A program made the position numbers and the translations under genes. From contig NZ_CP012697.1 of the NCBI RefSeq assembly GCF_001314225.1, forward strand, positions 3,038,001 to 3,102,000: DNA of 64,000 nucleotides, given 5' to 3'. This stretch comes from Microbacterium sp. No. 7 (GTDB lineage: Bacteria > Actinomycetota > Actinomycetes > Actinomycetales > Microbacteriaceae). Below are positions 1 through 64,000 of this stretch, piece after piece. Positions within the stretch are counted from its first letter, which is position 1. Each line of letters begins with the position of its first letter. The notes beneath the pieces were generated by a model. The model did no database searches, was not told the DNA's origin, and worked only from the letters and a program-made list of their open reading frames with translations.

Positions 1-2
1 CC

Positions 3-1559
3 CTCACCCCGCCCGACGAGCGCGATCGCCACGGCGGGCTCGTGTATCAGGCCGGCACGCTGCTCGCGGTGCGCGAGCGGCACGGCGACGCTCCCGTGCC
101 GGAGCGCGCGATCGTCGCGATCTCGGAGGCGGGTGGCGTGACGGTGCTGGCATCCGGCTCCGACTTCGTCGCCCAGCCCGCGCTCTCGCCGCGCGGCGAC
201 CGCCTCGCCTGGGTCGCGTGGGACCACCCCGACATGCCGTGGGATCGCACCGAGCTGCGCGTCGGCCGCATCGTCGACGGTGCGGTCGACGCGTGGGAGG
301 CCGTGTCGTCGGGCACCACGTCGGCGCTGCAGCCGACGTGGGTCGCCGACGACGAGCTGCTGTTCTGCGACGACCCGACCGGCCGCTGGAACCTGTGGCG
401 CCGGCGCGACGGCTCCGCGGCCGAGCCCGTCGCCCCGGCCGACGCCGACACGGGCGGGCCGCTGTGGGTGCTCGGGGCGCGGTGGTTCGCCGCTCTCGGC
501 GACGGCGGCGTCGTCGCGGCCCGCACGCACGGGTCCGACGAGGTCGTGCGCATCGCGCCCGACGGCGCCGTCACCCCCGTGGCGGTGCCGGTCAGCGCGC
601 GCGTGCTCGTCGAGGCGACCGACGGGGCGCGCGTGCTGGTCTCGGGCGCGGGACCGGCCGGCGGCGGGATCTGGCTCGTCGACGCCGACGGATCGTCGGC
701 GCAGATCGTCGGCGCGGCGAGCGGCACCGATGCCGGCTGGATGCCGATCGGCCGGGCCGTGACCTACGCCGGCCCGCACGGCGACGTGCACGCGTTCGAC
801 TTCGCGCCGACGAGCCCCGAGGCCGCCGGGCCCGAGGGCGAGCTGCCGCCCTACGTCGTGTTCGTGCACGGCGGGCCGACGGCGCACGTCGGCGGCGTCG
901 CCGACAGCAAGACCGCGTTCTTCACGAGCCGCGGCATCGGCGTGCTCGACGTCAACTACGGCGGCTCCACCGGCTACGGGCGCGCCTACCGCGAGCGCCT
1001 GCGCGGCCAGTGGGGCGTCGTCGACGTCGACGACGTCGCGGCGGCCGTGCGCGGTCTCGTCGCCGAGGGCCGCGCCGACGCGGCGCGCATCGCGATCGAG
1101 GGCGGCTCGGCAGGCGGCTGGACGGTGCTCGCGGCGCTCGCCGGCACCGACGTGTTCGGCGCCGGGATCTCGCGCTACGGCGTCGGCGACGCGCGTGCCC
1201 TCGCGGCCGACACGCACGACTTCGAGGCGCGCTACCTCGACGGGCTCATCGGCCCGCTCCCCGAGGCGGAGCCCGTGTACGTCGAGCGCTCGCCGCTGAG
1301 CCGGCCCGAGCGCTTCCGCGCGCCCCTGCTCCTGCTGCAGGGAGACGAGGATGCCGTCGTGCCGCCCTCGCAGGCCGAGGCGATCCGTGACGCGCTCGCG
1401 GCCCGCGGCGTCCCGCACGCCTACGTGCTCTATGCGGGCGAGGGCCACGGCTTCCGCCGTGCCGAGACGATCGTCCACGCGCTCGAGTCGGAGCTCGCCT
1501 TCCTCGGCCAGGTGTTCGGCTTCGAGACGCCCGGCGTCCCACCGATCGCGCTGAGCTGA
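3..1559 (+). CDS. S9-family serine peptidase (prolyl oligopeptidase/acylaminoacyl peptidase type), 5' end outside the window
   Basis: Cytosolic alpha/beta-hydrolase peptidase that cleaves short peptides. The reading frame is open from base 3, so the true start lies upstream. The first ~280 visible residues form the propeller-like substrate-gating domain. The C-terminal ~230 residues hold the catalytic domain: the GGSAGGW nucleophile elbow has Ser at about residue 356 (numbered from the GTG at 42), followed by the Asp loop in LLQGDEDAV and the His in GEGHGF near the end. All three triad residues are visible, so the enzyme should be active. The gene stands alone, with a promoter region beginning 60 bp downstream. 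Family assignment is secure; the substrate is unknown. Confidence 0.9.
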   Translation, partial: LTPPDERDRHGGLVYQAGTLLAVRERHGDAPVPERAIVAISEAGGVTVLASGSDFVAQPALSPRGDRLAWVAWDHPDMPWDRTELRVGRIVDGAVDAWEAVSSGTTSALQPTWVADDELLFCDDPTGRWNLWRRRDGSAAEPVAPADADTGGPLWVLGARWFAALGDGGVVAARTHGSDEVVRIAPDGAVTPVAVPVSARVLVEATDGARVLVSGAGPAGGGIWLVDADGSSAQIVGAASGTDAGWMPIGRAVTYAGPHGDVHAFDFAPTSPEAAGPEGELPPYVVFVHGGPTAHVGGVADSKTAFFTSRGIGVLDVNYGGSTGYGRAYRERLRGQWGVVDVDDVAAAVRGLVAEGRADAARIAIEGGSAGGWTVLAALAGTDVFGAGISRYGVGDARALAADTHDFEARYLDGLIGPLPEAEPVYVERSPLSRPERFRAPLLLLQGDEDAVVPPSQAEAIRDALAARGVPHAYVLYAGEGHGFRRAETIVHALESELAFLGQVFGFETPGVPPIALS

Positions 1560-1620
1560 CCCGGGACGGCGCCGGCCCCGAACGGGTGAGAGGAGTCTCA
1601 TCGCCATCGGAGGCCCGGTT

Positions 1621-1650
1621 TTGACATTCCCTCGAAAGCCTCGCTAATAT
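1621..1650 (+). promoter_or_regulatory. Near-consensus sigma-70-type promoter
   Basis: TTGACA at 1621-1626 and TAATAT at 1645-1650 are separated by 18 bp. This is the best consensus promoter seen in the window and sits in a locally AT-richer stretch. Transcription would start near 1657 and run into a stretch with a 28-codon frame and several strong hairpins. Confidence 0.7.
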
Positions 1651-1699
1651 GGCCATATGCAGGTGACGCACACTGGTCGCCTGCCAGGGGGGAGCAATC

Positions 1700-1786
1700 G
1701 TGGACACCACGTCGCAGACAGGGCACAGCGGTCGACGTCGACAAGGCAGCACCGAAGAGGTGGCGCTCGACCCGGTCATCGCCTAG
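1700..1786 (+). CDS. Possible 28-residue peptide or remnant of a longer gene
   Basis: A GTG at 1700 is preceded by a strong Shine-Dalgarno run (AGGGGGGAG at 1687-1693 region) and lies about 45 bp downstream of the 1621 promoter. The frame closes with TAG at 1784. The same frame stays open after the TAG until a TGA at 2162, and the residues just after the TAG (QRAEDLTARLASAA) look protein-like. A truncated or decayed gene is therefore as likely as a genuine leader peptide. No family is recognised. Confidence 0.3.
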   Translation: MDTTSQTGHSGRRRQGSTEEVALDPVIA

Positions 1787-1860
1787 CGGTTCGTAGGACG
1801 TTCCGCGATCTCGCAGCGCGCTGAGGACCTCACAGCACGCCTCGCGTCAGCTGCGTCGCT

Positions 1861-2117
1861 CACCGGTCCCCAAGCCGGTGTACCTGCGGACACCAGCACT
1901 CCCGTGGATGCCACGGGACGTCGTCGGCCCCGACCGATGACGTCGGCGTGCCTGGTTCCGCTCATATCGCGCGTGCCCTTGGAGCGCGCGACGGCGCCCC
2001 TCGCAACGGGGCCGCGCGTGCGATGCACCACTCCTAGGGTGCATCGCACGCCGCGACCCAGAGCCATCGCCGAGGGCGCCACCGCCGCGGCCGCGGTCCT
2101 CGAGACCGCGGCCGCGG
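1861..2117 (+). other. Cluster of hairpins, candidate structured RNA or decayed sequence
   Basis: There is no convincing gene between 1787 and 2167. The stretch holds successive inverted repeats: 6-bp arms at 1861-1866/1875-1880; 8-bp arms at 1900-1907/1911-1918; 13-bp perfect arms at 2017-2029/2038-2050 (CGTGCGATGCACC and its complement, 8-nt loop); and 13-bp perfect arms at 2085-2097/2105-2117 (CCGCGGCCGCGGT, 7-nt loop). All lie downstream of the 1621 promoter in the same direction. Hairpins are common in GC-rich DNA, but two perfect 13-bp stems 35 bp apart are above what I would expect by chance. Confidence 0.4.
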
Positions 2118-2167
2118 TACCCGGGCCGACGTTCGCCACGGCGCACAGACCGGGTCGGGCGTGATCG

Positions 2168-2281
2168 ATGTCGCCGCCTGACCCGCACGACGGGCGAGGA
2201 GGTGCCACGGATCGAGGGGAGAGCGTCCGGGCCCTCCTCGTCTGGGGCGACGTCGGCGAACGCACGGAGCGGACGCGATGA
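2168..2281 (+). CDS. Possible 37-residue ORF coupled to the next gene
   Basis: ATG at 2168 opens a frame ending in TGA at 2279-2281, which overlaps the ATG of the next gene as ATGA. The C-terminal half (SVRALLVWGDVGERTERTR) has a natural-looking composition. It shares the frame of the interrupted 1700-2164 stretch, so it may be the tail of a decayed gene rather than an independent cistron. No good ribosome-binding site precedes it. Confidence 0.25.
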   Translation: MSPPDPHDGRGGATDRGESVRALLVWGDVGERTERTR

Positions 2282-2790
2282 CGCACAGAAGGACACGGAG
2301 GCCCGTCGTCTGGGCGACGGGCGCGGCGATCGGCGTGCCGCTGTCGCTGATCGTGCTCTTCGTCGCGGGCTCGACCTTGCCCGGGGGCGACGGCGGCGTC
2401 GTGGCCGTCGCCGATCGCGTGAGGCCGGGACCCGGCTGGGTGCTCGAGCTCGACAGGCTCCAGCCAGACCTCTGGATCAACATGGGCGGCGTTCCCGACC
2501 CGAGCGTTCACCGCACGTGGACCATTCCCGCGCAGAGCGTTCAGGAGTCCTTCGTCTCGGCGATGTCCGACCTCGATCCCGAACGCTCCGACTCCGCACC
2601 TGACCATTGCCGCGGCGAAGCGACGGACCGCTCGTGCTTCGCGAGATTCGTCGTGCAGGTCGACGGAAAGCCGTTCACCGTGGTCCTCACCGCCGACGCC
2701 GACTTCCGAGGCGCCCGGATGAACCTCATCGTCGACAAGACCCGTCGGGACGAGCGGAACCAGATCTCGCACACCGATTCGAGGAAGTGA
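2278..2790 (+). CDS. Small membrane-anchored protein of unknown function
   Basis: A 170-residue protein starting at ATG 2278, with GGAG 8 nt upstream. A basic N-terminus (several Arg) precedes one hydrophobic segment at about residues 11-30. The rest is a polar, probably extracytoplasmic domain with a Trp-rich centre and two cysteines about 11 residues apart, which could form a disulfide. I recognise no family. It converges on the DtxR-type regulator gene, 93 bp away. The upstream sequence offers both a coupled mini-ORF and the distant promoter at 1621. Confidence 0.6.
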   Translation: MTHRRTRRPVVWATGAAIGVPLSLIVLFVAGSTLPGGDGGVVAVADRVRPGPGWVLELDRLQPDLWINMGGVPDPSVHRTWTIPAQSVQESFVSAMSDLDPERSDSAPDHCRGEATDRSCFARFVVQVDGKPFTVVLTADADFRGARMNLIVDKTRRDERNQISHTDSRK

Positions 2791-2883
2791 ACGTGAGAAG
2801 AAGAATCGCATCCGGCACTCGGCCTCGGCGAGACCGGCGATCACGGACGACACCGGCGGATTCACGATGAACCGGGCCGACGC

Positions 2884-3618
2884 TCAGTGGATCACGTCGA
2901 CGAACAGGCCCGCGGCCACGCCGTGCGGCAGCTCGATCGTGCGCTGACGCTGCGGCTCGTCGATGAGCACCGAGGAGCCGTGCAGCTCGAACGACAGCGT
3001 CGATCCGGGCAGCAGGCCCTGTCGTCGCAGCTGCGTCAGGACGTGCGCGTTGCCCTGCAGCTGCTCCGACAGCCAGAGCACGCGGCAGTGCCTCGTGAGG
3101 GACCCGGCGAGCGCGGCGTGCAGCAGGCTCGTCGCCTCGCGCATGGCGGGCAGGGGCCATTCCGTCTCCCCGACGCGGGGAATGGGATTGCCGTACGGTG
3201 AGACCGCGGGGTCTCCGAGCAGGGCGCGCAGGCGCAGCTCGGCCGCGTCGCTCATCGCCCGATCCCACTTGTCCGCCTCGGCGTGCGCGACGGCCCAGTC
3301 GAGCCCGAGGGTCTGGGCCAGGAAGCACTCCGCCACCCGGTGCTTGCGCAGCATCTCGATCGCGAGCCGCCGCCCCGCCGGGCGCAGCTCGACGCCGCGC
3401 TGGGCGCCGAAGTCGATGAGCCCCGCCTCGCGCATGCGCTTCGCCGTGCCGGTCACCGAGGGCAGCGAGAGCCCCAGGCTGTCGGCGATGCGGGCGCGCA
3501 GCGGCACGATGCCCTCTTCCTCGCACTCCATGATGAGCCGCGCGTAGACCTTGAAGGCCGCGGTCGCTCCGCCGCCCGTCGCATCGGCCGCCGCCGCGGC
3601 CTCGGCGGGGAGGCTCAT
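2884..3618 (-). CDS. DtxR/IdeR-family metal-dependent transcriptional regulator
   Basis: A 244-residue regulator with the family layout: winged helix at about residues 20-80 (recognition helix in SLPSVTGTAKRMREAG), dimerisation/metal domain at about 85-150, and an SH3/FeoA-like C-terminal domain. Its ATG overlaps the stop of the transporter ATPase gene by 4 bp (ATGA), so it is the last gene of the iron-uptake operon and probably represses it. The ancillary-site ligands His93, Glu97 and His112 are present. The residues aligned with the DtxR primary site (Cys102, Glu105, His106) read as Asp116, Asp119 and Arg120, so metal affinity or specificity may differ from classical DtxR. Confidence 0.85.
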   Translation of the reverse strand: MSLPAEAAAAADATGGGATAAFKVYARLIMECEEEGIVPLRARIADSLGLSLPSVTGTAKRMREAGLIDFGAQRGVELRPAGRRLAIEMLRKHRVAECFLAQTLGLDWAVAHAEADKWDRAMSDAAELRLRALLGDPAVSPYGNPIPRVGETEWPLPAMREATSLLHAALAGSLTRHCRVLWLSEQLQGNAHVLTQLRRQGLLPGSTLSFELHGSSVLIDEPQRQRTIELPHGVAAGLFVDVIH

Positions 3619-4640
3619 GATGCGGCCGTCCGGGGGAATCCACGCACGCTGTCGTCGACGCGCAGCAGCGTGCGCTCGCCGATCGCGGGCAGCTCGCTCG
3701 CCGGCACGCGCACGAGCACGGTCCCGCCGCCGTCGATCTCCGCCTCGAGGGTGCTGTCGTGCCCGAAGTAGTGCACGGTGCGCACCGTGGCGGCGACACC
3801 GGCATCCGTTCCGAGCCGCACCTGCTCCGGACGCACGAGCACCGTGACCTCGGCGTCGGCCGGGCCGTCGTGCCGCAGCGAGCCCAGGGGCGTGCGCGCC
3901 GAGCCCCCGCGGGAGACCGCGTCGAACAGGTTCGCGTCGCCGAGGAAGCCGCCCGTCCAGGCATCGGCGGGCCGCGCGTAGATCGACCTCGGCGGCCCCG
4001 CCTGCCGCACGCGCCCGTCGGCCAGCACGATCAGCATCGTCGCGAGCGACAGCGCCTCGCTCTGATCGTGGGTCACGAGCAGCGCGGTCGTGCCGGTCTC
4101 GGCGAGCGCCGCGCGCACGCCCGCGCGCACCTCGGCGCGCAGCGCGGCGTCGAGCGCGGAGAACGGCTCGTCGAGCAGCACGAGCCGCGGTGCGGGGGCG
4201 AGGGCCCGCGCGACGGCGACACGCTGCGCCTGACCGCCCGACAGCTGGTGCGGCAGGCGATCCGCGAGCGGCGTCAGCCCCAGCAGGTCGAGCATGTCGT
4301 CGGCCCGTCCGCCGCGCCGCGCCGCGCGCGAGAGACCGAAGGAGATGTTCTCGACGACCGTGAGGTGCGGGAAGAGGGCGCTGTCCTGCGGGACGAGGCC
4401 GATCCTTCGCCGCTCGGGCGGCAGCGGGTCGACCCGCTGGCCGCCCAGCGCGACGGTTCCCTGCATCGTGCGGTGCAGGCCCGCGATCGCGCGCAGGAGC
4501 GTCGTCTTTCCGCTGCCGCTGGGTCCGAGCACGGCCGCGAGCTCGCCCGAGGCGACGTGGAATCCCACGTCGTGCAGCACGGGCGCGAGCTGCGACGCCG
4601 ACGCGTGCCAGGCGGTCAGGTGCTCAATGTCGAGTTCCAT
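3615..4640 (-). CDS. Ferric iron ABC transporter ATP-binding protein (FbpC type)
   Basis: A 341-residue ATPase of the ferric iron/sulfate/spermidine class. Walker A GPSGSGKTT is at 39-47, signature LSGGQAQR at 133-140, Walker B LVLLDEP at 153-159 and the H-loop His at 191. The last ~100 residues match a TOBE-type regulatory domain. It overlaps the permease gene by 17 bp and the DtxR gene by 4 bp, which implies one transcript and translational coupling. It would power import through the permease encoded next to it. Confidence 0.9.
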   Translation of the reverse strand: MELDIEHLTAWHASASQLAPVLHDVGFHVASGELAAVLGPSGSGKTTLLRAIAGLHRTMQGTVALGGQRVDPLPPERRRIGLVPQDSALFPHLTVVENISFGLSRAARRGGRADDMLDLLGLTPLADRLPHQLSGGQAQRVAVARALAPAPRLVLLDEPFSALDAALRAEVRAGVRAALAETGTTALLVTHDQSEALSLATMLIVLADGRVRQAGPPRSIYARPADAWTGGFLGDANLFDAVSRGGSARTPLGSLRHDGPADAEVTVLVRPEQVRLGTDAGVAATVRTVHYFGHDSTLEAEIDGGGTVLVRVPASELPAIGERTLLRVDDSVRGFPRTAAS

Positions 4641-6174
4641 CGTTCTCCGCTCGGGACAGGAGGTAGGCAGGGATGCTCGCGATCAGCACGAGCGCGATCG
4701 CGTAGGGGGCGGCGGCGCCGTAGGCCGTGATCGACGTGTGCCGCCACAGCTCGGTCGCGAGCGTGTTCGCTCCGATCGGCAGCAGCATGAGGGTGGCGGG
4801 GAGCTCCTTCATCGCGGTGACCGCGACGAGCAGGCCGCCCACCGCGATGCCGGGCGCCGAGAGCCGCGCCGTGACCGTCGCCCACGTGCGGGCGGGGCCG
4901 CGCCCCAGGCTGCGCGAGACGTCCTCGAGCGACGGCGGCACCTGCTCGATCGCCGACCGCGCCGATCCGACGGCCTTCGGCAGGAAGATCACCGCGTAGG
5001 CGAAGCACAGGGCGAGCGCCGACTGGTAGAGGCCCGGCACGACGGCGAGCGTGAAGAAGACGAGCGAGAGGCCGACGACGATGCCGGGCACGCCGTTGGC
5101 CAGGTACGCGACCGACTCGAGCACGGCCGCGGCCCGCGAACGCGAGCGTGCGGCGAGCAGCGCGATCGGCAGGCCGAGGGCGACGGCGAGGAGCGCGCCG
5201 CCCAGGCTCAGCGCGAGCGTCGTCGCCGCGCTCTCCCCCAGACGCTGCCAGTCGACGTCGGCGGCGCGCGACTCGAGCGCGCGCCGCGTGAGCGCGAAGG
5301 CGGGGATGCCGAGGCCGGCGGCCGCGACGGCGAGCATGCCGGCGACGGCGGTCCAGCGCGCGGCGCGCGACCGCGTGAGGGCCGCGGGGGCGCCCCGGCT
5401 CTCCCGCACCGCGCCGCGCCGCGCACGCCGCCGCACCGCGCGCTCGGCGACGACCAGCAGCAGCGCGAGGACGACCAGCACGGCGGCCGTCGCCGCCGCA
5501 AGGGTGCGGTTGAGCCCGCCCTCGTAGGCCGCGTGCACGCCCCAGGTGAGCGTCTGCACGCGCAGCAGCGACGGCGAGCCGAAGTCCGACAGCGTGTAGA
5601 GCGCGGCGAGCAGGGCCCCCGCGAGCGCCGCCGGGGCGATCTGCGGCAGGGTCGCGGCGCGGAACGCGGCGAGCGGGCCCCGCCCGAGCGTGCGAGCGAC
5701 GTCGAACCCGCGCTGGTCGGCGAAGCGCAGCGCCGCCACGACGGGCAGCGTCACGTACGGCACGCACGCGAGGGTCATCACGGCCGCGAGCGGCCAGAAG
5801 CCGTTCGTGCCGGGCCAGGTCGACACCCACGCGAAGGCCGAGACGTAGGAGGGGATCGCGAGCGGCAGGGCCGCGAGCACGGGCCAGACCGCGGGCAGGG
5901 GCAGCCGCACGCGCGCGAGCGCCCACGCCAGCGGCACGCCGATCAGCAGGCACAGCACGGCGACGGTGATCGAGAGCCCGAGCGAGGTGAGCGCGAGCGA
6001 CAGGGTGCGCGTGCGCAGCAGCGCGCCCCAGACGTCGTCGCGGTCGGACTCGACGAGGCGCACCACGAGGTACGCGACGGGCAGGGCGGCCGACAGCGCG
6101 CCGATCGCGCCGGCCACCCACAGGAGCAGAGGAGGCCGCCCTCTCGGCGGCCTCCTCGTGTGCGAGCGCTGCAT
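4624..6174 (-). CDS. Ferric iron ABC transporter permease, fused two-domain type (FbpB)
   Basis: A 516-residue integral membrane protein with about twelve hydrophobic segments. This is the size of single-chain iron permeases, which fuse two six-helix halves. Each half carries an EAA-type loop that contacts the ATPase, visible around VARTLGRGPLAAF and VSRSLGRGPARTW. The start is ATG 6174, only 3 nt after the binding-protein stop; there is no clear ribosome-binding site. A 12-bp perfect hairpin covers codons ~6-16 and may lower permease output relative to the binding protein. Confidence 0.88.
   Translation of the reverse strand: MQRSHTRRPPRGRPPLLLWVAGAIGALSAALPVAYLVVRLVESDRDDVWGALLRTRTLSLALTSLGLSITVAVLCLLIGVPLAWALARVRLPLPAVWPVLAALPLAIPSYVSAFAWVSTWPGTNGFWPLAAVMTLACVPYVTLPVVAALRFADQRGFDVARTLGRGPLAAFRAATLPQIAPAALAGALLAALYTLSDFGSPSLLRVQTLTWGVHAAYEGGLNRTLAAATAAVLVVLALLLVVAERAVRRRARRGAVRESRGAPAALTRSRAARWTAVAGMLAVAAAGLGIPAFALTRRALESRAADVDWQRLGESAATTLALSLGGALLAVALGLPIALLAARSRSRAAAVLESVAYLANGVPGIVVGLSLVFFTLAVVPGLYQSALALCFAYAVIFLPKAVGSARSAIEQVPPSLEDVSRSLGRGPARTWATVTARLSAPGIAVGGLLVAVTAMKELPATLMLLPIGANTLATELWRHTSITAYGAAAPYAIALVLIASIPAYLLSRAENDGTRH
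6129..6157 (-). promoter_or_regulatory. Strong hairpin at the start of the iron permease gene
   Basis: Perfect 12-bp arms at 6129-6140 and 6146-6157 with a 5-nt loop, 21 nt after the binding-protein stop and inside the first codons of the permease. Position and strength suit partial termination or mRNA stabilisation that keeps binding protein in excess of permease, as known for malE-malF. There is no T-tract. The role is inferred. Confidence 0.55.
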
Positions 6175-6177
6175 CGG

Positions 6178-7257
6178 CTAGATGAGTCCGACCTTCTGCA
6201 GCAGCTCGACGGTGCCCTCCAGGTCCGCGAGCTTCGAGTAGTCGATCTCGGGTCCATCCAGCTCGTCGAGCGTCGGCACGTTCGCGGGCGACGGCGCGCC
6301 GGGCAGCAGCGAGTACTCGCCGGTCTCCTCGACGAAGTAGGTCTGCGCCTGCTCCGACAGCAGGAAGCGCACGAACTCCAGCGCCTCCTCCGAGTCCTCG
6401 GAGCCGGTCAGGATGCCGGCGCCGGTCACGTTGACGAGGGCGCTGACCGTGCCGGGCGCGCCGAACTGCAGCTGCGCGCGCATCGCGTCGGGTCCGCCGG
6501 CCTCGGCGGCCGCGCCGACCCAGTAGTAGTGGTTGAGCAGGCCGACGTCGAGGGCGCCCGTGTTGACGGCCTCGAGGATCGGGTTGTTGCCCGGGAAGGT
6601 CTGCGCGTTGTTGGCGATGAGCCCGCGCAGCCACTCCTCGGCCGCCTCCTCGCCCTCGATGACGCGCATGGCCGTCACGAACGACTGGAACGAGGCGTTG
6701 GTGGGGGCGAATCCGACGCGGCCGCTCCACTCGGGCTTCGTGAGCTCGTGCACGTCGGCCGGGGCCTGGTCGGCGCTCAGCTTCTCGGAGTCGTAGATGA
6801 CGACGCGCGCACGGCCCGTGAGGGCGACCCACGAGTCGTCCGACGAGTTGTAGTGCGCGTCGACGGCGCCCGTGACGTCGTCGGGCAGTGCGACGAGGAG
6901 GTCGGCGTCGCGCAGCGCGCCGAGCGCGCCGGCCTCCTGCGAGAGGAACACCTGCGCGGGCGTGCGCTCGCCCTCCTCCAGCAGCTGCGCGGCCATCTCG
7001 ATGCTGTTCGCGTAGCGCACCTTGACGGTGATGCCCGACGCCTCCTCGAACTGCTCGATGATGGGGCCGACGAGGCTCTCGGAACGCCCGGAGTAGACGA
7101 TCAGCGAGCGCTCGCCCGAGACCTCCGTCTCGGTCGTCGTGTCGGTGGCGGGGGCCGTCTCGGGAGTGCCGGAACCGCCCGAGCCGCAGGCGGTCAGAAC
7201 GAGTGCCGACGCGGCCAGAGCAGAGAACAGAGCGACGCGGGGACGCAGTTTTCGCAT
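6178..7257 (-). CDS. Ferric iron ABC transporter substrate-binding lipoprotein (FbpA type)
   Basis: A 359-residue secreted lipoprotein. The signal peptide ends at the lipobox LTAC, with Cys at position 24, followed by a Ser/Gly/Thr-rich linker. The mature part begins SLIVYSGRSESLV, the typical start of ferric-binding proteins, and contains Tyr pairs such as HYYWVG (around residue 240) where Fe3+ ligands lie in FbpA. It is the first gene of the iron operon and is followed by permease, ATPase and regulator. Substrate is inferred from family and from the adjacent DtxR gene; thiamine or another oxyanion is less likely. Confidence 0.88.
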   Translation of the reverse strand: MRKLRPRVALFSALAASALVLTACGSGGSGTPETAPATDTTTETEVSGERSLIVYSGRSESLVGPIIEQFEEASGITVKVRYANSIEMAAQLLEEGERTPAQVFLSQEAGALGALRDADLLVALPDDVTGAVDAHYNSSDDSWVALTGRARVVIYDSEKLSADQAPADVHELTKPEWSGRVGFAPTNASFQSFVTAMRVIEGEEAAEEWLRGLIANNAQTFPGNNPILEAVNTGALDVGLLNHYYWVGAAAEAGGPDAMRAQLQFGAPGTVSALVNVTGAGILTGSEDSEEALEFVRFLLSEQAQTYFVEETGEYSLLPGAPSPANVPTLDELDGPEIDYSKLADLEGTVELLQKVGLI

Positions 7258-7306
7258 GATCGGGATTCAGTCCTTCATGTTGCTGTGAATAGGGATGCCG
7301 GCCGGC

Positions 7307-7325
7307 TTAGGCAAGCCTAGGCTTG
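7307..7325. promoter_or_regulatory. Candidate iron box between the iron operon and a two-component system
   Basis: TTAGGCAAGCCTAGGCTTG resembles the 19-bp DtxR/IdeR operator, matching well in the left and central part (TTAGGnnAGsCTA). It contains a perfect 14-bp palindrome, CAAGCCTAGGCTTG (7312-7325). It lies 50-68 bp upstream of the binding-protein start and overlaps the presumed -35 of the divergent response-regulator gene. The adjacent DtxR-type protein is the obvious ligand. Assigned by pattern only. Confidence 0.5.
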
Positions 7326-7352
7326 GCGTGATGAGCCGCTTCTCCCTAAAAT
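7323..7352 (+). promoter_or_regulatory. Promoter giving a leaderless response-regulator mRNA
   Basis: TTGGCG (7323-7328) and TAAAAT (7347-7352) are 18 bp apart. The start of transcription would fall at about 7358-7359, that is on the GTG start codon at 7359. The iron-box palindrome overlaps the -35. Confidence 0.5.
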
Positions 7353-7358
7353 TGGGGG

Positions 7359-7952
7359 GTGTCCACCCCTGTCCTGATCGTCGACGACCATCGCACGTTC
7401 GTCGATCTGATGAAGATGGGCATCGACGCGCAGGACGACCTGCACTGCGCGGGCGTCGCGCACAGCCTGCGTGAGGCGACCCGCATCGCCGCGGCCGTGC
7501 CCTACGAGGCCGCGATCGTCGACCTGTCGCTCCCCGACGGCACGGGCGCCGAGGTCGTCGCGGTGCTGCGGGAGGCGGCCCCGGACGCACGGCTCGTCGT
7601 GCTGACCGCGCATCCGCGCTCCGACGTGGCGCGACGCGCCTCCGCCGCCGGGGCCCACGCCGTGCTGCCGAAGAACGGCCGCCTCGCCGACGTGCTGAAG
7701 GCGGTCAGAGCCCGCGGCGTCGCTCCCGTCGCGCCGTCGGCCGGCGAGACGCTCACGCCGCGCGAGCGCGAGGTGCTCTCGCTGCTCGCCGACGGCCAGG
7801 ACGCGCAGGCGATCGCCACGCTGCTCGGCCTGTCCCTGCACACGGTGCGCGACCACGTCAAGGGCCTGCTCGCGGGGCTCGGCGCCAAGACGCAGCTCGA
7901 GGCCGTTGTCCTGGCGGCGCGCGCGGGGATCGTGCTCCTGGAGCCCCGGTGA
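7359..7952 (+). CDS. NarL/LuxR-type response regulator
   Basis: A 197-residue two-domain regulator. The receiver domain (residues 3-115) has acidic residues at 9-10, phosphoacceptor Asp55 in AIVDLS and the conserved Thr and Lys further on. The C-terminal LuxR helix-turn-helix begins LTPREREVL near residue 131. The GTG start leaves no room for a leader, and the -10 TAAAAT six bases upstream fits leaderless translation. The kinase start overlaps its stop (GTGA), so the two form one operon. The position against the iron operon suggests an iron-, redox- or haem-related signal (inference). Confidence 0.9.
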   Translation: MSTPVLIVDDHRTFVDLMKMGIDAQDDLHCAGVAHSLREATRIAAAVPYEAAIVDLSLPDGTGAEVVAVLREAAPDARLVVLTAHPRSDVARRASAAGAHAVLPKNGRLADVLKAVRARGVAPVAPSAGETLTPREREVLSLLADGQDAQAIATLLGLSLHTVRDHVKGLLAGLGAKTQLEAVVLAARAGIVLLEPR

Positions 7953-9280
7953 TCCGCGCGGCACGACGCCTGTCGGTGCGCCGTGCCCTCGCCATCCACG
8001 CGCTGTCGACGTTGCTCGTGGCGATCGGCGTGGCCGCGGTGTCGTCGGCGCTCTCGGCCGCGCTGGCCGTCGACGCCGCGCGGGAGAGCGCCGCGCGCGT
8101 CGCCGACACGGTGGCGCACGCCGTGGCGGCGCCGCTCGCCGCGATCGACGTCAGCAGCCCGGGCCCCGAGATGCGGACGCAGGCGCTCGGCGAGCTGCAG
8201 GCCTTCTTCGACGCCGACGTCATCGAGCGCGTGAAGATCTGGAAGGTCGAGGGCGACGAGGCCGTCGTGCTGTTCTCCGACGAGGCCCGCGTGGAGGGGG
8301 AACGGCGTCCGTTCGACGCGGAGCTCGCGGCGCGGCTCGACGCGGGCGAGGTCGTCGTGCTCGACGTGCCCGACGACTGGGAGCACCGCTTCGAGATCGC
8401 GCACGGCGGCCTCGTCGAGGCGTTCATCGGGTTCACGGATGCCGCGGGCTCGACCATGCGGCTCGAGCTCTACATGCCCTCGGTGCAGCCGGACATGCTG
8501 CGCGACATGCTCGCCGTCACGCTTCCGCCCGTCATCATCGGCCCGATCCTGCTCGGCGCCGCGACACTCCCCCTCGCCCTGCGGCTCGCCCGCCGGCTCG
8601 ACGAGCGCGACGCCGAGCGCCGCGCCCTGCTGCACACCGCGCTCGCGGCGTCGGACCACGAGCGGCAGCGGCTCGCGGCGCTGCTGCACGACGGCGTCAT
8701 CCAGGATCTGGCGAGCGCAGGCCTCCTGCTCGAGCGCATCGGCAGCACCGCCCACGCTCCCGACGCCGACCGGGCCGCCCTGCTGACGCAGGTGAGCGGG
8801 CTGCTCGACGCCGACCTCGCCGAGCTGCGCTCGCTGCTCTCCCGGCTCGCGCCGCCGCAGTTCGAGGGGTCGCTCGTCGTCGCGCTGTACGACCTGGCCG
8901 CCGATCTGGAGACCTCGCGCACCCGCATCGACGTGCAGATCGGCTCGTCCACGTCGGCGGATGCCGAGGTCGAGACGCTCATCTACCGCGTCGCGCGCGA
9001 GCTCGTGCGAAACGCCGTCGAGCACGCGGCACCGGCATCCGTGACGATCGCCGTGGACGGCGACGGCGACGAGGTCGTCTGCAGCGTCGCCGACGACGGC
9101 CGGGGGTTCGACCCCGCCGCCCCGGCGCCCGACGGGCACTTCGGCCTGCGCCTCGTGCGCCAGGCGATCACCGACAGCGGCGGCACGATCGACATCGTGT
9201 CGCAGGCCGGCGACACGGCCGGCACGACCGTCACCGTGCGACTGCCCCGACGGATGATCGCCTCTGCCCTCGCCGGCTGA
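7949..9280 (+). CDS. Sensor histidine kinase (HisKA_3 type), partner of the 7359 regulator
   Basis: A 443-residue membrane kinase. Hydrophobic segments near residues 15-45 and 185-205 flank an extracytoplasmic sensor of about 140 residues. The HisKA_3 dimerisation helix contains ERQRLAALLHDGVIQDL, with the phosphoacceptor His at 247. The HATPase domain shows the N box (ELVRNAVEHA) and G box (DDGRGFDP). It is translationally coupled to the regulator by a GTGA overlap. The sensor domain is not one I recognise. Confidence 0.9.
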   Translation: MIRAARRLSVRRALAIHALSTLLVAIGVAAVSSALSAALAVDAARESAARVADTVAHAVAAPLAAIDVSSPGPEMRTQALGELQAFFDADVIERVKIWKVEGDEAVVLFSDEARVEGERRPFDAELAARLDAGEVVVLDVPDDWEHRFEIAHGGLVEAFIGFTDAAGSTMRLELYMPSVQPDMLRDMLAVTLPPVIIGPILLGAATLPLALRLARRLDERDAERRALLHTALAASDHERQRLAALLHDGVIQDLASAGLLLERIGSTAHAPDADRAALLTQVSGLLDADLAELRSLLSRLAPPQFEGSLVVALYDLAADLETSRTRIDVQIGSSTSADAEVETLIYRVARELVRNAVEHAAPASVTIAVDGDGDEVVCSVADDGRGFDPAAPAPDGHFGLRLVRQAITDSGGTIDIVSQAGDTAGTTVTVRLPRRMIASALAG

Positions 9281-9296
9281 GAGCCGGTGCACCGCA

Positions 9297-9385
9297 CGGT
9301 GCGCCGTGCAGGACGTTCTGCGCCCGACGGGCCGAGCCGCGCGCGACACGCCCGGGATCCGGATTCGGTCCTGCACGGCGCACCG
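9297..9385. repeat. 18-bp perfect inverted repeat flanking 53 bp
   Basis: CGGTGCGCCGTGCAGGAC at 9297-9314 is repeated exactly in inverse at 9368-9385. The element lies between two converging genes. The 53-nt interior makes a poor terminator loop, and no flanking target duplication is visible, so a relic of a small mobile element or a long-stem bidirectional terminator are both possible. Confidence 0.55.
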
Positions 9386-9406
9386 GGCGGGACGCGCCCG
9401 ACCGCC

Positions 9407-9973
9407 TCAGCCGAGGCGCGAGTGCTCGCCCAGGCGGTGCCACGTGCGGTTGTGGTAAACGAGCGCGTCGCCGTGGTCCCCCGGCACGACGTCGCGCTCC
9501 AGCTGCGCCTGCAGGGCGTGCGCGGCGATGACGGTCGACGATCCCGCCGCCATCCGCTCGACGACGGCGCACCGCACCCACGCGCGCACGCCGTGGTACA
9601 CGGGCTCGCCGGTGACGAGCCGCGACCAGCGCTCGGCGTCGGCGAACCGGTCGATGCCGCTCGTCGCGCCCAGCTGCGCGACGTCGATGTCGTTCGCGTC
9701 GAGCAGGTGCACGACGACCGTCTCGGCGCGGGCCAGCACGCCGGCGGCCGACGACAGGCTCGAGATCGAGAAGATCAGCAGCGGCGGCTCCGCGCTCACC
9801 GACGACACCGAGGTGGCGGTCAGCGCGACCGGGCCGTCGCCCGCGTCGGCCGTGATCACCGCGACGCCGCCCGGGTGCCCCCGGAAGACGGCCTTGAAGT
9901 CGTCGGGCGACAGGGTGGAGGCGAAGCGGCGGGCCGGGTGGTCGGCGGAGGCGGCGGCGGTCGAGAGAGGCAT
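9407..9973 (-). CDS. Flavin reductase-like FMN-binding protein
   Basis: A 188-residue cytosolic protein of the flavin reductase domain family. It has the typical start FKAVFRGHPGGVAVIT, the FMN-contacting core (ALTATSVSSVSAEPPLL) and the C-terminal YHNRTWHRL that closes the family fold. Such proteins reduce FMN/FAD with NAD(P)H, often for a partner monooxygenase; no monooxygenase is adjacent here. It is a single-gene unit facing the histidine kinase gene tail to tail. Confidence 0.85.
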   Translation of the reverse strand: MPLSTAAASADHPARRFASTLSPDDFKAVFRGHPGGVAVITADAGDGPVALTATSVSSVSAEPPLLIFSISSLSSAAGVLARAETVVVHLLDANDIDVAQLGATSGIDRFADAERWSRLVTGEPVYHGVRAWVRCAVVERMAAGSSTVIAAHALQAQLERDVVPGDHGDALVYHNRTWHRLGEHSRLG

Positions 9974-10103
9974 GCTCTGGACGGTAATCAGCCGCGGGCC
10001 CCGATGCGTACTTCGTGTGCGCGCGTGACCGACTGTGAACGAATGTGACGCGGCCCGCGCCGCGGTCGTCTCCGCCGGTCACGCACGACGCGCGACGACC
10101 GCC

Positions 10104-11624
10104 TCAGCCCACGACGAACGGGGCCAGCCGGCCCGCGAGCACCGCGGGCACGTGCGCGTGCAGCGCCGTGCCGTCGGCGCCGTGCTCCTGCGACAGGATG
10201 ATGCCGTGCTCGTGCACCGCCGAGACGAGCTCGCCGCGGTCGTAGGGCACGACCGCGCGGACCTCGACGGCGGGCAGGGGCAGCGTGCGCTCGATCGTCT
10301 CGCGCAGCTCGTCCACGCCCTCGCCCGTGCGCGACGACACGAACAGCGCGTGCGGCGCGAGGCCGCGCAGCACGAGCCGCGCGTCGTCGTCGAGCAGGTC
10401 GGCCTTGTTGAACACGACGATCTCGGGCACGTCGCGCGCCCCCACGTCGCCGATCACGTCGCGCACCGTCGCGAGCTGCGCGGCGGGGTCGGGATGCGAC
10501 CCGTCGACCACGTGCACGATCACGTCGGCCTCGCCGACCTCCTCGAGCGTCGAGCGGAACGCCTCGACGAGCTGGTGCGGCAGGTTGCGCACGAAGCCGA
10601 CCGTGTCGGTGAGCGTGTACACGCGGCCGTCCGACGTCTCGGTGCGGCGCACCGAGGTGTCGAGCGTCGCGAACAGGGCGTTCTCGACGAGCACGCCCGC
10701 ACGGGTCAGCCGGTTCAGCAGGCTCGACTTGCCGGCGTTGGTGTAGCCGGCGATCGCGACGGCGGGGATCGTGTTGCGCTTGCGCTCGGCGCGCTTGGCC
10801 TCGCGCGCGGGCGCGAAGTCGCGCAGCTGCCGGCGCAGCTGGGCCATGCGCGTGCGGATGCGCCGGCGGTCGAGCTCGATCTTCGTCTCACCCGGACCGC
10901 GCGAGCCCATGCCCGCGCCGCCCGCGCCGACCTGGCCGCCGGCCTGGCGGCTCATCGAGTCGCCCCAGCCGCGCAGACGCGGCAGCAGGTACTCCAGCTG
11001 CGCCAGCTCGACCTGGGCCTTGCCCTCGCGGCTCTTCGCGTGCTGGCTGAAGATGTCGAGGATGACGGTCGTGCGGTCGATGACCTTGACCTTGACGACG
11101 TCCTCCAGCGCGCGTCGCTGGCTCGGCGCCAGCTCGGTGTCGGCGATGACCGTGTCGGCGCCCAGGGCCGCGACCATGTCGGCGAGCTCCTGCGCCTTCC
11201 CCCGGCCGATGTAGGTGGCCGGGTCGGGGTGCGGCCGGCGCTGCAGCACGCCGTCGAGCACGACCGCGCCCGCGGTCTCGGCGAGCGCCGCGAGCTCGCG
11301 CAGCGAGTTCTCGGCGTCCTCCTGCGAACCCTGCGGATACACGCCCGCCAGCACGACGTTCTCCAGCCGCAGCTGCCGGTACTCGACCTCGGTGACGTCG
11401 TCGAGCTCGGTCGACAGTCCCGGCACGCGACGCAGCGCCGCGCGCTCCTCACGATCCCACTGGTCTCCGTCGGTGTCGTCGTAGGCGACCGTCGACTCGT
11501 CCTGCAGCGCCTGCGCGGCGCCGAAGACCCGCATGCCCGCCCGTGTCTCCGCGCGAGAGAGCACGCGGTCGACCGGATCGATCTCGGTCGTGTCGGTGGC
11601 GGTGTCGGGTGTCGTATCCGTCAT
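10104..11624 (-). CDS. hflX: Ribosome-associated GTPase HflX
   Basis: A 506-residue GTPase that splits stalled or stress-arrested ribosomes. The N-terminal HflX domain contains the YIGRGKAQEL motif. A glycine-rich linker (GAGGAGMGSRGPGE) and a coiled helical segment follow. The G domain has P-loop GYTNAGKSS, switch DTVGF and NKAD. The start is ATG 11624 with GAAAGGA 5 nt upstream. An in-frame extension further upstream to 12392 is antisense to the methyltransferase and not credible. It is divergent from the methyltransferase gene, 72 bp away. Confidence 0.95.
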   Translation of the reverse strand: MTDTTPDTATDTTEIDPVDRVLSRAETRAGMRVFGAAQALQDESTVAYDDTDGDQWDREERAALRRVPGLSTELDDVTEVEYRQLRLENVVLAGVYPQGSQEDAENSLRELAALAETAGAVVLDGVLQRRPHPDPATYIGRGKAQELADMVAALGADTVIADTELAPSQRRALEDVVKVKVIDRTTVILDIFSQHAKSREGKAQVELAQLEYLLPRLRGWGDSMSRQAGGQVGAGGAGMGSRGPGETKIELDRRRIRTRMAQLRRQLRDFAPAREAKRAERKRNTIPAVAIAGYTNAGKSSLLNRLTRAGVLVENALFATLDTSVRRTETSDGRVYTLTDTVGFVRNLPHQLVEAFRSTLEEVGEADVIVHVVDGSHPDPAAQLATVRDVIGDVGARDVPEIVVFNKADLLDDDARLVLRGLAPHALFVSSRTGEGVDELRETIERTLPLPAVEVRAVVPYDRGELVSAVHEHGIILSQEHGADGTALHAHVPAVLAGRLAPFVVG

Positions 11625-11696
11625 GGATTCCTTTCGTCGTGAGCCTTGCAGTCTAACCCTCCCGCTGAGGTGTGCGCATCGGGTACTCTCGCAGTC

Positions 11697-12338
11697 GTGG
11701 GGAGCGAGCACTATTTCAGCGCGTCCCCGGCCGGCCCCGAGAAGCTTCGACGCATCCGCGCGGTCCTGGCCGGCCGCGAGGTCGAGGTGACGACGGCGGG
11801 CGGCGTGTTCAGTCCCGATCACGTCGACGCCGGCACGGCCGTGCTGCTCGGCAACACCCCCGCTCCCCCTCCCGGGGGCCACCTGCTCGACCTCGGATGC
11901 GGATGGGGCCCGATCGCGCTCTCGCTCGCCCTGGCCTCGCCGCACGCGACCGTGTGGGCCGTCGACGTCAACGAGCGGGCCCTCGACCTCGTGCGACGCA
12001 ACGCGGCGGATCTCGGGCTCGACAATGTCAACGCCGTGCTCCCCGGGAATGTTCCCGACGACGTCTCCTTTCGCACGATCTGGTCGAACCCGCCGATCCG
12101 GGTCGGCAAGAACGAGCTGCACGACATGCTCGAGAAATGGGTCGCGCGCCTCGACGAGCGCAGCGACGCCTGGCTCGTCGTCGCCCGCAACCTCGGATCG
12201 GACTCGTTGCAGCGGTGGCTCGCGGCGACCTTCGACAGCGGATACTCGGTGACGCGCGCCGCGACGTCGCGCGGCTTCCGCGTGCTGCGGGTGCGGCGTC
12301 ACGGCACGCCGCGCACCGACACCATCCGGCTGCCCTGA
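11697..12338 (+). CDS. RsmC-like class I SAM-dependent methyltransferase
   Basis: A 213-residue methyltransferase. The SAM-binding motif LLDLGCGWGPIALSLA is near residue 60, the acidic motif AVDVNERAL follows, and the catalytic NPPI (WSNPPIRVG) marks an N-methyltransferase acting on a base or amide, as in RsmC (16S rRNA m2G1207). GTG 11697 is preferred to an upstream ATG at 11646: a TACTCT -10 at 11684-11689 puts transcription start at the GTG. The single-domain length matches short RsmC-like proteins rather than two-domain E. coli RsmC. The precise substrate is unproven. Confidence 0.85.
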   Translation: MGSEHYFSASPAGPEKLRRIRAVLAGREVEVTTAGGVFSPDHVDAGTAVLLGNTPAPPPGGHLLDLGCGWGPIALSLALASPHATVWAVDVNERALDLVRRNAADLGLDNVNAVLPGNVPDDVSFRTIWSNPPIRVGKNELHDMLEKWVARLDERSDAWLVVARNLGSDSLQRWLAATFDSGYSVTRAATSRGFRVLRVRRHGTPRTDTIRLP

Positions 12339-12387
12339 CCGGCGCCCGCCGCGCTGCTGATAGCCTTCTGGTGACTTCTGGGCCAGG

Positions 12388-12412
12388 GGCACGTCGCGGC
12401 GGGGGACGTGCC
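12388..12412 (+). promoter_or_regulatory. Leader hairpin ahead of the MFS gene
   Basis: Eight-bp arms (GGCACGTC/GACGTGCC) with a 9-nt loop end 15 nt before the MFS start, just upstream of its GGAG. It could affect translation of the transporter; no known riboswitch pattern is recognised. Confidence 0.35.
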
Positions 12413-12427
12413 GGTATTGGAGCGCCC

Positions 12428-13645
12428 ATGAACACCTCGACCGTCCGCACCGCGTCCACCGGCTACCGGGCCCTGCCGCGGATCGCCGGGGTGAGCTACC
12501 TCGTCACGAGCGTGCTCGGCCGCCAGCCGCTCGCGATGGTGCCGCTCGCGATCCTCACGCTCGCCACGTCGGCGACCGGCTCGCTCGCGATCGGCGGCCT
12601 CGCCGCCGCGGCCGCCGCGATCGGCGAGGCGGTCGGCGCCCCGCTCTCCGGCTGGCTCGCCGACCGCCACGGGCAGCGCACGGTGCTGCTGACAGCCGCG
12701 GCCCTGCACGTGGCATCCATGATCGTCTTCGGCGTCGTCGTCGGCACGGCCGCCGACACGACGGCGATCGCGCTCGCCGCCGCCGCGGGGTTCACGCTTC
12801 CGCAGGTCGGCCCGCTGTCGCGCGCCCGCTGGCTCGCGATGGCCGGCGCCGACGACCTTCCCGCGGCCTTCGCCTTCGAGGGCGTCGCGGACGAGGTCGC
12901 GTTCATCGTCGGCCCCGCGCTCGTGGGCCTCACCGCCACGGCGTTCTCGCCGCACGCGGCGCTGCTGCTGAGCGGGGCGCTCATCGCGGTGTTCGCGACG
13001 GCCTTCGCCGTGCATCCCACGCACCGCCTCGTCCCCCGCGGACGGCGCGCGTCGACGGCGGGCCGTCCCGCGCTGCGTGCGCCGGGGCGCGCCGCGCTGA
13101 TCGGGTTCTGCTTCACGGGCATGCTGTCGATGGGCCTGTTCTTCGGCGCGAGCCAGACGGCGCTCACCGCCTTCGCGGGCGACATCGGCATCCCCGACGC
13201 GGGCGCCCTGCTGTACGCCGTCATGGCGGTCGGGTCGGCGGCGGCCACGATGGCGATGGTGCGCGTGCCCGAGCGGATCGGTCCGTGGCAGCGCTGGTGC
13301 CTCTCGGCCGTGGGCATGACGGTCGGCTCGGTGCTCATGCTGAACGCGTCGGACGTCGTCGGCATCGTCCTGGCCGCGCTGCTGGCGGGCACGTTCCAGG
13401 GTCCCGTGCTGCTCACCATCTTCAGCGTCGCCGGATCGCTCGCCGAGTCGGGCGGCGCCGGCGGCCTCATGACGTTCGTCGGCAGCGGCATCGTGCTGGG
13501 CGTCGCGGCGGGCACGGCGATCGCGGGACCGGTCGCGCAGCACACCGGCGCACCGGGCGCGTTCTGGGTCGGCGTCGGGGCCTCGGTGCTGGCCGTCGTC
13601 GTCGGCCTGCTGGGCGCGGCGACGTCGCGCGCCCGGCGTCACTGA
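12428..13645 (+). CDS. MFS transporter
   Basis: A 405-residue permease with about twelve hydrophobic helices and a basic central loop around residues 198-218. The conserved loop motif between TM2 and TM3 is visible as GWLADRHGQRTVLL. The start is ATG 12428 with GGAG 5 nt upstream. The frame is open much further upstream, but that part overlaps the methyltransferase gene. It most likely exports small molecules or drugs; nothing nearby names the substrate. Confidence 0.85.
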   Translation: MNTSTVRTASTGYRALPRIAGVSYLVTSVLGRQPLAMVPLAILTLATSATGSLAIGGLAAAAAAIGEAVGAPLSGWLADRHGQRTVLLTAAALHVASMIVFGVVVGTAADTTAIALAAAAGFTLPQVGPLSRARWLAMAGADDLPAAFAFEGVADEVAFIVGPALVGLTATAFSPHAALLLSGALIAVFATAFAVHPTHRLVPRGRRASTAGRPALRAPGRAALIGFCFTGMLSMGLFFGASQTALTAFAGDIGIPDAGALLYAVMAVGSAAATMAMVRVPERIGPWQRWCLSAVGMTVGSVLMLNASDVVGIVLAALLAGTFQGPVLLTIFSVAGSLAESGGAGGLMTFVGSGIVLGVAAGTAIAGPVAQHTGAPGAFWVGVGASVLAVVVGLLGAATSRARRH

Positions 13646-13667
13646 CGAACGGGGCGCGCCGGACGGC

Positions 13668-14534
13668 TCAGGCCAGGACGATCTCGCCCGAGAACACGAG
13701 CAATGCCGGCCCCGACAGCAGGGCGTGCTCGCCGTCGTCGCGGCGCTCGATGCGCACGCCCAGCGTGCCGCCGGGCACGTCGACCCGCCAGCGGTCGGGC
13801 GCGGCCTCGCCGGCCCAGTTGCGCACGGCCAGCGCGGCGGCCGTCACGCCCGTGCCGCACGACAGCGTCTCGCCGACGCCGCGCTCGAACACGCGCATGC
13901 GGATCGCGCCGACCCCGTGGTGCACGAGCGGGTCGGCCGGCACGACGAACTCGACGTTCGCGCCGTGCGGCGGCTCGGGGTTCAGCAGCGGCTGGTACGA
14001 CAGGTCGAGCGACTCGAGCTCGGCCTCGTCGGCGAGCGCGACGACGATGTGCGGGTTGCCCACGTCGATCGGCTGGCCGGGGCGGGCGACCGACAGGCCG
14101 CGCGCCCGCACGAGCACCTCGTCGGTCGTGGTGCGCCACACGCCCAGATCGACCTCGAAGCCGTCCTCGGTGCGGGTCACGTGCTTCGTGCCCGAGCGCG
14201 TGCCGATCGCGACCCCCGCGCCGTCGAAGTCGGCGAGCCCCGCCTGGGCGAGGTAGCGGGCGAACACGCGGATGCCGTTGCCGCACATCTCGGCGACCGA
14301 TCCGTCGCCGTTGCGGTAGTCCATGAACCATTCCGCGTCGGGGGTGTTGCGGCCCGCGTTGATCGCCGCGGCGCGCACGACGCGCAGAAAGCCGTCGCCG
14401 CCGATGCCGAACCGGCGATCGCAGAGCGCGGCGACCTGGTCGGCGCTCAGATCGAGCTCGCCGTCGGGGTCGGAGACGATCACGAAGTCGTTGCCCGTGC
14501 CGTGGCCCTTGGTGAATGCGATCGTCTGCGGCAT
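13668..14534 (-). CDS. dapF: Diaminopimelate epimerase
   Basis: A 288-residue cytosolic enzyme that interconverts LL- and meso-diaminopimelate for lysine and peptidoglycan. Both catalytic cysteines are present: Cys84 in [13 protein letters not shown] and Cys226 in LSCGTGV. The start is ATG 14534. A TAGAAT -10 element ends 6 nt upstream (14541-14546), so the mRNA may be leaderless, although the GGGGG run could also act as a ribosome-binding site. dapA and dapB lie elsewhere in the window, not in this operon. Confidence 0.96.
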
Positions 14535-14642
14535 CCCCCGATTCTACGGGGCCGCGCACGGGCCTGCCTGTGCCCTGGCCCTGTGCGGCGGACACGACGA
14601 GCCAGACCTGCCGCGGTCGCCAGGGTCACCGGCCGGGCGTCG

Positions 14643-15572
14643 TCATGCCGCGCCGATCAGCCGCGCCGCGTCGGCATCCGGCTCGACCGGTTCCAGCCCC
14701 GGGTAGCGCCTGAACCACGACACCTGACGGCGCGCGTAGCGACGGGTGAGCGCCTGCGTCTGGGCGACGGCATCCGCCGCGCCCAGCTCGCCGCGCAGCT
14801 GCGCGAGCGCCTGTGCGTAGCCGATCGCGCGGCTCGCCGTGACCCCGCGCTCCAGGCCCCGGTCGCGCAGCGCCGCGACCTCGTCGAGCATCCCGCTCAC
14901 CCACATGTGCTCGACACGGCGATCGAGCCTCTCGACCAGCTCGGCACGGTCCACGTGCACCCCGATGAGGCGGGTCGGCTCGTGCCAGAGCACCGGCGCG
15001 TCGGGCAGCGCCGCGCCGTGCGTCTGCTCGCCCTGGGCGAGCACCTCGAGCGCCCGCACGATGCGGCGTCCGTTGCGCGGGTCGACGCGTTCGGCCGTCG
15101 CCGGGTCGATCTCGCGCAGCCGCGCGAACAGGGCGCCGGGTCCGTGCTCGGCGAGCTCGGCCTCCAGCCGGGCGCGCAGCGCGTCGTCGTGCGGCGGGAA
15201 CCGGAAGTCGAACACGACGCTCGACACGTAGAGTCCCGAGCCGCCGACGAGGACGGCATCCCTCCCCCGCCCGTGGATGTCCGTGATCGCCTGCCGCGCC
15301 GCCCGCTGATACCAGGCGACGGCGGCCTCGTCGGTGACGTCGAGCACGTCGAAGAGATGGTGCGGGATGCCGCGACGCTCGCTCTCGCGCAGCTTCGCGG
15401 TGCCGATGTCCATGCCGCGGTACAGCTGCATCGCGTCGGCGTTCACGATCTCGGCGGGCCGCCCGGCGGCGGCCAGCTCCTCCGCGAGACGCAGCGACAG
15501 CGCGGTCTTGCCGGTGCCCGTCGCGCCGACGACCGCCCACAGGCGGCCCGTCTCACTCGCCAGGGCGCTCAT
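14643..15572 (-). CDS. miaA: tRNA dimethylallyltransferase MiaA
   Basis: A 309-residue enzyme that isopentenylates A37 of tRNAs reading UNN codons. The P-loop GATGTGKT is at 16-23, the conserved Asp motif [17 protein letters not shown] follows and GGSGLYV lies near residue 108. The C-terminus ([12 protein letters not shown]) is the tRNA-binding end. It lies downstream of miaB on the same strand with an 84-bp gap, matching the actinobacterial miaB-miaA order. MiaB acts on the product of MiaA. Confidence 0.96.
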
Positions 15573-15656
15573 GACGGCGTCGCATTCCTGCTCGGGCGGC
15601 GGCGTCCTCCGGCGCCCGGGCAGGCGACAGCAGCCATCGCGGAAGACGCCCGCGGG

Positions 15657-17204
15657 TCAGCGACCGGCACGGAGGGTCGGCAGGCCCAGCGAGACGGGGC
15701 GCGGGGCGCCGTCGTCGGCCGGCGCCGGCACGCCGCACGACTCGGCCTGCGAACGGTCCCACGCGTCGCCCGCGCGGGTGCGGCGGATGCGCAGCGGCGC
15801 GCCGTCGGGCGCGTCGGCCAGCAGGTGGAACGGCGCGGCGTGCGTCACGACGACCGACACGACGTCGCCGGGCCGCGGGGTCGCCGAGCCGGCGGGCACC
15901 TCGAAGTGCACGAGCCGGTTGTCCTCGGCGCGGCCGGTGAGCCGGTGCGTCGCGGCATCCTTCTTGCCCTCGCCGGTGGAGACCAGCACCTCGACCGACC
16001 GGCCGACCTGACGCCGGTTCTCCTCGAGCGAGATGCGCTCCTGCAGGGCGACCAGCCGCTCGTAGCGCTCCTGCACGACGGCCTTCGGGATCTGATCGTC
16101 CATCGTGGCCGCCGGCGTGCCCTCGCGGATCGAGTACTGGAACGTGAACGCCGACGCGAACCGCGCCTGCTCGACGACGCGCATCGTGTCCTCGAAGTCG
16201 GCGTCGGTCTCGCCGGGGAACCCGACGATGATGTCGGTCGAGATCGCGGCCTGCGGGATCTTCTCCCGCACGCGATCGAGGATGCCGAGGAAGCGCTCGC
16301 TGCGGTACGAACGTCGCATCGTGCGGAGGATGCGGTCGCTGCCCGACTGCAGCGGCATGTGCAGCTGCGGCATGACGGCGGGCGTCTCGGCCATCGCGTC
16401 GATGACGTCGTCGGTGAAGGCGGCCGGGTGCGGGGACGTGAAGCGGATGCGCTCCAGCCCGGGGATCTCGCCCGCCGCGCGCAGCAGCTTGCCGAAGGCC
16501 TGGCGGTCGCCGAACTCGACGCCGTACGAGTTGACGTTCTGCCCGAGCAGGGTGACCTCGATCGCCCCGTCGTCGACGAGCAGCCGGATCTCGTTCAGGA
16601 TGTCGCCGGGGCGGCGGTCCTTCTCCTTGCCGCGCAGCGACGGCACGATGCAGAAGGTGCACGTGTTGTTGCAGCCGACCGAGATCGAGACCCAGCCGCT
16701 GTGCACGCTGTCGCGCTTGGTCGGCAGGGTCGAGGGGAAGATCTCGAGCGACTCCAGGATCTCCAGCTCGGCCTCGCCGTTGTGACGGGCGCGCTCGAGC
16801 AGCGACGGGAGGGAGCCCATGTTGTGCGTGCCGAAGACGACGTCGACCCACGGCGCCTTCTGCTGCACGGCGTCCTTGTCCATCTGGGCCAGGCATCCGC
16901 CGACGGCGATCTGCATGCCGGGATGCCGGTCCTTGCGAGACTTGAGGTGGCCGAGCGTGCCGTAGAGCTTGCCGGCGGCGTTGTCGCGCACGGCGCACGT
17001 GTTGATGACGATGACGTCGGCCTCGGCGCCCGCGTCGGCGCGCACGTACCCGGCGCTCTCCAACGACCCGGAGAGGCGCTCGGAGTCATGCACGTTCATC
17101 TGGCAGCCGAACGTGCGCACCTCGTAGGTGCGGGCGAGCCCGTCGGTGCCGAGGGCGGCGGGCGAGGGCGCGATGAGCGTCGGGGTCGCAGAGGGTGCAG
17201 ACAT
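15657..17204 (-). CDS. miaB: tRNA-2-methylthio-N6-dimethylallyladenosine synthase MiaB
   Basis: A 515-residue radical-SAM methylthiotransferase acting on i6A37 of tRNA. The N-terminal UPF0004 domain carries Cys34, Cys70 and Cys104 for the second 4Fe-4S cluster. The radical-SAM motif CNNTCTFC has Cys178, Cys182 and Cys185. A TRAM domain for tRNA binding is near residues 380-445. A TAGAAT -10 element (17213-17218) ends 8 nt before the ATG, so the message has almost no leader. The ~50-residue tail is rich in Pro and Ala. Confidence 0.96.
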
Positions 17205-17332
17205 GATCTCTCATTCTACGATCCGCGGATGGACGCGGGCAGGACGCGCAAGATCCGTCGCGCGACGGAGGCGGGCGCAGACGCCGCCCCGTAGCCTCGG
17301 GGGAAACGACACGAAAGCGATGTGACCGCACG

Positions 17333-18685
17333 ATGAGACGAACCCTGGTCGCGGCGGTCGCCGCGCTCGCCCTGCTGCTCGCCGGATGCTCCGACGCGCG
17401 CAACGATCCCCCGGCGACGAGCCCGTCGGCGACCGAGCCCGCCGCTCCGGTCGAGATCCCGGCGACCCCGGTCGGCGAGGCGACGCAGTGGATCCTCGGC
17501 GAGATGAACGCCGAGGACGACACCGACCCGGCCGACTGGGCGTCGCGCCTGCACGAGGACTTCACGTCGCAGGTGAGCGCCGAGGAGGTCGCCGAGCTCA
17601 TCAACACGCAGATCCGGCCCGCGCGACCGCTCGTCGCGACGGCCTACGAGGGCACGGAGCGGGAGGCCGTCACGAGGGTGGAGGGCTCGCTGGGCGCCCC
17701 GTTCGACCTGTCGGTCGTCGTCGACGGCGAGAACCTCATCACGGGTCTCCTCCTCGGCCCCGCGATGCCCCCGCGGGAGGCCGCGACCTCGATCGACGAG
17801 GTCGGCGAGCGCTGGGCGGCGCTGCCGGGCGACACGCGGGTGCTCGTGACCCTCGACGACGAGACGGTGCTCTCCACCGAGCCGGATGCCGCATCGCCGC
17901 TCGGCTCGATCTTCAAGCTGTACGTGCTGGGCGCGGTGGCCGACGCCGTCGCGGCCGGCACGGTGAGCTGGGACGACACCGTCACGGTGACCGACGACGT
18001 GCGCAGCCTGCCGTCGGGCGAGCTGCAGGACGCCCCGGCCGGCACCGAGGTGACCGTGCGCGAGGCCGCCGAGAAGATGATCTCGATCAGCGACAACACC
18101 GCGACCGATCTGCTCATCGGCCTCGTCGGGCGCGAGGCGGTCGAGGCGGCGGTCGCCGGCATGGGACATCACGACCCGGCCCTGCTGCGCCCGTTCCTGA
18201 CCACTCGGGAGCTGTTCGCGCTGCAGTGGGGCGGCCACGACGATCTCATCGCCCGCTGGGAGTCGGGCGACGAGGCGGCCCGCCGCGCGCTGCTCGCCGA
18301 GCTCGACGGCCGGCCGTTCGAGGTCGGCATCGAGGACGTCGACGACACCGTGCGCTGGCAGCACGACCTCGAGTGGTTCGCGAACGCCGACGACATCGCG
18401 GCGGCGCACGAGGCACTGCACGCCCGCGGCGAGGCGGATGCCGCCGTCACGGGCGCGCTCACGATGAACCCCGGCGTGCGCATCGACGCGGCCGCCTGGC
18501 CCGAGATCGCCTTCAAGGGCGGCTCGAACATCGGCGTGCTCACGGGATCGTGGCGGGCCGTGCGCGCCGACGGCGCGGTGCTGACCCTGGTCGTGCTGTC
18601 GTCCGACGACACGGCGATCCCGCTCACCACGCAGTCGGAGCTGTTCGGCCTCGTCGAGGACGTATTCACCCTGCTCGCGGAGTAG
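17333..18685 (+). CDS. Serine hydrolase lipoprotein, class A beta-lactamase fold
   Basis: A 450-residue lipoprotein: signal peptide with lipobox LAGC (Cys at about 20), a Pro/Thr-rich linker, an N-terminal accessory domain to about residue 150, and a penicillin-recognising domain. The active-site motifs are Ser192-Ile-Phe-Lys195 (SxxK), Ser253-Asp-Asn (SDN) and Lys395-Gly-Gly in place of KTG. This set marks a DD-peptidase/beta-lactamase-like hydrolase. The accessory domain and lipid anchor point to a cell-wall or housekeeping role rather than secreted antibiotic resistance (inference). It is divergent from miaB. Confidence 0.85.
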   Translation: MRRTLVAAVAALALLLAGCSDARNDPPATSPSATEPAAPVEIPATPVGEATQWILGEMNAEDDTDPADWASRLHEDFTSQVSAEEVAELINTQIRPARPLVATAYEGTEREAVTRVEGSLGAPFDLSVVVDGENLITGLLLGPAMPPREAATSIDEVGERWAALPGDTRVLVTLDDETVLSTEPDAASPLGSIFKLYVLGAVADAVAAGTVSWDDTVTVTDDVRSLPSGELQDAPAGTEVTVREAAEKMISISDNTATDLLIGLVGREAVEAAVAGMGHHDPALLRPFLTTRELFALQWGGHDDLIARWESGDEAARRALLAELDGRPFEVGIEDVDDTVRWQHDLEWFANADDIAAAHEALHARGEADAAVTGALTMNPGVRIDAAAWPEIAFKGGSNIGVLTGSWRAVRADGAVLTLVVLSSDDTAIPLTTQSELFGLVEDVFTLLAE

Positions 18686-18742
18686 CCCTCGCCGCGAACG
18701 GCCTCTCGCCGCGCGACGCAACATCCGTACCCCGAGATCTCG

Positions 18743-18793
18743 ACCGCGGCAAAGTGCGAGTCCACGCGTGGCGGACCCGCACAATGCCGCGGT
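18743..18793. terminator. Bidirectional hairpin terminator
   Basis: Nine-bp outer arms (ACCGCGGCA/TGCCGCGGT) enclose further pairing GTGCG/CGCAC and GTCC/GGAC around a 9-nt loop. It lies in the 127-bp gap between two converging genes. No T-tract is present, as is common in actinobacteria. Confidence 0.6.
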
Positions 18794-18812
18794 TGAACCA
18801 CCACACCAGCGC

Positions 18813-19514
18813 TCAGTCGGAGTGCGTGTCGCGGGGCAGGTCGAGACCCGCGAACGGCGCGGCCGCGCGCTCGAACGCGGGGACGTCGGCCTCGTCGATC
18901 GTGGTGACGCCGTAGGAGAGCGTGACGCCCGAGACGAGCCAGCCGTGGCGCTCCGCCTCGGCCAGGGCCTCCTCATCGAGGCGTGCGTCGCCCACCGAGA
19001 CGTACATCCACTCGAGGTCACGACCGAAGTCCCTGCCGTGCTGCCAGGACGTCTCGAACGCGATGCCGTCGCGCGGCGCGAGCCCGTGCGGGCGCAGCAC
19101 CCGCTCGACCGCGCCGAGCACGCGCGGCCAGTCGTCGGGGTCGATCGCCGCGTCGATGGTCCACTCGGGCCCGTTGTAGGTCGTCAGCATGCTCGATCCG
19201 CCGTAGCCGTTGCCGGACTGCGGGTACCAGCCGCCGTCGCCGCGCGGCTCAGGCGCCGGCAGGCCGAGCTCGTCGGCCAGCGTCGTGCCGATCTCGGCGA
19301 TCAGCTGGCTCTCGCGCTCCTCGACCTGACCGGCCGCCGGCATGAGGAGCGCCGTCTCAGCGGGCATGCCGGCGTGGGCCGGATAGCTCTTCCAGTCGAC
19401 CGTGACCTCGGCGCCCGCGGCATCCGTGTAAGTGGTCGTCGGGGACGAGGCGCACGCCGCGAGCGCGAGGGCGCCGGCCAGCCCGAGCATGGCGATCCCG
19501 CGGAAGCGCGTCAC
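18813..19514 (-). CDS. Putative lipoprotein, last gene of the PadR operon
   Basis: A 233-residue lipoprotein starting at GTG 19514, which overlaps the stop of the preceding gene (GTGA). The signal peptide ends at a lipobox ALAAC with Cys about 20 residues in. The mature domain has an unusually regular Trp/Tyr content and acidic C-terminus but no motif I can name. Co-expression with a PadR regulator and a HAAS-domain membrane protein suggests a role in an envelope stress or transport response (inference). Confidence 0.75.
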   Translation of the reverse strand: MTRFRGIAMLGLAGALALAACASSPTTTYTDAAGAEVTVDWKSYPAHAGMPAETALLMPAAGQVEERESQLIAEIGTTLADELGLPAPEPRGDGGWYPQSGNGYGGSSMLTTYNGPEWTIDAAIDPDDWPRVLGAVERVLRPHGLAPRDGIAFETSWQHGRDFGRDLEWMYVSVGDARLDEEALAEAERHGWLVSGVTLSYGVTTIDEADVPAFERAAAPFAGLDLPRDTHSD

Positions 19515-20455
19515 GATCCCACCCGCTTCAGGTGGTGTGCGACGAACGCGGTGAGGCCCACCGTGGGATAGACGCCACCGACGAGCCAGAAGAGCAGCAC
19601 GAGCAGGCGCCCGTCGACGGCCGCCACGAGCATCAGCGACGCGCCGACGGCGGCGACCGCGAGCGACGCCCACCGCCGCTTCCAGAACAGCAGCACGGCG
19701 CACGCGATCGCGACGAGGGGTGCGATCAGAGCGCCCGGAGTGAAGACGACGGCACCCGATGCGAGCGCGCTCACGGCCAGCAGAGCCGGCGACGCGAGAA
19801 CGACGGCCCCCGCGATGCGCCAGGCGAGCGACCCTCGCGCCGTGAGCCCGCGCTCGAGCACCGGCGGCACGATCACCGCCGCCCACAGCAGCAGGGTGTG
19901 CGGAAGGAAGAAGCCGCCGATGGTGAAGCCCGAGATCAGCGACACGACCGTCATGACGATCGCGAGCACGACCAGGAACGGGCGGCGCAGACGGCGCGGC
20001 GCCCACAGCACGAGCGCCGTGGCGACGGCAGGGACCAGGGTGAGCAGGGCGGCGCCCGCTCCGTACGACCCGAAGACCGTGCCGACACTCGGCGACGTGT
20101 CCGTCACCGTGACGAACGCGGGCAGCAGAAAGCTCACGTACACCGCGGTCGCGACGGCGACGACGAGGGCGGCGATCATGAGAAGGCGCAGTGCGCGCTC
20201 GGGTGCGGTCGGATGCGACCCGCCGGGGGCGACGACGGGCTGCAGCTCGGCCCGCGCCGCTCGGGCCACCTCGTCGGGCGCGCCCAGGGCCGTCAGCACA
20301 TCGGCGCTCGTGCGGCCCGCGTCGAGGGCGTCGGAGATGTGCGCGCGGACGTCGTCGACGATCGCGCCGCGCGTGCGGGCGGGAAGGTCTGACAGCGCCC
20401 GCTCGAGCGTATGCAGATAGCGCTCGACGTCGGGGGTCGCGGTGTCGCTCATCAT
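19511..20455 (-). CDS. HAAS-domain (DUF1700-like) integral membrane protein
   Basis: A 314-residue protein. The N-terminal ~75 residues form a helical HAAS-type domain (YLHTLERALSDLPARTRGAI and a repeat ending GAPDEVARAARAE), which normally pairs with PadR regulators. About eight hydrophobic helices follow. Two adjacent ATG codons (20455 and 20452) overlap the padR stop. The PadR-HAAS pairing is a common regulatory arrangement in which the membrane protein modulates the repressor. The signal is unknown. Confidence 0.82.
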   Translation of the reverse strand: MMSDTATPDVERYLHTLERALSDLPARTRGAIVDDVRAHISDALDAGRTSADVLTALGAPDEVARAARAELQPVVAPGGSHPTAPERALRLLMIAALVVAVATAVYVSFLLPAFVTVTDTSPSVGTVFGSYGAGAALLTLVPAVATALVLWAPRRLRRPFLVVLAIVMTVVSLISGFTIGGFFLPHTLLLWAAVIVPPVLERGLTARGSLAWRIAGAVVLASPALLAVSALASGAVVFTPGALIAPLVAIACAVLLFWKRRWASLAVAAVGASLMLVAAVDGRLLVLLFWLVGGVYPTVGLTAFVAHHLKRVGS

Positions 20456-20832
20456 CGGTGCTCCTTCGATGCCGGGGACGTTGCCGGATCGTCGCGGTGC
20501 GCGTCGTCGAGCAGCTCGGCCACGCGCGGAGACAGGGTCTGCCACACCGCGCGGAACGTGGCGAGCTGCGCGCGCCCGGCGGACGTGATCGCGTAGTAGC
20601 GGCGGGCGCGGGTGCCGTCACCGGGCTCCCAGCGCGTCTCGACGGCGCCGCTCTCCCGCATCCGTGCGAGCAGGGGGTAGAGGCTGCCCTCGCTCGCCGT
20701 GAGGCCGCGTTCGACGAGCGTCTCGGCCAGCTCGAGCCCGTACATGTCGCGGCCCGAGAGCAGCGCGAGCACGCAGAACTCGAGAACACCCTTGCGGATG
20801 TTCGTCGCCATGCGCTCGCTCGCCTCGTCCAC
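20452..20832 (-). CDS. PadR-family transcriptional regulator
   Basis: A 126-residue winged-helix repressor with the family's N-terminal KGVLEFCVLALLSGRDMYG, the recognition region SEGSLYPLLARMRESGAV and the wing RRYYAITSAGRAQL, then a dimerisation helix. The start may be GTG 20832 or ATG 20811 (MATNIRKG); the ATG gives the usual family length. It heads a three-gene operon coupled by ATGA/GTGA overlaps and probably represses itself through the palindrome just upstream. Confidence 0.9.
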   Translation of the reverse strand: MDEASERMATNIRKGVLEFCVLALLSGRDMYGLELAETLVERGLTASEGSLYPLLARMRESGAVETRWEPGDGTRARRYYAITSAGRAQLATFRAVWQTLSPRVAELLDDAHRDDPATSPASKEHR

Positions 20833-20842
20833 GTCTCCAGTG

Positions 20843-20872
20843 TTGTCTTGTTATGCAAGTCTTGCAAGACAA
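20843..20872. promoter_or_regulatory. Nested palindrome, likely PadR operator
   Basis: Outer arms TTGTCTTG (20843-20850) and CAAGACAA (20865-20872) enclose an inner palindrome TGCAAGTCTTGCA (20854-20866). It begins about 10 bp upstream of the padR start, where its own promoter should be. It is AT-richer than its surroundings. Confidence 0.6.
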
Positions 20873-21098
20873 GGTTTCTGGGAGATCGCCGAGCGCCCAC
20901 CACGACGCGGGCGCCGGACCTTCTCGCCGTCGGCAGCTCGGCAAGCGCCGCCCCGTCCCGCACGCCGTGTGCGGCGGGGAGGCCGAGAGTCCCGCGCGGC
21001 GAGGAGGAACGCTCCTATGCCGGGCTCGCCACGTGCAACCCGGTCGACGCCGCGGCATCCGCCATCCGGCTGAAGTCAGGTGTCACCTGTCGCACTTG

Positions 21099-21124
21099 AC
21101 GCTCCCGCCCTGCGAGGGAGGCGT
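21099..21124 (-). terminator. Hairpin after recX; the surrounding 304-bp gap has no gene
   Basis: ACGCTCCC pairs with GGGAGGCGT (one bulged G), 13 nt beyond the recX stop, and looks like the terminator of the recA-recX transcript. In the rest of 20833-21136 I see only the PadR operator region and no plausible gene or RNA. Confidence 0.5.
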
Positions 21125-21136
21125 TGATGGCGGCTG

Positions 21137-21838
21137 TCATTCGAAGCGCACCGGCCGACGGGCGGGGACCTGCTCGTCGAGGGCCTGGCGGGCGGCGGAG
21201 AGGGCGGACGAGCCGAAGCCGCGGCGCGCGAGCTGTCCCGCGAGGCGGCGGAGGGCGACGTCGCGGTCGAGGCCGGTCATGCCGCGCGCCTTGGTGCGCG
21301 CGAACTCCAGCGCACGATCCGACTCGTCGTCGGGCAGCTCGGCGAGCGCCGCGTCGATCACGTCGCGCGGGATGCCGCGCTGGGCGAGCGACTGGGCGAT
21401 GGCCTGGCCGCCCTGCGCCTTGCGCGCGACGGCCTTGTGCATGAGCTGCTCGGCGAGCGCGGCGTCGTCGAGGTAGCCGTTGCCGAGGAAGCGCTCGACG
21501 AGCGCATCCGCCTCGGCCGCGTCGAGCCCCGCCTGGGTCAGTGCCGCGCGGGCCTCGCGGACCGACAGCGATCGCGTGCGCAGCTTCTTCAACAGCAGCT
21601 GCTCCGCCTCGTCGACGAGCTCGGCGCGGTCTTCGGGAACGTCGGCGGGTGCCACGTCATCGATCCAGCTGGCGTGCCAGGCGGGCTCGTCGCGCGGACT
21701 CGCGTCGCCCGCCTCGGCGTCGGCTTCGCGCGTCCGCGCGTCGGCCTCGCGCGCGTCCTGTGGCGGGCGAGAGGCTCCGAAGAGGGGGATGACGGGGGCC
21801 ACGCGCTCAGCGCGACCCCCGTCCGTGCCGGTGTCCAC
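21137..21838 (-). CDS. recX: Regulatory protein RecX
   Basis: A 233-residue all-helical modulator that binds RecA filaments and restrains recombinase and co-protease activity. The conserved RecX core spans about residues 75-225 (LLLKKLRTRSLSVREAR, then QRGIPRDVIDAAL). The first ~70 residues are a charged, probably disordered extension. It starts 6 bp after the recA stop, the usual recA-recX arrangement. The extension may be lineage-specific, or the true start may be internal. Confidence 0.92.
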   Translation of the reverse strand: MDTGTDGGRAERVAPVIPLFGASRPPQDAREADARTREADAEAGDASPRDEPAWHASWIDDVAPADVPEDRAELVDEAEQLLLKKLRTRSLSVREARAALTQAGLDAAEADALVERFLGNGYLDDAALAEQLMHKAVARKAQGGQAIAQSLAQRGIPRDVIDAALAELPDDESDRALEFARTKARGMTGLDRDVALRRLAGQLARRGFGSSALSAARQALDEQVPARRPVRFE

Positions 21839-21844
21839 GAGGCG

Positions 21845-22897
<1,053 letters not shown>

Positions 22898-23127
22898 GGC
22901 GTGCTCCTTCTGCACTTCGCCGGGATGAGCCCGGGGATCTCTGCCGCCTATAGGCTGTCGCGGTCTCTCCGGCGTCCCGCAGGGGATTCCGGGGAGAAGG
23001 CGACAAGGCGTGCGGTGTCGTGTTCGACGCTGATCACGTTACGGACGACCTCCGACATCGCTTCGGAGATCACCCGGATCCGTGGACAACTTCTCGAGAA
23101 CACCGCGTGTGTAGAAGGCTACGCCTC

Positions 23128-23143
23128 TCGAACACTTCTACGA
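23128..23143. promoter_or_regulatory. Candidate LexA (SOS) box upstream of recA
   Basis: TCGAACACTTCTACGA matches the actinobacterial SOS box TCGAACACTTGTTCGA at 14 of 16 positions. It lies about 230 bp upstream of the recA start in the recA-DUF3046 gap, so either the recA leader is long or the main promoter lies near here. A weaker TATAGG -10-like element (read on the minus strand) is at 22947-22952. Confidence 0.6.
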
Positions 23144-23183
23144 AGCAACACGCCGGAAGGGGGCGAGAGAAGGCCGGCGGAGA

Positions 23184-23405
23184 TCAGCGACGAGGCTCGC
23201 GCAGGCCGGCGCCGTGGCGGCGCGACGGCGGCACATCGGTCTCGACGCACAGTGCGAGCCACACCTCTCGGGCGGGCACGCCGGCATCCAATGCCTCGGC
23301 CGCCGTGCGGTTGCCGATCTCGCTCAGTGCCAGATCGCTCACGAGAACGGCACCGCGCGCGCCGAACTCGGTCTCGACGGCGCGCGCGAACTCACTCAGC
23401 CGCAC
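23184..23405 (-). CDS. DUF3046 family protein
   Basis: A 73-residue protein. The conserved start MRLSEFARAVETEFG and the VWLALCVETDVPPSRR end are typical of DUF3046, a family found just upstream of recA across actinobacteria. The function is unknown. It follows the XRE regulator by 3 bp and is probably co-transcribed with it. Confidence 0.88.
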   Translation of the reverse strand: MRLSEFARAVETEFGARGAVLVSDLALSEIGNRTAAEALDAGVPAREVWLALCVETDVPPSRRHGAGLREPRR

Positions 23406-23408
23406 GTG

Positions 23409-23723
23409 TCAGTGCAGCGAGAGCTCGGGCATGTCGGCGTCGAGGCCCGCCAGGTCGTCGGGGACGACGTCGGGGATGGTGTGCAGCCCCTCCAGCACCG
23501 ACAGCCTGTCGCTCACCTCGCGCATGATGGACGAGATGGGAACGTCGAGCGCCTCGGCCACAGCGGCCAGGATCTCGCTGGACGCCTCCTTCTGGCCGCG
23601 CTCGACCTCGCTCAGGTATCCCAGCGCGACGCTCGCACGTCCAGCGACCTGACGGAGGGTCCGGCCCTTCTGCAGGCGCAGATCACGAAGCACGTCGCCG
23701 ACCTCTTGACGCAGCAGGATCAT
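23409..23723 (-). CDS. XRE-family regulator, ClgR-like
   Basis: A 104-residue helix-turn-helix protein; the HTH (LRQVAGRASVALGYLSEVERGQKEASSEIL) and the position upstream of DUF3046-recA match ClgR, which activates clp protease and repair genes in actinobacteria. The motif quoted here is split over residues 28-57 and the C-terminus is acidic. ATG 23723 with GAGGGGG 7 nt upstream is preferred to a longer frame starting at 23774. Family placement is strong; ClgR identity rests on synteny. Confidence 0.82.
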   Translation of the reverse strand: MILLRQEVGDVLRDLRLQKGRTLRQVAGRASVALGYLSEVERGQKEASSEILAAVAEALDVPISSIMREVSDRLSVLEGLHTIPDVVPDDLAGLDADMPELSLH

Positions 23724-23888
23724 CACTCGGCCCCCTCTCACGCTCTGATTGTCCGGTGGACAACGGTACATCATCTGTTCTTCACCCTAGCCACAGGGAC
23801 TGTGGAAAGGATGGGAATCGACAGTTCGTAACGTACCTGTCACGATCGCTATTCCCATCCGTGTCACATCCCTCACAGCGCGTCTCCC

Positions 23889-24434
23889 TCACAACGCGTC
23901 AAGGGCCAGCCGCAGCGCCCGCGCGGTCGCGTCGGCGCGGATCGTCTCGCGATCGCCCGTCAGCAGCAGCGACTCGACGCGATTGCCCAGCGGGGTGGCG
24001 ACCGCCAGGTGCACCGTGCCCACCGGCTGACCGTCGGGCGAGAGCGGCCCGGCGATGCCTGTTGTGGCGATGCCGACGTCGGCGGGAACGCCGCCGGCGC
24101 CCACCGCGCGCCGCACGCCCTCAGCCATCTGGCTGGCCACGCGCGGGTGCACGGGACCGTGGGCCGCGAGCAGCGTGGCATCCACGCCCAGCAGGCTCGA
24201 CTTCAGGTCGGTCGCGTAGGCGACGATGCCGCCGCGCACGACGGCGGACGCGCCGGGCACCGCGACGAGCCCCGCGATGACCAGTCCGCCGGTGAGCGAC
24301 TCGGCGACGCCGAGCGTCCACCCCAGCTGCGCGAGCCGCTCGATCAGGCGGTCGGGGCGGGCGCGCGACGCGTCGGAGATGAGCGTGCTCTCGAGGTCGT
24401 CGGGCAGGTCGGGCAGCGGCTCGAAGGGCGTCAT
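23889..24434 (-). CDS. cinA: CinA C-terminal domain protein (nicotinamide-nucleotide amidohydrolase)
   Basis: A 181-residue protein matching the stand-alone CinA/PncC domain that deamidates NMN to nicotinate mononucleotide. Characteristic motifs are VAESLTGGL (residues ~43-51), GGIVAYATDLKSSLLGV and ATTGIAGP. The N-terminal MoCF domain of full-length CinA is absent. The ATG overlaps the pgsA stop (ATGA). It belongs to the pgsA-cinA-clgR line common in actinobacteria. Confidence 0.9.
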   Translation of the reverse strand: MTPFEPLPDLPDDLESTLISDASRARPDRLIERLAQLGWTLGVAESLTGGLVIAGLVAVPGASAVVRGGIVAYATDLKSSLLGVDATLLAAHGPVHPRVASQMAEGVRRAVGAGGVPADVGIATTGIAGPLSPDGQPVGTVHLAVATPLGNRVESLLLTGDRETIRADATARALRLALDAL

Positions 24435-25003
24435 CGGCCCGTCCGCGCCTTGCGCGCCCCGCGCACCTCGCTGACCACGAAGTCGATGCCGCTCGCGACG
24501 GTGAGCGCGACCGCGATCGTCATGGCGACGGCGTTCACGACGTGGATCCACTCCCCCACGAGCGTCCACAGCGGCAGCAGGGCGAGCGAGAGCGCGACGG
24601 CCTGCGCGACGGTCTTGAGCTTGCCCATCCACGCGGCTGCGAGAACGTGGTCGCTCGCAACGGCGAGGCGGTAGACGGTGATGCCGACCTCGCGCACGAG
24701 GACGACGATCGTGATCCACCAGGGCAGCTCGCCGAGGATCGACAGGCCGACGAACGCGCATCCGGTGAGCGCCTTGTCGGCGATCGGATCGAGCAGCTTG
24801 CCGAGGTCGGTGACGATGTCGTGCCTGCGCGCCAGGTGGCCGTCGATGCCGTCGGTCGCGATCGCGACGATGAACAGCACGGCCGCCCACCAGCGCAGGG
24901 CGCCGTCGGCGCCGGCGTCCGCGAGCAGCATCCAGAGGAACACCGGGGCGCAGAGGATGCGCACGATCGTGATCGCGTTGGGGAGCTGCCGCGGGATGGC
25001 CAC
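24431..25003 (-). CDS. pgsA: CDP-diacylglycerol-glycerol-3-phosphate 3-phosphatidyltransferase
   Basis: A 190-residue CDP-alcohol phosphatidyltransferase making phosphatidylglycerol phosphate, the precursor of phosphatidylglycerol and cardiolipin. The catalytic motif DGx2ARx8Gx3Dx3D is visible as DGIDGHLARRHDIVTDLGKLLD, read in two parts around residues 62-83. Four or so membrane helices surround it. It is coupled to cinA by overlap and lies 9 bp from the ftsK stop. Confidence 0.92.
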   Translation of the reverse strand: MAIPRQLPNAITIVRILCAPVFLWMLLADAGADGALRWWAAVLFIVAIATDGIDGHLARRHDIVTDLGKLLDPIADKALTGCAFVGLSILGELPWWITIVVLVREVGITVYRLAVASDHVLAAAWMGKLKTVAQAVALSLALLPLWTLVGEWIHVVNAVAMTIAVALTVASGIDFVVSEVRGARKARTGR

Positions 25004-25012
25004 GATGCGAGC

Positions 25013-27745
25013 CTAGTCGCGTCCGGTGAGGCCCCAGGCGTCTTCGGAGCCCTCGTCTCCGTCGACCACCTCGTAGCCCTCGAACTGTTCGGTGACCGCG
25101 TCGGGTCCGTAGGGGTCGGCAGCGGCCGCGGCCGGCGGCTCGTCGCCGCGCAGGCGGGCCAGCACCGCCGGGAGGTCGTCGGGGGTCACGAGCACGTCGC
25201 GCGCCTTCGATCCCTCCGACGGCCCGACGATCTCGCGCGACTCCAGCAGGTCCATGAGCCGGCCGGCCTTCGCGAAGCCGACGCGCAGCTTGCGCTGCAG
25301 CATCGAGGTCGAGCCGAACTGCGTCGTGATGATCTGCTCGGCGGCCGCGAGCAGCAGCTCGAGGTCGTCGCCGATGTCGGCATCGACCTCCTTCTTCTCC
25401 ACGACGGCCTGCACGTCGGAGCGGTACTCCGGCTGCGCCTGCGCCTTGACGTGCGCGACGACCTTCTCGATCTCGGACTCGGTGACCCACGCGCCCTGCA
25501 CGCGGATGGGCTTGGACGCCCCCATCGGCAGGAACAGCCCGTCGCCCTGGCCGATGAGCCGGTCGGCCCCCGGCTGGTCGAGGATGACGCGCGAGTCGGT
25601 GACGCTCGTGACCGCGAAGGCGAGACGCGACGGCACGTTGGCCTTGATGAGCCCCGTCACGACGTCGACCGACGGACGCTGCGTCGCGAGCACGAGGTGG
25701 ATGCCGCTCGCGCGCGCGAGCTGGGTGATGCGCACGATCGAGTCCTCGACGTCGCGCGGGGCGACCATCATGAGGTCGGCGAGCTCGTCGACGACCACGA
25801 GCAGGTACGGGTAGGGCTTGAGCACGCGCTCGCTGCCGGGCGGGAGCTGCAGCTGCCCCGAGACGACGGCGCGGTTGAAGTCGTCGATGTGACGGAAGCC
25901 GAACGACGCGAGGTCGTCGTAGCGCATGTCCATCTCCTTCACGACCCACTGCAGCGCCTCCGCCGCTTTCTTCGGGTTCGTGATGATGGGCGTGATGAGG
26001 TGCGGGACGCCCGCGTACGACGTGAGCTCGACCCGCTTGGGGTCGACGAGCACCATGCGCACCTCGCTCGGCTTGGCGCGCATGAGCAGGCTCGTGATCA
26101 TCGAGTTCACGAAGCTCGACTTGCCCGAGCCGGTGGAGCCGGCCACGAGCAGGTGCGGCATCTTGGCGAGGTTGGCCACGACGAACCCGCCGCCGACGTC
26201 CTTGCCGACGCCGATCGTCATGGGGTGCGTCGAGCGCTGCGCCGTGTCGGAGCGCAGCACGTCGCCGAGCGTCACGATCTCGCGATCGGTGTTCGGGATC
26301 TCGACGCCGATCGCGCTCTTGCCCGGGATGGGGGCGAGGATGCGCACCTCGTTGGAGGCCACGGCGTATGCGATGTTGTTGGTGAGCGCCGTGATGCGCT
26401 CGACCTTGACGCCGGGCCCGAGCTCGATCTCGTACTGGGTCACGGTCGGTCCGCGGGAGAACCCGGTGACGCGGGCGTCGATGCCGAACTGCTCGAAGAC
26501 GCCGCGGATGGCCTGCACCATCTGGTCGTTGGCCTCGGACCGCTCCTTGTGCGGCGCGCCCGCGCCGAGGTGCGTCACCGACGGCAGGTGGTAGGGGGCG
26601 GCGGGCGGCTGCCCGTCGAGGTCGCTGCCGAGCCCCGAGAGCCCGGGCAGCATGCCGTCGTCGGGGATCTCGTCGGTGTCCTCGCGCAGACCGACGTCCG
26701 CGCCGCGCGCGGCGCGCCTGGCGTCCTCGACGATCGATCGGTCGATGACCTCGGTCTCGTCGGCCATCGCGGGCGCAGGGGCGGGCCGCGGCACCGGGGC
26801 GGGCATCGCGACGGCCTTCTCGAAGCTGCCGTCGGGCGACGAGTCGAGCAGCGCCGTCATGTCGTGCGTGCCGAGGGCGCCGTCGCCGTGCTCTCCGGAG
26901 CCCGTCGAAGGGTCCTCCTCACGGCCGGTCTTGTTGCGCCGCCACCACGGCAGGTTCTCGGTGGCGTCGGGGTCGTCGCCCGCGGGCTCGGCGCCGTCGG
27001 CGCGCTTGCCCCGCTTCTCGGCGCGCTCGGCGAGCTCCCCGCGCTCGGCTCCGAACAGCCACGCGTACAGGTCGCCGAGGCGCGTGCCGATGCGGTGCGG
27101 CGGGGTCTTGGTGAGGATCAGCACGCTCAGCAGCGCGAGCAGGCCGAGCACGATCGCGGCGCCGATCTCGGTGAGGAACGACAGCGGCTCGCCGAGCGCC
27201 CAGCCCGCGACTCCGCCCGCCTCGCTGAGCCCGAGCATGCCGTCCTTGGGGTGGGGGCGCCCGCCGAAGACGTGGCAGAAGCCCGCGATCGAGAGCACGA
27301 ACAGGCCGAAGCCGACGCCGATGCGCCCGTTGTCGTGCACAGAGGGCGGATGCCGGAACAGCCAGCCCGCGAGCATGAGCAGCAGCACGGGCAGGATGAA
27401 CGCGGTGCGGCCGACGAGCGCGCCCACCGAGTAGGCGCTGACGAGCGTCCCGATCTCGGTGCCGATGAGGAACCACTCGATGACGGCGCCGACGGCCGCC
27501 ATGAGCACGATCAGCAGCGGGAATCCGTCGCGACGCTGGTACTTCTCCAGCGTCTCAGCGCCGAAGGCGCGGAACATGCCGCCCACGGCATGCGCGACGC
27601 CGAGCCACATGCGCACGATGATCGGGTCCCTGTCGACGTCGTCCACGTAGCGTTTGGGCGCCGGCTCGGGCTTCTTCGCGCGCGCGGACGGCTGCCCCTT
27701 CGCGGATGCGCGAGGGCTCGCGGTCGGACTCGTGCTCCTGGCCAT
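25013..27745 (-). CDS. ftsK: DNA translocase FtsK/SpoIIIE
   Basis: A 910-residue septal DNA pump. Four hydrophobic helices lie in the first ~250 residues, then a Pro/Ala/acidic linker (to about 400), the alpha/beta motor with Walker [10 protein letters not shown] and Walker [11 protein letters not shown], and a C-terminal winged-helix gamma domain that would read orienting sequences. ATG 27745 is used; upstream codons in the same frame run into the tandem repeats at 27.84-27.97 kb. The linker is short compared with E. coli FtsK, which is usual in actinobacteria. Confidence 0.96.
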
Positions 27746-27837
27746 TACTCCACGGTACGTCCCGCCCCCGACATTTGCCCGGAACGACGCGGTTCCACTC
27801 CCCACGCCGCCCCGCCGCCGCGCGGCTGCGACCGTCT

Positions 27838-27965
27838 CCCCGGCATCCGCGCTCCCCGGCATCCGCGCTCCCCGGCATCCGCGCTCCCCGGCATCCGCGC
27901 TCCCCGGCATCCGCGCTCCCCGGCATCCACCTTCTCCGGCATCCGCCCTCCCCAGCATCCGCCTT
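27838..27965. repeat. Eight tandem copies of a 16-bp unit
   Basis: The unit CCCCGGCATCCGCGCT is repeated head to tail; the first five copies (27838-27917) are identical and the last three degenerate. Each copy carries GGCATCC, a heptamer over-used throughout the window. It lies between ftsK and the acetyltransferase gene, in the 411-bp gap 27746-28156, where I see no gene. Confidence 0.9.
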
Positions 27966-27972
27966 CCCCAGA

Positions 27973-28037
27973 ACAGGAGATATCACCGGCACAGGACGTT
28001 CGCGCGGGAATCGTCCTGTGCCGGTGATATCTCCTGT
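27973..28037. repeat. 26-bp perfect inverted repeat (long hairpin)
   Basis: Arms at 27973-27998 and 28012-28037 are perfectly complementary over 26 bp with a 13-nt loop; each arm contains ACAGGA twice and GATATC. It may serve as the terminator of the acetyltransferase gene, a REP-like element, or a protein-binding cruciform upstream of ftsK. It lies 8 bp after the 16-bp tandem repeats. Confidence 0.9.
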
Positions 28038-28155
28038 GGCCGGAAGCGCCCGGAAGCGGCCGGAAGCCGCCGGAACCCGAAGCCGGAGCCCGCAACCCCA
28101 GCCCGGAACCCCAGCCCGGAAACCGAGCCCGAGCCCCGAGCCCCGGCGGAGACGA
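28038..28155. repeat. Degenerate short tandem repeats
   Basis: About four 10-bp units of the GCCGGAAGCG type (28038-28077) are followed by two copies of a 13-bp ACCCCAGCCCGGA-like unit and more CGAGCCC-type sequence up to the acetyltransferase stop. Low complexity with no coding signal. Confidence 0.6.
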
Positions 28156-28156
28156 T

Positions 28157-28651
28157 TCAGCGCAGGACCTTGACCATGGTGTCGCGCCCGATGTCGCGCC
28201 GCACGATCGCGAACCCCTCGCTGCGGTACAGCGTGCGGGCGAAGTTGTCGCGCTCGACCGAGAGGCTGATGCGGCCGTGACCGTGCTCGCGGGCGTCGCG
28301 GCACAGCGCCTGCAGCAGCGCCCGGCCCACGCCGTGGGCGCGCCAGATCGGCCGCACGCCGATGATGAGCTCGGGCACACCGACGCCGACGAACCCGAAC
28401 CCGGCCTCGTCGCGCGCGAGCACGCGGTACCAGGCCGCGCCGATCGGCACGCTCCCGTGGTCGACGGCGACGAAGCCGCCGTCGCCGGGGCGCTTCCAGC
28501 CCGCGACGTAGCGACGGTAGTCGGAGCCCGCGATCACCTCATGACGCGGCTTGGCCCCGCCCTGCCGCCAGTTCGCCGCCTCGACGACCATGTCGGCGAG
28601 GAACGTCCCGTCGGCCTGGGCCGCCGGTCGCAGCGAGAACGACATCGACAT
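28157..28651 (-). CDS. GNAT-family N-acetyltransferase
   Basis: A 164-residue acetyltransferase. The acetyl-CoA-binding motif A is visible as VRPIWRAHGVGRALLQALC (residues ~100-118), preceded by the strand IIGVRP and followed by SLSVERDNFARTLYRSEGF. The N-terminal SLRPAAQADGTFLADM is the usual family start. The substrate cannot be read from sequence. It is a separate gene 23 bp downstream of the RNase J gene on the same strand. Confidence 0.88.
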   Translation of the reverse strand: MSMSFSLRPAAQADGTFLADMVVEAANWRQGGAKPRHEVIAGSDYRRYVAGWKRPGDGGFVAVDHGSVPIGAAWYRVLARDEAGFGFVGVGVPELIIGVRPIWRAHGVGRALLQALCRDAREHGHGRISLSVERDNFARTLYRSEGFAIVRRDIGRDTMVKVLR

Positions 28652-28674
28652 GTCCAGAGTGTAGACGCGGCGTG

Positions 28675-30348
28675 TTACGCCTCGATGACGAGCGGCACGA
28701 TCATGGGACGGCGGCGCAGCGACTGGTTCACCCAGCGCCCGATCGTGCGGCGCACGACCTGCGAGAGCGCGTGGTTGTCGCGCACGCCGTTCTGCGCGGC
28801 CTCGGTGAGCGCGGCGGCGATCCTGGGCTTGACGGCGTCGAACACGGCGTCGTCCTCGGCGAAGCCGCGGGCATGGATCTCGGGGCCCGTGATGATGCGG
28901 CCGGTCGCGGCGTCGACCACGACGATCACCGAGATGAAGCCCTCCTCGCCGAGGATGCGGCGGTCCTTGAGATCGGCATCCGTGATCTCGCCCACGCTCG
29001 ACCCGTCGACGTAGACGAAGCCGAGGTCGAGCTGGCCGACGACGCGCGCGACGCCGTCCCTGAGGTCGACGACCGTGCCGTTCTCGCCGACGATCGTGCG
29101 CTCGGGCGCGATGCCGGTGTCCTGCGCGAGCTTCGCGTTCGCGATGAGGTGGCGGTACTCGCCGTGCACCGGCAGCACGTTGCGGGGCCGCAGGATGTTG
29201 TAGCAGTACAGCAGCTCCCCCGCGGCGGCGTGGCCCGACACGTGCACCTTGGCGTTCGCCTTGTGCACGACGTTCGCGCCGAGCTTCGTGAGGCCGTCGA
29301 TGACGCGGTACACCGCGTTCTCGTTGCCGGGGATGAGGCTGGACGCCAGGATCACGGTGTCGCCCGGACCGGGCTCGATCGCGTGGTCGAGGTTGGCCAT
29401 GCGGCTGAGCACCGCCATCGGCTCGCCCTGCGAGCCCGTCGACATGTAGACGATACGGTCGTCGGGAAGGTCCTTCGCCTTCTTGTAGTCGATCAGCACG
29501 CCGTCGGGCACCTTGAGGTAGCCGAGGTCCTGCGCGATCGTCATGTTGCGCACCATGCTGCGGCCGAGGAAGGCGACGCGGCGGCCGTGCTCGACGGCCG
29601 CGTCGATCACCTGCTGCACGCGGTGCACGTGGCTCGAGAAGCTCGCGACGATCACGCGACGCGGCGCCTTGCCGATCACCTGGTCGAGCACGGGGCCGAT
29701 CGCGCGCTCCAGCGGCGTGAACCCGGGCACGTCGGCGTTCGTGGAGTCGACGAGGAACAGGTCGACGCCCTCCTCGCCGAGCCGCGCGAACGCGCGCAGG
29801 TCGGTGATGCGGCCGTCGAGCGGCAGCTGGTCCATCTTGAAGTCGCCCGTGGCGAGCGCGAGGCCCGCCGGGGTGCGGATCGCGACGGCGAGCGCGTCGG
29901 GGATGGAGTGGTTGACCGCGATGAACTCCAGGTCGAACGGGCCGACCTGCTCGCGCTGGCCCTCGGCGACCGTGAGCGAGAACGGGCGGATGCGGTGCTC
30001 CTTGAGCTTCGCCTCGACGAGCGCGAGCGTGAGCTGCGAGCCGATCAGCGGGATGTCGCCCTTCGCGCGCAGCAGGTACGGGACGGCGCCGATGTGGTCT
30101 TCGTGCCCGTGGGTGAGCACGACGCCGACGATGTCGTCGAGCCGTCCCTTGATGGGCTCGAAGTCGGGCAGGATCAGGTCGACGCCCGGCTGGTGCTCTT
30201 CGGGGAACAGCACGCCGCAGTCGACGATGAGCAGCTTGCCGTCGAACTCGAAGACCGTCATGTTGCGGCCGACCTCGCCGAGGCCGCCGAGCGGCGTGAC
30301 CCGCAGCGTGCCGGGCTGGAGGGCGGGGGGCTCGATCACCTCGGTCAT
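28675..30348 (-). CDS. rnj: Ribonuclease J
   Basis: A 557-residue metallo-beta-lactamase/beta-CASP nuclease with 5'-3' exo- and endonuclease activity in mRNA decay and rRNA maturation. The metal motif LTHGHEDHIGA is near residue 82, SGHAAAGELL in the beta-CASP part and HGEYRHL further on. The ATG shares one base with the dapA stop (TGATG), so it is coupled to dapA, the standard actinobacterial dapA-rnj pair. An in-frame upstream extension overlaps dapA and is discounted. Confidence 0.95.
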   Translation of the reverse strand: MTEVIEPPALQPGTLRVTPLGGLGEVGRNMTVFEFDGKLLIVDCGVLFPEEHQPGVDLILPDFEPIKGRLDDIVGVVLTHGHEDHIGAVPYLLRAKGDIPLIGSQLTLALVEAKLKEHRIRPFSLTVAEGQREQVGPFDLEFIAVNHSIPDALAVAIRTPAGLALATGDFKMDQLPLDGRITDLRAFARLGEEGVDLFLVDSTNADVPGFTPLERAIGPVLDQVIGKAPRRVIVASFSSHVHRVQQVIDAAVEHGRRVAFLGRSMVRNMTIAQDLGYLKVPDGVLIDYKKAKDLPDDRIVYMSTGSQGEPMAVLSRMANLDHAIEPGPGDTVILASSLIPGNENAVYRVIDGLTKLGANVVHKANAKVHVSGHAAAGELLYCYNILRPRNVLPVHGEYRHLIANAKLAQDTGIAPERTIVGENGTVVDLRDGVARVVGQLDLGFVYVDGSSVGEITDADLKDRRILGEEGFISVIVVVDAATGRIITGPEIHARGFAEDDAVFDAVKPRIAAALTEAAQNGVRDNHALSQVVRRTIGRWVNQSLRRRPMIVPLVIEA

Positions 30349-31325
30349 CAACGCGTCGTCCCCGGGACCTTGGGCAGCGCGCCGCCCGCGGCGGCGTTGC
30401 GATCGGGACGGAAGCGCGACAGGTCGACGCCCTCGATGTCCTTCACGAGCGACAGCTCGTCCTCGATCATCGCAGCCTCCCATTCCTCCGGGCCGACGAG
30501 CGGCAGACGCACGCGCGGGCTGGAGATGCGCCCCAGGCCGTGCAGGATGTACTTGGCCGCGACGGTGCCCGGCACATGGGTCATGACCGCCCGCACGAGC
30601 GGCTCGAGCTTCTTGTGCGCGGCGGTCGCGGCGGCGAGATCGCCGCGGTTCACGGCATCCACGATCACGCGATAGGGCGCCGCGGCGATGTTCGCGGTCA
30701 CGCCGATGAGACCCGACGCGCCGATCGACATGTGCGGCAGCGCGTTCGCGTCGTCGCCCGAGAAGTACAGCAGGTCGGTCTGGTTGAGCACGCGGCTGAC
30801 CTCGCTGAAGTCGCCCTTGGCGTCCTTCACGGCGAGGATGTTGGGGTGCTTCGCGAGACGCAGGATCGTCTCGTAGGTGATGGGCACGCCCGTGCGCCCG
30901 GGGATGTCGTACAGGATCACCGGCAGGTCGGTCGCGTCGGCGACGAGGCGGAAGTGCGTGAGGATGCCGGCCTGCGTGGGCTTGTTGTAGTACGGCGTGA
31001 CGACCATGATGCCGTCGGCGCCGGCGCGCTCGCTCGCCTTGTAGAGCTGGATGGCGTGCGCGGTCTCGTTCGAGCCGCCGCCCGTGATGATCTTGGCGCG
31101 TCCGTCGGCGACGCTCTTGCCGACCTCGACGAGGCGGATCTTCTCCGGGTCGGTGAGCGTGCTGGTCTCGCCCGTCGTCCCCGTCACGACGATGCCGTCG
31201 GCGCCGGCCGCGATGACCGCGTCGATGTGCGACTCGGTGGCGGGCCAGTCGACCTCGCCATCGGCGGTCATGGGTGTGACGAGAGCGACGAGAACCTGGC
31301 CGAAGGGATTGCCGGAATGCGTCAT
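30348..31325 (-). CDS. dapA: 4-hydroxy-tetrahydrodipicolinate synthase
   Basis: A 325-residue TIM-barrel lyase that condenses pyruvate and aspartate semialdehyde, the first committed step to diaminopimelate and lysine. Schiff-base Lys167 lies in ILAVKDAKGD. The substrate loop TGTTGETSTL (48-57) and the catalytic Tyr in YYNKPTQAG (112-120) are present. ATG 31325 gives the family's usual length. It is coupled to RNase J downstream and lies 10 bp after dfrA. Confidence 0.96.
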   Translation of the reverse strand: MTHSGNPFGQVLVALVTPMTADGEVDWPATESHIDAVIAAGADGIVVTGTTGETSTLTDPEKIRLVEVGKSVADGRAKIITGGGSNETAHAIQLYKASERAGADGIMVVTPYYNKPTQAGILTHFRLVADATDLPVILYDIPGRTGVPITYETILRLAKHPNILAVKDAKGDFSEVSRVLNQTDLLYFSGDDANALPHMSIGASGLIGVTANIAAAPYRVIVDAVNRGDLAAATAAHKKLEPLVRAVMTHVPGTVAAKYILHGLGRISSPRVRLPLVGPEEWEAAMIEDELSLVKDIEGVDLSRFRPDRNAAAGGALPKVPGTTR

Positions 31326-31335
31326 GACCTCAAGG

Positions 31336-31848
31336 CTATCGGTTCGCACGATACGGTTCGACAGCGCGCGCGTACGTCGCGAAGCGGTACCGGATGCCGG
31401 TGCGCGAGGTCTGCCACGCGCCGATCCGCGGCGCGGGCCAGCCGTCGACGGCGGGCGCGGTCGTGTCGCCGTCGACCTCGAGGTCGAGCTCGGTGACCTC
31501 CAGCACGTCGGCGCGGCCGATCGCCGCGCGGTAGAGCTGCCCGCCGCCGATGACCCACGCCGTCTCCGCGCCCTCGGCGAGGGCGAGCGCCTCGTCGAGC
31601 GAACCGGCGCGCTCGGCGCCGGCATCCGCCCATTCCTCGCTGCGCGTCACGACGATGTTGCGACGCCCGGGCAGCGGCCGGAACCGCGGGGGGAACGACT
31701 CCCACGTGCGACGGCCCATCACGACCGGCGCGCCCATCGTCGTCTCGCGGAAGTGCGCGAGGTCCTCGGGCACGTGCCACGGCATGCCGCCGCCGGCGCC
31801 GATGACGCCGCCACGGGCCTGCGCCCAGATGAGGCCGACGCGCGTCAT
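31336..31848 (-). CDS. dfrA: Dihydrofolate reductase
   Basis: A 170-residue chromosomal DHFR, the trimethoprim target, regenerating tetrahydrofolate consumed by Thy[19 protein letters not shown] gives the active-site loop and the acidic residue that protonates folate (Glu/Asp in PEDLAHF). MGRRTWES and [12 protein letters not shown] are the cofactor-binding motifs. The ATG overlaps the thyA stop (ATGA), a thyA-dfrA operon. Confidence 0.95.
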
Positions 31849-32648
31849 ACCGCGACGGCGGCCCGGATCGCGGGGTGATGCTGGTAGCCCTCGACAACGA
31901 TGTCGTCGTAGGCGTAGTCGAAGATGCTCTCGGGCGTGCGCGCGAACCGCAGCGTCGGATACGGATATGGGTCGCGGGAGAGCTGTTCGCGCACCTGCTC
32001 GAGGTGGTTGTCGTAGACGTGGCAGTCTCCGCCGGTCCACACGAAGTCGCCCGGCTCGAGGCCGGTCTGCTGCGCGATCATGAGGGTGAGCAGCGCGTAG
32101 GAGGCGATGTTGAACGGCACGCCGAGGAACATGTCGGCGCTGCGCTGGTAGAGCTGGCACGACAGCCGCCCGTCGGCGACGTAGAACTGGAACAGCGCGT
32201 GGCACGGCGCGAGCGCCATGCGCGGGATGTCGGCGGGGTTCCACGCCGACACGAGCAGCCGCCGCGAGTCGGGATTGCGGCGGATCTGGTCGACGACGTC
32301 GGCGATCTGGTCGATCTGCTCGCCCGAGGGCGTCGGCCACGACCGCCACTGCACGCCGTAGACCGGGCCGAGGTCGCCGTCGGCGTCCGCCCATTCGTCC
32401 CAGATCGTCACGCCGTGCTCCTGCAGCCAGCGCACGTTGCCGTCGCCGCGCAGGAACCACAGCAGCTCGTACACGATCGACTTCATGTGCACGCGCTTGG
32501 TAGTGACGAGCGGGAAGCCCTGCGACAGATCGAAGCGGATCTGGCGGCCGAACACGCTCGTCGTCCCCGTGCCCGTGCGGTCGTCCTTGTGCGTGCCGTT
32601 CGCCAGCACGTCGCGCAGCAGGTCTTCATAGGGCGTCGGCACGGTCAT
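31845..32648 (-). CDS. thyA: Thymidylate synthase
   Basis: A 267-residue ThyA that methylates dUMP to dTMP using methylenetetrahydrofolate. The nucleophile Cys149 lies in [12 protein letters not shown], the dUMP-binding RR pair in [14 protein letters not shown] and the folate-proximal [16 protein letters not shown] segment is intact. It is translationally coupled to dfrA. Because it makes dihydrofolate, its operon with DHFR is functionally logical. Confidence 0.97.
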
Positions 32649-32692
32649 GCGACCACGATAGCCCGCGCGGCGCGTCCGCGGCCCGCGCCGGC

Positions 32693-33448
32693 TCACGCCA
32701 TCGGGAGCAGGCCGAGGCCGCTCGCCGCGCCGCGTGCGAGCAGCGCGCCGACGATCGCGATCAGCCACGCCGAGCTCGCGCCGCCCGCCCCCTGCATCCA
32801 TCCGGCCACGCGGTGCAGCGCAGGCTCCGCCGCGCGGGCGAGCAGCAGCCGCACGGCGAGCGCCGCCAGGGCGGGCACGATCATGACGACCACGTACCCC
32901 GCGAGCAGAGCGTACTTGGCGCCGAGCGCGACCGGTTCGCCGGCGATGAGGCCCATGCCGATCAGGTAGGGCAGCATGCCGGCGAGCTCGACGACGCCCG
33001 CGGCGAGCGCGACGCCCACGACGGACCATGCCGATGCCTCGTCGTCGAGCGCCCGGTCACGCCAGCGCAGCACGCGTCCCCCGGTGCGCACGGCCGTCTC
33101 TCCGCGGGCCCTCGCCTCCTTTCGCCGCCTCGACTCGCGCATGCCGACCGCGATGCCGCCGACCAGCATCGCGAGACCCGCGACGAGGATCGTGAGGCGC
33201 CCCGCCGTCGATTCGACGAACGCCACCGCCGCGCCGATGAGGTTCACGATGCCGAGCATGAGCAGCACGCCGACGCCGAGGTAGAACAGGCAGATCGTCG
33301 CCAGGTACAGCCCGATGCGTCGTACGCGCACACGCCCGGGAGCGAGCAGCAGGAACAGCGGGATGAGAAAGGTGCCGACGCTGAGCCCGTCGCCGAGGGC
33401 GAGCACGACGAGGGCGAGCGGAAGGGGGATGCCGGTGAGGAGGTCCAT
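32693..33448 (-). CDS. GAP/Sap-family integral membrane protein
   Basis: A 251-residue protein with six hydrophobic helices and a charged central loop (residues ~110-140) in the arrangement of the GAP (LysE-related, Sap/sulfolipid-addressing) family. It probably exports or flips a lipid or amphiphilic molecule; the cargo is unknown. ATG 33448 follows a GAGGG-type site. It stands 44 bp downstream of the thyA start region, divergent from the histidine kinase gene. Confidence 0.75.
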
Positions 33449-33549
33449 GCCCTCCACGCTCGCGCGCCCGCTCCGCGCGCGCATCGGGAGAAGGGCCCGT
33501 CCGTGTCTCATCCTTTGGTCGGAGTCGGGCGTGCGACGCTTCTGCTTGC

Positions 33550-34767
33550 ATGGATGCCATGACCGCACTGCTCGCCCTGCCCGCCGAGACTGCGGCGAGA
33601 CGCTGGCTCGGCCTGCCGCGTCCGGTCATCGACGCACTCGCGTTCTCGGTGCTGGCGGTGATCGCCGCGCGCGCCGGACTGACCGGGCTGTTCGGGTTCG
33701 CGCAGCTGCTGCCGCCCGTGTCGCCCTGGTGGACCCTCGTGACGGCGCTGCCCGCCGCGTCCCTCGCGCTGTGGAAGCATCGCGCGCCCGGCGCGGCACT
33801 CGGCGCGGCGACGGTCCTCACGATCGCCGACCTGCTCACCGTGGGCGGCCTGATCCCCCTCTTCGTGCTCGTGGACGCGCTCTACGCCGCGGCGGTCACC
33901 GTCTCGCCGACCGCACGACGACGTCTGCTGGGCGCCCTGGTGCTCGCGGTCGCCGCGCTCACCCTGTTCGCGCTGGCCCGCACGGGCGATCCGCGCGCGA
34001 TGATCATGGTGGCGGTGCAGACCGGGGGCATCCTCGGCATGGCGTACTGGTTCGGCACCTCGGTCGCGCAGTCGCGCATGCTGATGGATCAGTCGCAGGA
34101 GCTCGCCGAGCTGCATCGCGCCGCGGCGGAGAACGCCGCACGGCTCGCGGAGCAGAACCGCGCGGAGGCGGTGCGCGAGGAACGCGAGCAGATGGCGCGC
34201 GAACTGCACGACGTGGTCGCGGGGCATGTCGCGGCGGTCGCGATCCGCAGCGAGGCGACCCTCGCGGCGCCGGGGGCCGACTCGCCCGAGCGGCACGCGC
34301 TGCGCGCGATCCGCGACACGAGCCTGCACGCTCACGAGACGCTGCGCGAGATGGTCGCCGTGCTGCGCTCCGACCACGACACGGCGGCTCCCGCGCGTCC
34401 CGATGTGCCGGCGCTCGCCGCGCAGGCCCGCGCCTGGGGACTCGACGTCGTGCTCGACGACCGGCTGACGGCTCCCGCCGCCGGCGCCGCCGACCAGGCC
34501 GTGCGACGCATCGTGCAGGAGGCGCTGGCCAACGCGTCGCGTCACGCACCGGGCTCCGCCGTGCGTGTCGGGCTCTCCGAGGAGCCCGGCGGCATCGGCG
34601 TGCGCATCCTGTCGACGGGCGGGCGTCGACAGGCGGGCCTGTCCGGCAGCGGATGGGGCCTGCACCTGCTGCACGAGCGCGTCGCCGCCCTCGGCGGCTC
34701 GCTCGAAGCCGGCGCCGCCGAGGACGGCTGGCTCGTGAACGCCGTCGTGCCCAGGGCGGCCTCATGA
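33550..34767 (+). CDS. Sensor histidine kinase (DesK/HisKA_3 type)
   Basis: A 405-residue kinase with five or six hydrophobic helices in residues 1-180, a coiled-coil linker and the HisKA_3 helix REQMARELHDVVAGHV with phosphoacceptor His220. The HATPase N box (EALANASRHA) is present, but the usual DxGxG motif reads as STGG, a weakening seen in many actinobacterial relatives; the late GSGWGLHLLHERV box is intact. Its stop overlaps the first of three tiny cistrons that lead to the response regulator. Confidence 0.9.
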   Translation: MDAMTALLALPAETAARRWLGLPRPVIDALAFSVLAVIAARAGLTGLFGFAQLLPPVSPWWTLVTALPAASLALWKHRAPGAALGAATVLTIADLLTVGGLIPLFVLVDALYAAAVTVSPTARRRLLGALVLAVAALTLFALARTGDPRAMIMVAVQTGGILGMAYWFGTSVAQSRMLMDQSQELAELHRAAAENAARLAEQNRAEAVREEREQMARELHDVVAGHVAAVAIRSEATLAAPGADSPERHALRAIRDTSLHAHETLREMVAVLRSDHDTAAPARPDVPALAAQARAWGLDVVLDDRLTAPAAGAADQAVRRIVQEALANASRHAPGSAVRVGLSEEPGGIGVRILSTGGRRQAGLSGSGWGLHLLHERVAALGGSLEAGAAEDGWLVNAVVPRAAS

Positions 34768-34818
34768 CCAGGGCAGCCTCATGACGAGGGCAGCCCTATG
34801 ACGAGGGCAGCCCTGTGA
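34764..34818 (+). repeat. 17-bp tandem repeat encoding three overlapping six-codon cistrons
   Basis: ATG 34764 opens MTRAAS and ends TGA 34784; ATG 34781 opens MTRAAL and ends 34801; ATG 34798 opens MTRAAL and ends 34818; the regulator GTG is 34815. Each stop overlaps the next start by 4 bp (ATGA, ATGA, GTGA), and the kinase stop overlaps the first in the same way. The unit is a copy of the kinase 3' end (CCAGGGCGGCCTCATGA). It gives a stop-start chain across the operon junction. Confidence 0.85.
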
Positions 34819-35459
34819 CGCGCGTGCGCGTGCTGCTCGCCGACGACCACGCGATGATCCGCGAGGGTCTGCGGCTGATGCTGGAATCGCACGGCATCGA
34901 GGTCGTCGGCGAGTCCGCCGACGGCGCCGCGGCGATCGCGGCGGCCGGCGACCTGCGCCCCGACGTCGTGCTCATGGACCTGCGCATGCCGGGGACCGAC
35001 GGCGTCGAGGCGACACGCCGCATCGTCGAGTCCGGCGGCGCAGAGGTCATCGCGCTCACCAGCTTCGACGAGGACGAGCTCGTGCTCGGCGCCCTGCGTG
35101 CGGGCGCCGTCGGCTTCCTGCTCAAGACGGTGGATGCCGCCGGGCTCGCCGACGCGGTGCGCCGGGTGGCCGCGGGCGAGGGCGTGCTCGACCCGCGGGT
35201 GACCCGCCGTGCACTGCGCGCCGTGCGACACCCCGGGTCCGCGGCGTCCGCGCCCCCGGCCGGGCTGAACGACCTCACGGACCGCGAACGGGAGGTGCTC
35301 CGGGCGATGGGCGAGGGACTGTCGAACGCACAGATCGCGGCGCTGCTGTTCCTCTCCGTGCCGACCGTCAAGACGCACGTCTCGAACGTGCTCGCCAAGC
35401 TCGGCGCCGACAGCCGCACGCACGCCGTGGCGATGACGCGCGACCTGCCGCCGTCATAG
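34815..35459 (+). CDS. NarL/LuxR-type response regulator
   Basis: A 214-residue regulator, partner of the kinase ending at 34767. The receiver domain has acidic residues at 10-11, phosphoacceptor Asp55 in VVLMDLRMPG and Lys about 105; the LuxR helix-turn-helix starts LTDREREVLRAMG near residue 153. GTG 34815 is reached through the ATGA/GTGA chain described above and has no independent ribosome-binding site of note, so its translation probably depends on coupling. Confidence 0.92.
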   Translation: MTRVRVLLADDHAMIREGLRLMLESHGIEVVGESADGAAAIAAAGDLRPDVVLMDLRMPGTDGVEATRRIVESGGAEVIALTSFDEDELVLGALRAGAVGFLLKTVDAAGLADAVRRVAAGEGVLDPRVTRRALRAVRHPGSAASAPPAGLNDLTDREREVLRAMGEGLSNAQIAALLFLSVPTVKTHVSNVLAKLGADSRTHAVAMTRDLPPS

Positions 35460-35492
35460 CGGGCTCCCGCCGCGGGTCCATCGACCCTCGGC

Positions 35493-35518
35493 CTTCGACT
35501 CTCTTCGACTCTCTTCGA
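35493..35518. repeat. Short 10-bp tandem repeat
   Basis: CTTCGACTCT is present twice in tandem, followed by a partial third copy, in the 102-bp gap before the thioredoxin-like gene. Confidence 0.6.
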
Positions 35519-35561
35519 CACATCGGCCCCGGGACACCGCCGCACTGCTTATCCTCCTGTC

Positions 35562-35972
35562 ATGTCCTTGCCGCTGGCCCTCGCGGTCGCCCTCGGCCTC
35601 GTCGTCCTGACGACGGCGCTCGGGCTCGTGCTGCGCGCACGCACGGGCCGGGCGAGGGATGCCGGCGAGCTGCTCCTCGACTCGGCAGACCTGCCGGGCG
35701 GCGCGGGTGCGCGCGGCACGCTCGTGCAGTTCAGCAGCGTGCAGTGCGCGCGGTGTCCCCAGGTGCGACGCCAGCTGACGGCCGTGGCCGATGCCTCCGA
35801 CGGGGTCGCGCACGTCGAGATCGACCTGACCGACCGACCCGACCTCGCAGCGCGCTATCGCGTGCTGCAGACGCCGACGACCTTCGTCGTCGGTCCCGAC
35901 CGCCGCGTCCGTGCCCGCTTCGGCGGACCGCCCCGGCCCGACGAGCTCGCGGCGGCGGTCGCCGCCCTCTGA
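35562..35972 (+). CDS. Membrane-anchored thioredoxin-like protein
   Basis: A 136-residue protein: one N-terminal hydrophobic helix (residues ~3-25), then a thioredoxin fold with the redox motif CARC (Cys near residues 62 and 65) and the cis-Pro region QTPTTFVVGP. It probably handles thiols on the outer face of the membrane. A TATCCT element ends 6 nt before the ATG, so the message may be leaderless. The next gene, DUF4395, is a frequent companion of such thioredoxins. Confidence 0.85.
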   Translation: MSLPLALAVALGLVVLTTALGLVLRARTGRARDAGELLLDSADLPGGAGARGTLVQFSSVQCARCPQVRRQLTAVADASDGVAHVEIDLTDRPDLAARYRVLQTPTTFVVGPDRRVRARFGGPPRPDELAAAVAAL

Positions 35973-36014
35973 CGTCACCACGAGCCCCGTGACGTCATCG
36001 CGAAAGGAAGCGCC

Positions 36015-36542
36015 ATGACCTCCCCCGCCGGCATCGACCCCCGCGGCCCCCGCTTCGGCGCCGCGCTCACGTCGTTGCTCCTGCTCGTCACTCTCGTGGT
36101 GGCCCTGCTGCCGCGCGAGACGGCCTCGTTCGGGTGGTTCGCCTCCCAGCCGATCGCGGGCGAGGTCTTCGTGCCCGGGACGACCGTGGCGCAGCGGCTG
36201 ACCGACCCCGCGTTCCTCCTGGCGGCCATCGTCGCGCTGCTCTTCCTGTGGGGCATCCTGTCGCCGCGCACGCACCCGTGGAACCTGCTGTTCCGGTCGC
36301 TCGTCCGCCCGCGGCTCGCACCGCCCGCCGAGCTCGAGGACCCGCGCCCGCCGCGGTTCGCCCAGGGCGTCGGCCTCGTCGTCGTCGCGATCGGCCTCGT
36401 GCTGCACCTCGCGGGTGTGCCGTACGCCCTCGTGATCGCCGTGGCCGCGGCGTTCGTGGCCGCGTTCCTCAACGCGGCCTTCGGCTTCTGCCTCGGCTGC
36501 CAGATCTACCTGCTGCTGCAGCGCGTGCGCCCCGCGAGCTGA
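36015..36542 (+). CDS. DUF4395 integral membrane protein
   Basis: A 175-residue protein with four hydrophobic helices and the family signature NAAFGFCLGCQIYLLL near the C-terminus, which holds two cysteines three residues apart. GAAAGGAAG precedes the ATG by 6 nt. It is 42 bp after the thioredoxin-like gene. The cysteine pair plus neighbour suggest electron relay across the membrane to the thioredoxin-like protein (inference). Confidence 0.87.
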   Translation: MTSPAGIDPRGPRFGAALTSLLLLVTLVVALLPRETASFGWFASQPIAGEVFVPGTTVAQRLTDPAFLLAAIVALLFLWGILSPRTHPWNLLFRSLVRPRLAPPAELEDPRPPRFAQGVGLVVVAIGLVLHLAGVPYALVIAVAAAFVAAFLNAAFGFCLGCQIYLLLQRVRPAS

Positions 36543-36628
36543 CGGCGGACGCACGCGCACGGCCCCGTTCCCTCCGTCGCCGCGCGCGTCTAGGCTCGAT
36601 GCACGACCCCCGCTGCGAGGAGAGCATC

Positions 36629-37054
36629 ATGAGCGTCACGAGCGAAGCACGCACGATCTGGAAGGGCGATCTCGCCGAGGGGACGGGCGCCGTGTCGCTG
36701 CAGAGCTCACGGCTCGGCCCGTTCGACGTGAACTGGAAGGCGCGCAGCGAGGGCTCGACGTCGGTGACGACCCCCGAGGAGCTCATCGCGGCGGCGCACT
36801 CGTCGTGCTTCAGCATGGCGCTGTCGCACGCGCTCACGCAGAACGGCACCCCGCCGACGAGCATCGAGACCTCGGCGTCGGTCACCTTCATCCCCGGCAC
36901 CGGCATCACGGGCTCGCACCTCAACGTGCACGCCGTCGTGCCCGGAATCTCGGCCGACGACTTCGCGCGCCTCGCCGCGGAGGCGAAGGCGGGATGCCCC
37001 GTGTCGGCCGCGCTCGCGGGCGTCGAGATCACCCTCGAGGCGACACTTGCCTGA
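36629..37054 (+). CDS. OsmC-family peroxiredoxin
   Basis: A 141-residue OsmC/Ohr-type hydroperoxide reductase. The two reactive cysteines are in AAHSSCFSMALS (near residue 54) and AKAGCPVSAAL (near residue 118). GAGGAGAG sits 6 nt before ATG 36629. It would detoxify organic hydroperoxides and fits the thiol-redox group formed with the two preceding genes. The 3' end overlaps the epimerase TTG start. Confidence 0.92.
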   Translation: MSVTSEARTIWKGDLAEGTGAVSLQSSRLGPFDVNWKARSEGSTSVTTPEELIAAAHSSCFSMALSHALTQNGTPPTSIETSASVTFIPGTGITGSHLNVHAVVPGISADDFARLAAEAKAGCPVSAALAGVEITLEATLA

Positions 37055-37955
37055 CGCCGGGCGCGTCGTCGTCGCGGGCGCGTCCGGCCTGATCGGGTCG
37101 GAGCTGGTCCGGTCGCTCGCCGCCGACGGCGTCGCGGTGACCCGCCTCGTGCGGCGCGCCGCGACGGCGCCCGACGAGGTCTCGTGGGATCCGACGACGA
37201 CCCGGCTCGACCCCGCCGTGCTCGAGGGGGCACGCGCCGTCGTGTGCCTGAACGGCGCGACGCTCGGCCGGGTGCCGTGGACCAAGCGCTACCGCCACGA
37301 GATCCTCTGGTCCCGCGTGCAGCCGACCCAGGCTGTCGCCGCCGCCGTGCGCGCACTGGGCGACGACGCCCCCGCCTTCGTCTCCGGGTCGGCGGTCGGC
37401 TTCTACGCGTCGGCCCCCGGCATCCCCCAGGACGAGGCGGCGCCGCGCGGCGAGTCGTTCCTCTCCGACGTCTGCGGCGAGTGGGAGGCCGCGGCTGCGC
37501 ACGCGGGGCCGAAGGCGCGCGTCGCGCTGCTGCGCACGGCGCCGGTCGTGCACGCCGACGGGGTGCTGAAGCCCCTGCTGACGCTCACCCGCCTCGGCCT
37601 CGGCGGCCGCATCGGCCGCGGCACGCAGGCGTGGCCGTGGATCTCGCTCGACGACGAGGTGCGCGCGATCCGTCACGTGATGGATGCCGACGTCGCGGGG
37701 CCCGTGAACCTCACCGGACCCGTGCGGGCGACCGCCAACGACCTCGGCTTCGCGCTCGCGATGCGCATGAACCGCCCCTTCGTCGTGCCCGCGCCGGCCT
37801 GGGCGCTGCGGCTCGCGCTCGGCGCCGACATGGCCGACAGCCTGCTGCTGAGCGACATGCACGTTCTGCCGCGCGTGCTGCTCGATACCGGCTTCGCGTT
37901 CCGCCACGCGACCGTCGAGGAGGCCGTGGCCGCCGCCGTGCCCGCCGGGGACTGA
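37047..37955 (+). CDS. TIGR01777-family NAD-dependent epimerase/dehydratase
   Basis: A 302-residue short-chain dehydrogenase relative. The Rossmann motif VVVAGASGLIGSELV is at the N-terminus, the family's SGSAVGFY near residue 113 and the C-terminal DUF1731 part (PAWALRLALGADMADSLLL) follow. The start is TTG 37047, overlapping the OsmC stop by 8 bp. It belongs to the extended SDR group whose bacterial members often lack a known reaction. The substrate is unknown. Confidence 0.9.
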   Translation: MPDAGRVVVAGASGLIGSELVRSLAADGVAVTRLVRRAATAPDEVSWDPTTTRLDPAVLEGARAVVCLNGATLGRVPWTKRYRHEILWSRVQPTQAVAAAVRALGDDAPAFVSGSAVGFYASAPGIPQDEAAPRGESFLSDVCGEWEAAAAHAGPKARVALLRTAPVVHADGVLKPLLTLTRLGLGGRIGRGTQAWPWISLDDEVRAIRHVMDADVAGPVNLTGPVRATANDLGFALAMRMNRPFVVPAPAWALRLALGADMADSLLLSDMHVLPRVLLDTGFAFRHATVEEAVAAAVPAGD

Positions 37956-37977
37956 CCGGGCGGGCACGGCGCGGCGG

Positions 37978-38979
37978 TCACGCCGGGCTGACGTTGTTGT
38001 TCGTCGTGTCCGTCTCGCCCGGGCCGGTGGTGAGCGAGACCGAGGGCGTGCCCGGATACGTGGTCGCCGAGGCCGCGAACGTCGTCGACAGCGTCAGCAC
38101 GACGGTCGAGCCGGCCGCGACCTCCCGCGTGGTCTCGACGTGGTAGCCGCCGTAGAGCTCGGGCTGCAGCGCTCCGAAGAGGTCGGTGACGGCGTCGCCG
38201 TCCACGGTGACCGATGACACGGAGAACGCCGTGACGCCGTCCTCGGGGAGCCCGAAGTAGAGCCGGGCGCCGGCGGGGATCGCCCCGGGACCGCGGGAGA
38301 CGAGCGTCGCCGTCTCGGGGTGGCGGGCGACGGTCGGGTTGCCCTCGACGTCGATGACCGTCTCGCCCCACGTGGCCGAGACGGCCCCGTCGAAGGCGTC
38401 GCCGTAGACCGCGGCCGCCGACCAGCCGTTGTTGCTCGTGTCGGGGTCGGCGCCGCTCGCGGGGCTGACCGACACCGTGTAGGGCGCGATGTCCTCGTAG
38501 AAGGGAAGGGCGTCCCAGTCGTCGACGAACTGCGGCCCGAAGCGCACGCGGAGTCCGCTGAGCTCGTCGACCGCGACCGGGACGGCCTGCGTCAGCACGA
38601 ACGTCTGGGTCGTGGTCGTGCCCGACGGCGACGTCGTCGCGGCGTTCACCTCGACGTCCTCGACGTGGAGCGTCACGGCACCGATGAGGCGGTTGTCGAA
38701 CGACACGGTGACGACCGTGCCGGCGGGCGCGGCGGCCGTGCCGACGGTCGCGAGAGCGGTGCCCGTCGTGTACGACTGCTCCACGTAGCGCGTCTTGTCG
38801 TCGTTGAACTTCGCGAGCGTCTCGCCGGCGAAGCCGAGCAGGCGCAGATCGAAGCCGTTCGTCGCGGCCGCCGCCGGGGCCATGGTCGCGACGGCCACGA
38901 CCGGCACCGACCATGCCGACGCCTTGAGCACGGTGCGGCGGTTCATTCCCTGTGTGAGTGGTGTCTTCAGCGCATCCAT
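37978..38979 (-). CDS. Tat-exported protein, beta-rich, unknown function
   Basis: A 333-residue precursor. The twin-arginine motif NRRTVLKA sits near residue 13 and is followed by a hydrophobic stretch ending in an AAA cleavage region near residue 39. The mature part is Thr/Ser/Val-rich with repeated DTSNNGWS/DTTNNNVS patterns typical of bacterial extracellular Ig-like or DUF11-like domains. No anchor or LPXTG is seen, so it is probably released. It is a single gene, convergent with the epimerase gene. Confidence 0.8.
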   Translation of the reverse strand: MDALKTPLTQGMNRRTVLKASAWSVPVVAVATMAPAAAATNGFDLRLLGFAGETLAKFNDDKTRYVEQSYTTGTALATVGTAAAPAGTVVTVSFDNRLIGAVTLHVEDVEVNAATTSPSGTTTTQTFVLTQAVPVAVDELSGLRVRFGPQFVDDWDALPFYEDIAPYTVSVSPASGADPDTSNNGWSAAAVYGDAFDGAVSATWGETVIDVEGNPTVARHPETATLVSRGPGAIPAGARLYFGLPEDGVTAFSVSSVTVDGDAVTDLFGALQPELYGGYHVETTREVAAGSTVVLTLSTTFAASATTYPGTPSVSLTTGPGETDTTNNNVSPA

Positions 38980-39110
38980 TTATGTATGTCTCGTCCTTTT
39001 CGTGTACGGCCCGCGCTGATCGGCGCAGACCGCATGCCACCCTACGTGGCGCGGATGAACATGTCACACAGGATGACGGCGGCGCCGTCACACGACGGCG
39101 GGAGCCCGCC

Positions 39111-39554
39111 TCACGCCCGGCCGGACTCCAGCGCGATCGCCTTGCGGATCGCGGCACGCGCACGCTTGCGGTCGCCCGCGCCGTCGTAGGCGAGCCCCAC
39201 GCGGTACCACGCCCGCCAGTCGCCGGGGTTCCTCTCGACCTCCGCACGGTACGCCGGGAAGAGCGCGTCGGCCTGCGCGCGGTCGGGGCGGCCGCTCGGG
39301 CGCACGTCGAGCTCCTCGGCCGGCAGGGCGTCCTCCGCCTCCAGCCGGCGGCCCAGCGCCGCGGCGCGACGGCCGAACGAGATCTCACGCCACAGCCCCC
39401 ACGCGGCGAGCACGGGCAGCAGGAACAGCACCGTTCCCATCGCGATGCCGATGGGCTCTCCCGAGGTCACGAGCATCCAGCCGCGCTGTGCGACGAGGAC
39501 GATGTACAGCGCGAGCACCGCCGCCATGACGGCGACGCCGATGCGCGCGCTCAT
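39111..39554 (-). CDS. Membrane protein with a TPR-like tail
   Basis: A 147-residue protein with two hydrophobic helices in residues ~5-60, then a cytosolic tail with one tetratricopeptide-like unit (WRAWYRVGLAYDGAGDRKRA). It overlaps dapB by 4 bp (ATGA) and is found next to dapB in related genomes. The tail suggests a protein-binding role. No reaction can be assigned. Confidence 0.78.
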   Translation of the reverse strand: MSARIGVAVMAAVLALYIVLVAQRGWMLVTSGEPIGIAMGTVLFLLPVLAAWGLWREISFGRRAAALGRRLEAEDALPAEELDVRPSGRPDRAQADALFPAYRAEVERNPGDWRAWYRVGLAYDGAGDRKRARAAIRKAIALESGRA

Positions 39555-40369
39555 GCGGGCGACGCCGCGCCGGTCGACCGGGCCACCTGGCCCGACGCGG
39601 CGCCCTCGTCGACCGGCTGGGCGTCGGGGGCCGCGTCCGGGGTGCGGATGCCGAGGTCGATGAGCCGGTCGAGACCGACCACGACGCCGCGGGCGTCGCG
39701 TGCGGCGCGCAGCGCGATGCGGATGCCGGGGGCGTACGCGCGCGCGGGCTCCACCGTGTCGTGCACGATCGCCAGCGACTCCCCCGGGCCGGACAGCACG
39801 ACCTCCTGGCGCGCGATCACGCCGGGGCGGCGCAGCGAGTGGATCGGCACGCTGGCGACCTGCTGACCGCGGGCACGCTGGTCGACGTGCGGCGCGTCGA
39901 CCGCGTTCCCCCGCGCCGCGGCGATCAGCTCGGCCGTGCGCACGGCCGTGCCGCTGGGCGAGTCGATCTTCGTGTCGCGGTGCGCCTCGATGATCTCGAT
40001 CGAGTCGAAGAGGGTCGCAGCGGCCGCGGCGAGCGCCGAGCCGACGACGGATCCCACCGAGAAGTTGGGGATGAAGACGGCGCCCGTGCCCGCGGCATCC
40101 ACGAGCGGGCGCACGGCGGCGATGCGCTCGTTCGACCAGCCCGACGTGCCCACGAGCACGTTGATGCTGCGCTCGGTCGCGGTCCGCACGACCTCGACCG
40201 AGACGGCGGGGACCGACGCGTCGACGACCAGGTCGACGCCGTCGATCTCGGAGAGGTCGCTGCCCGATCCGAGCACCCGCACGACCGCGAAGTCGTCGGT
40301 CTCGTCGATCACCTCGCGGATGATGCTGCCGAGCTTGCCGTTTCCCCCCACGAGAGCCACACGTGTCAT
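39551..40369 (-). CDS. dapB: 4-hydroxy-tetrahydrodipicolinate reductase
   Basis: A 272-residue enzyme for the step after DapA. The nucleotide-binding start is VALVGGNGKLGS. The catalytic/substrate motif reads IIEAHRDTKIDSPSGTA, keeping the acid His and the Lys of the family; Arg replaces the usual second His. The C-terminal ~30 residues are a low-complexity extension. It is upstream of and coupled to the TPR protein gene. dapA is 8 kb away. Confidence 0.92.
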   Translation of the reverse strand: MTRVALVGGNGKLGSIIREVIDETDDFAVVRVLGSGSDLSEIDGVDLVVDASVPAVSVEVVRTATERSINVLVGTSGWSNERIAAVRPLVDAAGTGAVFIPNFSVGSVVGSALAAAAATLFDSIEIIEAHRDTKIDSPSGTAVRTAELIAAARGNAVDAPHVDQRARGQQVASVPIHSLRRPGVIARQEVVLSGPGESLAIVHDTVEPARAYAPGIRIALRAARDARGVVVGLDRLIDLGIRTPDAAPDAQPVDEGAASGQVARSTGAASPA

Positions 40370-40433
40370 GACTCCAGCCTAGGACCAGCCTCCGACCCCG
40401 GCGGCCCGGCGAGCCGCAGCCGTGGGGCGTCCG

Positions 40434-41033
40434 CTACACCGGCAGGGGCTCGGGCAGGCCCGTGCGCAGCTCGACCGGCAGGTGCGAGAGGTCGTTGTGC
40501 ATCACGACCGTCCACGGCCGGCCGGGGCGCTGCGCGAGCACCGTGAGCCCGCAGTGCGCCTGACTGATCGTCAGCCAGCGCCAGGCGGGCGCCTCCAGCA
40601 CCTCGCGCACGAGCCAGGCGATCACGAAGTTGTGCGTGATGAGCAGCTCGTGCGTGCCGCGCTTGATCGCCAGGAACTCCGTCGCGGCGTCGGCCATCTG
40701 CGCCGCCCCGGCCTCGATCTCGGCGTCGGTGATGCCGCCGAAGAACGGCTCGTACACCGACGGCATGTCGGGGGTCTTCCCCGTGGGGATGCAGTCGAAC
40801 AGCAGCGGATGCGGCTCGGGCCGCAGCGAGGGCAGGCGCTGCGCCAGCGCGCGCCCGGTCTCGCTCGCGCGCTCCAGCGGCGAGTGCCACACGGCATCGA
40901 GGGGCACGCCCGAGAGACGGTCGGCGATGAGCTCCGCCTGCCGCCGGCCTCGTGGAGACAGCGGCCCGTCCTCGAGTCCGTGCTCCGCGTCGAGATGCTC
41001 GCCGTGGCGCACCAGATAGAGATAGTGCGTCAT
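40434..41033 (-). CDS. Histidine phosphatase (phosphoglycerate mutase-like) family protein
   Basis: A 199-residue enzyme with the catalytic RHG triplet in YLVRHGEHLDAEHG (His near residue 10), Glu in HSPLERASETG and the second His in ITHNFVIAWLV. The family includes phosphoglycerate mutases and many acid phosphatases; the length and lack of a GpmA signature favour a general phosphatase. It is a single gene 64 bp downstream-side of dapB. Confidence 0.88.
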   Translation of the reverse strand: MTHYLYLVRHGEHLDAEHGLEDGPLSPRGRRQAELIADRLSGVPLDAVWHSPLERASETGRALAQRLPSLRPEPHPLLFDCIPTGKTPDMPSVYEPFFGGITDAEIEAGAAQMADAATEFLAIKRGTHELLITHNFVIAWLVREVLEAPAWRWLTISQAHCGLTVLAQRPGRPWTVVMHNDLSHLPVELRTGLPEPLPV

Positions 41034-41091
41034 GCCATCACCCGTTTCGCTCGTCGCCGATGCGCTCGGTCTCCAGCCTATGTCAGCTCCG

Positions 41092-42129
41092 TCACTGACC
41101 GGCGCGTGTGATGTCGGCGCGATGCTGCAGCGTGAGGTGCGCGCCCGCGCCCTGCACGAGCTCTTCGACGTGGGCGGCCTCGCGGGCGTTCACGATGGGC
41201 GCCGCGACGAGCTGCTCGGCGAGCAGCCAGGCGATCGCCGCGGCGGCGGTGGGGATCGACAGCTCGCGTGCGACGCGGTCGAGCACGCGCAGCGCGCGGT
41301 GCCCGCGACGGTTCATGGATGCCGCGAGCTGCGTGCCGCGCACCGAGCGCCCGATCGGAGCCCGGCCGCGGTGGACGCCCGCGAGGAAGCCGTGCGCGAG
41401 GGCCCGCGACGGCGTGATCGCGATCGACTGCGCGGTCGCCACGAGCCGGCGGTCGCCGTCGAGCTCGGTGCGGTGCAGCACGTTGAACGGCACGTCGAGC
41501 ACCGCGAGCCGCGGATACCCGGCGGAGGAGAGGATGCGCGCCTCGACGAGCTGCGCGGCGGTGTGGCAGAACGAGCCGACGGCGCGCACCTTGCCGGACT
41601 CGACGAGCCACTCGGCCGTGGCCAGGGTGTCTTCGAGCGGCGTCGCGCCGTCGGTCGTGGCGTTCAGGTAGAGCAGGTCGATGCGGTCGGTCTGCAGCCG
41701 GCTGAGCGACGCCTCGACCGAGCGCACGAGGTTCACGGGCCCGAGTCCGGGGTGCTCGTTGTCGGCGCCGATGCGCACCGCGACGACGGTCTCGTCGCGC
41801 ACGCCGCGCGACCGCATCCACTGGCCCACGATGTGCTCGCTGCGGCCCGAGGCGTCGCCGTCGGACATGTGCACGAAGTTGCCGCCGTGCGCGCGGTACA
41901 CGTCGAGGATCGCGGAGGCGGCGAGCGGGGCGACGTGCCACCCGAACTCGCCCGCGCCGATCGCGAGCGGGAACACCTGCAGGCCCGTCTCGCCGAGCGG
42001 GCGGCGCGGGGGCGCGTCCGGAAGCGGAACAGGACCGGAGGCGAGCGCGATCGTGCGGGGCGCGTGCGAGGCGAGGGGCCTCGTGCCGGGCACGGGCGGC
42101 TGCGGCGTGATCGCATCCGCCCCGATCAT
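41092..42129 (-). CDS. Aldo/keto reductase
   Basis: A 345-residue (beta/alpha)8 NADPH oxidoreductase relative with VFPLAIGAGEFGWH near residue 52, the RIDLLYLNATTD strand and the cofactor-end AAAIAWLLAEQLVAAPIVNAR. The canonical catalytic Tyr/Lys/His segment is poorly conserved in what I can read, so activity is not certain. GGGGGA lies 7 nt before ATG 42129. A 40-residue Pro-rich N-terminal extension precedes the barrel. The substrate is unknown. Confidence 0.82.
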   Translation of the reverse strand: MIGADAITPQPPVPGTRPLASHAPRTIALASGPVPLPDAPPRRPLGETGLQVFPLAIGAGEFGWHVAPLAASAILDVYRAHGGNFVHMSDGDASGRSEHIVGQWMRSRGVRDETVVAVRIGADNEHPGLGPVNLVRSVEASLSRLQTDRIDLLYLNATTDGATPLEDTLATAEWLVESGKVRAVGSFCHTAAQLVEARILSSAGYPRLAVLDVPFNVLHRTELDGDRRLVATAQSIAITPSRALAHGFLAGVHRGRAPIGRSVRGTQLAASMNRRGHRALRVLDRVARELSIPTAAAAIAWLLAEQLVAAPIVNAREAAHVEELVQGAGAHLTLQHRADITRAGQ

Positions 42130-42271
42130 GTGTGCATCCCCCTTGTTCGGCCGCGACCGCGAGGCCACGACGCAGGCGCCGTCTTCACCCCAGGGTAGAA
42201 CAGGCGCCATCGCGCGGCGTGGCGGCCACCCCGCGGCGAGGGAACTTTCTATAACGCTTTGATATACCTGG

Positions 42272-42296
42272 CGCGCGGGGTCGGCGTCCCCGCGCG
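42272..42296. promoter_or_regulatory. GC-rich hairpin beside an AT-rich block in the 42.13-42.51 kb gap
   Basis: Nine-bp arms CGCGCGGGG/CCCCGCGCG with a 7-nt loop. Next to it (42244-42270) lies the AT-richest stretch of the gap (ACTTTCTATAACGCTTTGAT), probably the promoter of the aldo/keto reductase gene. The hairpin could terminate the protease unit. I see no gene in 42130-42508. Confidence 0.45.
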
Positions 42297-42508
42297 AACG
42301 CCGAGGCCGCGAGGTCGCAGCTCGGCCGCCCGCCGGACCGCGGCCACGGACGCTCCCGCGCGGCGCGGACGCTCCGCGCGACATGGAGGGCCCTTGCACG
42401 GCAGCCTCCGCGCAGATCAGATGTTCCGCCCATCAGGCTCCGCCCGAGGCCCTGCGCCTGTTCGCTGATTCCCTGAGAGATCGACAGACTCCGCAGGGAT
42501 GCTTCACA

Positions 42509-42739
42509 CTATCTCGTCTCGATCATCACACACGGGATGTCTGCACAGACATCCGTGAGATCAGGTGATATGTGATGGGACGGATCCGCAGGAACAAGAG
42601 TCATCTGCGGAGAGGGGCGATCGGCCCGCGGCACGACCTCCTCACCTGCAGCGATCGCAACAGCAGAGCCCCCGCTCACCAGAAGGAGCGCCACCAGCCA
42701 CACAATGGCCACTGCTCGCTTACCCATGAGACTCCCCAT
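42509..42739 (-). CDS. Small secreted peptide with a protease-like DVCADIPC tail
   Basis: A 76-residue precursor. The start may be ATG 42739 or, more likely, ATG 42727, which has GGGGAG 4-5 nt upstream. The signal peptide runs to an AIA-A site near residue 31. The mature ~45 residues are Pro-rich and end with QMTLVPADPS and then DLTDVCADIPC. The protease remnant just upstream ends in a very similar tail (QMILIPSGPP, LEDVCADIPC). A disulfide within VCADIPC is likely. The gene looks like a signal peptide joined to a duplicated protease tail. Confidence 0.65.
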   Translation of the reverse strand: MGSLMGKRAVAIVWLVALLLVSGGSAVAIAAGEEVVPRADRPSPQMTLVPADPSHHISPDLTDVCADIPCVMIETR

Positions 42740-42756
42740 CTTGATGGCTTCCTCAA

Positions 42757-43481
42757 CTATCCCTCGACAAACTCACACGGAATATCAGCACAGACATCCT
42801 CGAGCCCGTCCGGGACATCGGATGGCGGCCCCGACGGGATCAGGATCATTTGCTCTGACGTAGGACCGATTCGGGCGTCGTCGCGCACCATCCGTGCCGT
42901 CGGCGACGAGAAGACGGGCAATGAGGCATTTCCCCACTGCGCGAGGAGCGTCTCAATAGGGATATATACTGCTCCGATATATTTCTGCGTGAGCTGGTGA
43001 TGAAGCACCCCGACTTGGACGCCAACAGCACGGAGCCCATTGCCGTCCCATCGCCAGACCGGACCGCCGGAGTCACCCTTGTCAGCGAAAAAGTCCGCAA
43101 CGATCCCCGTCACTCCGTACCAGCTGTACGTCCCTGTGATCTTTCCTTCGGTCTTTCCCGTACGCTTCCCCATTTTTCCAACAAGCGTGCCCTTGGTCTG
43201 GGCAGACGTCGGCATCAGTCCGGTGATACGACCTTGCGCACCCGGCCCCGGGCTGATACCGGTCAGCGGGTCGACGACGATCTGATACGGCACGACATTG
43301 CTGTAGAAAGAGACTAATGCCGTGTCGCCGCTTATTCCGCCTTGTATGAATATATCGCTGCAACCGCAGCGGGAACACTACGATCTTGCTCAGAAATCGA
43401 CACGGCACCAGCAGAGGTCGCCGAGGCTCCGAACACGAGAGCGAGCGCAAGTATTCCTAGACCAAACTGTCGTGATCTCAT
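42757..43481 (-). pseudogene. Degraded secreted trypsin-like serine protease (frameshift plus missing His region)
   Basis: ATG 43481, after GGGGGGAAG, opens a signal peptide and ~20 mature residues, then stops at TAA 43332. Restoring one base in the GCGGAATAA run (43332-43340) joins it to the downstream frame: GISGDTALVSFYSN (catalytic Asp-like DTAL), then DKGDSGGPVW (active Ser), ending at 42757. The TAGHC histidine box expected between the signal peptide and DTAL has no room, so the enzyme would be dead even without the frameshift. GC content is visibly lower than around it, which suggests import. Confidence 0.75.
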
Positions 43482-43701
43482 CTTCAGCTTCCCCCCGGAA
43501 CTGATAGCGATACGCCATTCCTTTGCATTGCATGCAAATGGGCGCTGTTGATTCTCAACCTACCACGACGCCGAGCCGCTGCGAGACACGCTTCGCAGCA
43601 CCGAGAGCCTTGAACCGCGCACGCTCGCGGCGGATGCATTCTGTTCCCGGAACAGGTGATCTGGGCGACGGGCGCGAGCGGGTCGCCGCGGGCGGAGAAC
43701 G

Positions 43702-43736
43702 CCGATGCCCGCCCCCGGTGAGGGGACGGGCATCGG
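43702..43736 (-). terminator. pnp terminator hairpin
   Basis: Ten-bp arms (CCGATGCCCG/CGGGCATCGG) plus four inner pairs after one mismatch, loop GGTGA, starting 13 nt beyond the pnp stop. There is no T-tract. Nothing else is evident between 43482 and 43748. Confidence 0.7.
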
Positions 43737-43748
43737 GCTGCGCGAGGA

Positions 43749-46013
43749 TCAGACCTCGACGACGACGGCCTCTTCGGCAGCGTCCTCGGCGGGCGCGTCG
43801 TCGAGCACGGGCTCGAGCGACAGCTTGCCGCGGTCGTCGATCTTGGTGATCTTGACGAGGATCTTCTGACCGACCGAGAGCACGTCGTCGACGTTCTCGA
43901 CGCGCTTGCCGCCGGCGAGCTTGCGCACCTCGCTGACGTGCAGCAGGCCGTCCTTGCCCGGCAGCAGCGAGATGAACGCGCCGAACGTGGCGATCTTCAC
44001 GACCGTGCCGAGGAACTGCTCGCCGACCTCGGGGTTGGTCGGGTTGGCGATCGCGTTGACCTGTGCGCGGGCCGCCTCGGCCGAGGGGCCGTCGGTCGCG
44101 CCGATGTAGACGGTGCCGTCCTCCTCGATCGAGATGTCGGCGCCCGTGGCATCCTGGATCGCGTTGATCGTCTTGCCCTTGGGGCCGATCAGCTCGCCGA
44201 TCTTGTCGACCGGGATCTGCACGCTGATCACGCGCGGCGCGGTCGGCGCCATCTCGTCGGGCGTGTCGATCGCCGCGTTCAGCACCTCGAGGATGCGCAG
44301 ACGCGCGTCGCGCGCCTGCGTGAGCGCCGCCGACAGCACCGACGAGGGGATGCCGTCGAGCTTCGTGTCGAGCTGGATGGCGGTGACGAACTCGCTCGTG
44401 CCGGCGACCTTGAAGTCCATGTCGCCGAGGGCGTCCTCGGCGCCGAGGATGTCGGTGAGCGCCGCATAGCGGGTCTGGCCGTCGACCTGGTCGGAGACGA
44501 GGCCCATCGCGATGCCCGCGACGGGGGCGCGCAGCGGCACGCCCGCGTTGAGCAGCGACAGCGTCGAGGCGCACACCGAGCCCATCGAGGTCGATCCGTT
44601 CGAGCCGAGCGCCTCGGACACCTGGCGGATCGCGTAGGGGAACTCCTCACGGCCCGGCAGCACGGGCACGAGAGCGCGCTCGGCGAGGAAGCCGTGGCCG
44701 ATCTCGCGGCGCTTGGGGCTGCCCACGCGACCCGTCTCACCCGTCGAGTAGGGCGGGAAGTTGTAGTGGTGCAGGTAGCGCTTGCTCGTCACGGGCGACA
44801 GCGAGTCGATCTGCTGCTCCATCTTGAGCATGTTCAGCGTCGTGACGCCCAGGATCTGCGTCTCGCCGCGCTGGAAGATCGCGGAGCCGTGCACGCGCGG
44901 GATGACCTGCACCTCGGCGTCGAGCGCGCGGATGTCGGCCAGGCCGCGACCGTCGATGCGCACGCCCTCGGTGAGGATGCGGCCGCGCACGATGAGCTTC
45001 GTGACCGACTTGTAGGCGGCCGAGAACTCGCCGAGCGCCGACTCGGGCAGCTCGCCCGCCTCGACGGCGGCCGCCAGCTCGCCCTTGACGCGGTCCTTGA
45101 CGGCGTCGTCGGCGTTCTGGCGCTCGATCTTGTCGGCGATCCGGTAGACGCCGACGAGCTCGTCGTAGGCGCGGCCGGCGACGAAGTCGTAGGTCTCCTG
45201 GGTGTAGGGCAGGAAGACGGGGTAGGGCTGGATCTCCTTGGCCGCCGCGTTCGCGAGCACGTTCTGCGCCGCGACGAGCTGCTTGATGAAGGGCTTCGCG
45301 GCCTCGAGGCCCTGCGCGACGACCTCTTCGCTCGGCTTCGTGGCGCCGCCCTTGATGAGGTTCCAGCTGTGCTCGGTGGCCTCGGCCTCGACCATCATGA
45401 TCGCGACGTCGCCGTCGTCGAGCACGCGGCCGGCGACGACGAGGTCGAACACGGCATCCTCGAGCACCGTGGTGTTCGGGAACGCGACCCACTGGTCGGC
45501 GTGCTCGCCCTGGCCGGGGATGAGCGCGAGGCGCACACCGGCGATGGGGCCCGAGAACGGCAGACCCGAGATCTGCGTCGACGCGGATGCCGCGTTGATC
45601 GCGAGCGCGTCGTAGAACTCGCCCGGGGCGATCGACAGCACGGTGATGACGATCTGCACCTCGTTGCGCAGGCCGTCGACGAACGACGGGCGCAGCGGGC
45701 GGTCGATGAGGCGGCACACGAGGATCGCCTCGGTCGAGGGGCGGCCCTCGCGGCGGAAGAACGAGCCGGGGATCTTGCCGGCAGCGTAGGAGCGCTCCTC
45801 GACGTCGACGGTCAGCGGGAAGAAGTCGAAGCCCTCGCGAGGGTTCTTCGAGGCGCTGGTGGCCGAGAGGAGCATCGTCTCCTCGTCGAGGTAGGCGGCC
45901 ACGGCGCCCTGCGCCTGCTGGGCGAGGCGTCCGGTCTCGAACCGGACGGTGCGGGTGCCGAAGCGTCCGTTGTCGAGGACGGCTTCGGCGGCGGTGATTT
46001 CAGGACCTTCCAA
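43749..46013 (-). CDS. pnp: Polyribonucleotide nucleotidyltransferase (PNPase)
   Basis: A 754-residue 3'-5' phosphorolytic RNase of the mRNA decay machinery. Two RNase PH domains flank a helical linker (first ~330 and ~380-590 regions), followed by a KH domain ([19 protein letters not shown]) and an S1 domain near the acidic C-terminus. The start is TTG 46013 with GAAGGAGAG about 7 nt upstream; no ATG or GTG fits the conserved N-terminus [15 protein letters not shown]. rpsO, the usual upstream neighbour, is not present; the next gene is a divergent MFS transporter. Confidence 0.96.
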
Positions 46014-46097
46014 GAGGTCTCTCCTTCTTTGTTTAGACTCGCACGCGCGTCTCGCGCACGAGATCGTACGAAGAAGCAGAACGGCAGATATGGGCGT

Positions 46098-46177
46098 ACG
46101 CACGCGTCGCCATGACGCGTGCGTGAAGACCGCCTGCGCTGGCCACCAGTCGAAGATCACCATCCGGCGACGGATGG
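46098..46177 (-). promoter_or_regulatory. Structured leader upstream of pnp
   Basis: Two perfect stems: 11-bp arms at 46098-46108/46114-46124 (ACGCACGCGTC, 5-nt loop) and 7-bp arms at 46160-46166/46171-46177 closed by a GCGA tetraloop. They lie 85-165 nt upstream of the TTG start. In other bacteria pnp is autoregulated through an RNase III-cleaved leader stem, and these could serve the same end (inference). In the 417-bp gap to the MFS gene I see no other gene. Confidence 0.5.
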
Positions 46178-46430
46178 GAACCCACCACAGGGGACCAGCT
46201 TCCTGCCGGTCAGCTCCGTGAGCTCAGTATTGAGGTGAGCGGATGCCAGACGGCAACCTCACCGATCCTACCAGCGGCGCCTGTGAAGCCGTCGCGAGAG
46301 CGGGCGCCAGCCGGGGCCGACCCCCGGCAGTTGCACCTCGAATCAAGTATCAGATATCGTCGGCGCCAGAGCCCGATCCAGCGCATCGGCGCGAGACCGC
46401 ACCCCGCGGGCGTGGCGGAGAACCCCCTTC

Positions 46431-47618
46431 ATGATGGCAGAGCCGCCCCGCATGCACCTGACGTACATCGCCGCCGCGTTCACGTCGGTGAGCGTCTTCG
46501 TGGCCGCCAGCCTGCCCGCTCCGCTGCTCGAGCGCTATCGCGAACGGCTCTCGCTCGAGACCAGCGACCTCGCCCTGGCCACCATCGCGTACTTCATCAC
46601 GATCATGATCACGCTGGTGTGCTTCGGCCGCGTCTCCGACTATCTCGGACGCAAGCCGGTCAGCATGCTCGGCGCCGCGGTCGCCCTGCTGAGCTGCGTC
46701 GTGATGATCAACGTCGACAGCCTCGGCGTGCTGCTCGCCGCGCGCGCCCTGCACGGCATCGCGTGCGGCATCGCGACCTCGGCCGTCGCCACGTTCGCGA
46801 TCGACTCCGCACCGCCGTACCCGCGCTGGCTCGCGGCGGCGACCGCGACGGGCGCACCGGCGCTCGGCAACTCGACCGGCGCGCTCGCCGCCGGCTTCGC
46901 CGCGGAGTTCGGCCTCGCGCCCGAGGTCGTCCCGTTCGTCGGGGCGATCGTCCTGCTGACCTGCGCGCTCGTGCTGCTCGCCCTCGCCCGGGAGTCCGTT
47001 CCCCGGAGGCCGGGGTGGCTCGGTGCGCTGAGACCGGTGGTCGCGCTGCCGCGCTCGGCGCGCGGCCTCCTGCCGGGGGCGCTCGCCGTCGGCATCGCGA
47101 CCTGGGCGCTGGGCGGCTTCTATCAGGCGTTCAGCCCGACGATCGCAGTGCACAGCCTCGGCACGAGCAGCGTGCTCGTCGCCGCCGTCGTGTTCCTCTC
47201 CCACCAGGGCGCCTACGGCATCGCGGCGCCGCTGTCGGGGCTGCTTCCGCCGCGCCGATCGCAGCGTCTCGGCATCGTGCTGTTCGCCGCGGCCGCCTGC
47301 GGAATCGTGGTCGGGCTCTTCTCCGGCAGCACGCCGCTCGTGATCGCCTGCGGCATCCTCGCGGGCCTCTCGCAGGGCGCGGCCTTCACCGGCTCCATGC
47401 GGCTGCTGCTGGACAGCACGTCGCTCGAGGAGCGCGCCGGAATGGTCGCCGCCGTCAACCTGATCGCCTACGGCGGCGCCATCGTGCCCAGCTTCGTCGC
47501 CGGCCAGCTCGCCCGCACGGCGGGCCTCGCCCCCGCCTCGATCCTCTACGCCGCCCTCGCGCTGGTCGCCGCCGTCATCGTCTTCTCGCCGCGTCCGGCG
47601 CCCCCGGGTCGCTCCTGA
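46431..47618 (+). CDS. MFS transporter
   Basis: A 395-residue permease with twelve predicted helices. The TM2-TM3 loop motif reads FGRVSDYLGRKPVSML, and the TM4/TM5 ALHGIACGIATS region suits the drug/proton antiporter group. Two ATGs are adjacent at the start (46431, 46434). It is divergent from pnp and alone. The substrate is not indicated. Confidence 0.87.
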   Translation: MMAEPPRMHLTYIAAAFTSVSVFVAASLPAPLLERYRERLSLETSDLALATIAYFITIMITLVCFGRVSDYLGRKPVSMLGAAVALLSCVVMINVDSLGVLLAARALHGIACGIATSAVATFAIDSAPPYPRWLAAATATGAPALGNSTGALAAGFAAEFGLAPEVVPFVGAIVLLTCALVLLALARESVPRRPGWLGALRPVVALPRSARGLLPGALAVGIATWALGGFYQAFSPTIAVHSLGTSSVLVAAVVFLSHQGAYGIAAPLSGLLPPRRSQRLGIVLFAAAACGIVVGLFSGSTPLVIACGILAGLSQGAAFTGSMRLLLDSTSLEERAGMVAAVNLIAYGGAIVPSFVAGQLARTAGLAPASILYAALALVAAVIVFSPRPAPPGRS

Positions 47619-47690
47619 CGACCCGCCCTGCCGACGCGTGCACGGGTGGCCGCTTTTCGCGGTCTGCTCGCGCTGTGTGAGGATGCTGCC

Positions 47691-48280
47691 ATGGCGCTGC
47701 ACCTCGATGTCGGGCTCACACGTTCCGCCGAGCGCCTGCCGATCACACGCCCCCTCCACGGTGACGTCGCCCGCAGCGCGCCTACGCGCTCTCGGCGCGG
47801 GCTCCCGAGGGCATGACGGGTCGCCGCCTCGGCGTCCTGCACCGCGCCGACGACGGCCTCGTCATCGGCGACCCGGGGCGCCGGCATCTTCTGCTGACGA
47901 CGGAGACGCTCGTCTACCGAGAACACACGACTGTCGTGGGTCAATATGCCTGGGACGAGCTGGACGTCATCCTGATCGAAGTCCCGACGAGCAGATTCCG
48001 CTTCTCCGGCGTCGTGGCGGGGCTGATCACGGCGATCGCCGTCGCACTCATCATGGAGAGCCCTGACATCGGCCCGGACGATGGGACGGTGAGCATCACG
48101 TCGGAGGGCTCGAGCGCACGGCTGCCGCTGAGCCGGCACCACGCCGGCGGGTACTGGGAGCGCGGCGTCGTGGTGACGCAACGTCTCGTCGATCGCTTGG
48201 TGACCGATCCCGCGAGCCGGGAGCTCCTCCACCGGCCCGACGACCTGCTCAGGTCACTCATCACGGCGGCCCGGAGGTGA
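47691..48280 (+). pseudogene. Small membrane protein gene split by a probable 1-bp deletion
   Basis: ATG 47691 opens MALHLDVGLTRSAERLPITR and stops at TGA 47816 after an Arg-rich, out-of-frame-looking end. The frame of ATG 47813, which overlaps that stop as ATGA, extends upstream as YALSARAPEGM and would join smoothly after VARSAP if one base were added near 47783-47787. The downstream part (155 residues from 47813) has one hydrophobic helix at about 65-82 and no known motif. Either one protein of ~196 residues broken by a deletion or sequencing error, or two coupled small genes. Confidence 0.55.
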
Positions 48281-48302
48281 TGGCGGACGGATCGGAGAGA
48301 CT

Positions 48303-48354
48303 CGCTGCACGCTTCCGCGGTCCAGCAACCACTGGACCGCGGAAGCGTGCAGCG
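48303..48354. terminator. 23-bp perfect hairpin between converging genes
   Basis: Arms 48303-48325 and 48332-48354 are perfectly complementary with a 6-nt loop (CAACCA). It sits 22 bp after the plus-strand gene and 6 bp after the minus-strand gene, the position of a bidirectional terminator. The stem is unusually long and there is no T-tract on either side. Confidence 0.75.
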
Positions 48355-48360
48355 ACGCCG

Positions 48361-48648
48361 TCAACGACTTGTCAGCTTCTCGATTCTCTTCGCGATCTTC
48401 GCCCGTTCACGATGAAGGCGCCACCAGCTCGCCGTACTCTCGACCTGAATTCTCCCCAGCTCTTCAAGGCTTGGCAGGCCGTTCGCGGAAAGCTCGCACT
48501 CGATTGCCGCGTTGTCCTTGTCTCCTCTTGCTTCAATGATGGCGTGCGCCTGTCTCACTTCCTCTGCGGAAAGCGGATGGGCTTCGATTCTCGCATCGAT
48601 CTGCTGCCGTTGCGCATTGAGCGCATCGAGCGATTTCCGGCCGAACAA
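48361..48648 (-). CDS. Small helical cytosolic protein downstream of the YPVVADP precursor
   Basis: A 95-residue protein, probably started by TTG 48648, one base after the stop of the secreted-precursor gene and 4-5 nt after GGAGG. GTG 48678, inside the upstream gene, is an alternative. It has no signal peptide, is rich in Glu, Arg, Ala and Gln, and should form amphipathic helices (SLDALNAQRQQIDARIEAH; WWRLHRERAKIAKRIEKL). No family is recognised. Tight coupling to a secreted precursor makes an immunity or chaperone role plausible, but this is inference. Confidence 0.6.
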   Translation of the reverse strand: MFGRKSLDALNAQRQQIDARIEAHPLSAEEVRQAHAIIEARGDKDNAAIECELSANGLPSLEELGRIQVESTASWWRLHRERAKIAKRIEKLTSR

Positions 48649-48649
48649 C

Positions 48650-49486
48650 CTACCTCCCAATAAGGCACCGAAAGGCACCGTATCCGAATGCGGCCAGCAC
48701 GGCTCCCGGACTTCCAGAACTCGCGATGCGCGTGATCGTCGGGCCGTTGATGCCGATACCGACGAGGCAGCGGACCACCCACGGCGCCAACCAGATCGGG
48801 TCGGCCACGACAGGATACGCCACGCCCTCAGCGGATGCGTGATCAACGATCTGGATCAGCGTGGATCCGTCCACTTCATAGTGGGTGGCGACCTCCTCAC
48901 CATCGGCATCTCGTGCCCAGGGCTGCGCAACAGCGGCGACGATCGAGCCGTCGCCGTTGACGACCACGGCTCCATCCTCGACGATCCTGAGTGTCTGCCC
49001 CGGCTCGAGCGACAACTCGTAGGAGTACGCAACGGGTGATTCCGGCCCCGCGATCGTCGTGAGCATCTGCACTCCGATGTCGCTGACGATGACCGAGCCC
49101 GAGAACTCCTCGCCGGGGTAGATCACGGTGCCGTCTTCCATCACCACGGCGTTCGCGGCATCATCCGCCATCGGAAGCCGAACCGACAGCACGTCCTGCC
49201 CGCGTGCGCTCATCGTGATGTCGTCGTCCGGCGATGTCGGCACGGCGACGGTTCCCTGACCGACCTCGACGCTTCCTACTCCGGCATCGTCGGTCGGCGT
49301 CAGCAGCAGTGACCCGTCGATCTCATCGACGGCAGCGAGTGCGTCAGCGACGCCGGCCGCAGACGGAGCCGTGTGCTCGCTCGCCCATGCGTCCGTCGGA
49401 ACCACGGCGAACGCGGCCACGCATAGCAGACCGGTGACAGCCATCGACGTTGCCCTCGGCGTTCGTGCCGTGAATGAATTCATCAT
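48650..49486 (-). CDS. Secreted precursor with a YPVVADP junction and a hydrophobic two-Cys C-terminus
   Basis: A 278-residue precursor. The signal peptide (residues ~15-38) ends near AWA-S. A Val/Asp-rich beta domain follows (about 60-180), then DGSTLIQIVDHASAEGVAYPVVADP (residues ~206-230). The last 48 residues are hydrophobic and glycine-rich with a Cys near each end (VVRCLVGI and FRCLIGR). I recall the segment up to VVADP as common in actinobacterial secreted proteins with varying tails, which suggests a carrier plus effector layout. Local GC is lower than the backbone. Function is unknown. Confidence 0.75.
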   Translation of the reverse strand: MMNSFTARTPRATSMAVTGLLCVAAFAVVPTDAWASEHTAPSAAGVADALAAVDEIDGSLLLTPTDDAGVGSVEVGQGTVAVPTSPDDDITMSARGQDVLSVRLPMADDAANAVVMEDGTVIYPGEEFSGSVIVSDIGVQMLTTIAGPESPVAYSYELSLEPGQTLRIVEDGAVVVNGDGSIVAAVAQPWARDADGEEVATHYEVDGSTLIQIVDHASAEGVAYPVVADPIWLAPWVVRCLVGIGINGPTITRIASSGSPGAVLAAFGYGAFRCLIGR

Positions 49487-49709
49487 TGCTGAGACCCCCC
49501 TCAGACCTCTGTTCTTTCAGCACGCTCTTCGTGCCGCCATTCAAGGTAGTACATAAATGCCACATACATTACACAAATGAGAAGGATCTCATAGACGATG
49601 CAGATCGGGAACACATCTGGGCGGCAAAGATCTCAATAGTGCTCTCGGACGCTCGCCGACGCACCGCCTGGCGGACCTCAGCCTCCCTCAGCGGCGATGC
49701 GGGGGCACG

Positions 49710-51680
49710 TCAGCGCGACGCCTCGGCGCGCACGTCGCCGCGGCCGCCGACGAGCACGTAGTCGTCGTGCTTGGCGACCATGCCGTCGCCCGCGGTGCGG
49801 CCGCGCAGACGGCGCCACACCCACGGGAGCACGTCGCGCACGAGCCAGGTCCCCTCGAACACGGGATCGTCGTCGGCGTGCAGGGCGGCATCCAGTCCGC
49901 CGAGGGCCTCGGCGTGGGGCACGCCCAGCGCCTCCGCCGCGCGGTACGCGAGGAAGCGGTGACCGCGCGAGCGCAGGTGCACCTTGTCGTCCGCCCACAG
50001 GTCGAGGTCGCCGATCGCGGGCTGCGCCTCGAGGTCGAGCAGGATCGCCCCCGTCTCGGACGCGATGCGGCGCAGCTCCGACGCGAACGCCGCGAAACGG
50101 CGCGCGACCGGCAGCGCGGCGCGGCGGTGCGGCAGGAACGGCGTGACGAGCAGCACGTCGGCGCCGCTGTCGCGCAGCGCCCGCACGGCCCGCTCCAGCT
50201 CGCCCGCGAGACGCTGCGGAGACACCCACGGGCCCACGAGGTCGTTCGAGCCGATCAGCACCGAGACCAGGTCGGGCCGCAGCTCGAGGGCGCGCGGAAG
50301 CTGCTCCGTCACGAGGTCGCGCACCCGCCGGCTGCGCACCGCGAGGTTCGCGTAGCGGAACGCCCCGCCGTCCGGCCGCTCGTGCGCGAGGAGCTGGGCG
50401 AGCCGGTCGGCCCAGCCGCGGTACTCCCCCGCGCGCATGCGCGACGAGTCGCACAGCCCCTCGGTGAGCGAGTCGCCGAGGGCGACGAAGCGCGACCACC
50501 GTCGCGGCGGGATCGCGGGCCGCGCGAGGATCTCGGGTCGCGTCGCACCGCGGCGCAGCAGCGCATCGTCGATGGGGCGCAGCGTGCGCGCCTCCTCGTA
50601 GTGCTCGACCAGGCGCCGGCACAGCGCATCCCAGGTGCGCTCGCGCACGCTCTCGCGGGCCGCGAGCGCGAACGCGCGGCGCTTGCCGTCGTCGCCCGCG
50701 AGATCGGAGACGCGCGCCCGCAGATCGCGCAGGTCGCCGGGCCGGTAGAGCCAGCCGTCGATGCTCGACCGCACGAGGTCCACCGGTCCCCCGGTGCCCG
50801 TGGCGACGACGGGCACACCGCTCGCGAGGGCCTCCTGGATCGTCTGCCCGAACGTCTCGCTCTCCCCCGGGTGCACGAACACGTCGAAGCTCGCGAGCGC
50901 CTCCGCGAGGTCGCCGCCGCCGAGGTGCCCCGTGAACACGGCGTTCGGCAGCGCGCGCTCCAGGAGCGGCCGGGCCGGGCCGTCGCCGACGATCACGAGC
51001 GTCGAACCGGGGATGTCGGCCAGCGCCGCGAGATCGTCGACCTGCTTCTCCGGCGCGAGGCGACCCACGTAGCCGATGATCGTGCGCCCCGGCGCGACGC
51101 GTGCCCGCCAGGCGTCGCTGCGCCGCTGAGGCGAGAAGCGCTCGGCATCCACTCCGCGCCCCCACGTGCGCAGCCGGTCGACGCCCAGGCCCTCGAGCTG
51201 GCGCACCGACGCCGACGAGGGCGCGAGCGTGAGGGTGGCGCGGCGGTGCAGCCTCCCGATGTGACGGCCGACGAGGGCGGACGCCTGCGGCATCCCGTAC
51301 TTCTCGGCGTAGGCGACGACGTCGGTCTGATAGACGGCGACGGCGGGCACGTGCAGCGCGTCGGCGGCCGCGAGCCCCTGCCAGCCCAGCACGAACGGCG
51401 ACGCGAGGTGCACGACGTCGGGGGCGAAGTCGCGCAGGATCGCCGTGAGCCGCGCGGCGCGCGCGAAGACGACCCGCACCTCCGGGTAGGAGGGCAGCGG
51501 CACCGAGCGCAGCAGCTCGGCGCGGGCGCCGTGCAGGTCGGCGGTGATCTCCCCGGCGCGCGGTGCGATCACGAGCGTCTCGTGGCCCTGCGCCGACAGC
51601 TGCCGGAGGACGTGGAGGACCGAGCCCGTCACACCGTTCATGTGCGGCAGGAACGATTCGGCGAGGAGTGCGACTCTCAC
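49710..51680 (-). CDS. Glycosyltransferase family 4 / SGNH hydrolase fusion
   Basis: A 656-residue two-domain protein. Residues 1-380 form a GT-B glycosyltransferase: N-terminal VALLAESFLPHMNGVT, donor-side IGYVGRLAPEKQ, HPGESETFGQTIQEALASG (EX7E). Residues ~395-600 form an SGNH/GDSL hydrolase: GDSL nucleophile Ser404 in VALGDSLTEGL, Asn in IGSNDL, and Asp565/His568 in DDKVHLRSRGH. GTG 51680 is the likely start; an in-frame ATG at 51746 is less family-like. It may transfer a sugar to, and trim an acyl group from, the same lipid or wall glycan (inference). Confidence 0.85.
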   Translation of the reverse strand: MRVALLAESFLPHMNGVTGSVLHVLRQLSAQGHETLVIAPRAGEITADLHGARAELLRSVPLPSYPEVRVVFARAARLTAILRDFAPDVVHLASPFVLGWQGLAAADALHVPAVAVYQTDVVAYAEKYGMPQASALVGRHIGRLHRRATLTLAPSSASVRQLEGLGVDRLRTWGRGVDAERFSPQRRSDAWRARVAPGRTIIGYVGRLAPEKQVDDLAALADIPGSTLVIVGDGPARPLLERALPNAVFTGHLGGGDLAEALASFDVFVHPGESETFGQTIQEALASGVPVVATGTGGPVDLVRSSIDGWLYRPGDLRDLRARVSDLAGDDGKRRAFALAARESVRERTWDALCRRLVEHYEEARTLRPIDDALLRRGATRPEILARPAIPPRRWSRFVALGDSLTEGLCDSSRMRAGEYRGWADRLAQLLAHERPDGGAFRYANLAVRSRRVRDLVTEQLPRALELRPDLVSVLIGSNDLVGPWVSPQRLAGELERAVRALRDSGADVLLVTPFLPHRRAALPVARRFAAFASELRRIASETGAILLDLEAQPAIGDLDLWADDKVHLRSRGHRFLAYRAAEALGVPHAEALGGLDAALHADDDPVFEGTWLVRDVLPWVWRRLRGRTAGDGMVAKHDDYVLVGGRGDVRAEASR

Positions 51681-51819
51681 GTCTCCAGGGTGCAGCCACG
51701 GCCGGGACCCGACCGCCGAAACCCTGCCCCGCGCGCGAGTGTTCACCCGATGCTCAACGTCCCGTCACCGACCATGCCCCGTTCGGTCTCCGTTCACCGG
51801 CGCCGGGGACGATGACCGC

Positions 51820-52413
51820 GTGATCGACGAACTGCTGGCCGCCGTCTCGCAGAGCCCCTGGGCGCTGCCGCTGCTGTTCGCGCTCGTGCTCGGCGACGCG
51901 CTGCTCGTCGTCATTCCGGGCGAGGCGGCGGTCACGGCGTTCGGCGCGCTCGCCGTCGCGCACGGCGAGCCGGCGCTCGCGGCGGTCATCGCCGTCGCCG
52001 CGGTCGCGGCGGCCACAGGGGACCTCGCGTGCTACCTCGTCGGGCGTCGCATCGGGCTGGAGCGCTGGCGATGGATGCGGCATCCCCGCGTGCGCGCGGC
52101 GTTCGCATGGGCGCGCGCCCGCCTGCAGCAGCGCGCCGCGCTCGTGCTGTTCACGGCGCGGTTCATCCCGTTCGCCCGGCTCGCCGTGAACCTGACGGCC
52201 GGCGCGACGCGCGTGCCGGCCCCGCGGTTCCTCGCGATCGCGAGCGTCGCCGCGCTCGGATGGGCCGCGTACCAGGCGCTCATCGGCGCGATCGTCGCGG
52301 CGGTGGTTCCCGGCGGCCCCGCCGTCGCCGTCGCCGTGTCGGTCGTCCTCGCCGTCGGCATCGGGATCGGGATCGACGCGGTGCTCGCGCGCCGCGTGCG
52401 CCGCTGGGCCTAG
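51820..52413 (+). CDS. DedA/VTT-domain membrane protein
   Basis: A 197-residue protein with the VTT layout: re-entrant helices around PGEAAVTAFGAL and the conserved ARFIPFARLAVNLTAGATRVP, flanked by transmembrane helices. DedA proteins are lipid scramblases or undecaprenyl-phosphate carriers. The start is taken as GTG 51820 because residues further upstream are antisense to the neighbour's start region. It is divergent from the glycosyltransferase fusion gene; both act on envelope lipids, possibly in one pathway (inference). Confidence 0.83.
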   Translation: MIDELLAAVSQSPWALPLLFALVLGDALLVVIPGEAAVTAFGALAVAHGEPALAAVIAVAAVAAATGDLACYLVGRRIGLERWRWMRHPRVRAAFAWARARLQQRAALVLFTARFIPFARLAVNLTAGATRVPAPRFLAIASVAALGWAAYQALIGAIVAAVVPGGPAVAVAVSVVLAVGIGIGIDAVLARRVRRWA

Positions 52414-52438
52414 CGCCGCCGAGCCTAGCGCCGCCGAG
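52409..52438. repeat. 15-bp direct duplication at the DedA stop
   Basis: CCTAGCGCCGCCGAG occurs twice in tandem, covering the stop codon of the DedA gene. In the rest of 52414-52578 I see only GC-rich sequence and the next promoter. Confidence 0.75.
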
Positions 52439-52578
52439 CGTGCGCCGCCGGGCGGCGCGGGCTCCATGCCGCGATCGGCGAAGGCCCGGGGCCGGGATGC
52501 CGAGGCCGGAGGCCGGCGGTCGAGGCGGGCCGGGGCGGCGGGAGCGGCCGTGGAGCGGAACCGGCGCAGAATGGTGGG

Positions 52579-53292
52579 GTGACCGCACCGCGCATCGCCA
52601 TGCCCGCCCGCCTCTCCGCCGCCGACGGCGCCGACGCCCGCGTGGGCCTCGCGAACGCCATCTTCCACGACGTCGCCGCGCTCGTGCGCGCCCAGGGACT
52701 CGAGGTCGTCGTCGTGCACGACCCCTCGCTCGACGGCTTCGACGGGCTCGTGCTGCCGGGCGGCGGCGACGTCGACCCCGCCCGCTACGGCGGCGACACG
52801 TCGGCGCCGTGCTACGACGTCAATCCGGCACAGGACGCGCTCGACCTCGCGATCGTCGACGAGGCGATGCGCCGCGGCATCCCCGTGCTCGGCGTGTGCC
52901 GCGGGCTGCAGGTGCTCAACGTCGCGTGCGGCGGGTCGCTCGTCGAGCACCTCCCCCACACCGACGTGCGGCACACGCCGCTCAAGGCCGACGACGACGG
53001 GCTGCGGTGGGCGTGGCATCCGGTCGATCTCGCGGCGGGCTCGCGGCTCGTCGCGCACGCGGGCGCGTCCGCCATCGAGGTGGCATCCGGCCACCATCAG
53101 GCCGTGCGCCGTGTCGGCGACGGGCTCGTCGTCACGGCGACCGCCGCCGACGGCGTGATCGAGGCCGTCGAGCATCCGACCGCGCCGGTCCTCGCGGTGC
53201 AGTGGCACCCCGAGGCGAAGGACACGCCGCCCGCGCTCGCGGCCGCGCCGTTCGCCGTCTTCGCCGCCCTCGTGCGCGAGGCGCGCGCCTAG
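52579..53292 (+). CDS. Gamma-glutamyl-gamma-aminobutyrate hydrolase family (PuuD-like) class I amidotransferase
   Basis: A 237-residue hydrolase. The nucleophile Cys is in LGVCRGLQVLNV (near residue 112), the His in QWHPEAKD completes the triad with Glu, and the family entry LPGGGDVDPARYGG is near residue 58. Homologues split gamma-glutamyl bonds of gamma-glutamyl-GABA or related amides. A CAGAAT element at 52565-52570 precedes GTG 52579 by 8 nt, so the transcript is probably leaderless. The substrate is not shown by neighbours. Confidence 0.87.
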   Translation: MTAPRIAMPARLSAADGADARVGLANAIFHDVAALVRAQGLEVVVVHDPSLDGFDGLVLPGGGDVDPARYGGDTSAPCYDVNPAQDALDLAIVDEAMRRGIPVLGVCRGLQVLNVACGGSLVEHLPHTDVRHTPLKADDDGLRWAWHPVDLAAGSRLVAHAGASAIEVASGHHQAVRRVGDGLVVTATAADGVIEAVEHPTAPVLAVQWHPEAKDTPPALAAAPFAVFAALVREARA

Positions 53293-53418
53293 CGTCCGGG
53301 CCCGCGGATGCCGCCGTCCCGAGCCGCGGCCCCCGCGCCCCGCGAGGCCCGCGCTGCTGCCCTCGGCGCCCCGCCGGACCCGCGCCTCATCCATCCCTGG
53401 CCGCGGCCCCGCGCCCCG

Positions 53419-54614
<1,196 letters not shown>

Positions 54615-54618
<4 letters not shown>

Positions 54619-55781
54619 AGGGCCACCCCCTCGACCGCGGCGCGCAGGCGCTCGGCGCTGGTCTCGGGCGGGACGTCGCCGATCCACGCGCCCATCGCGG
54701 CCTCGGACCCCGCGAGGAACTTGAGCTTGTCGGCGGCACGGCGGGGGCTGGTGAGCTGCAGGTGCAGGCGCACGGTGTCGCGGCCGACGTGCACCGGTGC
54801 CTGGTGCCACGCCGCGATGTACGGCGTGGGCGTGTCGTAGACGGCATCCACGCCGCGCAGCAGCCGCAGGTAGAGCGTCGCGAGCTCGTCGCGCTCGGGC
54901 CCCGAGAGGGCGGCGAGGTCGGGCACGTGCCGGTGCGGCATGAGGTGGACCTCGAGCGGCCAGCGCGCCGCGAACGGCACGAACGCGGTCCAGTGCTCGC
55001 CGCGCAGCACGACGCGGGGGCCGGCCTGCTCGAACTCCAGGATGCGCTGGAAGAGGTCGGGCGCCGTGCGATCGAGGGATGCCAGCAGCAGCGACGTGCG
55101 CGGAGTGACGTAGGGGTAGGCGTAGATCTGCCCGTGCGGGTGGTGCAGCGTGACGCCGATCGCCTCGCCGCGGTTCTCGAACGGGAAGACCTGCTGCACC
55201 CCGGGGAGCGCCGACAGCGCCGCCGTGCGGTCGGCCCACGCCTCGATGACGGTGCGGGCGCGGGTCACCGACTGCGTGCCGAACGAGCCCTCGTGCGCGG
55301 GCGAGAAGCACACGACCTCGCAGCGGCCCACGCTGGAGCGCGCGCGGCCGAGGCCGAGCGCCGCGAGGTCGTCGAGGCCGCGCGGAGGGTCGGATGCCGC
55401 GGGCGCGTCGCCGGTCGCCTCGGCGAGCGCGGGACCGAACGACGGCGACCTGTTCTCGAAGACCGCGACGTCGTAGCGCGACGGGATCTCCGAGGGGTTG
55501 CCGGGGGTCTGCGGCGCGAGCGGGTCGAGCTCGGCGGGCGGCAGGAACGCGCGGTTCTGCCGTGCCGCGGCGACCGAGATCCAGTCGCCCGTGAGCACGT
55601 CCTGCCGCATCGTCGCGGTCACGGGACGGGGGTCGAGGGCGCGCGCGTCGACGGCGCGCTCCGGCCCGAGCGCGGTGCCGGGGTCGTCGTAGTAGATCAG
55701 CTCGCGCCCGTCGGCCAGGCGGGTCGAGCGCCTGACGACGCCGGCGTCGAGCGAGGTTCCGGGAATCTCGGTGATGTTCAC
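54615..55781 (-). CDS. galT: Galactose-1-phosphate uridylyltransferase
   Basis: A 388-residue Leloir enzyme exchanging UMP between UDP-glucose and galactose-1-phosphate. The catalytic HPH triad is in HHPHGQIYAYP, and the family N-terminal GDWISVAAARQNR is present. The start is GTG 55781; the promoter -10 ends 6 nt upstream, so the mRNA is probably leaderless. It is coupled to galK and divergent from a LacI-type repressor. Confidence 0.95.
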
Positions 55782-55822
55782 GTTAACACGCTAGTGGATG
55801 TCGTGTGTTATCGTCAACATGC
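55777..55822. promoter_or_regulatory. galT promoter and probable LacI-type operator
   Basis: Read on the minus strand, TTGACG (55812-55817) and TAGCGT (55788-55793) are 18 bp apart, placing the start of transcription at the galT GTG. The related half-sites CGTTAACACG (55781-55790) and CGTGTGTTATCG (55802-55813) form an imperfect inverted repeat over the promoter, a natural target for the divergent LacI protein. Confidence 0.6.
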
Positions 55823-55870
55823 AGTTTCAGCCCGCACTCGCGGGAGCAGCCCTCACGACCGGAGACACAC

Positions 55871-56845
55871 ATGCAGCGGCGCGTATCGATGGCCGACGTC
55901 GCCCGCGTCGCGGGCGTCTCGGCGCAGACGGTGAGCCGGGTCGTCAACGACAGCCCTCGCGTCGACCCCGCCACGCGCGAACGCGTCGAGCACGCCATGT
56001 CCGAGCTGGGCTATCTGCCGCACCGCGCCGCGCGTGCCCTGCGCACCGGCCGGTCGCACACGATCGGCGTCGTCGTCGCGACCCTCGCGACGGTCGGCAA
56101 CTCGCGCATGCTCGAGGCCGTCTCGACGGCGGCCGCCGCCCGGGGCTACGCGCTCATGGTCGTGTCGGTGACCGACCGCGCGGGCGTCGCCGACGCCTTC
56201 GCGCGGCTGCGCGCGCAGGGCGCGGACGGCGCGGTCGTGGTGAACGAGGCGACCGCCCTCGCGGCGGGCGCGGCACCGGACGGCGCGTTCGCGCTCGTCG
56301 CGGTCGACTGCCCCGGCAGCGTGCCGTTCCCCACCGTGCAGTCCGACCACGCGGGCGGCGCCGCGGCGGCGACGCGCCACCTGCTGTCGCGCGGTCACCA
56401 CACGGCGTGGCACGTCGCGGGTCCCGCGTCGTCGTTCGCCGCGGCGGAGCGCGAGCGGGGATGGCGCGATGCGCTGTCGCAGGCCGGCGCGCCGGCGCCC
56501 CCGCTCGAGCGCGGCGACTGGACCGCGGCATCCGGACACGCCGCCGGCACGCGCCTCGCGACCCGCGACGACGTCACGGCCGTGTTCGCGGCGAACGACC
56601 AGATGGCACTCGGCCTCGTCCGCGCCCTCGCCGACGCCGGCCGCCGCGTTCCCGAGGACGTCGCGGTCGCCGGCTTCGACGACGTCGCGGATGCCGCCGA
56701 CTACCGCCCTCCCCTGACGACCGTGCGGCAGGACTTCGACGCCCTCGGCGACGCCGCGGTGACCGCCCTGATCGGCGCCCTCGACGGCGCCGCCCCCACC
56801 CGCACCGTCATCCCCGCCCGCCTCGTCCCGCGCGCCAGCGCCTGA
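55871..56845 (+). CDS. LacI-family transcriptional regulator
   Basis: A 324-residue repressor. The N-terminal HTH reads SMADVARVAGVSAQTVSRVVN with the hinge ARALRTGRSHTIGVV. The periplasmic-binding-protein-like sensor domain ends with FAANDQMALGLVRAL and GFDDVADAADYRPPLTTVRQ. The start is ATG 55871 with GGAG 6 nt upstream. Divergent from galT-galK, it most likely represses them and responds to galactose or a galactoside. It may also control the alpha-galactoside operon further on (inference). Confidence 0.92.
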   Translation: MQRRVSMADVARVAGVSAQTVSRVVNDSPRVDPATRERVEHAMSELGYLPHRAARALRTGRSHTIGVVVATLATVGNSRMLEAVSTAAAARGYALMVVSVTDRAGVADAFARLRAQGADGAVVVNEATALAAGAAPDGAFALVAVDCPGSVPFPTVQSDHAGGAAAATRHLLSRGHHTAWHVAGPASSFAAAERERGWRDALSQAGAPAPPLERGDWTAASGHAAGTRLATRDDVTAVFAANDQMALGLVRALADAGRRVPEDVAVAGFDDVADAADYRPPLTTVRQDFDALGDAAVTALIGALDGAAPTRTVIPARLVPRASA

Positions 56846-56854
56846 CCCCCAGCC

Positions 56855-57109
56855 CGCGAGGGTGCCAGGTATTCTCGCGACGGTGCCAGTTGTCCCCGCG
56901 AGGGTGCCACTTGTCCCCGCGAGGGTGCCGTTTGTTCGCGCGAGAGTGCTTTCACGCCCGCGACGAAGGCACCCTCGGCAAGATAGGTGGCACCCTCGGC
57001 AAGACAAGTGGCACCCTCGGCGAGATAGGTGGCACCCTCGGCGAGACAAGTGGCACCCTCGCGGACGGACCGACGGACGAGTGGACGGACGAACGGACGG
57101 ACGGACGAA
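56855..57109. repeat. Inverted pair of 21-bp minisatellite arrays plus a GGAC microsatellite
   Basis: The left array has five 21-bp units of the CGCGAGGGTGCCACTTGTCCC type (56855-56959). The right array has four full units and a partial one in the opposite orientation (56968-57060), in which GATAGGT and GACAAGT ends alternate, giving a 42-bp higher-order period. Together they could fold into a long imperfect hairpin. 57063-57109 is a GGAC/GACG microsatellite. The island lies between converging lacI and LLM genes; both strands are open in several frames, but only because the unit is a multiple of three. Confidence 0.9.
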
Positions 57110-58228
57110 CTAGCGCGGCGGCATGCCGGCACGCGCGGCGTCGACGCGGGCGGCGTGGGTCGGGGCGTCGGGGACGGCTGCCGGGCGGTCGGCGGCGAGC
57201 TCGTGGCGCAGCGCGGGCACGACCTCGCCGCCGAGGAGGTCGAGCTGCTCCAGCACGGTCTTCAGCGGCAGGCCGGCGTGGTCGATGAGGAACAGCTGCC
57301 GCTGGTAGTCGCCGAACAGGTCACGCATGCCGGCGTAGCGGTCGATGACCTGCTGCGGCGAGCCGACCGTGAGCGGCGTGAGCTCGCAGAAGTCCTCCAG
57401 CGCGGGACCGTTGCCGTACACGGGCGCCTTGTCGAAATAGGGGCGGAACGCGCGCACGGCATCCTGCGAGTTGCGCGCCATGAACGCCTGCCCGCCGAGC
57501 CCGACGATCGCGGTCTCGGGAGCGCCGTGCCCGTGGTGCTGCCAGCGCTCGCGGTACAAGCCGATGAGCCGCTGGAAGTGCTGGGCGGGCCAGAAGATGT
57601 TGTTGGCGAAGAACCCGTCGCCGTAGGCGGCGGCCTGCTCCGCGACCTCCGGCGAGCGGATCGACCCGTGCCACACGAACGGCGGGATGCCGTCGAGCGG
57701 ACGCGGCGTCGACGTGAAGCCCTGCAGCGGCGTGCGGAACCGGCCCTGCCAGTACACGTCCTCCTCCCGCCACAGGCGGTGCAGCAGCGCCTAGTTCTCC
57801 AGCGCGAGCGGAAGGCCCGTGCGCAGATCCTTGCCGAACCACGGGTACACCTCGGCCGTGTTGCCGCGGCCGAGCATGAGATCCACGCGACCGCCGGCCA
57901 CGTGCTGCAGCATCGCGTAGTCTTCCGCGATCTTGACGGGGTCGTTCGTCGTGATGAGCGTCGTGGCGGTCGACAGCACGATGCGCTCGGTCCGCCCCGC
58001 GATGTACGCGAGCGTCGTCGTCGGCGACGACGAGAAGAACGGCGGGTTGTGGTGCTCCCCGAGCGCGAAGACGTCGAGCCCGACGTCCTCCGCGTGCTGG
58101 GCGATGGTGAGCACCGCGCGGATGCGCTCGGCCTCGCTGGGCGTGCGCCCCGTGGTGGGGTCCTCGGTGATGTCGCTGACGGTGAAGACGCCGAACTGCA
58201 TCCCCGGCCAGGTCGATGTGTCGCTCAC
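57110..58228 (-). pseudogene. LLM-class flavin-dependent oxidoreductase with an in-frame amber codon
   Basis: GTG 58228 opens a bacterial luciferase-like oxidoreductase (MQFGVFTVSD, GLDVFALGEHH, LMLGRGN) that meets TAG at 57791-57793, codon 146. The same frame resumes directly (ALLHRLWREEDVYWQG, then FTSTPRPLDGIPPFVWHG) to 57110, about 372 codons in all. Homologues I recall have ENYALL where this gene has EN-stop-ALL, so a Tyr TAC to TAG change is the simplest cause. No other damage is seen, so the event is recent, a sequencing error, or suppressed. Confidence 0.82.
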
Positions 58229-58350
58229 CCGTCCACCGTAGCCAGGCAGCACCCGGGCCGCGAGCAGCAGATGGTGGGCGCTCGTCGCCGCCTCGCACCC
58301 CGGCATCCGACAACAGGCGCCCACGATTCCGAGGGGCGTGCGACGGACGC

Positions 58351-58395
58351 CGAAGCGGATGCCGGGGCCGCCCGAGGCCCCGGCATCCGCTTTCG
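58351..58395 (-). terminator. Terminator after the sugar permease operon
   Basis: Sixteen-bp perfect arms (AGCGGATGCCGGGGCC at 58354-58369 and its complement at 58376-58391) with a 6-nt loop, 20 nt beyond the permease stop. It separates the transporter operon from the LLM pseudogene. Nothing else is evident in 58229-58410. Confidence 0.75.
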
Positions 58396-58410
58396 GTCGG
58401 CGCGGACCGG

Positions 58411-59304
58411 CTACTTGATCGAGCCGCGCATCACGCCGGAGATGACCCAGCGCTGCGAGAACACGTACACGATCAGCAGCGGCGCCATCGCCATGAGGTA
58501 CGACGCGAACGCGACCGTGTAGTCGGTGTTGTACTGGCCCTGCAGCACGTACTGCGCGAGCGGCAGCGTGCGCGAGCCGGGATCGGTGAGCAGCACGAGC
58601 GGCAGGATGAAGTCGTTCCACGCCCACACGCACGTGAGGATGCCGACCGTCGCGTTCATCGGGGTGAGCAGCGGGAAGATGATCCGCCAGAACACGCCCC
58701 ACGTCGACGAGCCGTCCATGCGCGCCGCCTCCTCGAGCTCGATCGGGATCGAGCGGATGTAGGCGGAGTAGATGAACACGTTGAGCGACAGCCCGTAGAT
58801 CGTGTACAGGATGATCGCGCCGCCCTGGTTGTCGAGCCCCAGCATGGCCGTCTGCTTCACGAGCGGCAGCATGATGATGGGGAACGGGATGAACAGCGCC
58901 GCGAGCAGGTAGTAGAACACGCCCTTGAAGAACGGCCGGTGCATGTTGCGCGCCAGCGCGTACGCGGCGACCGAGCTCGTGAGCAGGGTGAAGACCACCG
59001 ACCCGACGGTGATCAGCGCCGTGTTCAGCAGCGCCTGCGCGAAGCGGGTGCGCTCCCACGCCTCGGGGAAGTTCTCCCAGCGGATGGGGTTCGGGATCTC
59101 GAAGCCCGACGCGCCGACGAGCTGGTCGGGCGACTTGAGGGCGACGACGACCGCGAGGTACATCGGCACCAGCACGGTGAGCGCGCAGACCGCGATGAGC
59201 GCCGTCGCCCACCAGTTGGTGCGACGGGTGTCGCCGTCGAGCGAGGCCTTCCGGGCGCGGCGGGCGCCCGGGGCGGGGGCTGTGGTGATCGCTGCGGTGG
59301 CCAT
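58411..59304 (-). CDS. Carbohydrate ABC transporter permease (MalG type)
   Basis: A 297-residue inner-membrane permease with six helices. The EAA loop that docks the ATPase is visible as ELEEAARMDGSSTWGVFWRI near residue 200. The ATG shares one base with the stop of the other permease (TGATG). No ATPase gene is in the operon, as in many actinobacterial sugar importers that share MsiK. With the adjacent alpha-galactosidase, the likely substrates are raffinose-type or melibiose-type sugars. Confidence 0.92.
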   Translation of the reverse strand: MATAAITTAPAPGARRARKASLDGDTRRTNWWATALIAVCALTVLVPMYLAVVVALKSPDQLVGASGFEIPNPIRWENFPEAWERTRFAQALLNTALITVGSVVFTLLTSSVAAYALARNMHRPFFKGVFYYLLAALFIPFPIIMLPLVKQTAMLGLDNQGGAIILYTIYGLSLNVFIYSAYIRSIPIELEEAARMDGSSTWGVFWRIIFPLLTPMNATVGILTCVWAWNDFILPLVLLTDPGSRTLPLAQYVLQGQYNTDYTVAFASYLMAMAPLLIVYVFSQRWVISGVMRGSIK

Positions 59305-60236
59305 CAGGCGTCCGCCTCTCTGCTCTGGAGGACCTTGAACTGCAGGAGGGAGACGACCGTGATGACGATGAAGAAGATCACCGCGTTGGCCGTCTGGTAC
59401 GCGAACTCGCCGCCCGCGTACCCGCCCTTGAAGATCAGCATCGTGATCGACTCGGTCGAGGTGCCCGGGCCGCCGTTCGTCAGCGCCACGATGGGATCGA
59501 ACACCTGTAGGAAGCCCTTGAGGCTCAGCACGACGTTGATCGTGAAGAACGCCCCGATGAGCGGGAAGGTGATGGACCGGAACTGTCGCCACGGCGACGC
59601 CCCGTCGATGGATGCCGCCTCGTACACCTCGGCGGGGATCGTCTGCAGCCCCGAGAGGTAGATGATGATCGAGAACGCGCACGCCTGCCAGACCGCGAGG
59701 GTCACGATCGCCAGCCACGCCCAGTCGGGGTTGGAGAGGATGTTGTCGGCGAACAGCGGGATGCCGGGGAGCAGGCGCGGCAGCGAGCTCGTGAAGATGA
59801 ACTGGAAGACGTAGCCGATGACGAGGATCGCGACGACGTACGGCACGAAGTAGACGCCGCGGAAGAAGTTGCGCGCCTTGATCTTCGCGTTGAGGCCCAG
59901 CGCGATCGCGAGCGAGAACGCGTTGGTCAGCACCGTCGCGACGATCGCGAACAGGAACGAGAAGCCGTAGGCGCTCCAGACGCGGTCGTCCTTGAACAGG
60001 TTGACGTAGTTGGAGACGCCGACCATGTTCCAGTCGCCGTAGCCCGCGTAGTTCGTGAAGCTGAAGAACACGCCCACGAGCATCGGCAGGGTGTGGAACG
60101 CCGCGAAGGCGATGACGCACGGCCAGATCATCCAGTAGAACGCGGGGAGCGCCCGCGAGGAGGTCGTGCGCACGCGCTTCGCGCGCGTCCGCGGGCCGCC
60201 GGCGGTGGACCGCACGGCTTCGGTGAGGGTGCTCAT
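59304..60236 (-). CDS. Carbohydrate ABC transporter permease (MalF/UgpA type)
   Basis: A 310-residue permease. After a basic N-terminus there are six helices and the EAA loop EVYEAASIDGASPWRQFRSI near residue 215. The ATG overlaps the binding-protein stop by 4 bp (ATGA). It is the middle gene of binding protein, permease, permease. Heterodimer with the MalG-type protein at 58411. Confidence 0.92.
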   Translation of the reverse strand: MSTLTEAVRSTAGGPRTRAKRVRTTSSRALPAFYWMIWPCVIAFAAFHTLPMLVGVFFSFTNYAGYGDWNMVGVSNYVNLFKDDRVWSAYGFSFLFAIVATVLTNAFSLAIALGLNAKIKARNFFRGVYFVPYVVAILVIGYVFQFIFTSSLPRLLPGIPLFADNILSNPDWAWLAIVTLAVWQACAFSIIIYLSGLQTIPAEVYEAASIDGASPWRQFRSITFPLIGAFFTINVVLSLKGFLQVFDPIVALTNGGPGTSTESITMLIFKGGYAGGEFAYQTANAVIFFIVITVVSLLQFKVLQSREADA

Positions 60237-61522
60237 CGTCCGTCTCCCGTCACGGGGATCGTGCGGGCGGCGACCTTGCGCCACTCGCTGTCGAGGGTGG
60301 CGAGCGTGGCGCCCGCGTTGCCGGTGAAGACGGCCTCCTGCACGTACTCGGCGAGCGGGATGCCCGGCGGGATCTGGTGGTCGAGGAAGCCGGTGATGCG
60401 GCCGTCGTCGAAGAACGGCTTGACCGACTGGATCGACAGGTCGTCGCTGAGCTCGGCGTCGATGACCGACGGGATCATGTTCTGCGATGCGGAGATGCGC
60501 TCGATGACGTCGGGCCGGAACAGGTACTCGATGAACCGGATCGCCTCTTCGCGGTGCGGGGTGTCGCGCCCCATCGTGATGACCGCGTCGACGCCCGACA
60601 CGATGAGCCGGTCCTCCTCGCGATCGGTCGGGTAGGGGAAGATCGCGGCGCGGATGTCGGGATCGACCTGCTTGATGCCGTTGACGGCCCAGATGCCCTG
60701 CATCATCATCGCGGCCTCGCCGCGCGCGAACGCGGCGTTGCCGTCGTCGTAGGTGCGTCCGCGGTAGCCCTCCTGCGCGTAGGAGAAGAGCTGCTGCTGC
60801 CGCTCCAGCGCCTCCAGGAAGTCCTTCTCGAACGACACCGGCGAGCTCGGCCCGACGTTCTCCCCCGCGGCGCGCATCTCGTCGAAGAAGCCGCCCTGCG
60901 ACGGGTAGGCGCCGAGGCCGTTGAAGGCGGGAACGGCGGTCCACGAGTCGGCGAGCGTGGCGTAGAAGGGCTGGATGCCGGCCGCCTGCAGCTGCTCGCA
61001 CACGGCGATCAGCTCGTCCCAGGTCTCGGGCACCTCGATGCCCTGCTCCTCGAAGATGTCGACGTTGTAGATGATGCCGTTGGCGTTGTTGAAGTAGCCG
61101 AGGCTGTTCACCTCGCCCTCGCGGTTGCCGAGATCGGCGAGGATCTGCTGCACGGCCGGGTTGATGGTCTGCAGCACCGGCTCGTCGGAGAAGTCGTAGA
61201 ACACCCCGGCCTGCGCGAGCCGCCCGAAGTTGCCGTTGCCGTTGAGCGTGATGACGTCCGGCGCCTTGTCCTTGACGAGGAGCGTGCGGATGACGGTGTC
61301 GGCGTCGGGAACCTGGTTCTGCACGACCTTGATGTCGGGGTTCTCGGCCTCGAAGTCGGCGATGATGGCGTCGAAGTCCTCGCGCGCCTCGCCCTTGAAC
61401 TGGAAGAAGTTGAGCGTCGTGACGCTCGTGCCGGGGCTGCTCGCGCACCCGCCCAGCGCGAGGGCCACGGCGATGGCGACGGTCCCCGCCACGCGGACCC
61501 TTCGTCGATGACCTGTTCTCAT
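60233..61522 (-). CDS. Sugar ABC transporter substrate-binding lipoprotein
   Basis: A 429-residue lipoprotein of the family 1 solute-binding type. The signal peptide ends in LALGGC with lipid-modified Cys near residue 26. The mature part shows the cluster's typical features: VITLNGNGNFGRLAQAG, NGIIYNVDIFEEQGIEVPETWDEL and the aromatic-rich sugar cleft (SWTAVPAFNGLGAYPSQGG). It lies 78 bp downstream of the alpha-galactosidase gene and is coupled to the permeases. The substrate is inferred as an alpha-galactoside. Confidence 0.9.
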   Translation of the reverse strand: MRTGHRRRVRVAGTVAIAVALALGGCASSPGTSVTTLNFFQFKGEAREDFDAIIADFEAENPDIKVVQNQVPDADTVIRTLLVKDKAPDVITLNGNGNFGRLAQAGVFYDFSDEPVLQTINPAVQQILADLGNREGEVNSLGYFNNANGIIYNVDIFEEQGIEVPETWDELIAVCEQLQAAGIQPFYATLADSWTAVPAFNGLGAYPSQGGFFDEMRAAGENVGPSSPVSFEKDFLEALERQQQLFSYAQEGYRGRTYDDGNAAFARGEAAMMMQGIWAVNGIKQVDPDIRAAIFPYPTDREEDRLIVSGVDAVITMGRDTPHREEAIRFIEYLFRPDVIERISASQNMIPSVIDAELSDDLSIQSVKPFFDDGRITGFLDHQIPPGIPLAEYVQEAVFTGNAGATLATLDSEWRKVAARTIPVTGDGR

Positions 61523-61600
61523 TCGTGCGCCTCCTTGCGCTGTGGTGGTCGTGGGATGCCCGCCCCGGAGCCCGCCGTCCGGGCCCCGTTCCGGCGGGCG

Positions 61601-63766
61601 CTATGCCGTGAGCTCGATGACGACGGCCTGCTGCGGGTCCTGGACGGGGGGCCGGATGCCGGCGACGGCGAGCTGCCGGCCCGTGAGCACGGTGTCGTGG
61701 TGCGCCCAGCGCAGCGCCGACTGCGCCGGGTGCTGCACGATGCCGCCGGGGGTGACGATGCGCACGCGGTACCGCACGTCGGGATCGAGGCCGACCAGGC
61801 GGATGCGGCCGCTCGGCGAGGCCGCGAGCGTCTGCGTCTGCGTCACGGTGAAGAACGCGTGCTCCCGGTCGACGGCGACGACGCCGCGCACGTCGAGTCC
61901 CGGATCGGCGACGTCGACGTTCACGAGCCGCCCCGTCGCGACGAGCGGGCGCACGCGGCGGGCGAGCGCCACCCACGCGGCGATGTCGGCGCGCTCGTCG
62001 GAGGTCAGCGTCGTGACGTCCCACTCGATGCCGAAGTGCCCGAACAGGGCGACGGCGCCGCTGAGCGCGAGCGACACGGTGCGGCCCGAGGAGTGCACGC
62101 GGGGCGTCGTGAGGTGCATGCCGATCATCTCGGGCGGCACGACGAGCGCGGTGTAGCGCTGGTTGCCGAGCCGCTCGTTCGGGTCGAGGCTGTCGCTGGC
62201 CCAGATGCGGTCGGTGCGATCGAGGATGCCGAGGTCGACGCGCGCGCCGCCCGATGCGCAGCTCTCGATCTCGAGGCCGGGGTGCGTGCGCGTGAGCTCG
62301 TCGATGAGCCGGTAGACGGCGGCCGTGTGCGCGTGCACCCGCGAGGAGCCGCCGGCGCCGGAACCGGCATCCACCAGGTCGCGATTGTGGTCCCACTTCA
62401 GGTACGCGATCGGATACTCGTCGAGCAGGGCGTGCAGCTGCCGGGCGATGTGGGCGTACGCGTCGTCGCGGGAGAGGTCGAGCACCTGCTGCTGCCGCGC
62501 CGACGGCGGCAGCTCGTCGCGGCCGCGCAGGATCCATTCGGGGTGGGCGCGCGCGAGCTCGCTGTCGGGGTTGATCATCTCGGGCTCGACCCACAGGCCG
62601 AACTCCATGCCGAGCGCCGTGACGCGATCGGCGAGCGGATGCAGGCCCTCGGGCCACAGGTCGCGGTCGACCTCCCAGTCGCCGAGGCCCGCGGTGTCGT
62701 CGCGGCGGCCGAGGAACCAGCCGTCGTCGAGCACGAAGCGCTCAACGCCGATGTCGCTCGCCGCCTCGGCGAGGGCGAGCAGCTTGGGCAGGGAGTGGTC
62801 GAAGTAGACCGCCTCCCAGGTGTTGAGCGTGATGGGGCGCGGACGACGGGGATGCTGCGGGCGCGCCCGCCACTCCGCGTGGAAGCGCCCTGCGAGCTCG
62901 TCGAGCCCGTCGCCCCACGAGCCGAGCAGCCACGGCGACGCGTACGTCTCGCCCGGCCCGAGCACGATCTCGCCGAAGGCCAGCAGCTCGCCGCCGGCGA
63001 GGAAGGACTCGCCCGTCGTCGTGCGCTCGGCGAGCAGGCGCTGATTGCCGCTCCAGGCGACGTGGACGCCGTGCACGAGGCCGCTCTCGAACCCGAACCC
63101 GGGCCGGCCCGCGGCGAGCAGCAGGGTCGAGTCGGCGCCGGGCCGGCCGCGCCGGCTCTCGCGGAGGTGCGTGCCGAAGGTCAGCTCGCGTCGCTGCGGG
63201 GAGCGCTCGCGCAGGTGCCGCCCCGTCGTGTCGAGGATCTCGGTGGCCTCCCACGGCACGGGGAGCGAGGGCTGCAGGGCCGTCACGGTGAAGGGCGCGG
63301 AGACCGTGTTGGTGAGCGTGAGCCGCTGGCGCACGAGTCCGCTCGCGCCGACGGCGAGCTCGGCGCGCAGGGCGAGTCCGGCCTGCCGATCGGCGAGGTC
63401 GACGACGATCGACGCCGGCGTCGTCTCGATGCCGACGGGGTCGAAGCGCAGGCTCAGCGCCCGGCCGTCGCGGCCGCCCTCGATCGTCGGGGTGCCGAGC
63501 CAGCCGTCGGCGGGCGTCGCGGCGAGCGAGAGGCGCGCCGTCTCGTCGAGCCCGCCCGACACCCGCTGCGGCAGCGCCGCGATCGCGAGCGAGCGGAGCG
63601 CCTCGGCATCCGCGTCGCCGAGATCGGGCCCCCAGTGCAGGATCGACGGCGCACGCCCCGCGGGCACGTCGACGACCACGCTGGTGCCGCCCCGTCGCAC
63701 GTGCAGCACGGAAGGCGCCGTCGAGGGGGCGCCGGCGGTGCGGATGTCTTCGGCATCGAGTCGCAT
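61601..63766 (-). CDS. Alpha-galactosidase, GH36
   Basis: A 721-residue retaining glycosidase of the large GH36 type. The N-terminal beta-supersandwich spans ~1-320, then the TIM barrel with FVLDDGWFLGRRDD. The nucleophile Asp459 lies in YLKWDHNRD, and the acid/base Asp525 in WASDSLDPNE. There is no signal peptide, so imported oligosaccharides are cut inside the cell. ATG 63766 is only 7 nt from a TAACTA -10, so the mRNA is probably leaderless. It leads the transporter genes. Confidence 0.93.
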   Translation of the reverse strand: MRLDAEDIRTAGAPSTAPSVLHVRRGGTSVVVDVPAGRAPSILHWGPDLGDADAEALRSLAIAALPQRVSGGLDETARLSLAATPADGWLGTPTIEGGRDGRALSLRFDPVGIETTPASIVVDLADRQAGLALRAELAVGASGLVRQRLTLTNTVSAPFTVTALQPSLPVPWEATEILDTTGRHLRERSPQRRELTFGTHLRESRRGRPGADSTLLLAAGRPGFGFESGLVHGVHVAWSGNQRLLAERTTTGESFLAGGELLAFGEIVLGPGETYASPWLLGSWGDGLDELAGRFHAEWRARPQHPRRPRPITLNTWEAVYFDHSLPKLLALAEAASDIGVERFVLDDGWFLGRRDDTAGLGDWEVDRDLWPEGLHPLADRVTALGMEFGLWVEPEMINPDSELARAHPEWILRGRDELPPSARQQQVLDLSRDDAYAHIARQLHALLDEYPIAYLKWDHNRDLVDAGSGAGGSSRVHAHTAAVYRLIDELTRTHPGLEIESCASGGARVDLGILDRTDRIWASDSLDPNERLGNQRYTALVVPPEMIGMHLTTPRVHSSGRTVSLALSGAVALFGHFGIEWDVTTLTSDERADIAAWVALARRVRPLVATGRLVNVDVADPGLDVRGVVAVDREHAFFTVTQTQTLAASPSGRIRLVGLDPDVRYRVRIVTPGGIVQHPAQSALRWAHHDTVLTGRQLAVAGIRPPVQDPQQAVVIELTA

Positions 63767-63773
63767 GCGAGAA

Positions 63774-63802
63774 TAGTTACACGAGTAACCATCCTTCGGC
63801 AA
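63774..63802 (-). promoter_or_regulatory. Alpha-galactosidase promoter with operator
   Basis: On the minus strand, TTGCCG (63797-63802) and TAACTA (63774-63779) are 17 bp apart, with the start codon 7 nt further on. The inverted repeat GTTACACGAGTAAC (63776-63789) overlaps the -10 and extends into the spacer, a repressor position. Confidence 0.6.
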
Positions 63803-63841
63803 GAGGAGATGCTTCTAAGTTTTCATCCCAGATTCTCGCTA

Positions 63842-63871
63842 TCGACACGTGTAACTCACGAGTGACAGAAT
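63842..63871 (+). promoter_or_regulatory. Oxidoreductase promoter with operator
   Basis: TCGACA (63842-63847) and CAGAAT (63866-63871) are 18 bp apart and place the start at the GTG 63879. GTAACTCACGAGTGAC (63851-63866), an imperfect palindrome, fills the spacer and shares CACGAGT with the operator at 63776-63789. Confidence 0.55.
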
Positions 63872-63878
63872 GGCTGTC

Positions 63879-64000
63879 GTGACATCACCCGCACCGTTCT
63901 CCCTCGGCGTCGTGGGCGCCGGCCAGTTCTCCGGCCACTTCGCGAGGCTCTTCCGCGCGCATCCGCTCGTGTCGTCGGTGCGGGTCACCGATCTGCTCCC
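63879..64000 (+). CDS. Gfo/Idh/MocA-family oxidoreductase, 3' end outside the window
   Basis: The first ~40 residues (from GTG 63879; ATG 63870 is an alternative) read FSLGVVGAGQFSGHFARLF, the NAD(P)-binding start of sugar dehydrogenases in this family, followed by HPLVSSVRVTDL. It is divergent from the alpha-galactosidase with matching operators, so it probably oxidises a sugar released by that pathway. The rest is beyond the window. Confidence 0.8.
   Translation, partial: MTSPAPFSLGVVGAGQFSGHFARLFRAHPLVSSVRVTDLL

Follow-up and report, generated by a model that had tools for sequence, protein, structure and literature searches.

Organization of the kinase-regulator junction

The window, meaning the whole 64-kb stretch of DNA analysed, encodes a sensor histidine kinase followed by a response regulator of the NarL/LuxR type (Table 1). 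In addition to its HisKA_3 domain, the kinase matches Pfam HATPase_c at 1e-4, with a bit score under the cut-off. The start of the regulator is backed by homology, since its GTG coincides in an alignment with the starts of related regulators. Between 34764 and 34818 the two genes are joined through four consecutive 4-nt RTGA overlaps, with three six-codon open reading frames (mini-ORFs, or mini-cistrons) between them. The stop codon of the kinase (TGA, 34765-34767) lies within an ATGA (34764-34767) which also starts the first mini-cistron, and the stop codon of the third lies within the GTGA that starts the regulator. This ATGA-ATGA-ATGA-GTGA geometry, with its 4-bp overlaps, had been described in a first-pass annotation, and its coordinates can be read directly from the sequence.

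Table 1. Features of the kinase-regulator junction (window coordinates)
Feature	Position	Strand	Remarks
Sensor histidine kinase, 405 aa	33550..34767	+	Pfam HisKA_3 3.8e-9; alternative start 33559
17-bp unit, copy 1	34753..34769	+	Last kinase codons, stop and first bases beyond; pre-duplication junction
Mini-cistron 1, MTRAAS, 21 nt	34764..34784	+	RTGA overlaps at both ends
17-bp unit, copy 2	34770..34786	+	
Mini-cistron 2, MTRAAL, 21 nt	34781..34801	+	Sequence reading
17-bp unit, copy 3	34787..34803	+	
Mini-cistron 3, MTRAAL, 21 nt	34798..34818	+	Sequence reading
Shine-Dalgarno-like GAGGG of the regulator	34803..34807	+	7 nt before the GTG, inside the last unit
17-bp unit, copy 4	34804..34820	+	Bears the regulator GTG
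Response regulator, 214 aa, NarL/LuxR type, GTG start	34815..35459	+	Pfam Response_reg 1.2e-26, GerE 3.9e-19

The mini-cistrons are carried by an array of 17-bp units, detected by TRF with a period of 17, 3.6-4.0 copies and 90-91% matches. The copies vary in 5 of their 17 columns, with AGGG and TGA invariant. The same annotation had taken the unit for a tandem copy of the kinase 3' end, and both TRF and the reading of the copies bear this out, copy 1 being the kinase's own end at the junction. The four-link RTGA pattern at a spacing of 17 occurs once in the window and in none of 100 dinucleotide shuffles.

Other tandem repeats are found elsewhere in the window. A short CTTCGACTCT repeat lies directly 3' of the regulator gene (35493-35519). 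Two arrays of about 21 bp, seemingly of one family, stand head to head at 56853-57061 (GAGGGTGCCA and GGCACCCTC) and are followed by a 4-bp CGGA array; at 27836-28143, a 16-bp unit is repeated about eight times, followed by a long inverted repeat (ACAGGAGATATCACCGGCACAGGACG and its complement) and more short arrays.

Origin of the array

Related kinase-regulator pairs were collected at 36 loci, L006 and L062 being one place; 35 were parsed and L057 was left unparsed. All 35 parsed loci show a single direct -4 RTGA overlap, with neither a unit nor a mini-ORF. The best kinase match among the 98 genomes compared has 52% amino acid identity, and a contig scan of named close relatives gave one match, of 34%, in Rhodococcus phenolicus. 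Because the parsed relatives have one overlap and no unit, the most plausible reading of the array is a tandem duplication, specific to this lineage, of the 17-bp stretch across the kinase/regulator overlap.

The interlocking of the mini-cistrons follows from one tandem duplication of a given length class, and not from four independent coincidences. Any duplication across an RTGA whose length is 2 mod 3 yields a closed chain, such that the elegance of the arrangement is a consequence of that class; a length of 1 mod 3 closes at every second unit, and a length of 0 mod 3 produces an N-terminal extension. An example of the last is the 18-bp array of L129, located at the junction between a carboxyltransferase/biotin protein and an amidase, where all four GTG codons are in frame and could lengthen the N-terminus of the amidase. 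Phase variation, in which a repeat switches a gene on and off by frame, was rejected for the kinase-regulator array: the regulator has its own GTG in the last unit, which is unchanged by the gain or loss of 17 bp.

RTGA chains across the genus

A search for four RTGA at 17-bp spacing in 361 genomes of the genus returned 50 chains at 47 places, a few of them read in two registers, from 44 genomes. Of these chains, seven form a bridge from one coding-like frame to another, 14 touch just a 3' end, five just a 5' start and 24 neither. Bridging was called by an ad hoc composition test, followed by Pfam analysis of both flanks, which gave matches on both sides for six chains. One of these is the kinase-regulator array. 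The others join ABC_tran to ABC-3 (G028), a short-chain dehydrogenase to an AAA_5 ATPase through four mini-ORFs (G172), NAD kinase to an SMC_N protein which is here named RecN (G182), a phosphoribosyltransferase to a ROK protein (G375), and MarR to MFS (G300), the last with a unit identity of 66% and possibly due to chance. Closed mini-cistrons thus recur at other operon junctions in the genus. The units of the bridging chains differ from one another, and each resembles its own junction. The energies of their Shine-Dalgarno (SD) duplexes range from -8.7 to -12.2 kcal/mol in the nadK-recN and ABC arrays, from -5.6 to -10.2 in MarR-MFS, from -3.5 to -4.1 in dehydrogenase-AAA and from -1.7 to -2.4 in the ROK pair.

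Relatives of two of these junctions were compared. All ten ABC_tran/ABC-3 relatives L261-L270 have the -4 overlap without a unit, and L274, aligned from residue 1, has a different start; this comparison leaves out L271-L273 and L275-L277, whose starts are unaligned, and L278, which gave no match. For dehydrogenase-AAA the one comparable locus, L286, has a different spacer.

The 14 chains at a coding-like 3' end, in which no coding-like frame starts, point to mutation as the source of such arrays in general. Two arrays of 17-bp RTGA units (L106 and L107, with 4 and 7 RTGA, or 3 and 6 units) lie right after the stop codons of similar 377-aa frames in two genomes; no frame of at least 80 aa begins at their RTGs. 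In L094, a 17-bp RTGA array resembles an amidohydrolase gene start, with mini-ORFs in the 5' leader and an upstream frame that is not coding-like. Three further candidates were not accepted as bridges. In L081 and L096 a long frame lies to either side of the chain, but the downstream one is of antisense-type composition. The third, L341, is a second 17-bp RTGA triple in the genome of the kinase-regulator array, with 86% unit identity; the 137-aa frame before it has no Pfam match, and the next gene, an isochorismatase (Pfam 4.6e-24), begins outside the chain and in a different frame, at 1572.

For comparison, chains of four RTGA were also sought at spacings of 16 and 18, in 356 genomes each. 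Matching genomes numbered 30 of 356 at spacing 16 and 188 of 356 at spacing 18. By composition, three of 36 chains (31 places) bridge at period 16 and, among the matches listed, one of 102 (93 loci) at period 18; period-16 chains close too, at every second unit. Pfam matches on both sides were obtained for one of the 36 and, again among the matches listed, one of the 102; L149 (47% unit identity) is left out of the both-sides count, and L151 and L069 matched on one side only. The reversed pattern at spacing 17, taken as a control, matched in 7 genomes by our reading, which is no proof, since the forward and reversed motifs need not be equally common. These counts hint at a weak preference for 17 over 16 or 18, too weak to claim selection on the period. 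Arrays of an 8-bp RTGA unit were also encountered (L147, L148, L162, L165 and L167); 8 being 2 mod 3, they would give closed three-codon chains, and none of the five bridges two frames of at least 80 aa.

Variation at the nadK-recN junction

The nadK-recN junction was read in 145 of 350 matching genomes of the genus, drawn from the best-scoring list together with earlier picks; 16 listed and about 190 further matching genomes lie outside this sample, and the nadK frame was fixed by homology. The direct RTGA overlap is present in 130 of the 145, including the source genome of the kinase-regulator array, and 15 depart from it. Closed mini-ORF chains, with spacings of 8 to 53 nt, occupy 13 of these 15 junctions. 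There is one 17-bp unit in G002, G040 and G238, two (34 nt) in G183 and three (51 nt) in G182, while single mini-ORFs not made of 17-bp units occur at spacings of 8, 23, 32 (four genomes), 41 and 53. The spacers lacking 17-bp units correspond to loci L349, L351, L356, L357, L361, L409, L418 and L427. The two unclosed junctions are those of G354, where the stop codon immediately precedes the start, and G216, where the first mini-ORF is closed and the next is open.

A tree of 35 genomes groups G002, G040, G183 and G182 (supports 0.80, 0.96 and 1.00), and a larger tree, built from shorter stretches, places G002 nearest to a genome with no unit. Parsimony on the larger tree counts 9 changes between direct and non-direct junctions. 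In that tree, neighbouring positions are taken by the genomes with spacers of 32 and 41 nt, and likewise by those with 23 and 8 nt, the differences being whole codons; related groups at this junction thus differ in length by whole codons (32/41 and 23/8) or by whole units. Four of the 17 unit bases are different between G002 and G040, with the length, both overlaps and an SD energy of -8.7 kcal/mol retained. Closure of the spacers at this junction seems to be favoured, judging from the sequences compared: supposing that closure was retained in some five of seven independent origins and in two further length changes, where frame alone would give 1/3, the probability is about 0.01, by a rough, post hoc sum of our own. 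The closed mini-ORFs need not all be duplications, as a frameshift near the end of nadK could make some of them.

The first-pass annotation had held that units could be gained or lost with the stop-start chain intact. This is what is seen at nadK-recN of relatives, with one, two and three units, rather than at the kinase-regulator locus itself. G182 and G183, with three and two units, are 99.9% identical over 1.3 kb of recN and 0.7 kb of nadK. Such a shift in unit number at near-identical flanks, with the chain closed, would suit a selected rheostat, in which the number of units, adjusted by slippage, sets the regulator:kinase ratio through successive reinitiation. In M. tuberculosis isolates, by the account given in PMC2734929, fpg1 mRNA was likewise higher where the rnc-fpg1 repeats were longer, so that the length of a repeat between operon genes can be correlated with expression of the gene downstream; that case, however, is an mRNA correlation, and an upward one, not a loss per step. 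The SD of the regulator, being inside the last unit, is constant whatever the number of units, and the divergence of the copies implies that slippage at the kinase-regulator array is not recent. Given also that units are absent from the 35 parsed related loci, and that 14 of the 50 genus arrays sit at gene ends with no coding-like frame starting in them, we regard a selected rheostat as unlikely.

Proposed translation through the array

An SD-like element precedes each of the four starts: a GAGGG equivalent to that of the regulator is found at 34786-34790, and AGGG at 34753 and 34770. An SD motif at working distance, one of two features looked for in support of coupling, is present at the array starts, with duplex energies of -6.4, -3.4, -6.4 and -6.4 kcal/mol for 34764, 34781, 34798 and 34815, as calculated with an assumed anti-SD sequence. 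The other, a 4-nt stop/start overlap, is present four times here and once in each of the 35 parsed related loci. In scans of 33400-35600, no promoter was found in a search confined to the sigma-70 type, and no terminator-like site was found.

The array might instead be an inert minisatellite, a neutral spacer whose mini-ORFs are hardly translated and whose regulator uses its own SD in the last unit. The energy and distance of that SD would allow this, and among the RTGA chains of the genus 24 of 50 touch no coding-like frame and 14 of 50 only a 3' end. The fold of the array RNA is unremarkable (z -1.0), which agrees with such a spacer. Sequestration of the SD by folding was dropped on the same grounds: AGGGC and GCCCT within the units are able to pair, yet 31 of 200 shuffles fold equally well or better. 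Nevertheless, the regulator SD is modest: 30 of the 35 parsed related loci have a stronger one (the median over these loci is -8.6), and a neutral spacer would not favour the closure seen in 13 of the 15 departing nadK-recN junctions. An inert array is likewise an improbable reading.

The hexapeptides, or their translation, could also act as a sensor, by leader-peptide attenuation, stalling at AGG or peptidyl-tRNA drop-off. AGG is the third codon of each mini-ORF and accounts for 2.8% of the arginine codons in 42 frames of the window. This codon, however, is at the same time the SD-like element and derives from the 3' end of the kinase itself, the mini-peptides differ at other junctions, and the region lacks a terminator-like site; a sensory role is therefore very improbable.

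The reading that we prefer, with a probability of roughly two in three, is that of a slippage duplication which has been kept because the translational relay stays closed, with the number of units drifting. A 17-bp segment over the overlap of the kinase stop and the regulator start, comprising the SD-like AGGG and the RTGA, would have undergone three tandem duplications, for which replication slippage is the likeliest mechanism. As 17 leaves a remainder of 2 on division by 3, every copy forms a closed ORF of six codons, with its stop codon overlapping the start of the following one, and would bring an SD and a start of its own. A ribosome finishing the kinase would reach the regulator by terminating and reinitiating at the three mini-ORFs in turn, and this relay, along with direct starts at the last SD, would keep the regulator made. 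The array would persist since the relay remains closed, and unit number would drift with time.

The published accounts cited here describe reinitiation at 4-nt overlaps as established in other species (PMC6728339; PMC12548453). Of five gene pairs studied in E. coli, three are reported to have lost 60-90% of their reinitiation when the SD was removed, and one all of it (PMC6728339), while coupling is given as best at -4 to +3 nt in a review (PMC12548453). On these grounds the relay and direct starts would keep the regulator made. Each extra step could lose ribosomes, whereas a gain of up to 20-fold in a target has been reported for short upstream ORFs (PMC13255528). Any change in kinase:regulator ratio is probably modest, and probably not the reason for the array's existence. 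Several observations count against a relay: the SD of the second mini-ORF is weak (-3.4), and the regulator's own SD could make the regulator relay-independent. In addition, G354 and G216 depart from the direct overlap without a closed chain at nadK-recN, and the parsed kinase-regulator relatives have no mini-ORF.

Comparison with known systems

The closest precedent in the sources at hand is provided by the MIRUs of the mycobacterial senX3-regX3 operon (Supply et al. 1997, as cited in PMC12548453, PMC4213456 and PMC2734929). There too, as these sources present it, tandem units lie between a histidine kinase and a response regulator, and the ORF of the unit is coupled at -4 nt to the gene at the insertion site, as reported in 1997 for a mycobacterial two-component operon (PMC12548453). 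The senX3-regX3 intergenic region is described as carrying three 77-bp MIRUs, or two and one of 53 bp, with promoter activity in the region (PMC4213456). MIRUs are copy-variable, and differential translation within an operon has already been proposed as their function, as cited in PMC2734929. Their units, however, measure 40-100 bp and occupy 41 places according to that source, and look mobile, in contrast to a unit of 17 bp and six codons made from the local junction.

The likeness in gene pair and -4 coupling, first described in a mycobacterial two-component operon (PMC12548453), would fit a mobile or dispersed repeat of the MIRU type inserted at the start codon. Here, however, the unit copies its local junction, and the units at other junctions differ, each being similar to the junction it occupies. 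In the 4.83-Mb genome, a 26-base piece of the array, with up to 2 mismatches allowed, gave two overlapping matches, inside the array only. A single 17-base unit, sought in the window, matched two more places at 3 mismatches. The array resembles a MIRU chain in outline but is no MIRU: the unit length does not agree, and dispersal was not found in these searches. Insertion of a dispersed element is accordingly most unlikely.

Other systems share single properties with the array. The 4-nt overlapping gene pairs covered in PMC6728339 have the same ATGA/GTGA overlaps, with the SD inside the upstream gene, but they comprise one overlap, while the array has four in series with three six-codon links. 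The short upstream ORF boosters of E. coli, as outlined in PMC13255528, likewise place a short nonsense ORF with an internal ribosome-binding site directly before the target gene; those are engineered, single and meant for boosting, whereas the array is natural, tandem and located after a long gene. VNTR3239, at rnc-fpg1 of M. tuberculosis, is another repeat array at a gene junction (PMC2734929). That junction is given as only 1-54 bp in the mycobacteria shown outside the tuberculosis complex, and VNTR3239 length is linked there to downstream mRNA (PMC2734929). Unlike those of the array, its units are composites of 55 and 79 bp, and the available portion of that report describes no closed stop-start chain. 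Among the open-access papers listed in literature searches, none was seen on tandem mini-cistrons of the array's kind outside mycobacteria.

Implications

The scarcity of open spacers at nadK-recN suggests that the closed stop-start relay may itself be under selection. A bolder and rather doubtful extension would be that overlapping junctions in this genus stutter, growing closed mini-cistrons again and again, through self-duplication or in other ways, under selection for a closed relay, with a rapidly changing unit number serving as an evolvable dial for the protein ratio of adjacent genes; they would be an independently evolved, miniature counterpart of the MIRUs. The nadK-recN junction offers a natural series of 0, 1, 2 and 3 units, with flanks near-unchanged between two and three, by which reinitiation per step would be measurable on natural alleles. 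Such a series would test the old proposal that the number of repeats at operon junctions sets protein ratios.
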